From Candidatus Methylopumilus universalis (GTDB taxonomy: Bacteria > Pseudomonadota > Gammaproteobacteria > Burkholderiales > Methylophilaceae): a stretch of 64,000 nt of DNA. The stretch spans positions 558,001 through 622,000 of the forward strand of contig NZ_CP040968.1 in NCBI RefSeq assembly GCF_006365315.1, in the 5' to 3' direction. The notes under the pieces are model-generated. The model made no database searches. It saw only the letters and a program-made list of their open reading frames with translations, and was not told where the DNA came from. The position numbers were made by a program, and so were the translations under genes. Below, one piece after another: positions 1 to 64,000 of this stretch; position 1 is the stretch's first letter; every line of letters begins with the position of its first letter.

Positions 1-1304
1 CCAGGCAATGGTGTAATGACGTGACCACCTGTTTCTGTCTGCCAAAATGTATCTACAATAGGGCAGTGATGATGGCCAATTTTTTCGTAATACCACATCC
101 ATGCCTCGGGATTGATAGGCTCACCTACTGAGCCTAAAAGACGAAGACTGGATAAATCGTAAGTGTCAGGGTTAGATTCTTTATTTAATTCTGAAGCTTT
201 AATGAGGGATCTGATTGCTGTGGGCGCTGTATAAAAAATACTAACATGATGCTTTTCTATCATTTGCCAAAACCGACCTGCATGAGGAAAAGTCGGAATG
301 CCTTCATAAATAAGTTGTGTGGCTCCCGAAGCAAGAGGACCATAGACCACATAGGTATGTCCTGTTATCCAACCCACGTCAGCCGTACACCAATAAACAT
401 CATCCCCTTTAATATCAAATGTCCATCTCATGGTATTTAAAGCATGGAGAAGATAGCCTGCTGAAGAGTGCTGAACGCCTTTAGGGGTTCCAGTTGAGCC
501 TGACGTGTATAGTAAAAATAAGGGGTGTTCGGCATTAACATATACCGGATCACAATCGGTCAATTGATTTTTAATTAGCTCATGCCACCAAATTTCTTTA
601 GCTTTTAACTCAATCCCTTCTTTTGATTTCTTTAGCACTACAGTGCCAATCACTGATTCACAACCGCCTAAACTAAATGCTTCATCTACTGCAGATTTAA
701 GGGGAAGTGTTTTGCCACCTCGAAATTGCACGTCTGCTGTAATGACAAGTCTAGCTTGAGCATCTTTAATCCGCTCTTGAATACTTTTTGCTGAGAAACC
801 TCCAAAGACAACTGAGTGTGTTAATCCAATTCTGGCACAAGCAAGCATGGCGACAACCGCTTCGATTCCCATAGGTAGATAAATAAGAACTCTGTCAGCT
901 AGATCTAAATTGAATGTTTTTAGGCCATTGGAGAATTGACAAACTTTTTCATAAAGCTCTTTGTAAGAGACGTTGGTGATATCACCATTATCAGCTTCAA
1001 AAATAATTGCGGTTTTATTAGGTTGAGTAATTAAATGCTTATCAAGACAGTTATATGAAACATTTAATTCCCCATCTTCAAACCATTTATAAAAAGGGGC
1101 ATTAGAATCATTAAGTGTTTTAGTAAATGGTTTTTTCCAAATGATTAATTCGCGAGCGAGGTCAGCCCAAAATTTCTCATAATTTTCGCTTGCAGAAGTG
1201 CAAAGTTTTTCGTAAGCAGCCATGCCAGATACATTGGCATGATCTACAAACACTTGATCTGGATGAAATATTCTATGTTCGCTTAAGACTGATTCAATAC
1301 CCAT
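1..1304 (-). CDS. acs: Acetyl-CoA synthetase, 3' end cut off by window edge
   Basis: AMP-forming acetate:CoA ligase: acetate + ATP + CoA gives acetyl-CoA via acetyl-AMP, in the cytoplasm. About 434 N-terminal residues are present (family length about 650). The start is the ATG at 1304, giving [17 protein letters not shown]. The N-terminal region reads AAYEKLC, and the adenylate-forming P-loop signature [13 protein letters not shown] follows near residue 270. Downstream [17 protein letters not shown] and [11 protein letters not shown] are diagnostic for Acs. The C-terminal acetylatable lysine lies outside the window. It diverges from the sensor kinase gene across 168 bp. In a methylotroph it would salvage acetate. 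Identity is firm; the missing end is only the window boundary. Confidence 0.96.
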
Positions 1305-1472
1305 ACGTTTTTACTTAAAATCAACTTTAAAAATTAAACCTATTATTGGTAGTAATTTATTTTATGTAAAGCGAAAAAATTACACTTCAATTATTTTCAT
1401 TATTTAACGCTTGTGAGCTAGGCTTTATGTGTGGTAAAAGTCATCCATTACTATGATTATTATCAGTACATT

Positions 1473-3182
1473 ATGAATTTAAGAGTTAGATTAAATCTTT
1501 TAATTACAGCCATCTTGTTGATCTTTTTTGTTTCAATGGGTTACACCATAATGAAAGGATCAAAAGAATCTATTCAAGAAGGTGTAGAGTCAGCCAATCG
1601 CGTGACGATGCAGCTATTAGATACGGTTATCATAAGCTCTTCTCAAAATCCAGAATGGGGCTATACCCATGATGTCTTAAAGAGGTTTTTAGAAGAGCTA
1701 GGTCATGTTAGAAGTAGTAATATTTACTTATATACGCTTCAAGGTGAACTTCTTTATGCCTCCCCACTTTCTAAATATCGTATAAACGATCCCCCACCAC
1801 CCAAATGGTTTGAAACTTCTCTAGCGCCAAAAGAAGTTATAGATACCAGAACAGTAAGATTTGGTAAGCTCATTGTAAAAACAAATCCTATAGGAGCTAT
1901 AAAAGAGTCGTGGGCCAAGATGAAGCATTTCTTTTTGATCACGTGCGTATTTTTTGTATTGTTAAATATGCTGGTGTATTGGATGCTTGGTTTTTGGTTG
2001 CGACCACTTGAACCAATGGTTGAGGCAATTACCAAAATGGGTGAAGGTGATTTTGAAGCGAGACTTCCTGATTTTAACCTTCCTGAATTTGCAGTCATAG
2101 CAAAAAACTTTAATCGTATGGGCGACTCACTCCAAGCGAAAGTTCGCGAAAATCAACGTCTCGCATTGATTGCCCAACAAACTGCAGATGCTATTGTTAT
2201 ACACGATCTACAATCTAAAATTTCCTTTTGGAATGCTTCGGCAGAAAAAATATTTGGGTATTCTCCAAAAGAAATATTGGGGAAGTCTGCTTATGTGCTT
2301 ACCACCAAAGTACATGAGAATGAATTAAGAAAAAGCTTTCAACTAATTCATTCAGGAAAAAATATCCACAATGTAGAAACACAAAGAACCAAGAAAAATG
2401 GAGAAGTAGTTGATGTCGCTATATCATTTTCACCACTTAAAGATCCTATAACTCATGAAATCATTGGTGATATCTGTAGCATGAGAGATATCAGTGAAAA
2501 GAAAATTGCAGAAGAGTCAAAATTAAAACTCGAAGAAAATAGAAAATTCACTCAATTAATTCAAAGTCATATTGAAGATGAAAGAAGAAGTTTGGCAAGA
2601 GAACTGCATGATGAATTAGGACAGTACGTATCCGCTATTAAGATATTCGCATCTAATATTTCAAATAAGGCTAAAAAATTATCACCTGAAATTGAAAAAA
2701 ATGCAGACTCTGTTATCTCTGCTGCAAATCAGATTTATGATGGAATGCATAGTATTATTAAGCAGTTAAGACCAGGTTCTCTCGATAACCTGGGTTTAGC
2801 TGAAACCATTAAAGACACAGTGAATACCTGGCAAAAACAATATGAACATTTAAAAATTCATTTGGTAATTAAAGGCGATCTTAATCATCTAAATGAAACT
2901 TTAAATATTAATATTTATCGAATTATTCAGGAGGCTATGAATAATGCTTTAAAGCATTCGAAAGCTAAAGCGATTAACATTAATTTGGTATTAAATAAAA
3001 AAGGATTTTTGGAATTAAACTTTAGTGATGATGGTCAAGGTATGGATCTTAAAAAAGTAGATCAAACAAAAAATTTCGGTATTCTGGGTATGCAGGAGCG
3101 CATTCAATCTTTGAATGGTTCGTTTGAATTAATTTCTAAAAAGAATCAAGGTACGCAGATTTTAATCTCTGTACCAACTTAA
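1473..3182 (+). CDS. Membrane sensor histidine kinase, NarX/MoxY-like (HAMP-PAS-HisKA_3)
   Basis: Two-component sensor of 569 residues. It has a first membrane segment at about 7-26, a periplasmic sensing domain to about 150, a second membrane segment at 152-175, HAMP at about 176-225, and a PAS domain at about 228-345. The HisKA_3 dimerisation box RELHDELGQ carries His379, and a GHKL ATPase follows with N box (QEAMNNALKHS), G1 (DDGQGMD) and GILGMQERI. The N-terminal MNLRVRLNLLI start resembles the LapD_MoxY_N type found in the methanol-regulatory kinase MoxY/MxaY. I chose ATG 1473 over an upstream GTG at 1431, because membrane-protein homology begins there; neither start has a strong ribosome site. 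It lies 12 bp before its response regulator. Confidence 0.88.
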   Translation: MNLRVRLNLLITAILLIFFVSMGYTIMKGSKESIQEGVESANRVTMQLLDTVIISSSQNPEWGYTHDVLKRFLEELGHVRSSNIYLYTLQGELLYASPLSKYRINDPPPPKWFETSLAPKEVIDTRTVRFGKLIVKTNPIGAIKESWAKMKHFFLITCVFFVLLNMLVYWMLGFWLRPLEPMVEAITKMGEGDFEARLPDFNLPEFAVIAKNFNRMGDSLQAKVRENQRLALIAQQTADAIVIHDLQSKISFWNASAEKIFGYSPKEILGKSAYVLTTKVHENELRKSFQLIHSGKNIHNVETQRTKKNGEVVDVAISFSPLKDPITHEIIGDICSMRDISEKKIAEESKLKLEENRKFTQLIQSHIEDERRSLARELHDELGQYVSAIKIFASNISNKAKKLSPEIEKNADSVISAANQIYDGMHSIIKQLRPGSLDNLGLAETIKDTVNTWQKQYEHLKIHLVIKGDLNHLNETLNINIYRIIQEAMNNALKHSKAKAININLVLNKKGFLELNFSDDGQGMDLKKVDQTKNFGILGMQERIQSLNGSFELISKKNQGTQILISVPT

Positions 3183-3194
3183 AAAGGATATAGA

Positions 3195-3833
3195 TTGAGT
3201 CAAATTAAGATTTTGCTTGTCGACGATCATGCAGTAGTTCGCATGGGCTTTAAGATGCTTATAGAAGCCGAAGATGATATTACAGTCATCGGTGAAGCAG
3301 AGAGTGGCGAGGTTGCTATTAAATTATTTCAAGAATTGAAACCCGATATTATTGTGATGGATATCACAATGCCTGGTATCGGAGGTCTAGAAGCTATTGA
3401 TCGTATTATAGCTAAAGATAAAAATACCAAAATTCTTGTTTTATCAGCCCATGAAGATTCAGTTCATCCCAAGCGAGTGCTTAATGCTGGCGCGATGGGC
3501 TATTTGACAAAAAGAAGTGCTGCGGAAGAGTTAATCAAAGCAATTAAATCTATTCATCAAGGAAAGCGTTATCTGGAGCCTAATATTGCGCAACAAATGG
3601 CTATTACACAATTATCAGGAGAAACAAATCCAGTTGAAATTCTTTCAGACCGAGAGTTTGAAGTTTTTATAGCATTAGCTAAAGGTAAAAGTACAAATGA
3701 AATTGCAGATACCTTATGTCTCAGTCCAAGAACAGTTGGTACGCATTTATATAATATTAAGCAAAAGTTAAATGCAAATAATTCAGCCGAGATTGCTTTG
3801 ATCGCTATTCGCTGCGGCTTAATTGATCCTTGA
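3195..3833 (+). CDS. NarL/FixJ-family response regulator
   Basis: Partner of the preceding kinase, 212 residues. The receiver domain (1-120) has the acidic pair D10-D11, phosphoacceptor Asp56 in IIVMDITMPG, and conserved Lys106 in GYLTKRS. A LuxR-type helix-turn-helix covers about 148-205, with LSDREFEVF and CLSPRTVGTHLYNIK. The start is TTG at 3195, supported by an AAAAGGA ribosome site at 3182-3188. The C-terminus overlaps tail-to-tail with the convergent EamA gene by 15 bp. HisKA_3 kinases normally pair with NarL-type regulators, so the pairing is standard. The targets are unknown; control of methanol oxidation (MxaX-like) is a guess from the kinase N-terminus. Confidence 0.92.
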   Translation: MSQIKILLVDDHAVVRMGFKMLIEAEDDITVIGEAESGEVAIKLFQELKPDIIVMDITMPGIGGLEAIDRIIAKDKNTKILVLSAHEDSVHPKRVLNAGAMGYLTKRSAAEELIKAIKSIHQGKRYLEPNIAQQMAITQLSGETNPVEILSDREFEVFIALAKGKSTNEIADTLCLSPRTVGTHLYNIKQKLNANNSAEIALIAIRCGLIDP

Positions 3834-4682
3834 TTTCAAGCTAATATTTGAAGCGATAGCGCCACTTATAATAATCATAAGCGCGCCCAATACATCCTCA
3901 ATCCTCATTGTCTCGTTAAAATAAAGAAGGCTGATAATGCCGGAAAAAACGATTGCTAGATAAGATAGCGTGCCAATGACAATAGAATTGCCAAGTCTGT
4001 ATGCGCGTGTCATTGCAATTTGTGCAATGGTGGCAGACAAGCCAAGAGGGATTAATATCCAAATATCATTCCATGCCAACTTTTGATAGTCGGTAAAACT
4101 AATCCACAATCCCGATCCTATTGAGGATACAAGCGTAAAATAAAAGACAGTTCGCCAATCAGGCTCGTTAAGTTTGCTTAGCTGTATGACGTGAATGTAA
4201 GCCAAAGCAGCACCAATACCCGAGACCAATCCCACTAAACCCGCAAACCAACTTTGCCATTCGCCGTGGGGATCAAGAATTAATAAAGCGCCAGTAAAGC
4301 CAACGATTGTGCATATAAAAATCGATTTTTTTATTTTTTGGTGCGAGATAAAGGGCAAGAAAAATCCAAGAAATATAGGCGAGGTGTAATTGAGGGTCAT
4401 GGCAGAGCCTAAATTGAGATGTGCGATGGCATAAAAGAAAAAAGCTAAAGATAAGAAACCTACGACACCGCGGTCAATTTGTTTTCTAAGGTGCGGCGTT
4501 TTAATTTCTTTGTGACTTATAACAATGTAAAGAAAAAGAAATACGAGACTTATAAATGAACGGTAGAACACAAGTTCAACACTAGAAAAATGTGTAGAAC
4601 CAAGTTTTACAAATGACCCCATGAGGGAAAAAAAGAAGGTGGCTATAATAATCCATAGCATGCCTTTTTTCTGATCTGTCAT
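3819..4682 (-). CDS. EamA/DMT-family inner-membrane transporter
   Basis: Drug/metabolite-transporter family protein of 287 residues with about ten hydrophobic helices in two EamA repeats (about 5-135 and 145-280). MLWIIIATFFFSLMGSFVKL opens the first, and NLGSAMTLNYTSPIFLGFF is a typical repeat-1 motif. A longer frame starts at 4712, but ATG 4682 is preferred: it forms an ATGA junction with the stop of the upstream Rieske gene, the usual sign of translational coupling. The substrate cannot be told from sequence; family members export amino acids, nucleotides or other metabolites. The coupling suggests it handles the oxygenase's substrate or product. Confidence 0.85.
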   Translation of the reverse strand: MTDQKKGMLWIIIATFFFSLMGSFVKLGSTHFSSVELVFYRSFISLVFLFLYIVISHKEIKTPHLRKQIDRGVVGFLSLAFFFYAIAHLNLGSAMTLNYTSPIFLGFFLPFISHQKIKKSIFICTIVGFTGALLILDPHGEWQSWFAGLVGLVSGIGAALAYIHVIQLSKLNEPDWRTVFYFTLVSSIGSGLWISFTDYQKLAWNDIWILIPLGLSATIAQIAMTRAYRLGNSIVIGTLSYLAIVFSGIISLLYFNETMRIEDVLGALMIIISGAIASNISLKSRIN

Positions 4683-5797
4683 AGATGGGAAGACATTTCT
4701 GTTTGATACCATTGATGAAAATGTTTTAAGCCATCTTCCAATGGTTCGTGATAAGGGCCCATATCTTCTTGTTTGTTTTTGAAAAGTGAGCGTCTTCCCT
4801 CATGCATTTTTTCACAAATAATTTTATCTTCAAGAGCAGTTTCGTTATAGGCAGCTTGTTGCGCAGCAATATAGTCTTGATCAAAGAGAATGGTTTCTTC
4901 TGGATAATAAAACTCAATAATATTTCTGCAATGATTGGCTTCATCAGGAATGAGATGAGAGACGACGATAACATTCGGATACCATTCGATCATGAAAAAA
5001 GGATAAATCGTGAGCCAAATTGCTCCAAATGGTGGTTTTGAATGCCCACTTTGCTCATTGATTTTGGATTTCCAAAGGTCATAAACTTTAGAGCTTTTTG
5101 AGTGATTTTTTTCTCTAAAAGGTACTTTTTGAATAGATGAAAATGCTTTAAATTCCCATGATAAATCATCACAATCTACGATGTTATTAAGACCGGGGTG
5201 AAATGCCCAAACATGATAGTCCTCAAGATAAACCTCAATAAATGTTTTCCAATTAAAATCATAATGATCAATTTTGACGCTATGAAGTTTATATGCATCA
5301 AAATTCAATAATTGATTTAATTGTTTAAACTCCATTGCATCTTTGACATTTATCGATGACTGCTTATATGTTTGTTTAAAAATGAGATTGTGAATTTCTT
5401 CGGCTGGAAATAACTCTAAGTTTAAGCATGGATTTTCCTTGAAGTAGGGTGCGCCTTCCAATGTGCCATCAAGCCCATAAGTCCAACGATGAAGAGGGCA
5501 GACAATATGCGAAGCTGAACCTTGATTTTCCAGCATAAGCGCTTGTCTATGACGACAAACGTTACTTAATACGTTAATTTTGCCGTTATTATTTACAAGC
5601 ACTGCTGATTTATTAAGCGCTTCTAGAACATGGTAATTACCGTGTTGAGGCACCATTAGCCGATGACCTAAATATTTTGGATATTTATCGAAAATTACTT
5701 TTTTTTCTATTTCGAAAATATGAGGGTCTATATAGCTATGAACAGGTAGCTGACTAAAATTCTTAGCTTGGGAATCAACCGTCTTGAGTGTCAACAT
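4679..5797 (-). CDS. Rieske non-heme iron oxygenase, alpha-subunit type
   Basis: Ring-hydroxylating or CntA-like oxygenase alpha subunit, 372 residues. The Rieske [2Fe-2S] ligands are Cys81, His83, Cys100 and His103 (CRHRQ then CPLHRW). The mononuclear iron site is in EVYLEDYHVWAFHPG, with His195 and His200 as ligands; Glu188/Glu192 occupy the positions used for electron transfer in this family. EDKIICEKMHEGRRS near the C-terminus carries the expected third-ligand Asp. No reductase or ferredoxin partner is adjacent. The E-x3-E-x2-H-x4-H spacing resembles the quaternary-amine monooxygenase branch more than classical dioxygenases, but the substrate is unknown. It is first gene of a coupled pair with the EamA transporter. 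Confidence 0.85.
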   Translation of the reverse strand: MLTLKTVDSQAKNFSQLPVHSYIDPHIFEIEKKVIFDKYPKYLGHRLMVPQHGNYHVLEALNKSAVLVNNNGKINVLSNVCRHRQALMLENQGSASHIVCPLHRWTYGLDGTLEGAPYFKENPCLNLELFPAEEIHNLIFKQTYKQSSINVKDAMEFKQLNQLLNFDAYKLHSVKIDHYDFNWKTFIEVYLEDYHVWAFHPGLNNIVDCDDLSWEFKAFSSIQKVPFREKNHSKSSKVYDLWKSKINEQSGHSKPPFGAIWLTIYPFFMIEWYPNVIVVSHLIPDEANHCRNIIEFYYPEETILFDQDYIAAQQAAYNETALEDKIICEKMHEGRRSLFKNKQEDMGPYHEPLEDGLKHFHQWYQTEMSSHL

Positions 5798-5845
5798 ACG
5801 AGATTATTATGTATTAGGAAATGATTTTTAAAAACTAGGGCAATT

Positions 5846-5921
5846 TTGCCTTAAATCGGTTTTTTTGCAAACTTAATTCGCCTTTTAAGCCCGCTATCTT
5901 GCTTAAATCGGGTATTTAAGC
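5846..5921. promoter_or_regulatory. Repeated motif and hairpin upstream of small membrane-protein genes
   Basis: The 172-bp gap between the divergent Rieske gene and the 31-residue ORF holds two near-copies of TTGC(C)TTAAATCGG, at 5846-5859 and 5899-5912. The second copy is part of a perfect inverted repeat, GCTTAAAT-CGGGT-ATTTAAGC at 5901-5921. This looks like an operator pair or a regulator half-site arrangement. No known regulator consensus was recognised, and a chance repeat in AT-rich DNA is possible. Confidence 0.35.
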
Positions 5922-5969
5922 TACTCTCATTCTTTGAATATTTATGCATTTTTTTAGAGGAGTTTTTAG

Positions 5970-6065
5970 ATGAAAAATCCACTTGATTCAATTTTAGGAA
6001 CAATCATTTCAGGCTTGGTTCTAACGCTAGTGCTCTACGTTTTTCTTAAAAACTTTATTTTGTAG
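5970..6065 (+). CDS. Small single-pass membrane protein, 31 residues, unknown function
   Basis: A short frame starting MKNPLDSILG and continuing with one hydrophobic stretch of about 20 residues (roughly 9-28, TIISGLVLTLVLYVF), ending KNFIL. A strong ribosome site, AGAGGAG at 5956-5962, lies 7 bp before the ATG, which is unusual in this window and argues for real translation. The stop is 11 bp before the next membrane-protein gene, so the two are probably co-transcribed. The charged N-terminus and single helix fit an inner-membrane subunit or regulator of its neighbour. I do not recognise a family. Confidence 0.6.
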   Translation: MKNPLDSILGTIISGLVLTLVLYVFLKNFIL

Positions 6066-6076
6066 GAGTTTGAATA

Positions 6077-6568
6077 ATGGAATTTATACCTGGACTTGCT
6101 AGATGGCTTCATGTTGTAGCCGGTATTACATGGATTGGTTTACTTTATTACTTTAACTTAGTGCAAATTCCTGCATTAAAAGACGCAGCTGCAGATGGGT
6201 CAGCGGGCGGTATCACAAAGCATGTTGCACCTCGTGCTTTATTATGGTTTAGATGGGCTGCTGTAGCAACTTGGTTAGCAGGCGCTGCAATTCTGCAAGA
6301 AAATTTTATTGCTGCATTTACATTGCAAACTGGCTACGAAGGTATTGGCATAGGTTCTTGGTTAGGCACGATCATGCTATTTAATGTGTGGGTTTTAATT
6401 TGGCCAAACCAACAAAAGATTCTGGGTATGGTTCAAGCTACTGATGATGAAAAAGCAAAAGCTCGCAGAGTCGCATTTCTAGCATCAAGAACCAACTTAA
6501 TGCTTTCTCTCCCAATGCTTTTCTTTATGGCAAATGGATTGAGTCATCGCGCATTAATCGGTCTTTAA
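6077..6568 (+). CDS. PuuD-like four-helix membrane protein
   Basis: 163 residues with four hydrophobic segments at about 8-28, 53-73, 92-110 and 138-157. WLHVVAGITWIGLLYYFN is the hallmark of the membrane domain of PuuD-type urate hydroxylases and related DUF989-like proteins, whose conserved histidines may bind heme. PuuD proper is longer, with a C-terminal cytochrome domain; here only the membrane part exists. No purine-catabolism gene is nearby, so uricase activity should not be assumed. A ribosome site GTAGGAG at 6062-6068 precedes the ATG. It is probably expressed with the 31-residue ORF and ends before a strong hairpin terminator. Confidence 0.6.
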   Translation: MEFIPGLARWLHVVAGITWIGLLYYFNLVQIPALKDAAADGSAGGITKHVAPRALLWFRWAAVATWLAGAAILQENFIAAFTLQTGYEGIGIGSWLGTIMLFNVWVLIWPNQQKILGMVQATDDEKAKARRVAFLASRTNLMLSLPMLFFMANGLSHRALIGL

Positions 6569-6584
6569 TTTAATTTAAGCTGAA

Positions 6585-6612
6585 ACAAACGGAGGCTTAA
6601 GCCTCCGTTTGT
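6585..6612 (+). terminator. Perfect 28-bp palindrome, probable terminator before argD
   Basis: ACAAACGGAGGCTT is followed directly by its exact reverse complement, so a hairpin with a stem of about 12 bp and a tight loop can form. A short GTGTTTAT run follows rather than a long T tract. It separates the PuuD-like gene from argD, whose ATG lies 23 bp further on. Confidence 0.7.
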
Positions 6613-6634
6613 GTTTATAAGTACGGAAAATTGT

Positions 6635-7813
6635 ATGTCAAAAATGATGGATACTTACGCTAGACAACCCGTAACCTTTGAAAAAGGCCAAGGCGTTTGG
6701 CTATGGGCTAAAGATGGTAAAAAGTATTTGGATGCACTATCCGGGGTAGCTGTAAACGGCTTAGGCCATACACACCCAAAATTAATCAAAGCCATTAGCG
6801 AGCAAATATCACGACTCATTCACGTATCTAATGTTTACCATATTGCTGAACAAGAAAAATTGGCTGAAAAGCTCACAGCAATTTCTGGTATGGATAATGT
6901 ATTTTTCTGTAATTCAGGATGCGAAGCGAATGAAGCGGCTATCAAATTAGCAAGGCTTTATGGACATCAAAATGGCATTGATACGCCAGAAATTATAGTA
7001 ATGGAAAAAGCGTTTCATGGTCGAACGATGGCAACGTTATCAGCGACTGGTAATCGAAAAACACAAGCTGGCTTCGAGCCTCTTGTGGGCGGATTCATTC
7101 GAGTAGCTTTTGATGATTTAGAAGCCATTCAGCAGATTGCTTCAAGAAAAAATAATGTAGTTGCAATTCTTGTCGAGCCCATTCAGGGCGAGGGTGGTAT
7201 TAATATCCCAAACAATATTCAAAATTATCTCAAAGGTTTAAGGGACATCTGTGACCAACACAATTGGTTATTAATGTTAGATGAAGTACAAGGCGGTATT
7301 GGCAGAACTGGAAAGTGGTTTGTGCATCAACATAGCTCTATTAAGCCTGATGTCATGACGCTTGCTAAAGGCTTAGGTTCTGGTGTGCCTATTGGCGCTT
7401 GTCTTGCAAAAGGGAAAGCAAGTCATGTCTTTACACCAGGTAAGCATGGATCTACATTTGGTGGTAATCCATTAGCAACTGCTGCAGGTTTCGCAACATT
7501 AAGTATTATTGAAGAGGATAAACTTTGTAATCATGCATTAAAAATGGGGACACTAATTAACGAAGAATTTACTAGGCAATTAAAAGATTGCCCTCAAGTT
7601 AAAGTGGTTCGTAACTTAGGTCTCATGATCGGTATAGAGTTTGATCAGCCATGCGGTGAATTAACTAAATTAGCTTTAGATGAAGGGCTGCTTATTAATG
7701 TGACAGCGGAGAAAGTGATTCGTCTTTTACCGCCTCTGATTATTAAAGAAGAAGAAGTGTTGGAACTTGTAGAAAGATTATCCAAAGTGATTAAATTTTT
7801 TTTAGCAAAGTAA
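6635..7813 (+). CDS. argD: Acetylornithine aminotransferase
   Basis: PLP enzyme of arginine biosynthesis converting N-acetylglutamate semialdehyde to N-acetylornithine; it can also serve as succinyldiaminopimelate aminotransferase in lysine synthesis. 392 residues, normal length. Visible class-III aminotransferase motifs are FFCNSGCEANEAAIKLAR, EPIQGEGG, the aspartate in LMLDEVQGGIGRTG, the PLP lysine in TLAKGLGSGVPIGA, and GSTFGGNPLA. The start MSKMMDTYARQPV at 6635 was chosen over an in-frame GTG at 6611, which lies inside the terminator palindrome. It begins an argD-argF-argG run; argF starts 19 bp downstream. Confidence 0.95.
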   Translation: MSKMMDTYARQPVTFEKGQGVWLWAKDGKKYLDALSGVAVNGLGHTHPKLIKAISEQISRLIHVSNVYHIAEQEKLAEKLTAISGMDNVFFCNSGCEANEAAIKLARLYGHQNGIDTPEIIVMEKAFHGRTMATLSATGNRKTQAGFEPLVGGFIRVAFDDLEAIQQIASRKNNVVAILVEPIQGEGGINIPNNIQNYLKGLRDICDQHNWLLMLDEVQGGIGRTGKWFVHQHSSIKPDVMTLAKGLGSGVPIGACLAKGKASHVFTPGKHGSTFGGNPLATAAGFATLSIIEEDKLCNHALKMGTLINEEFTRQLKDCPQVKVVRNLGLMIGIEFDQPCGELTKLALDEGLLINVTAEKVIRLLPPLIIKEEEVLELVERLSKVIKFFLAK

Positions 7814-7832
7814 TATAAGCAGAATTTCCTTT

Positions 7833-8756
7833 ATGAAAACAAAACATTTTTTAAGATTTAATGATCTCAAGCGAGATGAGTTTGAATATATTTTCGCGAG
7901 AGCAAGTTGGATCAAAAAACAATTTAAAGAGTACAAGCAGTACTGGCCTCTTGTCGACAGAACTTTGGTAATGATTTTTGAAAAAGCTAGCACTCGGACG
8001 AGGTTATCGTTTGAAGCAGGCATTCAACAGTTAGGCGGCTCAGCAATTTATTTAAATACGAGAGACTCTCAATTAGGCAGGGGTGAGCCTGTAGAGGATG
8101 CAGGACAGGTTATTTCCCGCATGTGTGACCTTGTGATGATCCGAACATTTGAGCAAGACATCATTGACCGATTTGCACAAAACTCGAGAGTGCCTGTGAT
8201 TAATGGATTAACCAACGAATATCATCCATGCCAAATTCTTGCAGATATTTTTACCTATATTGAACATAGAGGCTCCATTCAAGGCAAAACAGTTGCATGG
8301 ATTGGCGATTCGAATAATGTATGTAATACATGGCTCCAAGCGGCTGAGGTATTAGATTTTAATGTGCATGTTTCTACGCCTAAAGGTTATGAGGTTGAAG
8401 TTGAGCGAGCAGGCTTATACGGCGATAAACATTTTGAAGAATTTGAAGACCCTATGGATGCAGCGAAAGACGCTGAAATTGTTACAACTGATGTATGGAC
8501 GAGTATGGGATTTGAATCTGAAAATGAAGAACGTTTAAAAGATTTTGCAGATTGGCAAGTGGATCAGGAGATGATGTCAGTTGCATCATCAAATGCATTG
8601 TTTATGCATTGTCTTCCAGCACATCGAGGTGAGGAAGTCACAGCAGAAGTTATTGACGGCACTCAAAGCGTTGTATGGGACGAGGCTGAAAATCGTCTTC
8701 ATGTTCAAAAAGCATTGATGGAATACCTGTTATTAGGAAAAATGAAAAATGAGTGA
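7833..8756 (+). CDS. argF: Ornithine carbamoyltransferase
   Basis: Condenses carbamoyl phosphate and ornithine to citrulline. 307 residues, typical for the anabolic enzyme. The carbamoyl-phosphate loop [10 protein letters not shown], the HPCQ motif in [14 protein letters not shown], and the ornithine-binding [12 protein letters not shown] are intact. The 3' end overlaps argG by 8 bp (ATGAAAAATGAG junction), so the two are translationally linked. Nothing unusual in length or composition. Confidence 0.97.
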
Positions 8757-9963
8757 TATTAAAAAAGTTGTTTTAGCTTACTCCGGTGGATTAGACACGT
8801 CAGTTATTTTGAAGTGGCTACAAGAAACCTATCAATGCGAAGTGGTAACTTTTACAGCCGATTTAGGGCAAGGTGATGAGCTAGAGCCTGCAAAAGAAAA
8901 AGCTAAAGCTGCCGGCGTCAAAGAAATATTTATTGAAGACTTGAAAGAAGAATTTGTTCGAGACTTTGTATTCCCAATGTTTAGAGCAAATGCTATTTAT
9001 GAAGGTGAATACTTGCTTGGCACTTCAATTGCAAGACCGCTTATAGCAAAACGTTTAATTGAGCTTGCTAAAAAAACAAATGCAGATGCTATTTCTCATG
9101 GCGCGACAGGTAAAGGGAATGATCAGGTTCGCTTCGAATTAGGAGCGTATGCACTTAATCCTGATATTAAAATTATTGCACCATGGCGTGAGTGGGATTT
9201 ACTTAGTCGAGAAAAACTACTTCAGTTCGCTGTCAAAAATAATATTCCAGTGGAGATGAAGCATAAAAATGGTGGAAGCCCTTACAGTATGGATGCCAAT
9301 TTATTGCATATTTCTTATGAAGGGCGTCATTTAGAAAATCCTGGCGCTGAGCCTGAAGAAGATATGTGGCGATGGACTGTAAGTCCTGAAAAGGCACCTA
9401 ATAAATCTGAGACGATTGAGATTCAATTCAATAAAGGTGACCCAGTGAGTCTTAATGGCAAAACCATGAAGGCGCATGAACTATTAGCGGCTCTTAATCA
9501 ATTAGGCGGTAAGCACGGTATAGGCAGATTAGATCTTGTAGAGAATCGATATGTAGGTATGAAATCTCGAGGATGTTATGAAACACCCGGCGGCAGTATT
9601 TTACTAAAAGCGCATCGAGCAATTGAATCTATAACACTAGATCGTGAAGTGGCTCATCTTAAAGATGACTTGATGCCAAGATTTGCTTCTTTGATTTATA
9701 ACGGCTACTGGTGGAGTCCTGAGAGGCTTGCATTACAAACACTCATCGACCATACGCAAAATAATGTGAATGGTTGGGTTAAATTGAAGCTTTATAAAGG
9801 CAATGTGAGTGTGATTGGAAGAGATAGTGCAACAGACTCTCTTTTTGATACATCCATTGCAACATTTGAAGATGACGGAGGCGCATACGATCAAAAAGAT
9901 GCGGCAGGTTTTATTAAACTCAACGCTTTAAGAATGAGAATCGCAGCAAAAATTAAAAAATAA
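8749..9963 (+). CDS. argG: Argininosuccinate synthase
   Basis: ATP-dependent joining of citrulline and aspartate, the penultimate step to arginine. 404 residues. The N-type ATP pyrophosphatase P-loop [15 protein letters not shown] begins at residue 9; [14 protein letters not shown] and [19 protein letters not shown] are the substrate-binding signatures. It starts inside the end of argF. The lyase gene argH is not in this window. Confidence 0.97.
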
Positions 9964-9974
9964 GGTGAATTTAA

Positions 9975-10286
9975 ATGGCTCAATTTGACAATGTAAGTGT
10001 AAAGAAAAAAGCAAATATTTATTTTGATGGTAAATGTGTGAGTCATACCATTCTTCTTCCAAATGGAACAAGAAGTACGGTCGGCGTAATTTTTCCAAGC
10101 ACATTAACTTTCAATACTCAGGCAGCTGAAGTTATGGAAATTCTAGCAGGACAGTGCCGCGTAAAATTACATGGCGCTTCTGAATGGGTCGAGTATAAAG
10201 AAGATCAAAAATTTTCTGTACCCGCAAATTCATCATTTGAAATTGAAACATCAGACACGCTTCACTATGTTTGTCATTTCGAATAA
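9975..10286 (+). CDS. ppnP: Pyrimidine/purine nucleoside phosphorylase, PpnP family (DUF1255)
   Basis: Small cupin-fold protein of 103 residues matching the YaiE/PpnP family, which phosphorolyses many nucleosides to base and ribose 1-phosphate. [31 protein letters not shown] and the cupin strand [12 protein letters not shown] are the family features. The roughly ten residues before the cupin start are longer than in the E. coli protein (94 residues). It lies 11 bp after argG on the same strand and probably reads through from it. Confidence 0.85.
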
Positions 10287-10314
10287 ATAAATTTTTTAAG
10301 TAAGGAGATTTTGT

Positions 10315-10809
10315 ATGCCATCTTTTGATGTTTCATCCGAAGTAAATATGGCTAATTTAACTAATTCCATCGATGTCGCGTCTCGAATGATTATTAATCG
10401 ATATGACTTTAAGGGAACGAGCGCGAAAGTCGAATTTTCAGAGAAAGACTTAACGATTACCCTCTATGGAGATTCAGATTTTCAGTTAGGTCAAATTAAA
10501 GATATTTTGCTACCTGCTATGGAAAAAAAAGAAGCTGATAGCTCTAAAAGAATAGACCCTCAAGACATTCAAACCGTATCTGGAAATAAAACAAAACAGG
10601 TGCTGAAATTAAAATCAGGTATCGATACTGAACTTGCAAAAAAAATTGTTAAATTACTCAAAGATAGCGGTCTGAAAGTTCAGTCAGCTATTCAAGGTGA
10701 AAGTGTTCGTGTTTCCGGCGCCAAAAGAGATAACTTGCAAGATGCTATTGCATTCATTAAAAAAAGCATTACAGACTTTCCCCTTCAATTTGGAAATTTT
10801 AGAGATTAG
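10315..10809 (+). CDS. yajQ: YajQ-family nucleotide/c-di-GMP-binding protein
   Basis: 164 residues of the UPF0234/YajQ family, two RRM-like folds; some members bind cyclic di-GMP and act as transcription co-regulators. [20 protein letters not shown] at the start and [16 protein letters not shown] at the end match the family exactly. A strong ribosome site AAGGAG at 10302-10307 precedes the ATG. It stands between ppnP and leuC, whose ATG is only 8 bp after the stop. Function here is not evident from context. Confidence 0.93.
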
Positions 10810-10817
10810 TTAGACCC

Positions 10818-12221
10818 ATGCAACCCAAAACACTTTATGAAAAATTATTTGAGAGCCATATTGTTAGAGAAGATGCTGGCACTTATCTCATATACATTGA
10901 TCGTCATCTTGTTCATGAAGTGACAAGTCCACAAGCTTTCGAAGGTTTAAGAATTAATCATAGGCCTGTATGGAGAAATAAATCTGTTCTTGCTGTCCCT
11001 GACCATAATGTTCCTACAACAGATCGTTCACTTGGAATTTCTGATCCTATCTCTAAGATTCAGGTCGAAACGCTCGATGAAAATTGTAAACATTTCGGAT
11101 TAACACAATTTCCTATGAATGATAATCGCCAAGGCATTGTTCACGTCATTGGACCTGAGCAAGGAAGTACATTGCCTGGCATGACTATAGTATGCGGCGA
11201 CTCTCATACCAGCACGCACGGTGCATTTGGTGCTCTCGCTATGGGTATCGGGACTTCTGAAGTTGAACATGTTTTAGCTACTCAATGTTTAATCCTAAAA
11301 AAATTTAAAACAATGGAAGTTCGGGTAGAGGGAAAGTTAAATAAAGGTATTACGGCAAAAGATATTGCTTTGGCTTTAATTGGAAAAATTGGAACAGCAG
11401 GTGGTACAGGCTACGCGATTGAGTTTACTGGTGAATCTATTCGTACTCTTTCTATGGAAAGCAGAATGACGATTTGCAATATGGCAATTGAAGCGGGCGC
11501 TAGAGCCGGTATGGTTGCAGTTGACGAAGTCACGATATCCTACATTGAAAATAGACCTTTCTCACCTAAAGGTGAAGCATTTGAAAAAGCAAAAATCTAT
11601 TGGAAAACATTACATAGTGATAAAGATGCAAAATTCGATAAAACAATCACGCTGAACGGAAATGAAATTCTCCCTCAAGTGACTTGGGGAACTTCACCTG
11701 AAATGGTGGTAGGTATTGATGGCATGACTCCTGACCCAGGAAAAGAAGACGATTTGTCGAAAAGAAAAAGTATTGAAGATGCATTAGCCTATATGGGCCT
11801 TGAACCGAATCTTCCCGTAAATCAAATTAGTGTTGATAAAATTTTTATTGGGTCTTGTACTAATTCGCGCATCGAAGATCTGCGAGAAGCTGCAAATGTG
11901 CTTAAAGGTAAAAAAATCGCCAAAAATATTAAATTAGCGCTTGTGGTTCCTGGGTCAGGCCTTGTAAAACTTCAGGCCGAAAAAGAAGGCTTGGATAAAA
12001 TTTTCATAGATGCAGGATTTGAGTGGAGAGAGCCTGGTTGTTCAATGTGTTTAGCTATGAATGCAGATCGTTTAGAATCAGGCGAGCGTTGCGCGTCAAC
12101 TTCAAATAGAAATTTTGAAGGTCGACAAGGTCAGGGGGGTAGAACACATCTTGTAAGCCCCTCAATGGCGGCAGCAGCAAGTGTTCATGGCCATTTTGTA
12201 GATATAAGAGCTTTAAGTTAA
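10818..12221 (+). CDS. leuC: 3-isopropylmalate dehydratase large subunit
   Basis: Aconitase-family [4Fe-4S] enzyme isomerising 2- to 3-isopropylmalate in leucine synthesis, together with LeuD. 467 residues, full length. Cluster ligands are visible as the Cys of [14 protein letters not shown] and the pair in [29 protein letters not shown] is the first conserved block. The leuC-leuD gap is 3 bp, and leuB follows, so these form a leuCDB operon. leuA is not in the window. Confidence 0.98.
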
Positions 12222-12224
12222 TTT

Positions 12225-12860
12225 ATGAAACCATTTGTTACTCATACAGGTATTTTGGCCCCACTTGATCGTGCAAATGTAGATACGGATGCAATTATTC
12301 CAAAACAGTTTTTGAAATCGATTAAGAAGACAGGTTTTGGGCCACACCTCTTTGATGAATGGAGATATCTCGATCACGGGGAGCCTGGTATGGACTTAAC
12401 TCAAAGAAAAAAAAATCCTGACTTTGTTCTCAATCAAGACCGATATGAAAAAGCTACTATCTTAATCGCGCGTGAGAATTTTGGTTGTGGCTCAAGTCGA
12501 GAGCATGCCCCGTGGGCAATTGAAGATTTCGGCTTTAGAGTAATTTTGGCGACTAGTTTTGCTGATATTTTCTTTAGTAATTGTTTTAAAAATGGCTTGC
12601 TACCCATCGTTTTGCCAGCTGAGACCATCGATCATTTATTTGATTTAACTTATTCAAATAAAGGTTATGCAATAACGGTTGATTTGGAAAATCAATCTAT
12701 TATTCTGCCTTCTAAAGAAAAAATAAGTTTCCAGGTGGATACGTTTAGGAAGCATTGCCTAATCAATGGATTAGATGATATTGGTTTGACAATGCAGCAT
12801 AGCGAAAGCATTAAAGCATTTGAAAAGACTTACTACCAAAAAAATTCATGGCTACTTTAA
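12225..12860 (+). CDS. leuD: 3-isopropylmalate dehydratase small subunit
   Basis: Swivelling-domain subunit of isopropylmalate isomerase, 211 residues. The blocks [30 protein letters not shown] and [19 protein letters not shown] are diagnostic. It follows leuC after 3 bp and precedes leuB by 24 bp. Nothing irregular is seen. Confidence 0.97.
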
Positions 12861-12884
12861 AATTAGAAAGACTTTCTAAATAAA

Positions 12885-13943
12885 ATGAAAATTGCAATAT
12901 TACCTGGCGATGGCATCGGACCTGAGATTACAAAACAAGCAGTCGATGTTTTAAAAGCGCTTAATCTAGGTGCAGAATTATTAGAGGCAGAAATTGGGGG
13001 GGCTGGTTATGATAAGTTCGGCGATCCACTTCCAGACTCAACACTTGATCTAGCCGTCAAATCTGATGCTATTCTTCTTGGTGCAGTAGGTGATTGGAAA
13101 TATGACGCACTTCCAAGGGATAAGAGACCCGAGCGTGGATTGCTTCGCATTAGAAAAGAACTGAATCTATTTGCTAATTTAAGACCTGCTATTTTATATC
13201 CTGAGCTTGTTGGAGCCTCTTCACTTAAAGCTGAAATTGTATCTAACCTCGATATTATGATTGTGAGAGAACTCACAGGTGATATTTACTTTGGTCAGCC
13301 TCGCGGTATTCATGTGAATGAAAAAGGTGAGCGTGAAGGTATCAACACAATGCGATATTCAGAATCTGAAATTAAACGCATTGCTCATGTCGCATTTAAG
13401 ATCGCAATGAAGCGATCGAAAAAATTATGCTCTGTAGATAAAGCTAATGTTTTAGAAGCAACAGAGTTATGGCGTCAAATTATGATCGACATTTCAAAAG
13501 AATATCCCGAGGTTGAATTGACTCATATGTATGTTGATAATGCCGCGATGCAACTCATAAAAAATCCAAAACAATTTGACGTATTAGTTACAGGAAATAT
13601 CTTTGGAGACATTTTATCGGATGAGGCCTCTATGTTAACTGGCTCTATCGGTATGCTCCCATCCGCATCTCTCGATAGCAATAATAAAGGCATGTATGAG
13701 CCTAGTCATGGTTCAGCGCCTGATATTGCTGGAAAAAATATTGCAAATCCGCTTGCCACAATTTTATCTTTGGCCATGATGTTTAGATACACATTCAATG
13801 ATGAAAAAAATGCGAATAAAATTGAATCTGCTGTAAAAAAAGCATTAAGCCGCGGTTTCCGAACAGCAGATATTTATTCTGCTGGTGATAAAAAAGTAAG
13901 CTGTAGTGAAATGGGTGAAGCGGTAATTGCATCACTTAACTAA
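12885..13943 (+). CDS. leuB: 3-isopropylmalate dehydrogenase
   Basis: NAD-dependent oxidative decarboxylation of 3-isopropylmalate to the 2-oxo acid precursor of leucine. 352 residues. [18 protein letters not shown] starts the protein; [14 protein letters not shown] carries substrate contacts; [20 protein letters not shown] carries the metal-binding aspartates; and [18 protein letters not shown] is the NAD site. Third gene of the leu run and followed 19 bp later by asd. Confidence 0.98.
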
Positions 13944-13962
13944 TTAAAGAACAGGAAATTTA

Positions 13963-15078
13963 ATGAATCGAGTTGGTTTTGTCGGTTGGAGAGGTATGGT
14001 AGGTTCAGTTCTCATGCAACGCATGCAAGAGGAACATGACTTTAAGGAATTTGACTCAACCTTTTTTTCTACTTCTCAAACAGGAAACGTAGCGCCATCT
14101 TTCTCTGGAAGTAAAAGTGCTGTGAAAGATGCACATGACATTAAAGAACTAGCAGCCATGAATATTATTCTTTCATGTCAGGGCGGAGACTATACATCTG
14201 ACGTATACCCTAAATTAAGAGATTCGGGGTGGCAGGGACATTGGATTGATGCGGCTTCTTCATTGAGAATGGAAAAAGACGCAGTAATTATTTTAGATCC
14301 CCTAAATAGTGACCTCATTCAAGAAGCATATAAAAAAGGCAATAAAAATTGGATTGGTGGAAATTGTACTGTATCCCTAATGCTTTTAGCGCTTGATGGC
14401 TTGTTCAAGAAAGATCTTGTTGAATGGATTTCATCAATGACCTATCAGGCAGCAAGTGGAGCTGGGGCTCAAAATATGAGAGAGCTTATTTCTCAAATGG
14501 GAGATGTTTACAACCATGCAAAAGATTTAATCAATGATCCCAAGACATCTATTTTAGATATAGACCGAAATGTTTCGTCTACACTTAAATCTCGAGATTT
14601 TCCAATTGATAATTTTGGTGTCCCTTTAGCGGGAAGCTTAATTCCTTGGATTGATAAAGATTTAAATAATGGTCAAAGTAAGGAAGAGTGGAAAGGTTCG
14701 GCTGAAACCAACAAAATTCTCGGAAGAGAAAACAATCCAATCGTCATTGAGGGATTGTGTGTGCGCATTGGCGCTATGCGATGCCATAGTCAAGCCCTAA
14801 CAATTAAATTAAAAAAGAGTATTTCTTTGGAAGAAATTAATCAAACCATAAGTAACGCTAATCCATGGGTGAAGTTAATTCCAAATGAGAGAGAAATTTC
14901 AATGAAAGAGTTAAGTCCTGCTGCAGTCTCAGGCAAGCTTTCTATTCCTATAGGCAGAATTCGAAAACTTAATATGGGGCCTGAATATATTTCAGCTTTT
15001 ACAGTGGGTGATCAATTGCTATGGGGTGCTGCAGAGCCTCTTAGACGTATTTTAAGAATACTTATTAAATCTATTTAA
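13963..15078 (+). CDS. asd: Aspartate-semialdehyde dehydrogenase
   Basis: NADPH-dependent reduction of aspartyl phosphate to the semialdehyde, the branch precursor for Lys/diaminopimelate, Met and Thr. 371 residues, as for the proteobacterial type. N-terminal nucleotide fold [16 protein letters not shown], catalytic cysteine in [13 protein letters not shown], and [12 protein letters not shown]-like substrate block [15 protein letters not shown] are present. The leuB-asd-fimV-truA order is shared with many betaproteobacteria. Confidence 0.97.
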
Positions 15079-15087
15079 AAGAAATTT

Positions 15088-16716
15088 ATGAGCCAAAAAA
15101 TTAAAAACTTATTTTTATTTTGCTTACTTTTGCTACCGCTTGTTGGCAATGCGTTGCAGCTGGGTAAAATCGTTGTGACATCATCTCAAGGGCAGCCCCT
15201 AAATGCTGAAATTGAAATGATGTTAACGCCAGGTGAAGATTTATCGAAACTTAAGACATCACTGGCAACGAAAGAGAGTTATGAGTCGCAAGGTATAGAG
15301 CGTCTTGCTATCCACAATAATATTTCTGTTGAACTACAAAAAAATGAAAAAGGTCAGACCATCCTAAAGCTGAAAAGCACTCAGCCTGTGCCGGATCCAT
15401 TTTTAGATTTGCTCATTCAAGTCGATTCAGCAAAAGGAAGAAATTACCGTGAATATACCGTACTTCTCGACCCACCAGAGACACCTATTATTCAGCAGGA
15501 GAAAATTGTAGCTATTGATAAAGCAGAGCCATTGCCGATGAATGATAAAAAAGAGGTAAAGGAAAGCGTTGATAAAAATAAGATTACTTTTGAAAAAGAA
15601 AATAAAAATAATCTTAAACCTTTAGAGAAAAATAAGCCTGCTGATCTATCCTCAAAATCAATAACGGTTAAACCTGCAGATACTATATATAAAATTGCAA
15701 GGGAAAATAAAATACCTGGCATTACTACCGAACAAATGGTTGTTGGTATTTTTAATCTTAATGAGCTTGCTTTTACGAATAAAAATATTAACGGTTTAGA
15801 AGTTGGACAGAAGATTGCCTTGCCAACAAAAGATGATTTTATGAATTTAACCCATGCAAAAGCTATGGCTGAAATTAAAATTCAATCTTCGCAATGGAAT
15901 AAATATAGTACAAAAACTGCTGAGGCTGTTGCAAATAGCCCCAAAGTAATTTCGACTACGCCTGAAGTGCCTTTAACGCCTGCAACCATTATTCAAAATC
16001 AGCCAGCTTCTTCTGCGCCGCGCATTAAATTAACAGGTGATACGTTAACTAATACTAAAAATAGTAAAGAAATTATTCAAAAAGAAATTAATCAAATTAA
16101 TGATGATAAGACGGCCTTAGAAAAAAATATCAAAGATGCCGAACAAAAAATTATTCTTTTGGAAAAAGAACTCGCTGATGCAAAAAAAATATTAACCATA
16201 TCTAATCAAGCCTTATTCGATCTTCAAGAGAAATCAAAGCAAGTTAATCAAACTAAAGATTCAACTACCAAAGCACCCATAGTTGAATCTAAGCCAGAAC
16301 TTACCTCGCTCATCAGTCAGGCAAGTGAAGCAGATGCGAATAAAAATGATATAGCCGTCCCTGCAGACACATCTTTTAAATCTTCTATTTCTGATACCCC
16401 TAGTGAAGAAAAAGCAAATGCACAATTGGCATCTGATAAGGAAGCTTCAAGCGTATCATCGTCTAGTGGCCTATTTATTTTCTTAGGTGTTCTATTGGCT
16501 ATCTTAATTATGCTTTTTGTTATCAAAATTAAAAGACAGAAAGAGCAAAAAGAACTTATTGATTCAATGAGTGTTGATAAAGATAAATTTTATTCTGAAA
16601 TAGCTGGTTCTGAAGCGCCACCAATCAAAGAACAAAGCACTATAGAAGATAACGATTTGTCAGGCACTACAAGCAATTTATCGGATAAAGATCAGAAGCC
16701 AACTCATTTTGATTAG
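15088..16716 (+). CDS. FimV-like peptidoglycan-binding protein, short form
   Basis: 542 residues. The signal sequence (about 1-22, ending VGNA) is followed by the conserved FimV N-terminal domain starting LQLGKIVVTSSQGQPLNAE. A LysM-like module lies near 190-250 (KPADTIYKIARENKIPG, LEVGQKIALP). Next come a Lys/Glu-rich coiled coil (about 325-390), a single membrane helix near 463-482 (LFIFLGVLLAILIMLFVIKI) and a short acidic cytoplasmic tail. Classical FimV/HubP proteins have a long acidic TPR-bearing cytoplasmic domain of several hundred residues; it is absent here. FimV is a polar organiser needed for type IV pili elsewhere. Its position before truA is the conserved one. Confidence 0.8.
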   Translation: MSQKIKNLFLFCLLLLPLVGNALQLGKIVVTSSQGQPLNAEIEMMLTPGEDLSKLKTSLATKESYESQGIERLAIHNNISVELQKNEKGQTILKLKSTQPVPDPFLDLLIQVDSAKGRNYREYTVLLDPPETPIIQQEKIVAIDKAEPLPMNDKKEVKESVDKNKITFEKENKNNLKPLEKNKPADLSSKSITVKPADTIYKIARENKIPGITTEQMVVGIFNLNELAFTNKNINGLEVGQKIALPTKDDFMNLTHAKAMAEIKIQSSQWNKYSTKTAEAVANSPKVISTTPEVPLTPATIIQNQPASSAPRIKLTGDTLTNTKNSKEIIQKEINQINDDKTALEKNIKDAEQKIILLEKELADAKKILTISNQALFDLQEKSKQVNQTKDSTTKAPIVESKPELTSLISQASEADANKNDIAVPADTSFKSSISDTPSEEKANAQLASDKEASSVSSSSGLFIFLGVLLAILIMLFVIKIKRQKEQKELIDSMSVDKDKFYSEIAGSEAPPIKEQSTIEDNDLSGTTSNLSDKDQKPTHFD

Positions 16717-16738
16717 GCCATTGAACGATTAAACTATC

Positions 16739-17362
16739 GTGCATGCATTAGTTAAATTGGTAGGTATTTTATGTGCTTTATTGTTAATCAATAAATATAA
16801 TTTTAGTTTTAATCTTTTTTTGCTTTTTTTTATTTTAGTTTTTTCTTTTTTTATAAAGTTTTCAATACCTAAACTTATTATTAGGTTGAAATTTTTTCTT
16901 ATCATCACCTTTTTGCTCTATGTTTTTAATACGCCGGGTGAATATGTGTTTCTTTGGCCCTACCTATCCCCATCATACGAAGGTCTTTTATTAGGTTCAA
17001 CTCAAATTATGCGTCTTATTAATTCAGTTGCTATTATTACGATGATGATTTCATTAATGACTTATCAAACCTTAATCGAGACTTTTTATTTAATTTTTAA
17101 GCCATTAAAACGATTTGGTATTGATGCAAAACGCTTTGCCGTTCGTCTTTATTTAACAATGGAATATGTGAAGACTTTTCAATCAAAACGTAAACTTCGT
17201 TTTACCCTTAACGATTTGTCTTCGTTACTTCTATATTCAAGCAATAACAATCATATGAATCTTTCACATATTCAAATTAAAGAAGAAAGAGTTAATGGCC
17301 CATCTTTACTTTTAATTATCTCAATGATCTTCACTACTCTATTTTTAATTTTTTACTTATAA
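16739..17362 (+). CDS. EcfT/CbiQ-like transmembrane protein, orphan
   Basis: 207 residues with about five hydrophobic helices. YLSPSYEGLLLGSTQIMRLI and FKPLKRFGIDAKRFAVRLYL resemble the transmembrane (T) component of energy-coupling-factor transporters, including the coupling-helix region. No ECF ATPase or substrate-binding S component is adjacent. The start is GTG 16739, because the nearby ATG at 16743 is out of frame. The gene is richer in T runs than its neighbours, as expected for a membrane protein. It is 6 bp from truA and probably co-transcribed. Function unknown. Confidence 0.6.
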   Translation: MHALVKLVGILCALLLINKYNFSFNLFLLFFILVFSFFIKFSIPKLIIRLKFFLIITFLLYVFNTPGEYVFLWPYLSPSYEGLLLGSTQIMRLINSVAIITMMISLMTYQTLIETFYLIFKPLKRFGIDAKRFAVRLYLTMEYVKTFQSKRKLRFTLNDLSSLLLYSSNNNHMNLSHIQIKEERVNGPSLLLIISMIFTTLFLIFYL

Positions 17363-17368
17363 ACTGCT

Positions 17369-18163
17369 ATGAAAATCGCATTGTGTATTGAATATGATGG
17401 ATCTAATTTCTCTGGATGGCAGAAGCAAAACGATGTGGATTCTATTCAAGGTGAAATTGAAAAAGCACTTGAAAGTATTGCGCTAGAAAAATTGGATACT
17501 TACGCTTCGGGTCGAACCGATACTGGTGTTCATGCGCTCGTTCAAATGGTTCATTTCGAAACTAAAATTCTAAGACCTATCACTGCTTGGGTAAGGGGTG
17601 TTAATGCCTTTTTACCATCATCTATTCGAGTGTTATGGGCGCAAGAAGTTGATGATACTTTCCATGCGCGGTATTCAGCCTCACAACGTCATTATGAGTA
17701 TTTAGTTTATAACGCTTCTTTTCCGTCTGCTTTGTGGGCTAATAAGGCAGGATGGATTCATGATGAGCTTGATTTTAAAAAGATGAAAGAAGCCATTCAG
17801 TATTTTGAGGGTGAGCATGATTTTAGTGCGTTTCGATCTTCAGAGTGCCAAGCCAAAAGCCCCATAAGAACAATGTCCCGAATATCTCTTATAAACTACC
17901 ATCCTTTTTATCTATTTAAGTTTTCGGCGAATGGTTTCCTTCACCATCAAATTAGAAACATGATGGGAGCTATTTTGTATATTGGTAAAGGAAATTACCC
18001 AAGCGATTATATTGAAGAATTGTTGTTATCTAAAGACAGGACAAAGTCACCCCCTACATTTTCACCTGACGGTCTTTATTTGTCTGGTGTGGATTATGAC
18101 GTGAGATACGCATTTCCTTTTATGCGCAGAACTGTCAATATTTTTGACAATAATCATTTATGA
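17369..18163 (+). CDS. truA: tRNA pseudouridine(38-40) synthase
   Basis: Modifies U38-U40 in the anticodon stem of many tRNAs. 264 residues. The catalytic aspartate lies in YASGRTDTGVHALVQ; the opening KIALCIEYDGSNFSGWQ and the NGFLHHQIRNMMG block are characteristic. It sits in the usual fimV-truA-trpF order. Confidence 0.96.
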   Translation: MKIALCIEYDGSNFSGWQKQNDVDSIQGEIEKALESIALEKLDTYASGRTDTGVHALVQMVHFETKILRPITAWVRGVNAFLPSSIRVLWAQEVDDTFHARYSASQRHYEYLVYNASFPSALWANKAGWIHDELDFKKMKEAIQYFEGEHDFSAFRSSECQAKSPIRTMSRISLINYHPFYLFKFSANGFLHHQIRNMMGAILYIGKGNYPSDYIEELLLSKDRTKSPPTFSPDGLYLSGVDYDVRYAFPFMRRTVNIFDNNHL

Positions 18164-18215
18164 CAAGATCGTTAATCCTTATAATGAATATCTTTCATCT
18201 TGAATTGATTTTACA

Positions 18216-18839
18216 TTGAGAACACGCACTAAAATTTGCGGCATTACTCGCTTGGAGGATGCAAAAGCTTCCATCCTTGCAGGTTGTGATGCGCTTGGCT
18301 TCGTTTTTTATAAAGAAAGCCCACGTTACATTGCTTTAGATGCTTTTAAAGTTATTGCTAGAGAGTTACCTCCATTTGTGACTAAAGTTGGCCTTTTTGT
18401 GAATGCTGATCCTGCTGAAATAGAAGAGGCGATTCGATCTGGATTAATGAATGTTTTACAGTTTCATGGCGATGAAACACCTGATTTTTGCAGACAATTT
18501 AAATTTCCTTATATCAAAGCAGTTGCAGTCTCCTCTTCGGTAGATTTGTTACAATATGCCAAGGATTTTTATGATGCAGAAGCTTTATTACTTGATGCGT
18601 CTCATGAGCACCTTAAGGGCGGCACAGGCCAAACATTTGATTGGAATTTAATTCCCCATTCGCTCTCTAAACCAATTGTATTGGCGGGCGGACTTAATGT
18701 GGACAATGTGAAAGAAGCTATAAACCAAGTGAAACCTTATGCAGTTGATATCAGTGGTGGCGTTGAAGATTCAAAAGGTATTAAAAATTCTCTTAAAATT
18801 CAAGCATTTATAAAGGAAACTCAAGATGCAACCGTATGA
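18216..18839 (+). CDS. trpF: Phosphoribosylanthranilate isomerase
   Basis: Third step of tryptophan synthesis from anthranilate, a TIM-barrel Amadori isomerase of 207 residues. The catalytic Cys is in [12 protein letters not shown], the catalytic Asp in [20 protein letters not shown], and [13 protein letters not shown] and [10 protein letters not shown] close the barrel. The start is TTG at 18216. Its last 14 bp overlap trpB. trpC, trpD and trpE are not in the window, so the pathway is split. Confidence 0.96.
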
Positions 18840-20028
18840 TATGCCAGATGAAAAAGGCCATTTTGGTCAATTTGGCGGCGTATTTGTCGCAGAAACTTTA
18901 ATTGAAGCGCTTGATGAATTAAGAACGATGTATGAAAAATATCGTCACGATCCTGATTTTCTTGCTGAACTTCAATACGACTTAAAGCATTTTGTAGGTC
19001 GTCCAAGCCCAATCTACCATGCTAAAAGGTGGTCTGATCGAGTGGGTGGTGCGCAAATTTACTTGAAGCGGGAAGACTTAAATCATACAGGCGCTCACAA
19101 AGTTAACAATACTGTAGGTCAAGCTTTACTCGCGAAACGTATGGGCAAGCCACGCATCATAGCCGAGACGGGGGCAGGGCAGCATGGGGTTGCAACAGCG
19201 ACTATCTCAGCACGTTTAGGTCTTGAGTGTGTAGTTTATATGGGAGCTGAAGATGTAAAAAGACAGGCGCCTAATGTATACCGCATGAAACTTCTTGGCG
19301 CTACGGTTGTTCCTGTAGAAAGCGGGTCTAAAACTCTAAAAGATGCGCTTAATGAAGCGATGAGAGATTGGGTGACTAACATCTCTACTACCTTTTATAT
19401 CATTGGTACTGTGGCAGGACCTCACCCTTACCCTATGATGGTTCGTGATTTTAATTCTGTCGTAGGTGTTGAATGTAAATTGCAAATGAATGAAATGATT
19501 GGTCGGCAACCAGATGCAGTGGTCGCTTGCGTGGGCGGCGGTTCAAATGCGATGGGTATTTTTTATCCCTATATAGATTTGCGCGAAGTTCGATTAATTG
19601 GCGTTGAAGCTGCAGGGCATGGTATCGAAACAGGCAAACACGCAGCACCTTTAACTGCCAATAGCCCTATAGGTGTATTGCATGGCAATCGAACATACTT
19701 AATGCAGAATGAAGAAGGTCAAATTATTGAAACACATTCAATTTCAGCAGGTCTTGATTATCCAGGTGTTGGCCCTGAACATGCTTGGTTAAAAGATATA
19801 AAGCGCGCTGAATATGTTGCTGTTACAGATACAGAGGCTTTAGATGCGTTCCATAGTTTATGTCTTACCGAAGGTATTATTCCAGCGCTTGAAACTAGCC
19901 ATGCTCTCGCATATGCAGAGAAGCTTGCGAAAACGATGAAGCCTGACCAAGTCATTCTTGTTAATTTATCCGGCCGAGGTGACAAGGATATTAATACTGT
20001 GGCTAAAATTTCAAATATCAATCTATAA
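18826..20028 (+). CDS. trpB: Tryptophan synthase beta subunit
   Basis: PLP-dependent condensation of indole with serine. 400 residues. Lysine of the Schiff base is in [38 protein letters not shown] and [16 protein letters not shown] are the classical TrpB1 blocks. It starts within trpF and is followed 7 bp later by trpA, giving coupled production of the complex. Confidence 0.98.
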
Positions 20029-20035
20029 AGTTTTT

Positions 20036-20830
20036 ATGTCGAGAATTACAAATACATTTAAAACGCTTAAAGAAAAAAATAAAAAAGCTTTAATTCCTTA
20101 TATTACAGCGGGCGATCCTCATCCTGATCTCACCGTATCAATGATGCATGCTTTGGTAGATTCGGGTGCTGACATGATTGAATTAGGTATTCCTTTTTCA
20201 GACCCAATGGCAGATGGTCCCACTATTCAAAGAGCAAGCGAAAGAGCTTTAGCCCATCATGTAGGTTTATCTCATGTATTTAAAATGGTTAAAACTTTTA
20301 GAGAAAACGACGATAAAACACCCATCATCTTAATGGGTTATGCAAATCCTATTGAAGCGATTGGTGCTGGGACTTTTGTGGAAAGAGCAAAATCTTCTGA
20401 TGTGGATGGAATTATTACTGTAGATTACCCTCCTGAAGAGTGCATGGAATTTACAAAACTTCTAAAAGAAAAAAACATTGATAGTATTTTTTTATTGTCG
20501 CCAACCTCAGAATTAGACAGAGTAAAATTAATTATCGAGCAAGCTTCTGGATTTTTATATTACGTCTCCTTAAAGGGCGTTACAGGCGCTGCTAATATTG
20601 ATATTGAGCAGGTGAAGTCTAAAGTTGGTATGATTCGGGAATTAACGAATCTTCCTATTGGCGTGGGTTTTGGAGTAAAAGATGCAGCAACAGCGAAAGA
20701 AGTTGCTAAGATTTCCGATGCAGTTGTCGTTGGCAGTCGCATGGTTCAGGAAATTGAGAGTTCAAATAAAGAAAATTTAATTCAAAACATTTCGAAGTTA
20801 ATGAAAGAATTAAGAGAAGCAGTTAATTAA
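20036..20830 (+). CDS. trpA: Tryptophan synthase alpha subunit
   Basis: Cleaves indole-3-glycerol phosphate to indole, which is channelled to TrpB. The protein is 264 residues from [19 protein letters not shown]. Catalytic Glu and Asp lie in [20 protein letters not shown] and [12 protein letters not shown]. An in-frame ATG at 19958 would add 26 residues overlapping trpB in another frame and was rejected: family members start at about this point. Confidence 0.97.
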
Positions 20831-20846
20831 TGAGTCGAGTACAACT

Positions 20847-21704
20847 ATGAGCTGGTTAAAAAATGTTATACCTCCAAAAATAAAACGTATTGTTGGAAGT
20901 GTATCTAAAAAAAATATTCCCGAAGGTTTATGGTGTAAATGCCCTTCATGTCAGGCTGTGCTCTATCGAACAGACCTTGAGCAAAATATGGAGGTTTGTC
21001 CAAAATGTTCTTTTCATAATCGAATTTCAGCTCGCTCACGTATAGATACCTTGTTAGATAAAGACAAAAGAAAAGAAATTGGCGCGCTCATCCAGCCTTT
21101 AGATTCTTTAAAGTTTAACGATACGCAAAGTTATGCTGATCGTATTAAGTCATCACAAAAAGATCTGAACGAAAAAGATGCAATGATTGTGATGCAGGGT
21201 TTAATGGAAGGCAAACCTGTTGTGATAGCCGCTTTTGAATTTAAGTTCATGGGCGGGTCGATGGGCTCAGTAGTGGGTGAAAAATTTGTACGTGGTATTC
21301 AAGCTGCTATTAAAGCGAAAGCCACATTCATATGTGTCTCGGCAAGCGGTGGCGCCAGAATGCAAGAAGGATTACTTTCACTCATGCAGATGGCAAAAAC
21401 GAGTGCTGCTTTAACTAAACTAAGCGAAGCTAAATTACCTTATTTTTCAGTTCTCACCGACCCAACTATGGGTGGTGTATCTGCTAGTTTTGCAATGCTA
21501 GGCGATGTAATTATTGCTGAACCTAAAGCATTAATAGGTTTTGCAGGTCCTCGTGTGATCGAACAAACCGTGAGAGAAAAATTACCTGAAGGATTCCAGC
21601 GCTCTGAATTTCTTCTCACACATGGTGCCATTGATATGATTGTAGATCGCCGTGACATGAAGAAAAAGCTTACTAATTTAATATCTAAATTATCTAAAAA
21701 TTAA
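20847..21704 (+). CDS. accD: Acetyl-CoA carboxylase carboxyltransferase beta subunit
   Basis: Carboxyltransferase subunit making malonyl-CoA for fatty-acid synthesis, working with AccA. 285 residues. A four-cysteine zinc ribbon lies near 32-55 (WCKCPSCQ then [10 protein letters not shown]), and the crotonase-fold core has [19 protein letters not shown] and [15 protein letters not shown]. The trpA-accD-folC order is a well-known proteobacterial arrangement. Confidence 0.97.
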
Positions 21705-21732
21705 TTTAACCCCCTCCAAGTTCTCGCACAAT
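21705..21732 (+). promoter_or_regulatory. Candidate promoter of folC, leaderless type
   Basis: TTTAAC (21705-21710), a 16-bp spacer, then CACAAT (21727-21732). The -10-like box ends exactly six bases before the folC ATG, so transcription would start at or next to the start codon. No purine-rich ribosome site precedes the ATG. The match to consensus is moderate. Confidence 0.4.
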
Positions 21733-21738
21733 CGCCCT

Positions 21739-22989
21739 ATGAATCTTACCGACTGGCTAGGGTATATCGAATCAACACATTCTTCCACGATTGATCTCAC
21801 GCTAGAACGTATCAGGATTGTTCTTGAACGTTTAAATTTAAATGTTTCCTTCCCTATCATTTCTGTTGGCGGCACTAATGGTAAAGGCTCAACTTGCAGC
21901 ATACTAGAATCAATTTATAAAGAAGCTGGTTATAAAGTTGCTTGTTACACCTCGCCACATTTTTTACATTTTAATGAGCGTATTAAAATTCAAGGCGTTG
22001 CTGTTTCAGATGAGCTTATTTGTGAGGCTTTTTCAAAAATTGAATCGGCAAGAGAAGAGGTAACACTTACCTACTTTGAATACGGAACAATTGCCGCCAT
22101 GATTATTTTTTCAGAAGCCGACGTTGATGTTGCTGTTCTCGAGGTAGGCTTAGGGGGAAGGTTAGACGCCGTAAATGTTTTTGATGCCGACTGTGCCGTT
22201 GTCACAACTGTTGATCTTGATCATATGGATTATTTAGGGCACACAAGGGAAGCTATTGGATTTGAGAAAGCTGGCATTTACCGTGCTGAAAAAACTGCAA
22301 TTTTTGGCGACCTCGATCCCCCACAATCTCTAATAAAACATTGTGAATCAATTAATGCTAATTTAAAAATTATAGGCAAGGATTTTGGTTATAAAACCCA
22401 TCATGATTCTTTTGATTTTTTAATTGAATCGTCATTCGTAATGAATGTACCTATGCCTAAGTTACAAGGTGATTTTCAGTTAGCTAATGCAACAAATGCG
22501 CTTATGGCAATTACAGCAATGGAAGATAAATTACCTTTAACTGAACTTTCAATTCAAAAAGGTATTTCATTGGCATTATTACCAGGGAGATTTCAGGAGG
22601 TTAAAAAAATGCCTTCTTTGATTTTTGATGTGGCTCATAACCCACAAGCTGCAAGATCTTTAAGCCACAATCTAAAGGCGCATGCCATTTCCGGTAAAAC
22701 TATTGCAGTGTTTTCTATACTTAAGGACAAAGATATTTTAGGTGTAATTACAGCATTAAATTTCGATATTAACGATTGGTTTATTGCAGAAATTCAAAAC
22801 GAGAGGGCGGCAAGTATTGAAACTATTTCTAATGCTATCCAAAAAATTAATCCATCTGCTCATATCAAGTCTTTTAAAAATATACAAGAAGCATATCAAT
22901 TTGCGTCCAATGAGGTCACGAGAAATGATAGAATAATTGTATTCGGATCTTTCTTTACCGTTGCCGATATTATGAAACTCATTTCCTAG
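21739..22989 (+). CDS. folC: Folylpolyglutamate synthase / dihydrofolate synthase
   Basis: Adds glutamate to dihydropteroate and to folates, trapping one-carbon carriers in the cell. 416 residues. The Mur-ligase P-loop VGGTNGKGSTCSIL is near residue 43; YTSPHFLHFNERI, LEVGLGGRLDAVN and FDVAHNPQAA are FolC motifs. There is no Shine-Dalgarno sequence, and a -10-like box abuts the start. It is directly followed (3 bp) by the SPOR-domain gene. Confidence 0.95.
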   Translation: MNLTDWLGYIESTHSSTIDLTLERIRIVLERLNLNVSFPIISVGGTNGKGSTCSILESIYKEAGYKVACYTSPHFLHFNERIKIQGVAVSDELICEAFSKIESAREEVTLTYFEYGTIAAMIIFSEADVDVAVLEVGLGGRLDAVNVFDADCAVVTTVDLDHMDYLGHTREAIGFEKAGIYRAEKTAIFGDLDPPQSLIKHCESINANLKIIGKDFGYKTHHDSFDFLIESSFVMNVPMPKLQGDFQLANATNALMAITAMEDKLPLTELSIQKGISLALLPGRFQEVKKMPSLIFDVAHNPQAARSLSHNLKAHAISGKTIAVFSILKDKDILGVITALNFDINDWFIAEIQNERAASIETISNAIQKINPSAHIKSFKNIQEAYQFASNEVTRNDRIIVFGSFFTVADIMKLIS

Positions 22990-22992
22990 GTT

Positions 22993-23547
22993 ATGAACGA
23001 AGACAATTCAATACACCCTCAAGAAGATAAACTGATTAGTCAGGCCAAAAAGAGGCTTCTTGGCGCAAGTGTCATTTTATTTATTCTTCTTATATCAGCG
23101 CCGTTTGTTTTAAAAAATCGTAATGATGAGGGCCCTACTGAACCCATTAAAATTTCAATGGAAAGTACACCTGAAAATGTTGATGTTAATGTTGAAAGCA
23201 TTAAACCGCCAGAGACTAAACAGGAAATTACAGAGTCATCGATCTCTCCGATTAAAAAAGAAGCACTGCCACCTAGTGATGTAAAAACAAAATCTGAAGT
23301 AGTAACGACTTCTAACTCTGGTATTTATATTCAATTGGGTATTTTTTCAGATAATGAAAAAATTAAATCTCTTCAGCAAAAATTAAATCAATTAAATATC
23401 CAAACTAAAAGTGAAACAATTAAAGTTAATGGCGCTGATAAGATAAGATTGATTACGGACGAATTTAAAACAGAAGCTTCGGCCAAAGAAGTATTAATCA
23501 AAATTAAAAATGCAGGGATCACCGGCATTATCAAGAAGACTAGTTAA
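22993..23547 (+). CDS. DedD-like SPOR-domain membrane protein
   Basis: 184 residues: short cytoplasmic N-terminus, one membrane helix at about 24-42 (GASVILFILLISAPFVL), a Pro/Glu/Lys-rich linker, and a C-terminal SPOR domain at about 108-184 (YIQLGIFSDNEKIKSLQQKL). SPOR domains bind denuded glycan at the division septum, and DedD proteins assist cell constriction. The folC-dedD-cvpA-purF order is conserved in beta- and gammaproteobacteria. Overlaps cvpA by one base. Confidence 0.85.
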   Translation: MNEDNSIHPQEDKLISQAKKRLLGASVILFILLISAPFVLKNRNDEGPTEPIKISMESTPENVDVNVESIKPPETKQEITESSISPIKKEALPPSDVKTKSEVVTTSNSGIYIQLGIFSDNEKIKSLQQKLNQLNIQTKSETIKVNGADKIRLITDEFKTEASAKEVLIKIKNAGITGIIKKTS

Positions 23548-24044
23548 TGACTTTTGTTGATTATGGTTTTTTTATGACCATCATCATCTCTTCTCTTCTC
23601 GGTTGTTATCGTGGCTTTGTGCGCGAACTTCTTTCCATCATTGCTTGGTTTTTTGCTTTCTACTTAGCGCAATCTTTTTCTCCTGCTCTTGCTTCCAAAT
23701 TGTATTGGATTGATACAGAGTCGGTCCGTGACTTAGTTGCTTATTTTCTGATTTTTATAGCTGTTCTTATTTTATCCATGGGTGTGATTGCTATTTTGAA
23801 TAAATTTATTAAATACACCGGACTCACCTTTCCTAATATTTTATTAGGTGGATTATTTGGCATCGTTCGAGCTCTTCTTATTGCGCTTGTCTGTCATTTT
23901 GTTATTCAGTCAACCTCATTTGAAAAGAGTGCTCCATGGCAGGACGCCCTGATTAAACCTTATTTCGAATCTTTTACAGCTATAGCAGGTGTTTATTTGC
24001 CACTTGATATCCTTAAGCATGTAAAATATTCCCAACGAACATAA
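23547..24044 (+). CDS. cvpA: CvpA-family inner-membrane protein
   Basis: 165 residues with four to five hydrophobic helices. MTFVDYGFFMTIIISSLLGC and YRGFVRELLSIIAWFFAFYL are the standard CvpA opening, and YTGLTFPNILLGGLFGIVRA the second conserved block. CvpA is linked to envelope homeostasis and colicin V production in E. coli. Its exact role is unsettled. Sits 15 bp before purF, as in many proteobacteria. Confidence 0.9.
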   Translation: MTFVDYGFFMTIIISSLLGCYRGFVRELLSIIAWFFAFYLAQSFSPALASKLYWIDTESVRDLVAYFLIFIAVLILSMGVIAILNKFIKYTGLTFPNILLGGLFGIVRALLIALVCHFVIQSTSFEKSAPWQDALIKPYFESFTAIAGVYLPLDILKHVKYSQRT

Positions 24045-24059
24045 TTTTAAGGCGCTGAA

Positions 24060-25589
24060 ATGTGTGGAATCCTTGGAATAGTCGGTAAAAACCCGGTTAA
24101 TCAGCTACTTTACGATGGCTTGTTAGTTCTCCAGCATCGGGGTCAAGATGCCGCTGGTATTGTTACTTGCGACGGCAATACTTTCTTCATGCATAAAAAT
24201 AATGGTCTTGTGAAAGATGTGTTTCATACGCGCCATATGCGAAATCTTATTGGCAATGCAGGTATTGCTCACGTCCGCTACCCGACAGCAGGTTCATCTT
24301 CAGCTGCAGAGGCTCAACCATTTTATGTAAATTCGCCTTTTGGAATTGTCTTAGGCCATAACGGTAATTTAACTAATGCTGAAAAGCTTAAAGAAGATAT
24401 TTTTAGACAAGACCTTCGTCATATAAATACCACATCAGATTCAGAAGTTTTACTTAACGTGTTAGCGCACGAAATAGAAGAATCTGCAAAGAGTACCGTG
24501 CTTAATAGTGATGTTGTTTTTGATGCTGTCACTTCAGTTCATAAGCGATGCAAAGGCGCTTATGCTGTTGTTTCAATGATTGCCAATTTTGGCCTTCTTG
24601 CGTTTAGAGACCCCCACGGCATTCGCCCGCTTGTGATTGGTAAACACGAAGGTCCTCAAGGTGTTGAATATATGGTGGCATCTGAAAGTGTAGCCATTGA
24701 TGTACTAGGATTTAAGTTGGTAAGAGATGTAGAGCCTGGCGAAGCAGTCTTTATTGATATGAATGGTAATTTTTATTCTAAACAATGCGCTAAACCTAAT
24801 CATCATCCTTGTATATTTGAGTATGTCTATCTTGCAAGGCCTGACTCCGTGATCGATGGTATTTCTGTTTATCAAACACGACTTAATATGGGTAAGACAT
24901 TAGCGCAGAAAATTAAAAAAGCTTGGGCCCATCTCGATATTGATGTTGTGATTCCTATTCCTGATACGAGTAGGCCTAGCGCTTTACAACTCGCACTCGA
25001 ATTAGGTCTTGATTATCGCGAAGGTTTTATTAAAAATCGTTATATTGGCCGTACGTTTATCATGCCGGGTCAAGCATTAAGGAAAAAATCAGTACGACAA
25101 AAACTTAATCCGATTAAAATTGAATTTCAAGACAAGAATGTTTTACTCGTAGATGATTCGATTGTACGAGGCACAACATCAAAAGAAATTGTTCAAATGG
25201 CCAGAGAGGCGGGTGCTAAAAAAGTTTACCTAGTTTCAGCGGCGCCTCCTGTAAGATTTCCTAATGTTTATGGTATTGACATGCCTTCGCGCACTGAATT
25301 ACTAGCGCCTAATAAAACGGACGAAGAAATTCGAAAAGAAATTGGCGCAGACGAATTGATTTATCAAGATCTTGATGCGCTTATTGAAAATATTGCATCT
25401 ATTAATCCAAAACTTAAAAAATTTGATGCCTCTTGTTTTGATGGCAAATACATCACAGGTGACATTGATGAGTATTATTTAAAAAATATTGAAACACTTC
25501 GTGCTGACTCTAATATGTCTGACAAGCCTTCAAATGCCAGCACACAAATGGATTTAAATTTAAGTAAAAACGAAGAGGAAGCGGCTTAA
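24060..25589 (+). CDS. purF: Amidophosphoribosyltransferase
   Basis: First committed enzyme of purine synthesis: PRPP + glutamine to phosphoribosylamine. 509 residues. The N-terminal nucleophile Cys2 (MCGILGIVG) is exposed after Met removal; [11 protein letters not shown] and [12 protein letters not shown] belong to the glutaminase domain, and [17 protein letters not shown] is the PRPP loop of the transferase domain. No propeptide. It ends the long leu-trp-fol run; the next gap carries the metZ control region. Confidence 0.98.
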
Positions 25590-25602
25590 TAATAAGCGTT
25601 TC

Positions 25603-25630
25603 TTGACGTATTTTTTTTATCGTGCATAAT
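25603..25630 (+). promoter_or_regulatory. Sigma-70-type promoter of metZ
   Basis: TTGACG at 25603-25608, a 16-bp spacer with a T run, and CATAAT at 25625-25630. This is the best consensus promoter seen in the window. The expected start of transcription, about 25637, falls at the first bases of the SAM aptamer, so the whole leader is the regulator. Confidence 0.7.
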
Positions 25631-25634
25631 TTCA

Positions 25635-25704
25635 AGTGCGCTGATTTGAGTGATAAAGTTATTTCTCAGCTTGCGGGCGCGTTAAAAATACAGCTAAAGC
25701 GAGG
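25635..25704 (+). promoter_or_regulatory. SAM-II (or SAM-V)-like riboswitch aptamer upstream of metZ
   Basis: Pseudoknot SAM sensor. Stem P1 pairs 25635-25641 with 25677-25683 (core GCGC/GCGC plus G-U and A-U pairs). The P1 strand is followed by the conserved UGAUUU, and the 3' side has the A-rich linker and AGCUAAAG (25692-25699) then GAGG. These match the order of conserved blocks in the SAM-II structure as I remember it. The loop holds an extra hairpin (GAG...CTC with ATAA/TTAT inside, 25648-25667), longer than in the minimal aptamer. High SAM should shut off methionine synthesis. SAM-II and SAM-V share this core, so the class split is uncertain. Confidence 0.75.
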
Positions 25705-25709
25705 TCTGT

Positions 25710-25743
25710 CCCGTTTTAGCTTTTTGTGAAACGGGTTTTTTTA
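25710..25743 (+). terminator. Riboswitch expression platform: intrinsic terminator before metZ
   Basis: CCCGTTT (25710-25716) pairs with AAACGGG (25729-25735), followed by seven T residues. The aptamer's AGCTAAA (25692-25698) is an exact complement of TTTAGCT (25715-25721), which overlaps the terminator's left arm and loop. The two pairings exclude each other, so free AGCTAAA would act as antiterminator and SAM binding would release the terminator. Confidence 0.8.
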
Positions 25744-25766
25744 TGCCCAAAAAAAGGTAACAGATT

Positions 25767-26939
25767 ATGAATAACGATCCATGGAAATTTGACACACAAG
25801 CAATTCGAGCTGGCTCATTACAATCTGAGTTCGGTGAGAATTCTGAAGCTATCTTTTTAACTTCAAGCTATGTGTTTGATTCATCTGCGCAGGCTGCCGC
25901 AAGATTTGCAGGTAATGAGCCTGGCAATATCTATTCTCGTTTTACGAATCCTACAGTGACTATGTTTCAGGATCGCCTTGCAGCTTTAGAGGGCAGTGAG
26001 GCATGTGTCGCGACTTCAAGTGGTATGTCAGCTATTTTAGCAACGATTATGGGCCTATGTTCTGCTGGAGAACATATCGTGGCGTCTAGAAGCATTTTTG
26101 GTACAACCGTGCAACTCTTTAGCAATATTTTAAAGCGTTGGGGTTTAGAGGTTACTTTTGTATCACTCACTAATCTTAATGAGTGGGAAGATGCTATTCA
26201 AAAAAATACAAAACTTTTTTTTGTAGAGACTCCATCTAATCCTTTAACTGAAGTCGCTGATATCCAAGCACTTTCAAAAATTGCACATCAAAAAGATATT
26301 AAATTAATAGTAGATAATTGTTTTTGTTCGCCTGCACTTCAAAAGCCTTTGTTATTGGGTGCTGACATTATTATTCATTCTGCTACTAAGTATCTTGATG
26401 GACAGGGGCGTTGTTTAGGTGGTGCAGTGTTAGCAGATAAAAAAACGATAGAGCCGGTTTATCAATTCCTGAGGTCAGCAGGACCTACGATGAGCGCATT
26501 TAATGCCTGGGTCTTTTTAAAGGGTTTAGAAACACTTCCTATTCGAATGGATGCTCATTCTAAGAATGCACTTCATTTAGCAAGTTGGCTTGAGTCTCAA
26601 CCTCAGGTCGATCGTGTTTACTATCCTGGATTAGCCTCTCATCCGCAGCATAAACTCGCTTTAACACAGCAAAAAACGGGTGGAGCTATTGTATCTTTTG
26701 AGGTGAAAGGTGGCCAAAAAGAGGCATGGAGCTTAATTGATTCCACTCGATTGATCTCTATTACGGCTAATTTAGGTGATGTTAAATCTACGATTACACA
26801 TCCTTCTACGACGACTCATTCAAGAGTCAGCCCTGAAGAGCGTCAAAAAGCTGGTATCAAGGACAACCTTGTCAGAATCGCTGTAGGCCTTGAGGATATA
26901 GAAGACCTAAAAGCCGATTTGTCTAGTCTTTCGCGCTAA
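25767..26939 (+). CDS. metZ: O-succinylhomoserine sulfhydrylase
   Basis: PLP enzyme of the Cys/Met metabolism family making homocysteine directly from O-succinylhomoserine and sulfide. 390 residues. Motifs: SRFTNPTVTMFQDRLAALEG, ATSSGMSAILATIMG, and the PLP lysine in IHSATKYLDGQGRCLGGAV. WKFDTQAIRAGSLQSEFGEN at the start is typical of MetZ rather than MetB or MetY. It lies behind a SAM-responsive leader, fitting end-product control of methionine synthesis, and consumes sulfide made by the cys genes at 41-46 kb. Confidence 0.93.
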   Translation: MNNDPWKFDTQAIRAGSLQSEFGENSEAIFLTSSYVFDSSAQAAARFAGNEPGNIYSRFTNPTVTMFQDRLAALEGSEACVATSSGMSAILATIMGLCSAGEHIVASRSIFGTTVQLFSNILKRWGLEVTFVSLTNLNEWEDAIQKNTKLFFVETPSNPLTEVADIQALSKIAHQKDIKLIVDNCFCSPALQKPLLLGADIIIHSATKYLDGQGRCLGGAVLADKKTIEPVYQFLRSAGPTMSAFNAWVFLKGLETLPIRMDAHSKNALHLASWLESQPQVDRVYYPGLASHPQHKLALTQQKTGGAIVSFEVKGGQKEAWSLIDSTRLISITANLGDVKSTITHPSTTTHSRVSPEERQKAGIKDNLVRIAVGLEDIEDLKADLSSLSR

Positions 26940-26949
26940 AAAATACCTT

Positions 26950-26976
26950 TAGCAGGGTAAAAATACAGCCCTGCTA
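26950..26976 (+). terminator. Hairpin between metZ and gyrA, possible weak terminator
   Basis: TAGCAGGG pairs perfectly with CCCTGCTA across an 11-base loop, starting 10 bp after the metZ stop. No T tract follows, so it may act as a 3'-end stabiliser or a Rho-assisted stop rather than an intrinsic terminator. Confidence 0.5.
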
Positions 26977-27025
26977 CATGCTAAAATTTGGGTAGTTTTC
27001 TACTTAAATTATCGATCTAAATCCT

Positions 27026-29575
27026 ATGAATCAATTTGCTAAAGAAACCATCCCAATAAGCCTTGAAGATGAGATGAAACGCTCTTACCTCGACTACGCT
27101 ATGAGCGTTATTGTCGGACGAGCGCTTCCAGATGTCAGAGACGGATTAAAGCCTGTTCATCGTCGTGTGCTTTTTGCGATGCATGAACTTAATAACGACT
27201 TTAATAAACCTTATAAAAAATCAGCACGTATTGTCGGTGATGTAATTGGTAAATACCATCCTCATGGTGATACAGCTGTGTACGATACGATCGTTCGTAT
27301 GGCGCAGGATTTTAGCTTGCGATATATGTTAGTAGATGGTCAGGGAAATTTTGGCTCAGTGGATGGTGATAATGCTGCTGCGATGCGTTATACGGAAATC
27401 CGTATGTCTAAAATTGCACATGAGCTTTTAGAAGATATTGATAAAGAGACGGTGGATTTTGGCCCTAATTATGATGGCTCCGAACAAGAACCTCTTATTA
27501 TGCCGGCGCGTATTCCTAATCTTCTTATTAATGGAAGTTCTGGTATTGCTGTAGGTATGGCAACCAATATTCCGCCTCACAATTTAAATGAAGTTGTTGA
27601 TGCGTGTTTATTACTTCTAGAAAAACCTGAGTCATCGATTGATGCATTAATTAAATTAATACCAGCACCAGATTTCCCAACAGCCGGAATTATTCATGGC
27701 ACTACAGGCGTTAAAGAAGGCTATAGGACCGGTCGAGGCCGCGTTGTTATGCGTGGAAGAACGCACGTTGAAAAACTCGATAAGGGTAATCGTGAAGCCT
27801 TGATCGTTGACGAACTTCCATACCAAGTTAATAAAAAAACATTTATCGAGAAAATTGCAGAGCTTGTTAACGATAAAAAGATTGAAGGCATTTCAGATTT
27901 AAGAGATGAGTCAGATAAATCAGGTATGCGTGTTGTGATCGAATTAAAGCGCGGTGAGAATCCTGATGTTATTTTAAATAATCTTTACAAACAAACACAG
28001 CTTCAAGATAGTTTTGGTATGAACATGGTAGCGCTCATTGATGGGCAGCCAAAACTTCTTAACTTAAAACAAATTTTAGATGCTTTTTTAAGGCACCGTC
28101 GTGAAGTTACTACAAGAAAAACCGTATTTGAATTAAGAAAAGCACGCGAGCGTGGCCACATGTTAGAAGGTTTAGCAGTTGCATTAGCTAATGTCGATGA
28201 GATGATTAAAATCATCAAAGCTGCACCAACACCACCTGACGCCAAGAAAGAATTGATGGTGCGCACATGGAAATCTTCTGTGGTTGAAGCTATGTTAAAT
28301 GGTGCTGCGATGGAATTTTCTAGACCTGAAGGGCTGTCGAAAGAATTTGGATTGACTGAATCAGGCTATAAGTTATCAGATGTTCAAGCACAAGAAATTC
28401 TCCAATTAAGATTACAACGCTTAACAGGCTTAGAACAAGAAAAAATCGTTAATGAATATAAAGAGATTATGAATGTCATCACAGATCTCCTAGATATTTT
28501 AGCAACCCCTGCAAGAGTCACGGCGATTATTGTCGATGAACTTAAGGCGATTAAAGACCAATATGGCGACAAACGTCGAAGCGAAATTGTCGAGAATGCA
28601 TTAGATTTATCTACAGAAGATTTAATTACACCTGAGGATGTTGTGGTCACGCTCTCCCATACAGGCTATATCAAATCACAAGTGTTAGATGAATATCGTG
28701 CCCAAAAACGAGGTGGTAGGGGTAAGCAAGCAGCGACTACCAAAGACGATGACTTTATCGACAAAATGTTTGTAGCAAATACTCACGATAATATTTTATG
28801 TTTTTCAAGTCGTGGTCAGGTGTATTGGTTAAAAGCTTACGAAGTACCACAAGGAAGTCGCACAAGTCGAGGTAAACCTATTGTTAATTTATTCCCACTT
28901 CAAGAGGGTGAAAAAATTAATGCGATTCTTCCTATTAAAGAATTTGATGATAAGCATTATATTTTTATGGCCACTGCATTAGGCACAGTTAAAAAAACAC
29001 CGCTTACAGATTTTTCTAATCCACGTAAGTCAGGCATCATTGCAATTAATCTTGATGATAATGACTTCTTAATTGGCGCTGAAATTACTGACGGCTCAAA
29101 TGATATTGTTTTAGTTTCAAATGGTGGCAAAGCCGTGTGGTTTGACGAAGAGGACGTCAGAAGTATGGGTAGGAATACCCGAGGTGTTCGTGGTATGAAA
29201 TTACAAGAAGACCAACAAGTGCTATCTCTTCTTATTGCCAGTGATGATCAACAGTCTATGTTAGTTGCTACTGAAAATGGCTATGGAAAACGAACTGTTT
29301 TATCTGACTTTAGACATTCTGGACGAGCCACGCAAGGCGTCAAAGCGATACAAGTGAGCGAACGTAATGGACTTGTTGTTGCTGCAAAACTTGTAAACGA
29401 TGAAGATGAAATTATGTTGATTACAACAGGTGGTGTGCTTATCCGAACACGTGTCAGTGAGATTCGCGAATTAGGCCGTGCGACACAAGGTGTGACATTA
29501 ATTAATTTAGGTGAGAATGAAAAATTATCAGGCCTCGAGAAGATTGTAGAAGCTGATGATGATTTAGAGGAATAG
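27026..29575 (+). CDS. gyrA: DNA gyrase subunit A
   Basis: Breakage-rejoining subunit of gyrase, 849 residues. [20 protein letters not shown] is near residue 24; the catalytic tyrosine is in [14 protein letters not shown] at about 122; the C-terminal beta-pinwheel has the GyrA-box-like QKRGGRGKQ. Residue 83 in the [11 protein letters not shown] quinolone region is Thr, a natural state in many species, with Asp at 87. It heads a gyrA-serC-pheA-hisC run. Confidence 0.98.
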
Positions 29576-29588
29576 CTTTTAATTCATC

Positions 29589-30665
29589 ATGAAATGTACT
29601 TATAACTTTTCAGCGGGTCCTGCCGTATTACCCAAGTCAGTGATGCTTCGGGCTCAAGCCGAGATGATTGATTGGCATGACTCAGGAATGTCTGTGATGG
29701 AAATGTCTCATCGTGGCAAGCACTACATGTCGATCATTGAGAAAGTGGAAAGTGATTTTAGATCACTCTTTAATGTGCCTAAAAATTATAAGGTACTCTT
29801 TCTTCAAGGCGGTGCGATTGCTCAAAATTCAATGGTGCCCTTGAATCTTCTTAATGGTAAAAAAGCTAATTATGTTGTAAGTGGATACTGGTCTAAGCGC
29901 TCATATCAAGACGCACTTCCTTTTGGCGATATGTCTATTGCCGCTTCATCCGAGTCTATTGGTTATACGAAAGCTCCTGATCTACAAGAGTGGAAGATAG
30001 ATTCTTCAGCTTCATATATTCACTTCTGTTCTAATGAGACTATCCATGGCGTTGAATATTTTGATTTGCCTTCCGTTAAAACTATTCCAGTAGTTGCCGA
30101 TATGTCGTCCCATATTCTTTCAAGACCAGTCGATATTAGTCAATTTGGGGTTATCTATGCCGGTGCGCAAAAAAATATTGGCCCAGCAGGTTTAACAATT
30201 GTGATCGTGAGAGACGATTTGTTAGAAGTGGCTTCGCCATTGACACCTTCCGTTTTCAATTGGAAGACGCAAACTGAGAATCAATCTATGATTAATACGC
30301 CAACGACTTATAGTATCTATATGGCAGGACTTGTATTTGAATGGTTGATCGAGCTTGGCGGCCTCGCGGCGATTGAAAAACAAAATATTAAAAAAGCTGA
30401 ATTGCTATATAACTACATCGACTCTTCAGATTTTTACTCAAACCCTATTGATATCAAAAATCGCTCGCGTATGAATGTCCCTTTTAGAATTCAAAATGAA
30501 GATTTACATGCTTCTTTTGTAACAGGTGCTGAAAATTTAGGTATGATCGGTTTAAAAGGTCATCGACTTGTAGGGGGTATTAGAGCCTCAATCTACAATG
30601 CTATGCCGATTGAAGGTGTTCAAGCCCTAGTTGATTACATGAAAGACTTTGAAAAGTCACATTAA
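29589..30665 (+). CDS. serC: Phosphoserine aminotransferase
   Basis: PLP enzyme converting 3-phosphohydroxypyruvate to phosphoserine, and also serving pyridoxal phosphate synthesis. 358 residues. TYNFSAGPAVLPKSVM is the family start, and the PLP lysine is in YAGAQKNIGPAGLTIVIV. It follows gyrA by 13 bp and precedes pheA by 3 bp; gyrA-serC-pheA is a widespread proteobacterial order. Confidence 0.97.
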   Translation: MKCTYNFSAGPAVLPKSVMLRAQAEMIDWHDSGMSVMEMSHRGKHYMSIIEKVESDFRSLFNVPKNYKVLFLQGGAIAQNSMVPLNLLNGKKANYVVSGYWSKRSYQDALPFGDMSIAASSESIGYTKAPDLQEWKIDSSASYIHFCSNETIHGVEYFDLPSVKTIPVVADMSSHILSRPVDISQFGVIYAGAQKNIGPAGLTIVIVRDDLLEVASPLTPSVFNWKTQTENQSMINTPTTYSIYMAGLVFEWLIELGGLAAIEKQNIKKAELLYNYIDSSDFYSNPIDIKNRSRMNVPFRIQNEDLHASFVTGAENLGMIGLKGHRLVGGIRASIYNAMPIEGVQALVDYMKDFEKSH

Positions 30666-30668
30666 TAT

Positions 30669-31739
30669 ATGACAGATGAATTAAAAAAATTAAGAGATGA
30701 GATTGATAAAATCGATAACGAACTTTTGGATCTTATTTCTAAAAGAGCAACGTTAGCATCGAACATTGGAAGTCTTAAAACAGATGGTGTGATTTATCGT
30801 CCAGAGCGTGAAGCTCAAGTCTTACGTCGTTTGGTTGAGCAAAACCAAGGACCGCTTTCTAACGAAAGTATCGAAAGTATTTACAAGAGCATTATGTCTA
30901 ATTGCAGAGCGCTTGAGAAACAAATCACCGTTGCATTTTTAGGTCCACTTGGTACGTTCAGTGAAGAAGCCTCCATGAAGCAGTTTGGAGAATCGATTGT
31001 GTCTATGCAAACATCGAGCATCGATGAAGTGTTTCATCTTGTGGAATCACATAAAGCGCATTATGGTGTTGTGCCTGTTGAGAATTCGACTGAAGGTGCA
31101 ATTAACCGCACACTTGATTTACTCCTCACATCTAACACAATGATCTGTGCCGAGATTATTTTGCCTGTGCATCATAATTTAATTAGCAATGAAAAAGATG
31201 TCTCGAGCATTAAAAAAATATATTCACACACGCAATCTTTATCTCAATGTCATCAGTGGTTACTTAACCATACACCGGGCATTGAATTACAATCTGTTTC
31301 TAGCAATGCTGAAGCTGTGAAAATTGCATCAAAAGAAAAGGGTGCAGCTGCTGTTGCAAGTGTCCGAGCTGCAGCGTTATTTAATGTTCCTCTATTGGCT
31401 GAAAATATTGAGGATGATCCTAAGAATTCAACTCGATTCCTGGTGATTTCGAATCACGAGGTTAAACCTTCCGGATTAGATAAAACGTCGATTATTGTTG
31501 CTGCAAAAAATCAGCCCGGTGCGATTGCATCTATGATTGAACCTTTTGCAAAAAACAAGGTAAGTATGACTAAGCTTGAATCTCGTCCTTCAAAAACAGG
31601 CCTTTGGGAATACGTTTTCTTTATTGATGTCGAAGGTCATATGACTGACTCAAAAGTAGCAGACTCGCTTAAAGAAATTGAATCTAAAGCGTCATTTTTA
31701 AAAGTCTTAGGATCTTATCCGCAGTCTAATTTGACTTAA
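30669..31739 (+). CDS. pheA: Bifunctional chorismate mutase / prephenate dehydratase
   Basis: Makes phenylpyruvate from chorismate in two steps. 356 residues: AroQ chorismate mutase (about 1-85, LRDEIDKIDNELLDLISKRA), prephenate dehydratase (about 92-270, VAFLGPLGTFSEEASMKQFG, PVENSTEGAINRTLD, the NSTRFLVI motif) and a C-terminal ACT domain (about 280-350, with the Phe-binding ESRPSKTGLWEYVFFID). The ACT domain implies feedback inhibition by phenylalanine. Confidence 0.97.
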   Translation: MTDELKKLRDEIDKIDNELLDLISKRATLASNIGSLKTDGVIYRPEREAQVLRRLVEQNQGPLSNESIESIYKSIMSNCRALEKQITVAFLGPLGTFSEEASMKQFGESIVSMQTSSIDEVFHLVESHKAHYGVVPVENSTEGAINRTLDLLLTSNTMICAEIILPVHHNLISNEKDVSSIKKIYSHTQSLSQCHQWLLNHTPGIELQSVSSNAEAVKIASKEKGAAAVASVRAAALFNVPLLAENIEDDPKNSTRFLVISNHEVKPSGLDKTSIIVAAKNQPGAIASMIEPFAKNKVSMTKLESRPSKTGLWEYVFFIDVEGHMTDSKVADSLKEIESKASFLKVLGSYPQSNLT

Positions 31740-31786
31740 TGGATTTATGTTTTAGCATGCCATTTAAGATTTTTTAATATTTTATT

Positions 31787-32881
31787 ATGTCGATTCAATC
31801 ATTAATCCCAAAATATATTTGTGATATTGCGCCTTATCAAGGTGGCAAACCAATCGCCGAGCTTGCGCGCGAATATCAACTCGAAGAGTCTTCAATTGTG
31901 AAGTTGGCTTCCAACGAAAATCCATTGGGCATGAGCCCTAAAGCTCGTGAGGTGATTTTAAAATCCATTGATGAGATTTATCGTTATCCCGATGGCAATG
32001 CCTTTCAGCTTAAAAAAGCTGTCAGTTTTAAGTTTAATTTACATCCAGATAGTTTAATTTTTGGAAATGGATCAAATGATATTTTAGAATTGTCAGCGCG
32101 CACATTCTTAAAAGTCGGTGATGAAGCTATATTTTCTCAGCATGCTTTTGCTGTGTACAGTCTTGTGACTCAATCCATGGGTGCTATTGGGGTCAAAGTG
32201 CCCGCCAAAGATTTTGCGCATGACCTTGCCAAAATGTTCGCGGTAATCACTTCAAAAACCAAAATGATTTTCATCGCTAATCCGAACAATCCAACCGGAA
32301 CACTTATTGCCAAGGATGAACTGAAAGCCTTTTTAATGAAGATTCCTCCACATATTATTGTGGTCTTGGATGAGGCTTACGATGAATATTTGGATACCGA
32401 ATATAAGTCCGTGAGTTTTTCCTGGCTTACTCAATTTCCCAATTTGATTATTTCAAGAACTTTCTCAAAAGCTTATGGTTTGGCTGGGCTAAGAGTAGGT
32501 TTTGGAGCGTCAAATCCAGAAATTATTCAATTTATGAATCGTGTGAGACAGCCTTTTAATGTAAACAGCCTTGCTCAAGATGCTGCAGTGGCAGCATTAA
32601 TGGATGACGCATTTGTCAGTGAGAGTAAAATACTGAATAATAATGGAAAAAAACAATTAGAATCAGCACTTCAAAGGTTAAAGTTAAGTTTTATTCCTAC
32701 TTTTGGTAACTTTATAAGTTTTAAAGTAGATAAAGCATTGCAAGTCTACGAAGCCTTACTGAAGGCAGGTATCATTGTGCGTCCAGTTGCTAATTATGAG
32801 ATGCCTGATTATTTGAGGGTGAGCATTGGTCTTAAAGAAGAAAATGAAAGATTTATTCAAGCACTAGAAGCGATTATTTAA
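31787..32881 (+). CDS. hisC: Histidinol-phosphate aminotransferase
   Basis: PLP enzyme of 364 residues for histidine synthesis; the betaproteobacterial copy beside pheA often also transaminates aromatic precursors. Motifs: KLASNENPLGMSPKA, FIANPNNPTGTL, LDEAYDEYLD, and the PLP lysine in ISRTFSKAYGLAGLRVGFG. The position next to pheA and DAHP synthase suggests an aromatic role here. The other his genes are absent from this window. Confidence 0.94.
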   Translation: MSIQSLIPKYICDIAPYQGGKPIAELAREYQLEESSIVKLASNENPLGMSPKAREVILKSIDEIYRYPDGNAFQLKKAVSFKFNLHPDSLIFGNGSNDILELSARTFLKVGDEAIFSQHAFAVYSLVTQSMGAIGVKVPAKDFAHDLAKMFAVITSKTKMIFIANPNNPTGTLIAKDELKAFLMKIPPHIIVVLDEAYDEYLDTEYKSVSFSWLTQFPNLIISRTFSKAYGLAGLRVGFGASNPEIIQFMNRVRQPFNVNSLAQDAAVAALMDDAFVSESKILNNNGKKQLESALQRLKLSFIPTFGNFISFKVDKALQVYEALLKAGIIVRPVANYEMPDYLRVSIGLKEENERFIQALEAII

Positions 32882-32893
32882 ATAGGATCTAGC

Positions 32894-33913
32894 ATGATTA
32901 TTGTAATGAGCAACGCAGCAACCGAAGAGCAAATTGAATCGGTTATTAAGCGTATCGAAGAAAAGGGGCTGGAAGCTAATGTTTCCCGTGGCACCGAAAG
33001 AACCGTTATCGGCGCGATTGGAGATGAGCGAAGTCTTGACCCTGAGCTTCTAGAATCTCTTCCTGGTGTTGAGCAAGCGCTTCACATTGTTAAGCCTTAT
33101 AAAATTGTTGCGCGTGAGTGGCATAAAGAAGATACCGTTATCGATATTCAAGGTAATCTCATGGGCGGTAAGCAGATCCAAATTATTTCAGGCCCATGTT
33201 CCGTTGAAACACCCGAACAGATGGAAAAATCTGCGAAAGCAGTTAAAGCCGCTGGTGTAAGACTTATGCGTGGCGGTGCGTTTAAACCGCGAACAAGTCC
33301 TTATACATTCCAGGGTACAGGTGTTGAAGGCTTGGAAATGTTTAGAAAGGCTGCAGATAAAGAAGGCTTGCCTATTGTGACTGAGCTTATGGATGCAAGA
33401 CAGCTCGACACCTTTATGAAATATAAAGTGGATGTGATTCAAATTGGTACCCGCAGCATGCAAAATTTTGAGCTTCTAAAAGAAGTTGGCAAGGTCAATG
33501 TACCAGTCATTTTAAAACGCGGGATGTCAGCAACGATTTCAGAATGGTTAATGGCTGCAGAATATATAGCAGCAGGTGGCAATCATAATATTATTTTCTG
33601 CGAGCGCGGTATTCGAACTTTTGAAACTTATTATAGAAATGTATTAGATGTCACAGCGATCCCGGTGCTTAAGAAAGAAACGCATCTTCCTGTTATCGTT
33701 GACCCTTCTCATGCAGGCGGAAAAGCATGGATGGTGGCAGCATTATCTAGAGCGGCAATTGCAGCAGGTGCAGATGGTCTTTTGGTTGAAATGCATCCTA
33801 ACCCATGTGAGGCATGGTGTGATGCAGATCAAGCTATCAATCCGCAAGAACTTATTTCACTCATGGGTGAGTTAAGAGGTATTGCTAAAGTGATTGGCCG
33901 CGAAATTCTTTAA
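32894..33913 (+). CDS. 3-deoxy-7-phosphoheptulonate synthase, type I-beta
   Basis: First enzyme of the shikimate pathway: PEP + erythrose 4-phosphate to DAHP. 339 residues. The N-terminal ferredoxin-like regulatory domain (about 1-70, MIIVMSNAATEEQIESVIKR) marks the type I-beta (AroF/AroA-beta) branch, not the E. coli AroFGH branch. The catalytic barrel shows ISGPCSVETPEQM, RGGAFKPRTSPYTFQG, VILKRGMSATISEWL and VDPSHAGGKAWMV. It closes the aromatic amino-acid run and is followed by a hairpin. Confidence 0.95.
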   Translation: MIIVMSNAATEEQIESVIKRIEEKGLEANVSRGTERTVIGAIGDERSLDPELLESLPGVEQALHIVKPYKIVAREWHKEDTVIDIQGNLMGGKQIQIISGPCSVETPEQMEKSAKAVKAAGVRLMRGGAFKPRTSPYTFQGTGVEGLEMFRKAADKEGLPIVTELMDARQLDTFMKYKVDVIQIGTRSMQNFELLKEVGKVNVPVILKRGMSATISEWLMAAEYIAAGGNHNIIFCERGIRTFETYYRNVLDVTAIPVLKKETHLPVIVDPSHAGGKAWMVAALSRAAIAAGADGLLVEMHPNPCEAWCDADQAINPQELISLMGELRGIAKVIGREIL

Positions 33914-33914
33914 G

Positions 33915-33937
33915 GAACTCATGGATTTCATGAGTTC
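33915..33937 (+). terminator. Hairpin after the DAHP synthase gene
   Basis: GAACTCATG and CATGAGTTC form a perfect 9-bp stem around a 5-base loop, starting one base after the stop codon and followed by TATTTAG. The T tract is poor, so termination may be partial. It separates the aromatic genes from pqqB. Confidence 0.6.
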
Positions 33938-34023
33938 TATTTAGCTAATTTCCACTATGAGATTAGGTGCTTTTCCCGCAGTATCATTTCATTATTAAAT
34001 ATTAGTCTCATTGACAGGGTTCT

Positions 34024-34941
34024 ATGCATATTCATGTCTTAGGTGCAGGTGCGGGTGGTGGATTTCCTCAGTGGAATTGTAATTGTCAAAATTGCGATGG
34101 TCTCCGTAAAGGGACTATTAAAGCTACAAAACGCACACAGTCATCTATCTGTGTAAGTTCTGACGGCGTTCATTGGGTGCTATTTAATACATCGCCTGAT
34201 GTGTTGCAACAAATTCAAGATTTTCCCCCTTTACAACCGGGTCGTGCTATTCGTGATAGTGGCATTTCAGCCATTGTTCTTATTGATGCACAAATTGATC
34301 ACACGACAGGATTGTTAATGCTTCGTGAGGGCACACAAAAACGTGAACTCTATTGCACGGATATGGTATATCAAGATCTCACAACAGGTAATCCACTCCT
34401 AAAAATTTTAGATCACTACTGTGGTATTAATCATCACGAAATTCCAACTGATGGCAAAACTTCATTTGAAATACCTAAGATAGAAAATCTTACATTCACT
34501 CCTGTTGCATTAAAGAGTGCCGCACCACCATACTCACCGCATCGAAATAATCCCCATCCAGGTGACACGATTGGTATGTTGATTGAAGATAAAAAAACAC
34601 AGAAGCGATTATTTTACGCACCAGGCTTAGGTGAAATTGAACCTCACCTACCACCTTTATTTGAAAAAGCAGACTGTATTATGGTCGATGGTACTTTCTG
34701 GACGAATACAGAAATGATGGATATGGGTTTAATGACAAAGAAAGCTCGAGACATTGGCCATAATCCTCAGTCAGGTGAGGGCGGTATGATTGAAGTGTTA
34801 GATCGTTATCCCAACGCTAAAAAAGTGCTTATACACATTAACAATACAAACCCAATTTTGCGAGAAGATTCAAAAGAGCGTCAGATTTTAACTGACCATG
34901 GCATTGAAGTGGCATATGACGGTATGGATATTGTTTTATAA
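34024..34941 (+). CDS. pqqB: PqqB, metallo-beta-lactamase-fold PQQ biosynthesis protein
   Basis: 305 residues, full length. Thought to hydroxylate the tyrosine of the PqqA-derived dipeptide. [18 protein letters not shown] is the signature opening with the family's zinc-binding cysteines; [16 protein letters not shown] holds the MBL-like aspartate/histidine site, and [19 protein letters not shown] follow. First of four pqq genes separated by 15, 2 and 12 bp. No pqqA is found in the 110 bp upstream. Confidence 0.96.
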
Positions 34942-34956
34942 AAGGATTCGTTAGAC

Positions 34957-35691
34957 ATGGATAAAATTTGGACAAGAGAAGAATTTGAAGAGAAGCTTCG
35001 CGAGAAGGGTCGTGGTTATCATATCTATCATCCTTTCCATGTGATGATGTACGAAGGAAAGCTCACCAAAGAACAACTCCAGAGCTGGGTGCTAAATCGC
35101 TTTTATTATCAAATTGGTATTCCTCAAAAAGATGCAGCCATCCTTTCTAATTGCCCTGACGTTGAAGTCAGAAAACAGTGGATCGTTCGTATCACAGATC
35201 ATGATGGTGTGGATGATGCGGTAGGTGGAATCGAAGCTTGGATTAAATTAGGTGAAGCGGTTGGCTTAACGAGAGAAGATGTCACTTCCTTAAAGCACGT
35301 GAGCCCAGGTGTTCGTTTCGCAGTGGATGCTTATATTAATTTTGCAAAACAAAGACCTTGGCAAGAATCAGTATGTTCATCGCTCACTGAGTTGTTTGCG
35401 CCACACATTCATCAGCAGCGCATAAGCTCATGGCCTGAAGTCTACCCATGGATCAATGAATCTGGACTCTCATATTTCAAAAAACGCTTAACAGAAGCAA
35501 GGCGCGATGTTGAACAAGGCTTATCCGTGACGCTAGATTATTTTAGTCAATCTCGTGCGATGCAAGAGCGCGCATTGGACATTCTTCAATTTAAACTCAA
35601 TGTGCTATGGGTGATTGCAGATTCCATTATGCTCGCATCTTCAAATATTAAAGTTGAAGATCGCGATTACCTAAGACAGCCTGTATTTTAA
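34957..35691 (+). CDS. pqqC: PqqC, pyrroloquinoline-quinone synthase
   Basis: Cofactor-free oxidase that performs the last ring closure and eight-electron oxidation to PQQ. 244 residues. [40 protein letters not shown] and [18 protein letters not shown] are the conserved active-site helices; [12 protein letters not shown] follows. A strong conserved fit throughout. Confidence 0.97.
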
Positions 35692-35693
35692 TC

Positions 35694-35972
35694 ATGACGA
35701 TCGAACGCCAAGATATTTTAAAGATTGCAGCACATCACAGATTCCAGTGGGAAGAAGCGCAGCAGTCTCATGTCATTTTATTTCCAGAAGGCATGGTCAA
35801 ATTAAATGGAAGTGCGGGTGAAGTTTTAAGTTTGGTTGATGGAAAAAACTCAGTCGATCAAATTGTCAGCGCCTTAAAAGAAAAATTTAAAGATGTCGAA
35901 GGTATCGAAAAAGATATTTTATCTATGATTCAATTCGCTTTAGACAAAGCCTGGATTGAGAAAGCTAATTAA
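35694..35972 (+). CDS. pqqD: PqqD, PqqA-binding chaperone
   Basis: 92-residue RiPP recognition element that presents the PqqA peptide to the radical-SAM enzyme PqqE. FQWEEAQQSHVILFPEG-MVKLN and AGEVLSLVDGKNSVDQIVSA match the family winged-helix fold. It follows pqqC by 2 bp and precedes pqqE by 12 bp. The free-standing form fits methylotrophs with a separate pqqE. Confidence 0.95.
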   Translation: MTIERQDILKIAAHHRFQWEEAQQSHVILFPEGMVKLNGSAGEVLSLVDGKNSVDQIVSALKEKFKDVEGIEKDILSMIQFALDKAWIEKAN

Positions 35973-35984
35973 GGGGAAATAACG

Positions 35985-37169
35985 ATGGCAATACAAAATA
36001 ATGGTGTAGCAGCATCCGTCACACATACACAACCTTTATGGCTATTAGCTGAAATCACATATCGATGCCCACTTCATTGTGCATTTTGTTATAACCCTAC
36101 TGATTATGACAAGCATACACAGAATGAATTATCGACAGAGCAATGGATTAATGTTTTACGTGATGCAAGAAAATTAGGCGCACTTCAATTAGGAATTTCA
36201 GGTGGCGAACCGCTGCTTCGCGATGACATTGAAGAGATTGTGGTAGAAGCAAAAAACTTAGGCTATTACAGCAATCTTATTACTTCAGGTGTAGGCTTAA
36301 CCGAAAAAAGAATTCAAGCATTCAAAGAAGGCGGATTGGATCATATTCAGCTATCAATGCATGACATAACTGAAGAAATTAACAACTTCATTACAAATAC
36401 CAAAACTTTTGAATTAAAGAAAAAAGTCGCAGCGATGATCAAGAACCATGGCTATCCTATGGTACTCAACGTTGTAATCCATCGCTATAACATTGGCCAT
36501 ATTAAAGAAATTTTAGAGATGGCTGAAGCTTTAGGTGCTGACTATGTGGAACTTGCTAATACGCAGTATTACGGATGGTCACTAGTGAATCGTAATCAAT
36601 TAATGCCCACCAAAGAGCAAATTGATCACGCAGAAAAAGTTACCAATGAATTTAGAGAAAAAGTTGGTAACAAAATGAAGGTTTTCTTTGTGGTACCTGA
36701 TTATTTCTCAGATCGCCCTAAGAAATGTATGAATGGATGGGGTGAAGTCTTTATGATTGTCACTGCAAATGGCGATGTACTCCCTTGTCATTCAGCACGC
36801 GTATTGCCTAATATGGAATTCCCAAATGTGCGAGATAAAGGCCTTATGTGGGCATGGCAAGATTCTCCAGCATTCAATCGATATCGAGGTGATAGCTGGA
36901 TGAAAGAACCTTGCCGAACCTGCCCTGAAAAAGAAAATGATCTAGGCGGTTGCCGTTGCCAAGCATTCCTTTTATCAGGTGATGCAGAGAGTGCTGACCC
37001 AGTATGTAGTTTGTCGCCTAATCATCACATCATCGAAAAAGCGATTAAAGATGCTAAAAATCCTGTTCTTCAAGCGCAACCGATTCTTTTTAGAAATGAT
37101 AAAAATTCTAAGAAAATTCTCTCCGGCGAAGCGAATGATTTAATTAAAGATTTTCACGCAACACCTTAA
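35985..37169 (+). CDS. pqqE: PqqE, radical SAM enzyme cross-linking Glu and Tyr of PqqA
   Basis: 394 residues. The radical-SAM [4Fe-4S] site is CPLHCAFCYNP (C-x3-C-x2-C) near residue 28; GISGGEPLLRDDI is the SAM-binding GGEP motif. The C-terminal SPASM cysteines appear in RPKKCMNGWGEV, PCHSAR, PCRTCPEK and GGCRCQAF. Forms the carbon-carbon bond that begins PQQ. It is followed 38 bp later by the MFS gene, which has its own TATAAT box. Confidence 0.97.
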   Translation: MAIQNNGVAASVTHTQPLWLLAEITYRCPLHCAFCYNPTDYDKHTQNELSTEQWINVLRDARKLGALQLGISGGEPLLRDDIEEIVVEAKNLGYYSNLITSGVGLTEKRIQAFKEGGLDHIQLSMHDITEEINNFITNTKTFELKKKVAAMIKNHGYPMVLNVVIHRYNIGHIKEILEMAEALGADYVELANTQYYGWSLVNRNQLMPTKEQIDHAEKVTNEFREKVGNKMKVFFVVPDYFSDRPKKCMNGWGEVFMIVTANGDVLPCHSARVLPNMEFPNVRDKGLMWAWQDSPAFNRYRGDSWMKEPCRTCPEKENDLGGCRCQAFLLSGDAESADPVCSLSPNHHIIEKAIKDAKNPVLQAQPILFRNDKNSKKILSGEANDLIKDFHATP

Positions 37170-37193
37170 AATCTTTTAGCTTCATCTTTCCTC

Positions 37194-37199
37194 TATAAT
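37194..37199 (+). promoter_or_regulatory. -10 box of the MFS gene
   Basis: A perfect TATAAT lies eight bases before the MFS ATG; no clear -35 box and no ribosome site are seen. Initiation would fall one or two bases before the start codon, giving a near-leaderless message. Confidence 0.4.
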
Positions 37200-37207
37200 C
37201 TAAAATT

Positions 37208-38383
37208 ATGAACTCATCTCATATGGTGCGTGTATTTGTATTGGCTAGCTTGGCTGCATTAGCGCCTTTTGCTATTGATACCTATTTGCCTGCATTTCAT
37301 GTGATGACCAATGATTTAGAGACAAACCCTCACGCAATTCAGCAAAGTCTTACCTTTTATTTATTTCCTTATGCATTGATGACTTTATTTCATGGTGCTA
37401 TTTCAGATGCGATTGGTCGCATTGATACAATCAAAATTGGCTTAGGTATTTTTATAGTAGGTTCTCTCTGTGCTGCATTTGCAACGAGTGTAGAAATATT
37501 ATGGCTGGGTCGAATTTTGCAAGGCATAGGTGGGGGAGCAGGTAATGTGGTTGCACGGGCTATGGTGCGTGATTTATTTGAGGGTCCAGAAGCGCAACGT
37601 GTCATGGCGACTATACAAATGTTATTTGGTATTGCACCTGCAGTAGCGCCTATGATTGGCGGTCTTTTGTTAGGTATTCATTGGCATAGTATTTTTACAT
37701 TCTTGGCAATCTATGCGACCATTTCTTTAATTGCTGCAATTAAATATCTTCCTGAAACAATGCCTCAATCGAAACGCGTTTCCTTTTCTTTCTCAGCAGT
37801 CACACATCGATATAAAACTATTTTTTCAGATAAAGAATTTTTGCTGCTTGTCATTGCACTAGGCGCAAATTTTTCAGGATTCTTTTTGTATGTTTTATCA
37901 AGCCCGATATTTATCGTCGACCATTTAGGACTTAATTCAACACAATTTGGTTATCTTTTTATACCTACTGTATCAGGTATGATTTTTGGCTCTTACTTAT
38001 CAAAAAAAGCTGCCGGAAATTTATCTCATAAAAAAACAATTCAAAGTGCCTACATATGGATGGGTCTTATAGCTTCTCTTAATCTACTTTTTTGTACCTT
38101 CTTTGAAACGAACCTATTAATTAACATAGGTTTCGTGGCTCTTTATAACATAGGCATGTCACTGGCTATGCCTGTTCTTTCTATTGCAGCGCTTGATCGT
38201 TTTGAAAAAATACGAGGCACTGCGTCATCAGGACAAGCTTTTATTCAGATGTTACTTTCAACAATATCGGCAGGTTTAGTAGTACCTTTTTTATGGTTTT
38301 CGCCCCTTGGATTATCCTTAGGTATGTTGGGATATTTCATTCTGAGTATCTTGATAATTTCACAAACAAAATCATTAGGTTAA
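37208..38383 (+). CDS. Bcr/CflA-family MFS transporter
   Basis: 391 residues, about 12 hydrophobic helices. LAPFAIDTYLPAFHVM in helix 1 is the Bcr/CflA hallmark, and LFHGAISDAIGRIDTIKIG is MFS motif A between helices 2 and 3; GRILQGIGGGAGNVVARAMV matches motif C region. Family members are proton-driven exporters of drugs, dipeptides or other small molecules. It lies between pqqE and a PqqU-like receptor on the same strand. The substrate is not deducible; a role in PQQ or peptide efflux is speculation from position. Confidence 0.9.
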   Translation: MNSSHMVRVFVLASLAALAPFAIDTYLPAFHVMTNDLETNPHAIQQSLTFYLFPYALMTLFHGAISDAIGRIDTIKIGLGIFIVGSLCAAFATSVEILWLGRILQGIGGGAGNVVARAMVRDLFEGPEAQRVMATIQMLFGIAPAVAPMIGGLLLGIHWHSIFTFLAIYATISLIAAIKYLPETMPQSKRVSFSFSAVTHRYKTIFSDKEFLLLVIALGANFSGFFLYVLSSPIFIVDHLGLNSTQFGYLFIPTVSGMIFGSYLSKKAAGNLSHKKTIQSAYIWMGLIASLNLLFCTFFETNLLINIGFVALYNIGMSLAMPVLSIAALDRFEKIRGTASSGQAFIQMLLSTISAGLVVPFLWFSPLGLSLGMLGYFILSILIISQTKSLG

Positions 38384-38460
38384 TGATTTTACTTAGACTT
38401 AAAATAGTCTTTTTACTGTAATATTTCGCCTTTAATTAATAATCTGCTCTAAAAACTTAT

Positions 38461-40545
38461 ATGAAAAATTACTTGCTTATATTTTCTTTACTCTCTTCAT
38501 CTTATGTTTTTGCGGCTGATATAACTACTCTTTCACCCACTGTTGTTACCGCAACAAAGACGGAAGCTAAGAGTTTTGATCTGCCTGTCTCAATAGATGT
38601 CGTCGGTAAAGATGTGCTTCAAGACAGTAAGGTTGGAGCTAGCATTTCAGAAGTCTCCCAAAGAATACCAGGGGTTGTTATCAACAACAGAAATAATTAT
38701 GCGCAAGAGCTAGCTATATCATCCAGAGGCTTTGGTGCCAGATCGGCTTTCGGTGTTAAGGGCGTTCGTCTCTATATTGATGGAATCCCTTTAAATACTG
38801 CGGATGGGCAAGGAGCTTCAGGCTCTATCACCTTTGATAGCCTCGATAGAATTGAGTTTATGCGAGGCCCATTTTCGGCATTATACGGCAACTCATCAGG
38901 TGGTGTAGTTCAAGCATTCACTCGTGACGGGGCTAAAGATCCAACATTATCAGGTAGTTTTTCTTACGGAAAATGGGATACTTTTAGGGAGGCTTCAACA
39001 TTTGAAGGTCAAGCAGGGAATTTAAATTATATAGTTTCTGCTTCAGAAATTACTTCTGACGGATATCGAGATTTTAGTAAGTTTAAAAAAGATAATTTAA
39101 ACAGTAAATTCACTTATCAGATAAGTACTGACACGAAAGCAACTGTTCTATTAAATTACAATAATCAACCTTACACATTAGATCCACAATCTTTAAGCCC
39201 AGCTTCATATTTAGCAAACCCAAAGCAAGCTAATTCAACTTCCTATGGCCCACAAACTCGCTTATATAGACAGCAAACATATACAGGTTTTATTTTAGAT
39301 CATAATTTATCTGAAAAACAAAGTCTTAAACTTACTTCATTTTATGGCGTTAGAGACAATCTTCAGTATTTAACTACATCCGCATCCGAAATCAATAGGA
39401 ACTATGGAGGACTGGATTTTAGGTGGAATCTTAACGATACACTATTTTCTAGGCCCTTTAATTTAACTGCCGGATTGAACTATGAAGAGATGGAAGATAA
39501 ACGAAAAAGATATTGTACGAATTCATCCTGCGATAACTCTAACGGAAATAAATATAGTTATTCTAGAAATGAACTGCAAAAAGCCTACAATTTTGATCAG
39601 TACGTGCAAGCATCTTTTGAGCCAACAGATAAATTGCTTTTAATTGCAGGAGTTAGGCATTCAAAAGTAACTTTCAATACACAAGATCTTTATTACGCGA
39701 CCGGTAATGGCGGCACTAATGATAGCGGTATTCAAGTTTTTACAAATACAAGCCCTGTCTTTGGAGCGACATTTAAAATCACACCCAAATTAAATATTTA
39801 TGCTAATTATGGAAGAGGCTTCGAGACTCCAACATTCTCAGAAATGATTTATAGCGATGTTTCGAGCGGTGCTGGCCCTAATTTATCAATGACGCCAAGT
39901 AGAAGTAAAAATTACGAAATCGGAACTAAAGCCTTTCTTACAGATAACACAAGAGTTAATGTGGCTATATTTAAAGTCGACAGTAAAAATGAAATTGTTG
40001 CATACGATTATAATGATAATTCCAAAATTACACAGTATGCTAGTGTTGCTAATACCGAGAGGAAGGGTATTGAAATTTCATTAGACAGTAGACTGCCTCA
40101 TAATTTTAATTTTTATGGCGCTTATTCAATGATGGATGCTGAATTTAGAAATATGTTTAAGGAGGAAAATAATAATTCAACACCGGTTACAGTTTTGCCT
40201 GGTATGAATATTCCTGCAACATATAAAAATACTGGGTTTGCAGAGCTTTCATGGAAGTACCCATCTTTTGGATTTTCAACAGCTACAGAAGTGGTATATT
40301 TTAGCGATACTTATGCTTATGATAAAAATAGTGCTGGCTTTAGGCCTGGAGCATATACGATCGCTAATTTGCGTGGCAGCTTGGAGCAAAAATTTGATAA
40401 GTGGACTGTTAGAGAATTTATTAGAATTGATAATATCTTTGATCGAACATATGTGGCTAACGTTAAAGTTAATACAAATACGCCATTTGAGCCGGGCTTG
40501 GACAGGAATTACACATTGGGATTAAGTGCAAGTTATAAGTTTTAA
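38461..40545 (+). CDS. TonB-dependent outer-membrane receptor, YncD/PqqU-like
   Basis: 694 residues. Signal peptide about 1-18 (ending YVFAA), TonB-box-like TVVTATK near 28, plug domain to about 145, then a 22-strand barrel ending in YTLGLSASYKF with the terminal Phe. NRNNYAQELAISSRGFGARS, VRLYIDGIPLNTADGQG, RGPFSALYGNSSGGV and YGRGFETPTFSEM align closely with E. coli YncD (PqqU), the PQQ importer, as I remember that sequence. Its position just after pqqBCDE supports PQQ as ligand, though family-level resemblance to other receptors is broad. A bidirectional terminator follows. Confidence 0.8.
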   Translation: MKNYLLIFSLLSSSYVFAADITTLSPTVVTATKTEAKSFDLPVSIDVVGKDVLQDSKVGASISEVSQRIPGVVINNRNNYAQELAISSRGFGARSAFGVKGVRLYIDGIPLNTADGQGASGSITFDSLDRIEFMRGPFSALYGNSSGGVVQAFTRDGAKDPTLSGSFSYGKWDTFREASTFEGQAGNLNYIVSASEITSDGYRDFSKFKKDNLNSKFTYQISTDTKATVLLNYNNQPYTLDPQSLSPASYLANPKQANSTSYGPQTRLYRQQTYTGFILDHNLSEKQSLKLTSFYGVRDNLQYLTTSASEINRNYGGLDFRWNLNDTLFSRPFNLTAGLNYEEMEDKRKRYCTNSSCDNSNGNKYSYSRNELQKAYNFDQYVQASFEPTDKLLLIAGVRHSKVTFNTQDLYYATGNGGTNDSGIQVFTNTSPVFGATFKITPKLNIYANYGRGFETPTFSEMIYSDVSSGAGPNLSMTPSRSKNYEIGTKAFLTDNTRVNVAIFKVDSKNEIVAYDYNDNSKITQYASVANTERKGIEISLDSRLPHNFNFYGAYSMMDAEFRNMFKEENNNSTPVTVLPGMNIPATYKNTGFAELSWKYPSFGFSTATEVVYFSDTYAYDKNSAGFRPGAYTIANLRGSLEQKFDKWTVREFIRIDNIFDRTYVANVKVNTNTPFEPGLDRNYTLGLSASYKF

Positions 40546-40551
40546 TTAAAT

Positions 40552-40579
40552 AAAAAAGCCTGCGTTAGCAGGCTTTTTT
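40552..40579. terminator. Bidirectional intrinsic terminator
   Basis: AAAAAAGCCTGC, loop GTTA, GCAGGCTTTTTT: a perfect stem with T runs in both orientations. It ends the TonB receptor message (plus) and the fdxA/cys message (minus). Confidence 0.9.
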
Positions 40580-40594
40580 ATTGTAGCAATTTTC

Positions 40595-40918
40595 TTATTT
40601 TTCTATTTCCGCACGCTTACCTTTTCTTCCATTGTTCGCATCAGCATCGGGCATAGGTTCTTTGCGAGAAGAAATTACAGGCCAAACCTTAGACATTTCA
40701 GCGTTGATTTGGATAAAATCCTGCTGATCAGCAGGAACGTCATCTTCAGCAAAAATAGCTTCCGCTGGACATTCAGCCACACATAATGTGCAGTCAATAC
40801 ATTCATCAGGGTTAATCGCTAAGAAATTTGGACCTTCAACGAAACAATCGACAGGGCAAACATCTACACAGTCGGTATATTTACATTTAATACAGTTTTC
40901 GGTTACTACGTAAGTCAT
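40595..40918 (-). CDS. fdxA: 7Fe ferredoxin FdxA
   Basis: 107 residues, [3Fe-4S] plus [4Fe-4S] type. The Cys ligands are in [20 protein letters not shown] and [14 protein letters not shown]. The alpha-helical C-terminal tail has the [14 protein letters not shown] motif, typical of the Azotobacter-type FdI/FdxA. It is 61 bp downstream of cysN on the same strand. It could supply electrons to the nearby sulfite reductase, which has no flavoprotein partner here; this is inference. Confidence 0.93.
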
Positions 40919-40979
40919 ATCAGTCCTTTTATTTCTTCAATATAGTTATTTTAATCTATTTTTTTTCTTGATCCAATTA

Positions 40980-42257
40980 TTATGCAATCATGCCGGCACC
41001 TACCGTATGGTAAGTGGATTCATCAATAATGATAAAAGCCCCTGTAGATCTGTTATTTTGGTAGGGGTCGGCCATAATAGGTTGCGCCAATTTAAATGTC
41101 ACTTGAGCAATGTCATTCATACTTAAATTTGAAATAGCTTCATGAGCCAGTGTTTCGATATTCACTTTAAAATCGATTTTATCTAATTTGGCTTTAGATT
41201 CTCGAGAGGTATGGCGAATTAAATAAGTTCTCGATGAAGCCATAGGTGTCTCAGATAGCCAACACACCATCGCATTAATATTTTTTGTAGGCTCTATAGC
41301 ATCATCTGACTTGATAATCATGTCACCACGTGAAATATCAATTTCATCTTCCAGAAGAATGGTCACAGATTGTTCGGAGATAGCTTTATTAATCTCTATA
41401 TAACCTAATTGAATTGATTTTATTTTTGATTTGTATTGAGAAGGTAAGACTGTAATTTCATCCCCAACAGCAATGGATCCAGATTCAACTCGACCCATAA
41501 ATCCTCTAAAGTCGTGGAGGTTATGATCATCGGAAGCATGAGGACGGCAAACGAATTGTACGGGGAATCTAAAGTTTTTATCTTTGCCTGCATAATCTGC
41601 GGATGTTTTTTCTAAAATATCGAGAAGTGTAGGGCCTTGATACCAATTTATGGATTCGCCGCGATCTACAATCATGTCTCCATTAAGAGCTGACATAGGG
41701 ACAAATTCAATAGTACGATTTTCTGATAGTTTAATTTCCTTTGCAAAAGCTTTATAACTTTCGCAAATAGCTTTGTACTTACTTTCGTCGTAATCGATTA
41801 AATCCATTTTATTAATTGCGACAACAATATGAGGAATGCCAACTAGTTTTGCTAAAAATGAGTGACGTCTTGTCTGAGTGAGCACGCCTTTTCTTGCATC
41901 AATGAGGATAATAGCTAAATGCGCGGTCGAAGCTGCAGTCACCATATTACGTGTGTATTGTTCATGGCCTGGAGCATCTGCAATAATATATTTACGTGTA
42001 CCTGTACTAAAGTATCTATACGCAACATCGATCGTGATACCTTGCTCACGTTCTGCTTGAAGTCCGTCAGTAATCAAAGATAAATCAACGGCTGTCATAC
42101 CTCTTTTTTTAGAAGTTTTTTCAATTTGAGTAAGTGTATCTGTAAGAATGGTTTTAGTATCAAAAAGAAGACGACCGATGAGTGTACTCTTGCCATCATC
42201 AACACTTCCGCATGTCATAAAACGCAATAAGCTGTCTTGAATATTTTCTTGTGACAT
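40980..42257 (-). CDS. cysN: Sulfate adenylyltransferase GTPase subunit
   Basis: Regulatory GTPase of ATP sulfurylase, driving APS formation with CysD. 425 residues. G motifs: GSVDDGKSTLIGRLL, DAPGHEQYTRNM, INKMD. The start MSQENIQDSLLRFMTCGS at 42257 is preferred over an in-frame ATG at 42314 inside cysD; it is one base after the cysD stop. There is no C-terminal APS kinase (CysC) extension, which fits the APS-type reductase next door. Confidence 0.96.
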   Translation of the reverse strand: MSQENIQDSLLRFMTCGSVDDGKSTLIGRLLFDTKTILTDTLTQIEKTSKKRGMTAVDLSLITDGLQAEREQGITIDVAYRYFSTGTRKYIIADAPGHEQYTRNMVTAASTAHLAIILIDARKGVLTQTRRHSFLAKLVGIPHIVVAINKMDLIDYDESKYKAICESYKAFAKEIKLSENRTIEFVPMSALNGDMIVDRGESINWYQGPTLLDILEKTSADYAGKDKNFRFPVQFVCRPHASDDHNLHDFRGFMGRVESGSIAVGDEITVLPSQYKSKIKSIQLGYIEINKAISEQSVTILLEDEIDISRGDMIIKSDDAIEPTKNINAMVCWLSETPMASSRTYLIRHTSRESKAKLDKIDFKVNIETLAHEAISNLSMNDIAQVTFKLAQPIMADPYQNNRSTGAFIIIDESTYHTVGAGMIA

Positions 42258-42258
42258 T

Positions 42259-43167
42259 TTAGAAGTAACCTTCTTTTTTACGTTGTTCCATAGACGCGTC
42301 TGATGTTTGATCATCTAATCTTGTCGCACCACGTTCTGTGATAGTTGTACTCGCGGTTTCAATAATAATTTTTTCCACACTGTCAGCTACACTTTCAACT
42401 GGGGCTGTGCAAGTGATATCCCCGACTGTTCTATAGCGCACCATAATTTCTTCAACGACTTCATTATCTTTTTTGGGTGTAAGCGGTGTAATGGGAACAA
42501 TGGCGCCGCTACGTCTCACAATGGGACGTTTATGCGCGAAGTAGATGCTAGGCAAACCTAATTTTTCTCGTTCAATATATTGCCAAACATCCATTTCAGT
42601 CCAATTGGAAATAGGGAAGGCGCGAATATTTTCACCCTTATGAACTCTTGCGTTATAGAGATTCCATAACTCAGGCCTTTGGTTTTTTGGATCCCATTGA
42701 CCAAACCCATCTCTAAAGCTCATGATCCTTTCTTTAGCGCGTGCTTTTTCTTCATCACGTCTTGCTCCACCAATACAACAATCAAATTCAAATTCTGCAA
42801 TAGCTTCTAAAAGTGTGACTGATTGATGTTTATTACGTGGCTCATCTGCTGTTTTTAAAACAACAGTTCCGCGCTTCATCGAATCTTCGAGAGAGCGCAC
42901 AATTAATCTTTCATTAAGTTCTTTGGCACGAAGATCTCTAAATTGAATCACTTCATCATAATTGTGACCTGTATCAATATGAAGCAGAGGAAAAGGAAAG
43001 CGCCCTGGTCTGAATGCTTTTTCTGCTAACCTTAAGAGACAAAGTGAGTCTTTGCCGCCTGAGAAAAGAAGTACTGGATTGCTGCATTGACCAGCAACTT
43101 CTCTTAAGATATGAATAGCTTCAGACTCAAGCCAATCAAGATGCGTTAAATTTGAAAGTGTTGTCAT
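42259..43167 (-). CDS. cysD: Sulfate adenylyltransferase subunit 2
   Basis: Catalytic subunit of ATP sulfurylase, 302 residues. The PP-loop is LLFSGGKDSLCLLRLAEKAF-like near residue 30; HIDTGHNYDEVIQFRD and GGARRDEEKARAKER are the ATP-binding and LDV-type motifs. Lies 1 bp after cysH and 1 bp before cysN in a compact operon. Confidence 0.97.
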   Translation of the reverse strand: MTTLSNLTHLDWLESEAIHILREVAGQCSNPVLLFSGGKDSLCLLRLAEKAFRPGRFPFPLLHIDTGHNYDEVIQFRDLRAKELNERLIVRSLEDSMKRGTVVLKTADEPRNKHQSVTLLEAIAEFEFDCCIGGARRDEEKARAKERIMSFRDGFGQWDPKNQRPELWNLYNARVHKGENIRAFPISNWTEMDVWQYIEREKLGLPSIYFAHKRPIVRRSGAIVPITPLTPKKDNEVVEEIMVRYRTVGDITCTAPVESVADSVEKIIIETASTTITERGATRLDDQTSDASMEQRKKEGYF

Positions 43168-43168
43168 A

Positions 43169-43915
43169 TTATTTTACGTGTAGTCCACATTCTTTATTTT
43201 GAGGATCTTCCCACCACCAGCGTCCAGCTCTTACATCTTCTCCTTCAGAGACAGGCCTCGTGCATGGTGCGCAACCGATGCTTGGATAAAAATAATCATG
43301 AAGTGCGTTATAAGGCACTTCATAGTGTTTAATATAAGCCCAAACCTCTAGCTCACTCCAAGCGCTTAATGGATTCAGTTTTTGAGACTGATGCGCCTCA
43401 TCAAATTCTTCTTCTTGAAGCGTTTGTCTTGTTTGAGATTGCTCTTGTCTCATGCCTGTGATCCAAGCTTTTTTATCCTTTAAAGCGCGACTTAAGGGTT
43501 CAACTTTTCGAATACCACAACACGATTTCCTTAAGTCTAACGAATTATAAAAAGCATTGATGCCATTTGTATTGACATAGTTTTCTACTTTTTCTTGGTT
43601 AGGGAAATAAAGTTTAATTTTGAATTGATACTTGTCTTCTACCATTTGAATTAAATTATACGTTTCAGATGGCAGCCTTCCTGTGTCAATAGAAAATATC
43701 TCAACATTAAGTTTATTTTTTTGGATGAGATCAACAAGCACCATGTCTTCAGCCCCCAAACTATTTGCAAAGGTGACAGAGTTATGTTTTTCAATATTCT
43801 TTTGAATAAGTGAAATGACTTTTTCTGATTTTTCTTTAATCGTTTTAATAAGTGCATCATTAATATCGATTTTATCGATATGTTTTTTCTGGAGCTTTAT
43901 AGGTTGGATACTCAC
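43169..43915 (-). CDS. cysH: Assimilatory adenylyl-sulfate (APS) reductase
   Basis: 248 residues. The four cluster cysteines are present: CCGIRKVEPL and GCAPCTRPV, which mark the [4Fe-4S] APS-reducing type rather than the iron-free PAPS type. The catalytic Cys is in the C-terminal KECGLHVK. It makes sulfite and AMP from APS with thioredoxin. Hence no APS kinase is needed, consistent with the absence of cysC here. Overlaps the DUF934 gene by 4 bp. Confidence 0.94.
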   Translation of the reverse strand: MSIQPIKLQKKHIDKIDINDALIKTIKEKSEKVISLIQKNIEKHNSVTFANSLGAEDMVLVDLIQKNKLNVEIFSIDTGRLPSETYNLIQMVEDKYQFKIKLYFPNQEKVENYVNTNGINAFYNSLDLRKSCCGIRKVEPLSRALKDKKAWITGMRQEQSQTRQTLQEEEFDEAHQSQKLNPLSAWSELEVWAYIKHYEVPYNALHDYFYPSIGCAPCTRPVSEGEDVRAGRWWWEDPQNKECGLHVK

Positions 43916-44526
43916 GAACGCACCTTCCTTTTCCAGATAGGCTCTTTAATATCGACAGCGCCCTGATATGGATCACTAAATGACTGAAGGGCTTTTAATG
44001 CCTCATTGGCATCTTTGCCTATTTTAATGAGGTAGCTATCGAATCCTGAACGTTTTAGGTAAAACAATTGATCTTGTAGGACATCACCAAAAGCTCTTAA
44101 TATATTTTTAAACTGGTAACGTGAGCGCAGTAAATTGCCCAATGTAAATATGCGCCCATCTTGAAATCGTTCCACAAATACAGCAATGAGTGGAAATACA
44201 TTAATGTCTTTTTCTAGAACTAATAATGCATCTAAGGTTTCATGTGTCGCTATCCACAATGCAATTTCTTTATTTTTAAGTCTTACCTGCAATGCATCAC
44301 GATTTTTTAGATATACACTTAATGGCAAAATAATTTTTCCATTTTGCGGGATGAGCGTTTCATTGATTTGTAAGTCAGTAGGTAGTGATTCACCAGTTAA
44401 TTTAAATAACACTACTTTACCCGCTTGTTTTTTCACTTCTTCATTACCACTTGGCAAGCTTACAAATGTCCATTCATCTTCTACAATGGACTGATTGAGA
44501 ATAAGCTGAGAATTAAGCATAAACAT
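43912..44526 (-). CDS. DUF934 family protein, sulfite-reduction accessory
   Basis: 204 residues. The C-terminal block DGRIFTLGNLLRSRYQFKN and AFGDVLQDQLFYLKRSGFDS is the DUF934 signature. The family is nearly always found beside cysI in proteobacteria and is assumed to help siroheme sulfite reduction, but no biochemical role is established. Two start codons are possible (44526 or 44520); both overlap the cysI stop. It links cysI and cysH by short overlaps, so it is coupled to both. Confidence 0.85.
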   Translation of the reverse strand: MFMLNSQLILNQSIVEDEWTFVSLPSGNEEVKKQAGKVVLFKLTGESLPTDLQINETLIPQNGKIILPLSVYLKNRDALQVRLKNKEIALWIATHETLDALLVLEKDINVFPLIAVFVERFQDGRIFTLGNLLRSRYQFKNILRAFGDVLQDQLFYLKRSGFDSYLIKIGKDANEALKALQSFSDPYQGAVDIKEPIWKRKVRS

Positions 44527-46162
44527 GCTCTTTAAAAGGATTCACACCTAAGCGTCTTACAGTGTCTATAAATCTTTCTTCAGGGTTGCGATGTTTAATA
44601 TAAACATCAATAAGTTTTTTAACGACACCAGGCATTTCTTCGGCAGCAAAAGAAGGGCCTATCACAGAACCTAAGCTTGCATCATTGCCTTGTTTGCCTC
44701 CAATAGTGACCTGGTACCATTCAGAACCGTCTTTATCAACCCCTAATACGCCGATATGGCCAATATGATGATGTCCGCATGCATTCATACAGCCTGAGAT
44801 ATTAAGTTCCAACTCTCCAATATCATGAAGGTAGTCAAGATTATCAAAAGCTTCTTGAATAGAAGTTGCAATTGGAATACTTTTCGCATTAGCAAGCGAA
44901 CAGAAGTCCCCACCAGGGCAACAGATAATATCTGTTAATAAACCTATATTAGGCGTAGCTAATTGATGTGCTTTTGCTTTTTCCCAAACCTTAAAAATAT
45001 CTTGTAATTTAACATCCGCCAAAATGAGGTTTTGTTCGTGCGATACACGAAGCTCACCAAAGCTATATTGCTCTGCAAGTTCAGCCACAATTCTCATTTG
45101 GTCTGACGTCGCATCACCTGGAGCTAAGCCGTGCGGTTTTAGGGACAAGGTAATAGCTCGATAACCTTTTTGTTTGTGAAGATGAACGGATCTTTTCGCC
45201 CATGATGCAAAAGCTTTATTATTTTGAATAGCTTCATCATAAGTATCATCTTGATCATTTAATTTTTCATAAGGCATTGCTGTAAAAAATTTTGCAATGC
45301 GATTTAATTCAGATTCATCAATGGTATTTGGTGAATTTTTTAAATGGTGCCATTCTGCTTCCACTTGTATTTTAAATTCTTCAATACCTAAAGCCTTCGC
45401 TAAAATTTTAATGCGTGCTTTATAGATATTATCGCGACGTCCATGAAGGTTATAGACACGAATAATAGCTTCGCAATAAGTGAGCACATGCTCCCATTCA
45501 AGATGTTCACGGATAATAGATCCAAGAATAGGTGTTCTACCTAAGCCTCCACCCACCCATACACGAATGGCCATCTTTTGATCTTTATCATAATAAAATT
45601 CAAGCCCAATATCGTGAGCTTGCACAATCGCACGATCTTGTTTACTGCCTGACACTGCAATTTTAAATTTACGCGGTAATAATGAAAATTCTGGATGGAA
45701 GGTACTCCATTGTCTTAAGATTTCAGCAATTGCTCTTGGATCAATAATTTCGTCAGGTGCCACACCTGCAAATTGGTCAGTAGTGATGTTGCGAATACAA
45801 TTTCCTGATGTTTGAATAGCATGCATTTCAACTTTAGAAAGCTCTTCTAAAATATCAGGCGTTTCTTCTAATTTGGGCCAATTGAGCTGAAGATTTTGTC
45901 TGGTACTAAAATGACCGTAACCTCGATCAAACCGATCTGATATGTCTGCCAATTTACGTAATTGCTTTGAAGATAAAAGACCGTAAGGAACTGCAATACG
46001 AAGCATAGGTGCGTGACGTTGAATGTATAGACCATTCTGTAGACGAAGCGGTCTAAATTCATCATCGGTAAGCTTACCGCTTAAATAACGTGATGTTTGA
46101 TCGCGGAATTGCGCAACGCGTTCATTGACTATGGTTTGATCGATATTATCGTACTGATACAT
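44513..46162 (-). CDS. cysI: Sulfite reductase hemoprotein (nitrite/sulfite reductase family)
   Basis: Six-electron reduction of sulfite to sulfide. 549 residues in two ferredoxin-like halves and two siroheme/4Fe-4S halves. YGHFSTRQNLQLNW is the first half signature; cluster Cys lie in CCPGGDFCSLANAKS and SGCMNACGHHHIGHIG. No CysJ flavoprotein is adjacent, which favours ferredoxin as donor. Sequence alone cannot fully exclude nitrite as a second substrate. The cys context makes sulfite the main one. Confidence 0.92.
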   Translation of the reverse strand: MYQYDNIDQTIVNERVAQFRDQTSRYLSGKLTDDEFRPLRLQNGLYIQRHAPMLRIAVPYGLLSSKQLRKLADISDRFDRGYGHFSTRQNLQLNWPKLEETPDILEELSKVEMHAIQTSGNCIRNITTDQFAGVAPDEIIDPRAIAEILRQWSTFHPEFSLLPRKFKIAVSGSKQDRAIVQAHDIGLEFYYDKDQKMAIRVWVGGGLGRTPILGSIIREHLEWEHVLTYCEAIIRVYNLHGRRDNIYKARIKILAKALGIEEFKIQVEAEWHHLKNSPNTIDESELNRIAKFFTAMPYEKLNDQDDTYDEAIQNNKAFASWAKRSVHLHKQKGYRAITLSLKPHGLAPGDATSDQMRIVAELAEQYSFGELRVSHEQNLILADVKLQDIFKVWEKAKAHQLATPNIGLLTDIICCPGGDFCSLANAKSIPIATSIQEAFDNLDYLHDIGELELNISGCMNACGHHHIGHIGVLGVDKDGSEWYQVTIGGKQGNDASLGSVIGPSFAAEEMPGVVKKLIDVYIKHRNPEERFIDTVRRLGVNPFKEHVYA

Positions 46163-46177
46163 AATTTTTTTTAATGC

Positions 46178-46948
46178 TTAATGAAAAATAAGTTTCTGGC
46201 CAACATAAATTAAGATCAAAGCCAATACATAGCGAACAGATTGCTCGCTGACTTTAGAACTTAAATGACTGCCTATATAAATGCCTGGAATTGAACCAAT
46301 TAAAAGGACGCCTAGAAGTGAGTAATCGACGGTGCCTAAACTTGCATGGCCTATCCCAGCAACAAGGGTCAATGGTACCGCATGTGCAATGTCGGTTCCA
46401 ACAATTTTTGTAATGCCAATTTTAGGGTAGATAAGCAATAAAGCTGTGACACCAAGTGCACCTGCGCCGACCGAAGTTAAAGTTACTAAGCCACCTAAGA
46501 TTAATCCTAGAAGAATGGTTGCTATCGCGATGGCACTATCCGTTTTCAAAAGAGTGACTTTTGATTTTTCAATGAGATAAGGCCTAAAGATCACAGCAAT
46601 TGAAGTAAGTAATAGCGCAATACCTAAATAAAATTTGATGATATCGACAGCCCCTGTAGATGCCACATCAATTTGTCTTAGATAATATGTCGTGAGAATG
46701 GAAGCGGGGATGCTACCTACCATAAGTCTTTTGACAATTTTCCAGTCAATATTACCCAGTTTTCCATGCGCAAAAATACCAACAGATTTAGTCACTGATG
46801 CATAAAGAAGATCAGTGCCTACAGCAAGCGCTGGTTTGATGTGGAAAAATAACACGAGGATAGGGGTCATGAGGGATCCGCCGCCTACGCCTGTAAGACC
46901 CACTAATAGACCAACTATAAATCCAGAAAATATAAACCCAATATCCAT
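46178..46948 (-). CDS. TSUP (TauE/SafE) family permease
   Basis: 256 residues with seven to eight hydrophobic helices. FIVGLLVGLTGVGGGSLMTP and LGGLVTLTSVGAGALGVTAL are the two halves of the TSUP repeat. Members move sulfite, sulfoacetate or other organosulfur anions. It is the first gene on the minus strand here and reads into cysI after 15 bp, so it may bring in sulfate/sulfite or vent excess sulfite. No CysTWA or CysZ sulfate importer is in the window. Confidence 0.88.
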   Translation of the reverse strand: MDIGFIFSGFIVGLLVGLTGVGGGSLMTPILVLFFHIKPALAVGTDLLYASVTKSVGIFAHGKLGNIDWKIVKRLMVGSIPASILTTYYLRQIDVASTGAVDIIKFYLGIALLLTSIAVIFRPYLIEKSKVTLLKTDSAIAIATILLGLILGGLVTLTSVGAGALGVTALLLIYPKIGITKIVGTDIAHAVPLTLVAGIGHASLGTVDYSLLGVLLIGSIPGIYIGSHLSSKVSEQSVRYVLALILIYVGQKLIFH

Positions 46949-47073
46949 TATTGCCCTTGTTAAAACATTAACTTTTTGGTGTTAAAGTGGACGTCACTAT
47001 AGCAAGTTTTGATATTATAAAATAATAATATAATATTGTACCTTTATATCTTTTAGTTATATTGGATTAAGGA
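46949..47073. promoter_or_regulatory. Divergent control region between cys operon and cysB
   Basis: 125 bp, extremely AT-rich around 47014-47045. A candidate CysB region; no firm operator can be drawn because CysB sites are degenerate. An AAGGA ribosome site at 47070-47074 sits just before the regulator ATG. Confidence 0.4.
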
Positions 47074-48006
47074 ATGAAACTCCAACAGTTGCGCTGTATT
47101 CATGAGGTGGTCAAAAATGGTTTTAGCATTTCTAAAGCCGCCGAGGCATTACACACATCTCAACCAGGGGTCAGCAAACAAATCCAGCTTTTAGAAGAAG
47201 AGGTTGGCCTTCATATTTTCACAAGACATGGAAAACGTTTAGTAGGGCTTAGCGAACCTGGACAACATGTTTATCAGCGTATCAATGAAGTCATACGAGA
47301 AATCAAAAGCATTAAACAAGTCAGCGAAGAATTCAGTCAATCAAGCCTCGGTGTGTTGACTATAGCAACGACGCATACGCAAGCGCGATATAAGCTTCCA
47401 AGTGTTGTACAGGCTTTTATGAGTAAATATCCTGATGTAAAACTTAATATTCACCAAGGAAACCCGACACAAGTGACTGATCAGGTTGTGAAAGGCGAGG
47501 CTGATATTGGCATTGCGACTGAGTCCATAAGCCATAATGATAAATTATTTTGTTTGCCTTGTTACACATGGAATCGTTGTTTAGTGATGCCAGCAAAACA
47601 CCCGCTTGCCAAAGAAAAAACAGTTACGCTCGCTAAACTTGCCACTTACCCTATCATTACTTATGACTATGCATTTACAGGAAGCACGATTGTGTCAAAA
47701 GTTTTCCATGATGCAGGCTTAAAGCCCAACATTGTCCTAACAGCGATTGATGCTGACGTTATTAAAACATATGTAAACCTGGGTTTAGGTATAGGATTAA
47801 TTGCACAAATGGCTTACGACTCTAAAAGAGACCATGGTCTAGTCAGTATTGATGTGAGTCATTTATTTCCTACAAGTACAACCTATCTAGGTATTAGACG
47901 TGATGTATTTTTAAGAGGTTTTATGTATGATTTTATTGAAATGTTTATACCGGAGTATCCAAAACAAGTTGTTAAGAAACTTATGTTAGAACAGGAAAAT
48001 ATTTAA
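47074..48006 (+). CDS. cysB: CysB-type LysR family regulator
   Basis: 310 residues. N-terminal winged helix with MKLQQLRCIHEVVKNGFSIS and the recognition helix LHTSQPGVSKQIQLLEEE, then a periplasmic-binding-like effector domain from about 90 (GVLTIATTHTQARYKLPSVV). CysB senses N-acetylserine in enterics and activates sulfate assimilation. Divergent placement from TSUP-cysI supports that role. It may also include fhs, 11 bp downstream, in its transcript. Confidence 0.93.
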   Translation: MKLQQLRCIHEVVKNGFSISKAAEALHTSQPGVSKQIQLLEEEVGLHIFTRHGKRLVGLSEPGQHVYQRINEVIREIKSIKQVSEEFSQSSLGVLTIATTHTQARYKLPSVVQAFMSKYPDVKLNIHQGNPTQVTDQVVKGEADIGIATESISHNDKLFCLPCYTWNRCLVMPAKHPLAKEKTVTLAKLATYPIITYDYAFTGSTIVSKVFHDAGLKPNIVLTAIDADVIKTYVNLGLGIGLIAQMAYDSKRDHGLVSIDVSHLFPTSTTYLGIRRDVFLRGFMYDFIEMFIPEYPKQVVKKLMLEQENI

Positions 48007-48017
48007 TTTAAGCCCTT

Positions 48018-49673
48018 ATGAACTCTGATGTAGAAATTAATCAAGCAGCACAATTAAAATCGATCGATGAGATAGTCAAATCACTTGATATCAAAATAGA
48101 CGACTTATTTTTCTATGGCCCGTATCAGGCGAAATTAAAGCCTTCTTTCACAAGCTCTTTAAAAGAGCACAAGACATCTAAATTAATTTTAGTGACGGCA
48201 ATGAGTCCCACACCTGCAGGCGAAGGAAAAACAACCACAACGATTGGCTTGGCTGATGCACTTTTTTCAATCGGTAAAAAATCAGCTGCATGTCTTCGTG
48301 AACCTTCTCTAGGCCCGATCTTTGGGATGAAGGGGGGCGCCACGGGCGGCGGTTATGCGCAAGTAGCCCCTATGGATAAAATTAATTTACATTTCACAGG
48401 TGATTTTCATGCCATTACATCTGCTAATAATCTTTTGGCAGCTCTGATTGATAATCATATTCATCACGGCAATGAACTCAATATTGATATCAATCAAATT
48501 TCTTTTAAGCGATGTCTTGATATGAATGATCGCGCTCTAAGACATGTCGAATTAAAGCTTGGTCAAAATCATCGAGATACAGGTTTCAATATTACAGTCG
48601 CAAGCGAAGTCATGGCCATTTTTTGTTTAGCAGAATCATTGGAGGACCTTCAAAATCGATTGGGAGAAATTGAAGTAGCCAAAAGATTAGATGCAACATC
48701 CGTTTATGCTAAAGATTTAAAAGCGCAAGGGGCTATGACAGCACTTTTAAAAGATGCATTTCAACCCAATCTGGTTCAGACATTGCATGGAGCACCCGCT
48801 TTTATTCATGGTGGCCCATTTGCTAATATTGCACATGGATGTAACTCAGTCATCGCCACAAAAACGGCATTGAAGTTAGCTGATTACGTGGTTACAGAAG
48901 CGGGCTTTGGTGCAGACTTAGGCGCTGAAAAATTCATAGATATCAAATGTAGGCAGTCGGGTATTAAGCCCGATATTATTGTTTTAGTGGCTACCATTCG
49001 TGCACTTAAATTTCATGGAGGCATAGCTGTTTCTGAATTAAATCAAGAAAATCTAAAAGCACTCGAACTTGGTTTTAATAACTTAAAGCGTCACATTGAA
49101 AATTGCTCAGAACATTTTGGACTAGATGTCATTGTTTCAATCAATCAATTTAGTTCTGATACAGAAAAAGAAATGACATGGCTTCAAAGCGCAGTAGATA
49201 AGTTGGGATTTAAAGCAATCCTTTGTTCGCATTGGTCGGACGGCGCTAAAGGTGCTAAGGATTTAGCTAACGCCGTTTTAGAAAAATTAATAAAACCTAA
49301 GTCTTGTAAATTTTTATATGAAGATCATCTAAGTTTAAAAGAAAAAATTACGACGATCGCTTTAAAAATATATCGTGCAAAAGAAGTTGAGTTTTCAGAA
49401 AGCGCCTTACAAAAACTTTTATTGCTTGAAAAAAACTATGCAAGTTTACCCGTTTGTATTGCTAAAACGCCTTATTCATTTTCAAGCGACCCTAAAGCAC
49501 ATGGGGCCCCTGAAAATCATACGCTCATGATAAGAGAATTAAGGTTAGCAAGAGGCGCTGGTTTTGTAGTTGCAATCTGCGGTGATCTTATGACAATGCC
49601 AGGACTTCCTAAAGTCCCTGCGAGTGAAAAAATGAGTGTAAACGCTCAAGGCCTTCTCGAAGGATTGAATTGA
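48018..49673 (+). CDS. fhs: Formate-tetrahydrofolate ligase
   Basis: ATP-dependent formation of 10-formyl-tetrahydrofolate. 551 residues, homologous to FTHFS. P-loop AMSPTPAGEGKTTTTIGLADAL; EPSLGPIFGMKGGATGGGYAQ, FTGDFHAITSANNLLAALID and GAPAFIHGGPFANIAHGCNS are the hallmark blocks. In a methylotroph it can feed formate, made by oxidising methanol, into C1 biosynthesis. It is 11 bp after cysB, an unusual partner, probably a position effect of compaction. Confidence 0.97.
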   Translation: MNSDVEINQAAQLKSIDEIVKSLDIKIDDLFFYGPYQAKLKPSFTSSLKEHKTSKLILVTAMSPTPAGEGKTTTTIGLADALFSIGKKSAACLREPSLGPIFGMKGGATGGGYAQVAPMDKINLHFTGDFHAITSANNLLAALIDNHIHHGNELNIDINQISFKRCLDMNDRALRHVELKLGQNHRDTGFNITVASEVMAIFCLAESLEDLQNRLGEIEVAKRLDATSVYAKDLKAQGAMTALLKDAFQPNLVQTLHGAPAFIHGGPFANIAHGCNSVIATKTALKLADYVVTEAGFGADLGAEKFIDIKCRQSGIKPDIIVLVATIRALKFHGGIAVSELNQENLKALELGFNNLKRHIENCSEHFGLDVIVSINQFSSDTEKEMTWLQSAVDKLGFKAILCSHWSDGAKGAKDLANAVLEKLIKPKSCKFLYEDHLSLKEKITTIALKIYRAKEVEFSESALQKLLLLEKNYASLPVCIAKTPYSFSSDPKAHGAPENHTLMIRELRLARGAGFVVAICGDLMTMPGLPKVPASEKMSVNAQGLLEGLN

Positions 49674-49677
49674 GGGG

Positions 49678-50259
49678 ATGAATTATTTTAAAAGTATTTC
49701 AACACAAGAACAAACGATTCAAAAATCTAGGTTTATTGGATATACCTTCACAGGCGAAACAAAACAGGATATTTTGCGCACCCTACAATCTATCGCTAAA
49801 GAACATCCGCACGGAAGTCATTTAGCTTTCGCTTACCAACTCAAAACAGATCATGGATTTGAGCCTTATTATTCTGATGCGGGTGAGCCCTCAGGTACAG
49901 CTGGTAAGCCTCTATTGCAATTGATCGACTCTCACCAAATTGTGGGCGGTGGAATTGGCGTTATTCGTTATTATGGTGGCATTAATTTAGGCACAGGTGG
50001 CCTCACAAGGGCTTATGGCGGTACAGGAAAACTTGCTTTAGCCCATTCCGTCATCGAGCCTTATGTTGAATATATTAATATAAAATTAACTATAAATTAC
50101 AATGAGTTAGATATCTATACTCATGTAATACATTCAATGAATGGAAGTATTTTAGATAAAGTTTTTAATGAAAAAGTAAATCTTTCGATCAGGCTTCCCG
50201 AAGGAGAGTTCGGTAAATTAAAAGCGCGCTTTCCTATGGTTGATATCAACCACTTTTAA
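49678..50259 (+). CDS. YigZ/IMPACT family protein
   Basis: 193 residues. The N-terminal IMPACT domain shows SRFIGYTFTGETKQDI, HGSHLAFAYQL, YSDAGEPSGTAGKPLL and IRYYGGINLGTGGLTRAYGG; a shorter C-terminal domain follows (DUF1949-like). Homologues bind translation-associated factors in eukaryotes, and the bacterial function is not settled. Directly follows fhs by 4 bp. Confidence 0.9.
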   Translation: MNYFKSISTQEQTIQKSRFIGYTFTGETKQDILRTLQSIAKEHPHGSHLAFAYQLKTDHGFEPYYSDAGEPSGTAGKPLLQLIDSHQIVGGGIGVIRYYGGINLGTGGLTRAYGGTGKLALAHSVIEPYVEYINIKLTINYNELDIYTHVIHSMNGSILDKVFNEKVNLSIRLPEGEFGKLKARFPMVDINHF

Positions 50260-50297
50260 TATGTTTAATCATATAAAAACCTTAAAAAAACATCCGT

Positions 50298-50303
50298 TAT
50301 AAT
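50298..50303 (+). promoter_or_regulatory. -10 box of rmuC, leaderless type
   Basis: Perfect TATAAT ending exactly six bases before the rmuC ATG, so the predicted +1 is the A of the start codon. No ribosome site and no good -35 are seen. Confidence 0.45.
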
Positions 50304-50309
50304 CAATGT

Positions 50310-51485
50310 ATGCTTAATTTCATTCTTATTCTTCTCGTTCTCTTGTGCGCGCTAGCTGCCTATTTGTTATGGCGCTTTCAAAACCAATCCCCTGAAGCAG
50401 GAACATTAAAAGCGTTGGAAGAAAAACATCGTGAAATGATTGTAGGTTTGAACGATAGTTTAAATAAGTTGACCGATCGTCTTAACGTGACACTTTCAGA
50501 GCAAGGCAAGATACAAGGTGAAATTATTCGTGACACGATGGATAGCGCCACCAACCAATTGAAAAATTTGCTTAACATGAGGTTGCAAGATATTGATAGC
50601 AAAGTTAAAGAAAGCTTGGAAGAGGGTTTTAAAAAAACCAACGATACATTTGATCGCGTGATGAAACAACTCTCTACGATTGATGAGGCGCAAAAAAAGA
50701 TCGATGGCCTCACCAGTAATATTGTCAGCTTTCAGGAGCTACTAGGCGATAAAAAATCTAGAGGGGCATTTGGTGAAGTGCAGCTTGAAGGTCTTGTTCG
50801 CAATGCGTTACCACCCGACGCATTTGCAATGCAACATACATTATCGAATGGTAATCGAGCGGATTGCGTTCTATTTTTACCAGAACCAACAGGCAGTGTT
50901 GCAATTGATTCTAAATTTCCATTGGAAAGTTATAGAAAAATGTTGGATACCAGCTTACCGCCGGATGAAATTAAAAATGCGCAAAAGCAGTTTAAGCTTG
51001 ATATCAAAAAACATATTCATGATATTGCGAGTAAGTACATTATCTCTAATGAGACATCCGATGGCGCAGTCATGTTTATTCCTGCCGAAGCCGTTTTTGC
51101 AGAAATCCATGCTTACCATTCCGATCTAATAGAAGAAGCCATGAGTCAAAGGGTATGGCTCGTATCCCCAACCACACTAATGGCTGTTCTTAATACAGCA
51201 AGAGCTGTCTTAAAAGACGTTGAAACACGAAAACAAGTTCATATTATTAAAGCAGAGCTTGGAAGACTTGGACAAGAGTTTGAGCGCTTTGATGTGCGTA
51301 TGAAAAAATTAGCTGACAATATAAGACAAGCGCATGAGCACGCTCAAGACGTGCATGTGACAAGCCAAAAAATATCAAGACGTTTTTCTCAGATTGAACG
51401 TGTGGAATTGAAAGATGATCCAAATGCTTTATTAGAATTTGAAGAAGAGGTATACGTGAAGCAGCAGGAGCAAGATGAAAGTTAA
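50310..51485 (+). CDS. rmuC: RmuC-family DNA recombination protein
   Basis: 391 residues: an N-terminal membrane helix (about 2-17), a coiled coil to about 140, then the RmuC nuclease-like domain (LLGDKKSRGAFGEVQLEGLV, DSKFPLESYRKML, FIPAEAVFAEIHAY, VWLVSPTTLMAVL). RmuC limits inversions at short inverted repeats in E. coli. The end overlaps moaD by 11 bp. Confidence 0.93.
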   Translation: MLNFILILLVLLCALAAYLLWRFQNQSPEAGTLKALEEKHREMIVGLNDSLNKLTDRLNVTLSEQGKIQGEIIRDTMDSATNQLKNLLNMRLQDIDSKVKESLEEGFKKTNDTFDRVMKQLSTIDEAQKKIDGLTSNIVSFQELLGDKKSRGAFGEVQLEGLVRNALPPDAFAMQHTLSNGNRADCVLFLPEPTGSVAIDSKFPLESYRKMLDTSLPPDEIKNAQKQFKLDIKKHIHDIASKYIISNETSDGAVMFIPAEAVFAEIHAYHSDLIEEAMSQRVWLVSPTTLMAVLNTARAVLKDVETRKQVHIIKAELGRLGQEFERFDVRMKKLADNIRQAHEHAQDVHVTSQKISRRFSQIERVELKDDPNALLEFEEEVYVKQQEQDES

Positions 51486-51732
51486 AATCCTCTATTTCGC
51501 TAAAATTAAAGAATTGGTCGGTTTAGATAATGAAATAATTGAGCTGCCAGCAAGCGTGCTTACTTTAGAAGAGCTTAAAAATTATTTAATTTTACGAGGT
51601 GCCCCTTGGTCTGAAATATTTTTATCTAACAGTGCAACGAGATGTGCTTTGAATCAAAATTTAATGCACTCTAACTTCAATATAGAGGCGGGATCCGAAA
51701 TAGCGTTTTTCCCACCTATTACAGGGGGTTAA
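51475..51732 (+). CDS. moaD: MoaD, molybdopterin synthase sulfur carrier
   Basis: 85-residue ubiquitin-fold protein ending in FFPPITGG; the terminal Gly-Gly is adenylated and thiocarboxylated to donate sulfur to molybdopterin. VKILYFAKIKELVGLDNEII is the typical start. It overlaps rmuC and is directly followed by moaE with no gap. Moco enzymes such as formate dehydrogenase are the probable clients, though none is in this window. Confidence 0.92.
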   Translation: MKVKILYFAKIKELVGLDNEIIELPASVLTLEELKNYLILRGAPWSEIFLSNSATRCALNQNLMHSNFNIEAGSEIAFFPPITGG

Positions 51733-52194
51733 ATGGCAGCAAGAGTCCAACTTGAAAGCTTCGATTTAAACCATATTCTTTATGAAATGAAAAAAAACAA
51801 TGCTTCCGTAGGCGCAGCAGTTTCATTCATAGGATTTGTAAGAGACATTCAAGGAAGCTATGAGTCAGAGCACTTAACTTCTTTGTACCTTGAGCATTAC
51901 CCAGGCATGACAGAAAAATCACTTTTTGAAATTGAAAATAAGGCCCGTGAAAAATGGAATCTTGAAGACGTGTTTATTGTGCATAGAGTTGGAGAATTAA
52001 AATTACACGATCCAATAGTAGGCCTAATAGTTTTAAGTGCACATCGCAAGGATGCTTTTGAAGCTTGTGCCTTTATGATGGATTATATAAAGACAGAAGT
52101 GCCTTTTTGGAAAAAGGAGAGTACTAAAGAAGGATCCAGATGGGTTGAGGCTAAAGAAAGTGATAATGAGATGAAATTTCGCTGGAACAGCTAA
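51733..52194 (+). CDS. moaE: MoaE, molybdopterin synthase catalytic subunit
   Basis: 153 residues. Pairs with MoaD to convert precursor Z to molybdopterin. GAAVSFIGFVRDIQG, LEHYPGMTEKSL, IVHRVGELKLHDPIV and TEVPFWKKE (catalytic lysine) are the family blocks. Begins the base after the moaD stop, so the subunits are made together. Confidence 0.95.
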   Translation: MAARVQLESFDLNHILYEMKKNNASVGAAVSFIGFVRDIQGSYESEHLTSLYLEHYPGMTEKSLFEIENKAREKWNLEDVFIVHRVGELKLHDPIVGLIVLSAHRKDAFEACAFMMDYIKTEVPFWKKESTKEGSRWVEAKESDNEMKFRWNS

Positions 52195-52229
52195 TTTATA
52201 ATACACCTTAAAAATATTCTATATTATTC

Positions 52230-53315
52230 ATGACTACCCTAATTATTTCATTTCTTATCTCATTTATTTTTTCCCTATTGATATTGAGGTATTCACATTT
52301 GCATGGGCATATATCTTTCGATCATGATAAAAAAGGTGTGCAAAAATTTCATTCGTTTGATACTCCAAGAATTGGCGGATTGGCGATTTTCATCGGTATC
52401 GCTTTTTCTATAGCCATTCAATTTTTTCAAGAACTATCTTTTGCAAATATCGGGTTAATTCTGGTCTTATCTTCCTTGCCAGTATTTATTTTGGGACTTT
52501 TAGAAGATGTTACAAAAAAAATTAGTGCGTCTTATCGATTATTAGCCGCATTTATTTCAGCTTTTTTGGCTTGTTATTTTTTAAATACTTGGCTAACAAA
52601 TATACAATTTATGAGCATAGATCTACTGTTAAAGATTGCTCCCATTTCAATTCTTTTTACTTGTTTTGCAGTTGCAGGCGTGACACATAGTGTCAATTTA
52701 ATTGATGGTTTTCATGGCATAGCAAGCATGATCGGTATATTCATATTATCAGCCATTGTTTATGTAGCTTTCAAAGTATCCGATGTAACTATTCTCATGT
52801 TAGGTATTTCAGTGATTGGAGCAATTCTAGGTTTTTTTGTTTTAAATTACCCTAAAGGCTTTATCTTTTTGGGCGACTCAGGTGCCTACCTTATTGGATT
52901 TTGGATTGCTCTATTATCTTTGCTTTTGGTAAGCAGACATGAAGAGGTTTCAAATTGGTTTCCTTTTTTATTGTGTTTTTATCCCATATTTGAAACTTTG
53001 TTTACAGTCTTTCGTAGATATTTCATCAAAAAAACTAGTCCAGGCTTACCAGACTCATTTCATTTACACCAATTAATTTATAAGAGAGTGTTGCGTTGGA
53101 TTGTGGTTGATAAAAATGATAAAAATAAAAAAAATTCAATGACAGCGCCGTATCTTTGGGCTTTGTCTTTAGTTTCTATTATTCCTGCTATTCTTTTCTG
53201 GAAGAGCCATCAAATTTTAAAAATTTTCGCTTTTATGTTTGTCTTGTGTTATCTCTGGCTTTACGGAAGCATTGTTCGCTTTAAGACGCCTAAATTTATG
53301 ATAAAGAGGAAGTGA
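52230..53315 (+). CDS. WecA/MraY-family undecaprenyl-phosphate sugar-1-P transferase
   Basis: 361 residues with about ten membrane helices. FDTPRIGGLAIFIG, LEDVTKKISASYRLL, NLIDGFHGIASM (catalytic Asp region) and FLGDSGAYLIGFWIALLSLL are the metal- and nucleotide-site motifs. It starts glycan assembly on lipid carrier for O-antigen or similar polysaccharide; MraY itself is longer-conserved and lies in the mur cluster. It is followed by galU, consistent with envelope polysaccharide synthesis. The exact sugar is unknown. A TATATT box lies 4 bp before the ATG. Confidence 0.88.
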   Translation: MTTLIISFLISFIFSLLILRYSHLHGHISFDHDKKGVQKFHSFDTPRIGGLAIFIGIAFSIAIQFFQELSFANIGLILVLSSLPVFILGLLEDVTKKISASYRLLAAFISAFLACYFLNTWLTNIQFMSIDLLLKIAPISILFTCFAVAGVTHSVNLIDGFHGIASMIGIFILSAIVYVAFKVSDVTILMLGISVIGAILGFFVLNYPKGFIFLGDSGAYLIGFWIALLSLLLVSRHEEVSNWFPFLLCFYPIFETLFTVFRRYFIKKTSPGLPDSFHLHQLIYKRVLRWIVVDKNDKNKKNSMTAPYLWALSLVSIIPAILFWKSHQILKIFAFMFVLCYLWLYGSIVRFKTPKFMIKRK

Positions 53316-53322
53316 GATTTTG

Positions 53323-54189
53323 ATGACTATAATTAAAAAAGCTGTTTTCCCCGTTGCTGGTCTTGGAACTAGATTTTTACCAGCGACCAAAGCCAACCCA
53401 AAAGAGATGCTCCCTATTGTTGATAAGCCCTTAATTCAATACGCCGTTGAAGAGGCTGTTAAGTCAGGTATTACAGAATTAATTTTTGTGACAGGCAGAA
53501 ATAAACGATCTATTGAAGATCATTTTGACAAAAATATAGAGCTAGAGGCGAGCTTAAATAATTCGCACAAAACAGAATTATTGAAATTAATTAATTCAAT
53601 TATTCCGCCCCATGTTTCATGTATTTATATCAGACAATCCGAGCCGCTTGGTTTGGGACATGCTGTCCTTCAAGCTAAGCCAGTGCTTAATAATGAGCCA
53701 TTTGCTGTGATATTAGCTGATGACCTCACTGACAGTTACGAACCCGTCTTGGCGCAACTAATTAATCAATTTACTAAAAAAAATGCTTCTATTGTTGCAA
53801 TCGAAAATATCCCAAAAGAAAAAACCTTTCAATACGGAATTGTTGATGGGAAATCCATAGATGGTAAATTGGTTCAGATTGATACGATTATAGAAAAACC
53901 TAAACCTGAAGATGCGCCATCAACAATGGGCGTTATAGGTAGATACGTTTTTTCTCCATTAATTATTGAACTGCTTGAAAAGGTTAATCCTGGTAAGTCA
54001 GGCGAGATTCAATTAACCGATGCTATTCATTTGCTATTAAATCATGAGCCTGTCTATGCCTATAATTTTGAAGGCATTAGATATGATTGTGGGGATAAAT
54101 TAGGTTTTATGAAGGCAAATATTGAGTTTTCAAAAAAACATCCAGAAATAGGCCCAGAATTTATTCAGTATCTAAAATCTTTAACCTAA
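53323..54189 (+). CDS. galU: UTP-glucose-1-phosphate uridylyltransferase
   Basis: Makes UDP-glucose for lipopolysaccharide and other glycans. 288 residues from ATG 53323; a TTG one codon earlier (53320) is possible. KKAVFPVAGLGTRFLPATKA and NPKEMLPIVDKPLIQYAVEEA are the nucleotide-binding block; ILADDLTDSY and PGKSGEIQLTDAI follow. It lies between the sugar-phosphate transferase and the phosphoribosyltransferase. Confidence 0.96.
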   Translation: MTIIKKAVFPVAGLGTRFLPATKANPKEMLPIVDKPLIQYAVEEAVKSGITELIFVTGRNKRSIEDHFDKNIELEASLNNSHKTELLKLINSIIPPHVSCIYIRQSEPLGLGHAVLQAKPVLNNEPFAVILADDLTDSYEPVLAQLINQFTKKNASIVAIENIPKEKTFQYGIVDGKSIDGKLVQIDTIIEKPKPEDAPSTMGVIGRYVFSPLIIELLEKVNPGKSGEIQLTDAIHLLLNHEPVYAYNFEGIRYDCGDKLGFMKANIEFSKKHPEIGPEFIQYLKSLT

Positions 54190-54190
54190 C

Positions 54191-54724
54191 ATGGATTTTT
54201 TTCAGTCTATTTTAAAAGAATCATCAGTTTTATATTCCAATCAAGAAATTCATCTTGCAATTAAAAGCATTGCTAAAGAAATTAATCGGGATATTCAGAG
54301 TGATGACCTCTTTGTCTTAACTGTGATGAATGGAGGATTATTTTTTTCAGCGCACTTAATTCCACTCCTAAAACATAATATTTATCATGACTATATCCAT
54401 GCAACTCGCTATGGCAATGAAGCGCATGGCGGATTTCTTCATTGGATAAAAGAGCCTGAGGAGATTATAAAAGGAAAAAATATATTAATAGTTGATGATA
54501 TTCTTGATGAGGGTATAACACTTTCAGAAATTATCTCAAAATGTAAAAAAATGGGCGCTATCAATATTTTTTATACAGTACTTTTTAATAAATTAATTGA
54601 TAAAGAGAAAAGCATTTTTCCTGTCTATCATGCCCTAAATGTTCCCAATAAATTTGTTTTTGGTTTCGGCTTGGATTACAAAGGCTTTGGAAGAGCCCTT
54701 GCTGATTTGCATATGATAAATTAG
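54191..54724 (+). CDS. Hypoxanthine-guanine phosphoribosyltransferase-like protein
   Basis: 177 residues. The PRPP loop ILIVDDILDEGITLSEI is at about 99-115; VLTVMNGGLFFSAHLIP is the other substrate loop. These match type-I purine phosphoribosyltransferases (hpt-like), here probably salvaging hypoxanthine or guanine. ATG is one base after the galU stop. Substrate specificity is by family only. Confidence 0.85.
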   Translation: MDFFQSILKESSVLYSNQEIHLAIKSIAKEINRDIQSDDLFVLTVMNGGLFFSAHLIPLLKHNIYHDYIHATRYGNEAHGGFLHWIKEPEEIIKGKNILIVDDILDEGITLSEIISKCKKMGAINIFYTVLFNKLIDKEKSIFPVYHALNVPNKFVFGFGLDYKGFGRALADLHMIN

Positions 54725-54756
54725 ACATGAAATCATTTAATTACCCTATTTAATGG

Positions 54757-54762
54757 CACAAT
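54757..54762 (+). promoter_or_regulatory. -10-like box of rnr, leaderless type
   Basis: CACAAT ends exactly six bases before the rnr ATG, identical in hexamer and spacing to the folC box. A weak TTTAAT lies at 54736-54741 with a short 15-bp spacer. No ribosome site is visible. Confidence 0.35.
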
Positions 54763-54768
54763 GCTGCA

Positions 54769-57090
54769 ATGACTAAATCTAAAAAAAATTCCCTACGTCT
54801 TAGTGACCCACAAAAAGATCGTGAAGCTATGTTTTATGATCATCCCTTGCCAAGCAGAGAATTAATATTAAATATTATGACGGAGCAAGGTGTTCCCTTA
54901 TCTATTGAGCAGTTAGTCCATTTACTTGAAATTAATGAGTCTGAGATTGAGGCTTTCAATAAGCGCATTAGGGCTATGGAGCGTCAAGGCCAAATTATGC
55001 GAAATCGTAAAGACGATTTTTGTATATCCGAAAAATTAAACCTTATTCCAGGGCGCATACAAGGCCACGCAGACGGATTTGGCTTCCTTATTCCAGACCA
55101 AGGAGGAGATGATATTTTCTTGTCTTCTAGAGAAATGATGCAAGTTCTTCATAACGATCGGGTGATGGTTCAGACCATAGGGCAGGACAGGAAAGGCCGT
55201 CCCGAAGGTAAAGTGATTGAGATTCTTGAAAGAAAGAATGAAACTTTAGTAGGTAGGGTGGTTCAAGGGCAGGGCGTTACTATTGTTGCTGCTGAGGACA
55301 AGAGAATTAATCAAGACTTTCTCATTCCATATCATCTTGATATGGGAGCTAAGCCTGGCCAAATTGTTGTCATCGAAATTACCGCTCAACCTTCATTTAA
55401 ATCAAGACCTATGGGTAAAGTGGTTCAAATTCTTGGCAATTATGCAGACAGCGGTATGGAAATAGAGATTGCCTTAAGAAAACATCAGCTTCCTTACAAT
55501 TTCTCAGAAGAGACCATTCGCATTGCAGAATCATTTTCTAAAAAAGTATCAGAAAACGATTTTAAGGGTAGAGTGGATTTGCGTGACTTACCTCTTATTA
55601 CTATTGATGGAGAAACTGCAAGAGATTTTGATGATGCAGTTTATGCGGAAAGTATCGATAAAAATTGGCGTTTAATTGTAGCTATTGCTGATGTGAGTTT
55701 TTATGTGCAACCCGATAATGCTTTAGACAAAGAAGCTTTTGATAGGGGCAATTCAGTTTATTTCCCAAGAAGAGTCATTCCAATGTTGCCCGAAGCTTTA
55801 TCAAACGGCCTATGCTCTCTTAATCCTCATGTCGATCGATTATGTATGGTTTGTGACATGATCATTGATGAGCATGGAAAAGTCATTTCTTACAAATTTT
55901 ATCCGTCCGTTATGGAGTCAAAAGCACGTATGACTTATACGGACGTAAGTGCAATATTGAAAGAGACATCGCCTGATTTGACTGAAAAATATAAATCTAT
56001 TATTCCGCACATTAAAAATCTTGAGTCGGTATATAGAATCCTTACCAAGCAAAGGCATGTAAGAGGGGCTATTGAATTTGATTCCTCTGAAACCATTATG
56101 ATTTTTAATGATCAGGGAAAAATTGATCGTATTGAACCTGTGATTCGAAATGAAGCACATCGTCTTATTGAAGAGTGTATGTTAGCTGCCAATGTATGTG
56201 CAGCTAATTTCTTAATTGAACATGAACATCCAGCGCTTTATAGAACTCATGAAGGTCCAACCGAAGAGCGCTTAGAAAATTTACAAATATTTTTGGCTGA
56301 ATTTGGATTTATGTTAACTGGTGGGGATAAGCCAACTATTAAGGATTACGCTGCTTTAATTGAAAAAATTAAAGGTCGGCCAGATGAGCATTTATTGCAA
56401 ACAGTTTTATTGAGGTCGATGCAACAGGCTGTATATAGCCCCGATAATACTGGCCACTTTGGGTTAGCTTACGAGGCATATGCACATTTCACTTCGCCGA
56501 TACGTCGATATCCTGACCTTTTAATTCATCGTGCCATTAAAGCTACTTTACAAAAGAAGACAATGCCTGCTTCAAATTGGCATGCTTTTGGGCAGCATTG
56601 TTCAATGACAGAAAGAAGGGCTGATGATGCTACACGCGATGTTTCATCATGGCTTAAGTGTTATTACATGCAAGATAAAATTGGCGAGATATATGAAGGT
56701 ACTGTTGCAGGGGTAACAAGTTTTGGTTTATTTGTTTCTATTGATGGGATTTATATTGAAGGTTTGTTGCATGTGACAGAATTAGGAAATGACTATTTTA
56801 CTTATGACAAAGCAAGGCATGCCATGGTTGGGGAAAGATCTCATGTCATTTATCGCTTGGGTGACCGCTTAAAAGTTAAATTAGTGCGTGTTGATCTAGA
56901 GCTTAGTAAAATAGATTTTAGCCTTGAGAGTCATCAGGAAGTGCAAAAATCCCCATTGAAGGATAGAAAACCAAAAAGTTTCTTTAAAGATAAGCAGGCG
57001 CATAAAAGCAAAACACGTGCAACAAAACATAAAAGTCCCACCAAGCCATCGAGATCACCTAAAAGTAAAAAGAAAATAAGAGCAAAATAA
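54769..57090 (+). CDS. rnr: Ribonuclease R
   Basis: 3'-5' exoribonuclease degrading structured RNA and assisting rRNA quality control. 773 residues. Order: winged-helix (about 20-90), cold-shock OB folds, RNB catalytic domain (about 255-580, with metal ligands in DGETARDFDDAVYAE and YAHFTSPIRRYPDLLIHRA), S1 domain (about 640-720, YEGTVAGVTSFGLFVS), and a Lys/Ser-rich basic tail. Followed 1 bp later by rlmB, the standard order. Confidence 0.97.
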   Translation: MTKSKKNSLRLSDPQKDREAMFYDHPLPSRELILNIMTEQGVPLSIEQLVHLLEINESEIEAFNKRIRAMERQGQIMRNRKDDFCISEKLNLIPGRIQGHADGFGFLIPDQGGDDIFLSSREMMQVLHNDRVMVQTIGQDRKGRPEGKVIEILERKNETLVGRVVQGQGVTIVAAEDKRINQDFLIPYHLDMGAKPGQIVVIEITAQPSFKSRPMGKVVQILGNYADSGMEIEIALRKHQLPYNFSEETIRIAESFSKKVSENDFKGRVDLRDLPLITIDGETARDFDDAVYAESIDKNWRLIVAIADVSFYVQPDNALDKEAFDRGNSVYFPRRVIPMLPEALSNGLCSLNPHVDRLCMVCDMIIDEHGKVISYKFYPSVMESKARMTYTDVSAILKETSPDLTEKYKSIIPHIKNLESVYRILTKQRHVRGAIEFDSSETIMIFNDQGKIDRIEPVIRNEAHRLIEECMLAANVCAANFLIEHEHPALYRTHEGPTEERLENLQIFLAEFGFMLTGGDKPTIKDYAALIEKIKGRPDEHLLQTVLLRSMQQAVYSPDNTGHFGLAYEAYAHFTSPIRRYPDLLIHRAIKATLQKKTMPASNWHAFGQHCSMTERRADDATRDVSSWLKCYYMQDKIGEIYEGTVAGVTSFGLFVSIDGIYIEGLLHVTELGNDYFTYDKARHAMVGERSHVIYRLGDRLKVKLVRVDLELSKIDFSLESHQEVQKSPLKDRKPKSFFKDKQAHKSKTRATKHKSPTKPSRSPKSKKKIRAK

Positions 57091-57091
57091 T

Positions 57092-57838
57092 ATGTCTCAA
57101 AGCCAGATCATTTTTGGATTTCATCCAATTATCAGCCGCCTTAGGCAATCCTCCCATAGCATTGATGAAATAATAATCGATAAAGATCGAAATGATCCTA
57201 GGAGCAAAGAAATTATTAATCTCGCTAAAGAATATAATATTCGCGTCTTAGCTGTAGATCGATCAAGATTAGATGGCTTAGCTTCAAATAAGAATCATCA
57301 AGGCGTTGTTGCAATGGTTAAACAAATTAAAATTCCATTTCTAACAATTGAAGATATTTTAGAGGGTGATTTATCTGAACCAGTTTTTTTTCTTATTTTA
57401 GATGGCGTTGAAGACCCTCATAATTTAGGCGCTTGTCTTCGTGTTGCAGACTGTATGGGAGTGGATGCCGTTATTGTTCCCAAGGATAGGGCCGTAGGAC
57501 TTAATGCAACAGTTCGAAAAGTTGCTTCAGGCGCTGCAGAATCTGTGCCCTTGATTGTTGTGACGAATTTAGCTAGAACTATTCGGGCGCTTAAAGAGGC
57601 TAATGTTCTTATTATTGGAACATCCGAGAACGGCGAGCATTCTTTGTATGATTCTAACCTTAAAGGTCCTATAGCAATCGTTTTAGGATCTGAGGGAGTT
57701 GGGCTCAGAAGGCTCACAAAAGAAGTGTGTGATACTTTAATTAAAATACCAATGCTAGGTGTAGTTGAAAGTTTAAATGTAAGTGTGGCAGCAGGTATTT
57801 GTTTATCTGAAGTGCGACGTCAGAGAATTAATCTTTAA
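57092..57838 (+). CDS. rlmB: 23S rRNA (guanosine-2251-2'-O)-methyltransferase
   Basis: SpoU/TrmH-family knotted methyltransferase of 248 residues. The substrate-binding domain opens IIFGFHPIISRLRQ; knot motifs NLGACLRVADCMG, IVLGSEGVGLRRL and VESLNVSVAAGICL are intact. It ends in 11 bp of tail-to-tail overlap with mqo. Confidence 0.96.
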   Translation: MSQSQIIFGFHPIISRLRQSSHSIDEIIIDKDRNDPRSKEIINLAKEYNIRVLAVDRSRLDGLASNKNHQGVVAMVKQIKIPFLTIEDILEGDLSEPVFFLILDGVEDPHNLGACLRVADCMGVDAVIVPKDRAVGLNATVRKVASGAAESVPLIVVTNLARTIRALKEANVLIIGTSENGEHSLYDSNLKGPIAIVLGSEGVGLRRLTKEVCDTLIKIPMLGVVESLNVSVAAGICLSEVRRQRINL

Positions 57839-59318
57839 GCCCAAGAGTTTTATGTGATGAAAGCCTAATCCTTTCAAGCAATTTTTTGTTTGTGATTAGA
57901 TTCTGGCCATAAGAAGGAATCATTTCTTTGATTTTCTTTTTAAATTCACTATTTAAAAGTTTTTCAGAAAAACATTGTTCTATAACTTTAATCATGGAGT
58001 CTACGGCGACTGAAGCTCCTGGTGAAGCCCCAAGAAGGGCAGCTAATTTTTTATTTTTTGAAATGATTACCTCAGTCCCAAATTCTAATTTTCCGCTTAT
58101 TAATGAATTTGGTTTAATGATCTGCACTCGTTGGCCAGCTATTTTAATAGACCAATCTTTTTCTTTTGCTTCCGGATAAAAGGTTTTTAATAAGTTTATT
58201 CGATCATGTTTTGACTGAAAAGACTCACGAATTAAATAATGAAACAATTTCCAGTTGTGTAATAAGACATAAATCATTGGAAAAAAATTCTTAAGTTTTA
58301 AAGATTTAATTAAATCCAGGTAAGAACCTGTTTTTAAAAATTTAAATGTAAATCCTGCATAAGGTCCAAATAGTAATGTTTTCTTCCCTTTGATAATTCT
58401 TAAATCGAAATGAGGGACTGACATTGGGGGCGAGCCTGAAGGGGCCATTCCATATACTTTTGCATTATGTTGGCTGACAATATTTTGATTTGAACAAACC
58501 AACCATTGACCGCTTACGGGAAATCCGCCATACCCCTTTTGTTCTTGAATTCCAGTTTTTTGAAGCAATCTAATAGCTTGACCTCCTGCGCCGATGAAAA
58601 TGAATTTGGCAAAAGTTTTTTTCATTTCACGGGAAATATTATTTCTGACAGATACTTCCCATAAATTATTTTTACTTTCTTTGATCTTTACGATTTCATC
58701 ATTAAGATGAATTTCAAAATCTTTTTTATGTTTCAAAGTTTTTAAAAGAGCATTTGTGGCAGCACCAAAATCAATATCTGCTCCTTCCTTGACTATTGTG
58801 GCCGCAACTTTCTGATGGGAGCCTCTTCCTATCATTGTTAAGTTAGCCCACTTTGAAATTTCTTTTCTGTTTTGAGAAAATATAATCGATTTAAATAGAT
58901 GGTGTTTTTTTAGTAGTAAATATCTTTTTTTTAAGAAGCGAATATTATCATCACCAAATACAAGGCTTATATGCGGTGTACGATGAATAAAATTTTTTGG
59001 ATCAAATGATTTATACTTGTTGCTTAAGTAGCTCCAATATTGAAGCGTAATTTCATATTTCGAGTTAATTTCAAGGGCTTTTTTGATATTAATTTTTCCA
59101 TCTTTGCCCATTGGAGTGTAATTAAGTTCGCAATATCCAGCATGACCCGTGCCTGCATTATTTAAAGCCTCGGAACTTTCAAGCCCTACACCTTGTAACT
59201 TCTCATACAAATCAACTTTGATAGAAGAATTACATTCTTTAATGAGGGAGGCTAAGGTGAGGCCCATAATACCTCCACCTATAATTAAACAATCTGTTTC
59301 GTTAGTTGATCCGTGCAT
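57828..59318 (-). CDS. mqo: Malate:quinone oxidoreductase
   Basis: FAD-dependent membrane-associated oxidation of malate to oxaloacetate, passing electrons to quinone. 496 residues. DCLIIGGGIMGLTLASLI is the FAD Rossmann motif; YGMAPSGSPPMSVPHFDLR and GGFPVSGQWLVCSN and LFGPYAGFTFKF are Mqo blocks. It is convergent with rlmB and lies alone on this strand. It is an irreversible alternative to NAD malate dehydrogenase; whether the latter exists cannot be judged here. Confidence 0.95.
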   Translation of the reverse strand: MHGSTNETDCLIIGGGIMGLTLASLIKECNSSIKVDLYEKLQGVGLESSEALNNAGTGHAGYCELNYTPMGKDGKINIKKALEINSKYEITLQYWSYLSNKYKSFDPKNFIHRTPHISLVFGDDNIRFLKKRYLLLKKHHLFKSIIFSQNRKEISKWANLTMIGRGSHQKVAATIVKEGADIDFGAATNALLKTLKHKKDFEIHLNDEIVKIKESKNNLWEVSVRNNISREMKKTFAKFIFIGAGGQAIRLLQKTGIQEQKGYGGFPVSGQWLVCSNQNIVSQHNAKVYGMAPSGSPPMSVPHFDLRIIKGKKTLLFGPYAGFTFKFLKTGSYLDLIKSLKLKNFFPMIYVLLHNWKLFHYLIRESFQSKHDRINLLKTFYPEAKEKDWSIKIAGQRVQIIKPNSLISGKLEFGTEVIISKNKKLAALLGASPGASVAVDSMIKVIEQCFSEKLLNSEFKKKIKEMIPSYGQNLITNKKLLERIRLSSHKTLGLKD

Positions 59319-59412
59319 ATTGTCTTTATTTCTAGCGTATGTTTTTTATTTTTTAAACTGTATTAAAGCTTTTGATTGATATAATTAAGTTTTTAAGGAT
59401 TTATATTTTCTT

Positions 59413-60282
59413 ATGAAAATTAGTGGCTTCACATTTATTCGCAATGGAACTATTCTGGGTTATCCATTTATTGAAAGTATAAATTCTATCTTACCAATTT
59501 GTGACGAATTCATTATAGCAGTTGGTCCCAGCGAAGATGACACCCTAACGCTCCTTAAGAAAATAAAAAGCAAAAAAATAAAGATTATCCAAACGCAATG
59601 GAATGAGAACATGAAGGACAGGGGGTTTGTGTACGCGCAACAAAAAATGATTGCACAATTTAACTGTTCCGGCGATTGGGCTTTTTATCTTGAGGGCGAT
59701 GAGGTAGTTCATCAAGATGATTTAAAAATAATCAAAAAAGCGATGAAAAATTCTCTAAATAACTTTAAGATTGAGTCATTAGTTTTTGATTATATTCATT
59801 TTTTTGGAAATAAAGATTGGATTGCAACAAGCCCGGCCTGGTACCGAAAAGAAGCAAGAATTATTCGAAATAATCTTCGCGTATGGTCTCCTGACGCGCT
59901 TTATTTTGTCAATATGGATAAAAATAAAAATGGTAGGTATCCGAACGCAATTTCAATAGGCGCACCAATTTATCATTACGGTCATATACGAAGTAAAGCG
60001 TCCATGAATGATAAATTGAAAAGAGTTGGCAAGTATTGGAATAAGAAGATACCTAATTTCGTTTCCTACGAAATTGATCCAAAGGCAATTAAGCCATTCT
60101 TAGGTAAGCACCCAGCTATTATGAAAAACTGGCTAAAAGAAAAGGCTGAGCAAACATTTAATCCTGATCCAAATTATCAGATCACGCGGAGAGAAAAGAG
60201 ACATCGTTGGCTTGCTTTTTTCGAAAAATTTCTAAACAAAGATTTAACCAAGAAACATTTTAAATTTATTATTAATGACTAA
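59413..60282 (+). CDS. Glycosyltransferase, GT2-like
   Basis: 289 residues. KISGFTFIRNGTILGYPFIE begins a GT-A fold; the DxD-like metal site is FYLEGDEVVHQDD near residue 97. SIGAPIYHYGHIRSK follows. First gene of the polysaccharide cluster; its last 8 bp overlap the O-antigen ligase gene. Sugar donor and acceptor are unknown. AT-rich but not different from its neighbours. Confidence 0.75.
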   Translation: MKISGFTFIRNGTILGYPFIESINSILPICDEFIIAVGPSEDDTLTLLKKIKSKKIKIIQTQWNENMKDRGFVYAQQKMIAQFNCSGDWAFYLEGDEVVHQDDLKIIKKAMKNSLNNFKIESLVFDYIHFFGNKDWIATSPAWYRKEARIIRNNLRVWSPDALYFVNMDKNKNGRYPNAISIGAPIYHYGHIRSKASMNDKLKRVGKYWNKKIPNFVSYEIDPKAIKPFLGKHPAIMKNWLKEKAEQTFNPDPNYQITRREKRHRWLAFFEKFLNKDLTKKHFKFIIND

Positions 60283-61498
60283 AGCTTACCAAGACTTTAT
60301 GCAAAAATTAATTAACGCTGTCATTATTTTTGCCTGCTTTAGCTTGGCTATGCCTACCGCCTGGGTAAGTATAGCTTCTGCAATTCTTTTGTTTTCATGG
60401 ATAATTTCAGGAAAATATTCTGAGAAATTTAAGCTTATTTATAAAAACCCAGCCGCTATATCTGTTCTGATTCTTTTCAGCTTTTATTGTATTGGTGCGG
60501 TCTACTCTTCGGGCACAATTAAAGAAAGCGGAACGTTTTTATTAAAATATACAAAACTTTTAATTATTCCCATGGTTATCAGCGTAGTTACCACAAAAAA
60601 AATACGTCATTACGGTATGAATGCATTTTTGTTTGGCGCCTTAATCTTACTCGGCATTTCTTATTTTAAATGGTTAGGTATAATCCCTATGAATTTAGGC
60701 TTGCATGATATGCCAGACAATAGCCAAGGTTTTCTCGCCTTTAAAAATCGCATTGCACATAATATTTTGATGTCTTTTTTAATGTTTGTATTCTTCTGTA
60801 AGGCTCATTTAGAAAAGACTCTTTGGCGTTGGGTGTGGTTTTTCATTGCCTTGCTTTCCCTTATTGATCTTATGTATCTCGTAGGAGGGCGGTCTGGGCA
60901 GATTATTGCTTTATGTTTTGTCTTATTTTTACCTTTATATTTTTATGGCAAGGAAGCTTTCAAGTATTTCGTGATTGCTGTGATATCAATATTTTTGCTT
61001 CATAAGCAATTAGAGCCTTTAATGCCTGGCAGATTAATAAAAACAGGCCAGGAAGTCTCAGAGCATAAATCAGACGAGCATCTTACTTCGGCCGGTATTA
61101 GATTAGAGATGTATAAAAATACTCTACTCTTAATTAAGGAATCACCTTTGATTGGTTATGGTACAGGTGCACTTAGGTCTGAATATAATAAATTAGCTAA
61201 CACCCAAGATACTTTATTAAAAGACGTACCAAATCCGCATAATCAATACTTATTAACTTTTTTTGAGCTTGGTATTGTAGGGCTTGCAGCATTCCTTTTC
61301 ATGTTTTATCGTTTTTGGCAGCATTCTAACGTCATAGGAAGATCAGACAAACATGCAGGAATGTTCTTAAAGGGAGTTGTCCTTACTATCGCTATAGGAT
61401 CTATGTTTAATTCCTTATTGCTTGATGCAACCGAGGGTAAGTTCTTCTGTGTTTTAACTGGCTTATTATTGAGTGCCTACACCAAAAAAAATGGCTAA
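60275..61498 (+). CDS. O-antigen ligase-like protein (Wzy_C family)
   Basis: 407 residues with about ten to twelve hydrophobic helices. The long periplasmic-loop region around residues 245-320 contains RLEMYKNTLLLIKESPLIGY and NPHNQYLLTFFELGIVGL, the Wzy_C signature (the NPHNxYL motif). Such proteins transfer O-polysaccharide to lipid A core (WaaL) or polymerise it (Wzy); sequence alone does not separate them. Overlaps genes on both sides by 8 bp. Confidence 0.82.
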   Translation: MTKAYQDFMQKLINAVIIFACFSLAMPTAWVSIASAILLFSWIISGKYSEKFKLIYKNPAAISVLILFSFYCIGAVYSSGTIKESGTFLLKYTKLLIIPMVISVVTTKKIRHYGMNAFLFGALILLGISYFKWLGIIPMNLGLHDMPDNSQGFLAFKNRIAHNILMSFLMFVFFCKAHLEKTLWRWVWFFIALLSLIDLMYLVGGRSGQIIALCFVLFLPLYFYGKEAFKYFVIAVISIFLLHKQLEPLMPGRLIKTGQEVSEHKSDEHLTSAGIRLEMYKNTLLLIKESPLIGYGTGALRSEYNKLANTQDTLLKDVPNPHNQYLLTFFELGIVGLAAFLFMFYRFWQHSNVIGRSDKHAGMFLKGVVLTIAIGSMFNSLLLDATEGKFFCVLTGLLLSAYTKKNG

Positions 61499-62258
61499 AC
61501 TATCAGTAGTAATTGTTGCAAAAAATGAATCTGCAAATATTTACGATTGCGTTAAAAGCGCTGCTTTTGCTGACGAAATTTTAGTCATAGATTCAGGAAG
61601 TACTGATCAAACTATTCGTCTTGCAAAAAATGCAGGCGCGCGAATCCTTAAGAAAAAATGGATCGGTTATGGCCCGCAACAAAATATAGCAATCAATGCG
61701 TCTAAAGGTGATTGGGTTTTTTCATTAGATGCAGACGAAAGAATTTCATCAAAACTTGCAAAAGAAATAATTAAATCTATTAAAGAAGAAGAATTTTATG
61801 TCTACAACGTACCAAGAAAATCTTTATTTGTATCAAGATTTATGGGTCATTCTGGATGGCGACCAGACTATACCAAACGTTTATTCAAAAAAGGCTTTGC
61901 TAAGTTTACTGAGCATGAGGTTCATGCGCACTTATCTACAAAATATAAAATTGGAAAATTAGCAAACCCCATAATCCACTTTAGCTACAGAGATCTTGAA
62001 TCTGTTATTTATAAAATGAATCTTTATTCTACTGGTGGTGCTAGAGATAATTTAAAATCAGGTAAAAAAGGCTCCCTGAGAAAAGCGATATTTCATGGCC
62101 TATGGGCTTTTTTTCGAACTTATTTTATTAGGGCGGGATTCTTGGATGGTAGGGAGGGAGTAATGCTTGCAATTGCAAACGCAGAGGTAACCTATTATCG
62201 TTATTTAAAGCTTTATTACATTTCTCAAAAAAACTTAAAATCAAAAATTAATTTTTAA
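61491..62258 (+). CDS. Family 2 glycosyltransferase, WaaE/KdtX-like
   Basis: 255 residues. LSVVIVAKNESANIYDCVKS, EILVIDSGSTDQTIRLAKN and FSLDADERISSKLAKEI are the GT2 core and DxD motifs, with the WaaE-like HFSYRDLESVIYKMNLYST and GGARDNLKSGKKG. Start MAKLSVV at 61491 gives the usual ATG-TAA overlap; a longer frame starts at 61473 inside the previous gene. Likely adds a core-region glucose. Confidence 0.85.
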   Translation: MAKLSVVIVAKNESANIYDCVKSAAFADEILVIDSGSTDQTIRLAKNAGARILKKKWIGYGPQQNIAINASKGDWVFSLDADERISSKLAKEIIKSIKEEEFYVYNVPRKSLFVSRFMGHSGWRPDYTKRLFKKGFAKFTEHEVHAHLSTKYKIGKLANPIIHFSYRDLESVIYKMNLYSTGGARDNLKSGKKGSLRKAIFHGLWAFFRTYFIRAGFLDGREGVMLAIANAEVTYYRYLKLYYISQKNLKSKINF

Positions 62259-63184
62259 TGATTAGACATTCTAATTTTATTCAAAAAACACCCGAAATTA
62301 CTTTCTTTAAAAGTAAGAAGCATAAGAAACCAATTTTTTCAATTTTGATACCAACTTGGAATAATCTTAATTTCTTGAAATTATGTATTAATAGCCTTGA
62401 AAAAAATTCACGCTATCAGCACCAAATTATTTTACATATTAATGATGGCACTGATGGAACAATTGACTGGGTTAAGAAAAATGGATTTGATTTTTCTCAT
62501 TCAAAGGAAAATATAGGCATTTGTTTAGCTTTAAATGCGTCAAGCACGCTAGCTAATACTGATTATATTGTTTATTTTAATGATGATATGTACGCCTGCC
62601 CTGATTGGGATTATTGGCTTCTTAGAGAGGTTAAGCGTCAGCCTTCAGATTATTTTTTTCTGTCATCGACTATGATTGAACCAAGGGATAGCAATAATTC
62701 GTGTGTGATTGCACCATATGATTTTGGTGATCATCCAAACCAATTTAAAGAAAAAGAGCTTCTGAACAGCTTTAAGCAATTTAAAAAGAATGATTGGACA
62801 GGAGCTACATGGCCACCTAATTTGGTCCCTAAAAAGCTTTGGGATCTTGTAGGTGGATATAGCACTGAATTTTCTCCTGGAATGTATTCTGACCCAGATT
62901 TTTCGATGAAGCTATGGAATGTTGGGGTGAGAAACTTTAAAGGGGTGAGCAAAAGTCGCATTTACCATTTTATGTCTAAATCAACTAAAAAAATAAATTT
63001 TAAGAAATTTGACGGGAGAAGTGTTTTTTTTAGGAAATGGGGTATTAGTTCAAACGTATTTACAACTTACTATCTTAAAAGAGGTAGCAATTGGTCTGGG
63101 TCTTTAGGTGAGCCAATTATCAATCTCCGTATTCGGCTTAAGATTTTTTTAACTCGCATGAAATTACTCTTTCAGCAATTATAA
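62258..63184 (+). CDS. Family 2 glycosyltransferase
   Basis: 308 residues. IFSILIPTWNNLNFLKLCIN is the GT2 N-terminus, IVYFNDDMYACPDWDYW carries the DxD-like site near 109. YSTEFSPGMYSDPDFSMKLW is the acceptor-side ED-type motif. Its ATG shares one base with the preceding stop. Specificity unknown; part of lipopolysaccharide synthesis by position. Confidence 0.82.
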   Translation: MIRHSNFIQKTPEITFFKSKKHKKPIFSILIPTWNNLNFLKLCINSLEKNSRYQHQIILHINDGTDGTIDWVKKNGFDFSHSKENIGICLALNASSTLANTDYIVYFNDDMYACPDWDYWLLREVKRQPSDYFFLSSTMIEPRDSNNSCVIAPYDFGDHPNQFKEKELLNSFKQFKKNDWTGATWPPNLVPKKLWDLVGGYSTEFSPGMYSDPDFSMKLWNVGVRNFKGVSKSRIYHFMSKSTKKINFKKFDGRSVFFRKWGISSNVFTTYYLKRGSNWSGSLGEPIINLRIRLKIFLTRMKLLFQQL

Positions 63185-64000
63185 TGACTCAAAAAAATGA
63201 AAAGATATTGGCAATACAATTTCAATATCTAGGCGATATAATTTTTTTGCTTCCCGCTCTCAAAGCTTTAAAAATTAAATTTCCCAAAGCTGAGCTACAT
63301 GTTTTAGTTGCAAAAGAAATGAAAGACTTGCTAAATCATGTTAGCTTCATTGATAGGCTTTGGATGGTTTCCAGGGTTAGAGGAAAAATAAATTTTTTTA
63401 CAAATTTACCTTTAATTTTACGACTTAGAAGAGAGTCTTTTACTAGATCTGTTGATTTTGGCGGTAATGATCGTGGAGCAATTTATAGCTTCCTAAGCGG
63501 TGCTAAGATTCGTTTGGGCATGATTAATAAGCCTAATCATATCCTTCATAATTTATGCTACAACCAAAAAATTGCTGCTTCTAATTTATCAAAAGTATAT
63601 ATTCAAAAAAATCTAGATTTATTAAACCTATGGGATATTGACGCGCCATCTAAATCTGTCCCGAAAATTGATTTTGATAAGTCCCATTTGGCGGAAGCTA
63701 AAAAACTATTAAAAGGGACGGTGATTCTCTGTCATATAGGAACCTCACAGCTAAAAAAAGAATGGCCTATTTATCGATGGTTAGAATTAAATAAATTGTT
63801 TAAGCGTGCAGGACTTAAGGTTGTTTATACTTCAGGTTTAAGCTTAAGAGAGCGTTCCTTACTTGATCAGCTAAAAAGTAAAGATAAATTGATTCACACT
63901 CTAGAGCCCACTAAGAATTTAAATGTCTTTTTAGCGGTTTTAAGTCTCACAAAGATTGTGGTATCTGGTGATACGGGACCTTTACATTTTGCTAATGCTT
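63184..64000 (+). CDS. Family 9 glycosyltransferase (heptosyltransferase-like), 3' end outside window
   Basis: About 272 residues are present (family about 340). KILAIQFQYLGDIIFLLPAL is the GT9 opening and VVSGDTGPLHFANA the donor-binding motif close to the edge. Proteins of this family transfer ADP-heptose to the lipid A inner core (WaaC/WaaF/WaaQ types). The ATG at 63184 overlaps the preceding stop by one base. The frame remains open to the window end. Confidence 0.88.
   Translation, partial: MTQKNEKILAIQFQYLGDIIFLLPALKALKIKFPKAELHVLVAKEMKDLLNHVSFIDRLWMVSRVRGKINFFTNLPLILRLRRESFTRSVDFGGNDRGAIYSFLSGAKIRLGMINKPNHILHNLCYNQKIAASNLSKVYIQKNLDLLNLWDIDAPSKSVPKIDFDKSHLAEAKKLLKGTVILCHIGTSQLKKEWPIYRWLELNKLFKRAGLKVVYTSGLSLRERSLLDQLKSKDKLIHTLEPTKNLNVFLAVLSLTKIVVSGDTGPLHFANA

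Follow-up and report, generated by a model that had tools for sequence, protein, structure and literature searches.

A leader upstream of metZ in Candidatus Methylopumilus universalis is very probably a SAM-II-type riboswitch of a betaproteobacterial subgroup

Introduction

In the window, the 64,000-nucleotide stretch of DNA analyzed here, a leader bounded by purF (24060-25589) and metZ (25767-26939) contains sequence blocks that recall SAM-II riboswitches. What is this element, and how might it act on metZ? An earlier interpretation made from the letters alone (the sequence-only reading) took it for a SAM-II-like riboswitch and considered that it might extend the range of the class or point to leader transfer. 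SAM-II elements in betaproteobacteria were already in print (Corbino 2005; Barrick & Breaker 2007; Meyer 2009), and the leader of betaproteobacterial metX and metZ was described as a novel element, "metXZ", with six conserved regions, a possible pseudoknot among them, together with a terminator and, speculatively, an antiterminator (Leyn 2014, PMC4239095). The idea of a terminator-antiterminator pair is thus theirs. That study lists metXZ in 35 genomes, among which three Methylophilales have it ahead of metZ, and places SAM_alpha (RF00521, the SAM-II family of Rfam) in Rhizobiales and Rhodobacterales only. A Burkholderia small RNA candidate adjoining purF, metZ and metX, Bp2_Cand287 (Rfam entry RF02424, Bp2_287), was suggested to play a cis role in methionine metabolism (Khoo 2012, PMC3521395).

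We argue that the window element very probably belongs to a betaproteobacterial subgroup of SAM-II-type riboswitches, with the predicted function of a SAM-triggered transcription OFF switch. What is new here is the proposed SAM-II identity of metXZ, the proposed role of a P2 pseudoknot strand as the antiterminator strand, and the placement of Bp2_287 on the opposite strand. Among open-licence texts, no paper was found joining metXZ or Bp2_287 to SAM-II, and no such link appears in the accessible portions of Leyn 2014 or of two papers listing Bp2_287 (PMC10987360, PMC6337395).

Organization of the leader

All features described below lie on the forward strand. The downstream gene encodes an O-succinylhomoserine sulfhydrylase (NCBIfam, 697 bits, cut-off 522), which bears out its earlier designation as metZ. 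Every block named in the sequence-only reading is present, in the order given there, within 25637-25704: GCGC (25638-25641), UGAUUU (25642-25647), a returning GCGC (25677-25680), an A-rich linker (25682-25692), AGCUAAAG (25692-25699) and GAGG (25701-25704). The proposed position of the element at a transcription start is also in keeping with the sequence. A sigma-70-like pair, TTGACG - 16 nt - CATAAT (25603-25630), recognized by consensus only (10 of 12 matches), ends ahead of P1, so that transcription would start at about P1; with three promoter-like sites found against 1.2 expected, this pair is weak when taken alone.

Helix P1 is formed by UGCGCU (25637-25642) and GGCGCG (25676-25681), and pseudoknot P2 by UCUCaGCUUGC (25664-25674) and GC(U)AA(A)GCGAGG, that is GCUAAAGCGAGG (25693-25704). 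These strands were delimited by alignment and covariation, leaving the outermost U25664-G25704 pair uncounted. GAUUUG (25643-25648) would provide a third strand, with SAM-contacting uridines expected at 25645-25647 by analogy with SAM-V and SAM-II structures, for which ligand-contact bases and a related binding core have been described (PMC6061858); U25695, within the P2 3' strand, is the expected adenine-binding base. The A-rich linker L3 (25682-25692) is apparent from sequence and alignment. The loop between P1 and P2 contains an internal L1 hairpin (UUGAG.GAUA / UAUU.CUCAG; 25646-25669). An intrinsic terminator follows the aptamer (stem 25710-25718 / 25727-25735, U7 at 25736-25742), and the metZ start codon lies 31 nt past its stem. 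This terminator falls inside the stretch singled out earlier (25635-25766), where it went unnamed.

Relationship to the SAM-II family

At curated thresholds, Rfam reports no family in the 64-kb window. RF00521 nonetheless aligns over its full length at 25628-25720 with 24.9 bits (E 0.0018 in a search of 601 bases against 4227 families). This falls short of the 36-bit gathering score, a limit set by curation and no structural trait. In the 1.28-Mb genome the window copy is the top RF00521 match, the runner-up scoring 17.7 bits. Thus, the covariance-model search proposed in the sequence-only reading did return a SAM riboswitch family and, together with the metZ annotation, supports a SAM-II-like element ahead of metZ in a Methylophilaceae-type genome. 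The SAM-V alternative fared less well: RF01826 is unlisted for the leader at E<=10. It was rejected, as was RF01726 (SAM-II long loops), which reached only 16.0 bits (E 3). A match to anti-hemB (19.1 bits against a cut-off of 49.5) spans the terminator and was set aside.

The relationship was also approached from the opposite side. Covariance model R1 was built from 19 aligned sequences of the window's own genus, family and order (alignment A1), with P1 as the sole paired helix and without sequences of other classes. It matched all 16 over-cut-off RF00521 loci of other classes that were submitted to it (15.5-40.5 bits; E 0.0026 to 1.6e-11), which are part of 30 loci fetched and presumably alphaproteobacterial. 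Conversely, of 200 genomes of the order, 36 carry an RF00521 match above that family's own cut-off, and 90 carry one at E<=0.01. Over-cut-off RF00521 matches and R1 matches fall at common places, for example in genomes G058, G040, G103 and G082; the G040 copy, scoring 45.2 bits with RF00521, is 98% identical to the window across a 40-nt core. When 20 R1 loci were scanned, two passed the RF00521 cut-off (L048, 45.2 bits; L084, 39.7 bits) and 18 fell below it.

What keeps the window copy at a low Rfam score is probably its long L1 hairpin, judging from the sequences compared. In the sample of 200, four genomes from other genera of the same family (G016, G024, G095 and G137), all with long loops, have no RF00521 match at E<=0.01, suggesting that the L1 insertion lowers the score. 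The sequence-only reading had remarked on the length of this hairpin, and fairly so. The hairpin is present in the window's minimum-energy fold, and the loops of 76 distinct long-loop sequences fold better than shuffled versions (mean z -1.75). The insert measures 11-34 nt and mostly starts with AG and ends with CU. Position-wise covariation lends the hairpin weak support, close to expectation: offsets 0-2 are paired in 69, 67 and 48 of the 76 sequences against 69.0, 63.6 and 46.4 expected, and the excess is modest at offsets 3 and 4 (43 and 51 against 36.1 and 42.3). In the window, the base of the hairpin (25665-25669 with 25646-25650) overlaps P2 and two of the GAUUUG uridines; hence the hairpin must open at least at its base in the bound state. 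The folding of the whole leader is not unusually stable (z -1.37).

Conservation and covariation

Helices P1 and P2 were assessed in alignment A3, made of 104 matches from 100 sources chosen among the loci collected; it leaves out phylum-level loci outside the class, contains redundant same-genus loci, and four of its rows are second matches in tandem loci. P1 and the outer part of P2 covary. Taken together, the two helices are paired in 93.4% of cells compared with 89.7% upon shuffling, and the covariation score is 0.133 compared with 0.070; neither value was reached in any of 500 shuffles, which ignore the relatedness of the sequences. Double-change cells number 48 against 14.8 in shuffles; when the partner is shifted by 1-3 columns, no more than 56.7% of cells are paired and the score does not exceed 0.048. 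The weakest of the measures is the count of further pair types (17 against 14.2; reached by 20 of 500 shuffles).

P1 is paired in 96.0% of cells and shows changes on both sides in four of its six pairs. Its outer pair is present in 79 of the 104 rows, where column composition predicts 54, and unpaired in 25; it occurs as UG, CG, UA, AU, GC and GU. P2 is paired in 91.7% of cells, with both-side changes in two of nine pairs; the four inner pairs are invariant and therefore carry no covariation information. P2 pair 50-91 is UA in 62 rows, AU in 12 and unformed in 21, and is, with the outer P1 pair, the most informative of the alignment; pair 49-92 is unformed in 34 rows.

The three U columns of GAUUUG hold U in 103, 104 and 104 of the 104 rows, and the uridines and adenines expected to hold the ligand, mapped from column to structure in this analysis, are present in 103 or 104. 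The GAUUUG / CUUGC / GCUAAA core is also found in the printed RF00521 loci, which were selected by regular expression (33 tried, four without a print). The exception at the bulged U is a copy in a genome of the same family (L031:675-757), which has GCAAAAG in place of GCUAAAG, altering the expected adenine-binding base; from its letters, this copy is decayed or altered.

Predicted switching mechanism

In the free minimum-energy fold of the window, 25692-25701 and 25703-25704 pair with 25710-25721, forming an antiterminator hairpin (25692-25721) whose 5' strand includes the P2 3' strand and which excludes P2 and the terminator alike. When 25693-25703 are barred from pairing, mimicking a SAM-stabilized P2, the terminator forms. 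These alternative pairings suggest the following scheme. Transcription would begin at about P1. At high SAM levels, the ligand would sit in the groove of the P2 pseudoknot and keep GCUAAAGCGAGG paired, allowing the terminator (25710-25735) to form and turning metZ off. At low SAM levels, the same strand would pair with the 5' arm of the terminator and RNA polymerase would continue into metZ, the choice between the two folds presumably being made co-transcriptionally. The inferred OFF direction at high SAM is the one predicted for Sinorhizobium meliloti metZ, with its SAM-induced terminator (PMC9373788).

A terminator follows the element in 94 of 100 loci. In the window and in L010, L013, L014, L017 and L020, the terminator finder had picked the antiterminator hairpin with a U5 run, which was replaced by the CCCG...CGGG hairpin. 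The finder returned none in six loci (L034, L081, L082, L084, L096 and L097), two of which (L034 and L097) show by eye a hairpin whose T run is less good. In 59 of the 94 loci (p<=0.05), the P2 strand paired better with the terminator 5' arm and loop than did shuffles preserving base composition, not dinucleotides; the medians were -10.2 kcal/mol against -4.5 for shuffles. No significant pairing was detected in the other 35. One locus, L089, retains this pairing with different letters (GCUAAACAG with CUGUUUAGC). The full-length free fold contains the antiterminator in only 21 of 94 loci and the terminator in 71; with the P2 strand blocked, the terminator forms in 93. The rarity of the antiterminator as the equilibrium fold implies that in most genomes the order of synthesis must matter, or that the antiterminator is weak.

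In three loci from a genus of the same family with 1.3-1.4-Mb genomes (L318, L319 and L320), the aptamer (30.8-34.9 bits) precedes a metZ-like ORF, identified by eye. No terminator is seen by eye in these loci, and the ATG lies 25 nt behind GCUAAA. From sequence, this looks like a change to translational control.

Distribution and downstream genes

By DNA search, the leader was recovered from 29 of 41 related genomes, namely 14 of 15 in the genus (the window's own included), nine of ten others in the family and six of 16 others in the order. At E<=0.01, R1 has matches in 300 of the 399 order genomes searched (134 of 164 genera) and in 127 of 397 genomes sampled across the phylum, both sets of counts including weak matches close to the threshold. 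In ten genomes of the phylum sample that lie outside the class, the match exceeds 60 bits. The distribution of the element within the order looks like long vertical presence and makes a recent horizontal transfer less likely. With betaproteobacterial SAM-II on record and the metXZ leader published in 2014, the suggestion of a range extension or a leader transfer was not sustained.

Secondary R1 matches were also encountered. A weak one in the window's own genome (G000:C1:993516-993574, minus strand; 20.9 bits, E about 1e-3) is probably due to chance. Four loci outside the class (L072:1642-1697, L077:1669-1724, L083:1621-1676 and L085:1626-1683) contain a second aptamer-like stretch (R1, 19.5-23.4 bits) reading GAUUUGAGGG ... 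CAGCUUGC ... GCUAAAGCGC, situated after a terminator-like hairpin recognized by eye.

Downstream genes were surveyed by taking the longest ORF starting within 700 nt, which yielded an ORF at 146 of 151 loci. This rule may miss the nearest gene; the MATE cluster, for instance, sits behind a small ORF. The ORFs fall into clusters of 75, 17, 13, 8, 6, 6, 5, 2 and 2, plus 12 singles. Cluster representatives identify a metZ-like PLP enzyme (75), metX (17), metK (13), a MetW-domain protein (8), metH (6), MATE (6) and a MetN-like protein (5; under the NCBIfam cut-off). Representatives of the two pair clusters and the singles L050, L074 and L147 gave no family match, a further single (L171) matched SsuA, and eight more were left out of the family scan. 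The methionine and SAM genes found in this way, beyond the window and from cluster representatives, agree with SAM feedback.

The element or a second form, R2, is found before metK in L052 (identified by HMM), L186 and L189 (clustering with L052) and L327 (N-terminus by eye); for metK in betaproteobacteria, Leyn 2014 knew of no methionine regulator (PMC4239095). R2 is a SAM-II-like aptamer, mostly GAUUUAA ... CAACUUGC ... GCUAAAGCG, located behind a type 1 aptamer and its terminator (L129:1690-1750, L170:1482-1542, L132:1506-1565, L167:472-529, L137:509-596, L147:1413-1496, L149:1444-1526 and L152:1408-1505). Rfam at E<=0.1 gave no match for the second aptamer in the eight loci scanned (L028 and all those just listed except L167). 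A model built from 12 second-aptamer sequences has matches at E<=1e-9 in 146 of 300 genomes of the order, some of them at type 1 places. In 11 of 12 loci (L322-L326 and L328-L333), the R2 aptamer is followed by a small ORF, some 95-115 codons long and starting with M[FY]DC, and in several loci a MATE-like ORF comes next (by eye; in L129 and L137 by Pfam/NCBIfam). For three of the M[FY]DC proteins, Pfam gave nothing at E<=0.1, and for two of these NCBIfam gave only chance-level matches.

The opposite strand was examined through RF02424. This family exceeds its cut-off in eight of 41 genomes of the family of G259, in none of 60 genomes sampled from the order (three matches at E<=1e-4) and in none of 30 genomes of the family of G031 (five matches). 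Of the 24 RF02424 loci fetched, 20 (L128-L130, L191, L192, L194, L195, L197 and L198-L209) have an R1 match within the RF02424 stretch but on its other strand, and these include all eight over the cut-off. R1 is without a match in the other four (L193, L196, L210 and L211), and same-strand matches number zero among the 24. The reading of the element as the Bp2_287 small RNA was rejected on these grounds of strand.

Discussion

The identification of the element as SAM-II may be questioned in several ways. It could belong to a separate RNA class, metXZ proper, sharing the SAM-II-like pseudoknot plan and binding another ligand such as SAH, methionine or homocysteine. Leyn 2014 presented metXZ as novel and confined SAM_alpha to Rhizobiales and Rhodobacterales (PMC4239095), and the window copy as well as 18 of the 20 scanned loci score under the RF00521 cut-off. 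We consider this very unlikely, given that R1 and RF00521 match each other's loci reciprocally, that GAUUUG, TTGC and GCUAAA are common to the printed RF00521 loci and A3, and that, in the order itself, 36 of 200 genomes contain a copy above the RF00521 cut-off. Even less credible is a ligand-free constitutive attenuator or leader-derived small RNA, acting solely through termination or in trans. The orientation of R1, opposite to RF02424 in 20 of 24 loci and never on the same strand, speaks against it, as do the terminator and promoter-like site, which suit the strand of metZ; in its favor, Bp2_Cand287 was among the RT-PCR-tested candidates called verified (PMC3521395), and SAM-II leaders of S. 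meliloti do give rise to small RNAs (PMC9373788).

A SAM-II aptamer might also control mainly translation or mRNA stability instead of termination. L318-L320, where no terminator is apparent by eye and the start codon comes 25 nt past GCUAAA, could be cited to this effect, as could the observation that equilibrium folding does not yield the antiterminator in the majority of loci. This reading is made very unlikely by the terminators of 94 of 100 loci and by the layout of the window, where the terminator ends in U7 and the start codon lies 31 nt past its stem. The preferred interpretation remains a SAM-II-type riboswitch of the betaproteobacterial subgroup, predicted to bind SAM and to terminate transcription.

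Taken jointly, the data make it fairly probable that betaproteobacteria hold at least two widespread SAM-II-type subclasses largely missed by Rfam. In the metXZ/metZ type, the ligand-binding P2 strand, GCUAAAGCG, would double as the antiterminator strand, and the element would have been filed under three unrelated headings: metXZ, the wrong-strand Bp2_287 and sub-threshold SAM_alpha. The R2 aptamer would act before metK; placed in tandem after a type 1 aptamer and terminator, it would also act before a small M[FY]DC protein with a MATE transporter next in line, composing a two-step switch. In the streamlined genus of the same family, the platform would have passed from termination to translation. 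On the SAM-II reading, the metXZ regulator, described in 2014 without a ligand, can be assigned SAM as its predicted ligand and a particular strand as its switch, which render it directly testable. One Rfam small RNA family would be the reverse strand of a predicted riboswitch. Surveys at the RF00521 cut-off would undercount betaproteobacterial SAM-II, as 36 of 200 genomes compare with 300 of 399 for R1 at the looser E<=0.01.

How does the element compare with known systems? RF02424 covers the same DNA in relatives, reported next to purF, metZ and metX (PMC3521395), and differs in being annotated as a small RNA gene on the opposite strand. SAM-V (RF01826) and the long-loop SAM-II family (RF01726) have a related binding core (PMC6061858), the models of both failing to recognize the leader at a meaningful E value (see above). 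The S. meliloti metZ leader shares the gene name and the predicted SAM-induced terminator (PMC9373788), but is an alphaproteobacterial SAM-II, likened here by description and not letter by letter. The correspondence with metXZ is closer: bacterial class, genes (metZ in the three Methylophilales), pseudoknot, terminator and suspected antiterminator are the same (PMC4239095). A pseudoknot and a terminator before metX or metZ in betaproteobacteria, as in the description of metXZ, are what is found here; the equation relies on that description and on gene context. The differences are that metXZ was published as novel, the mentions of SAM-II in the main text of Leyn 2014 drawing no link, and that their antiterminator is made from GC-rich regions 3 and 4, whereas the P2 3' strand is proposed here. 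Finally, P1, GAUUUG, CUUGC, the A-rich L3, GCUAAA, the H-type pseudoknot P2, a downstream terminator and methionine genes are all shared with RF00521. The window group departs from it in a GCGC P1, an outer P2 of UC(A)GC / GCGA with a bulged A, the L1 hairpin insertion of long-loop copies and, for the window copy, a score under the gathering threshold. The element is ordinary in kind and useful in detail.
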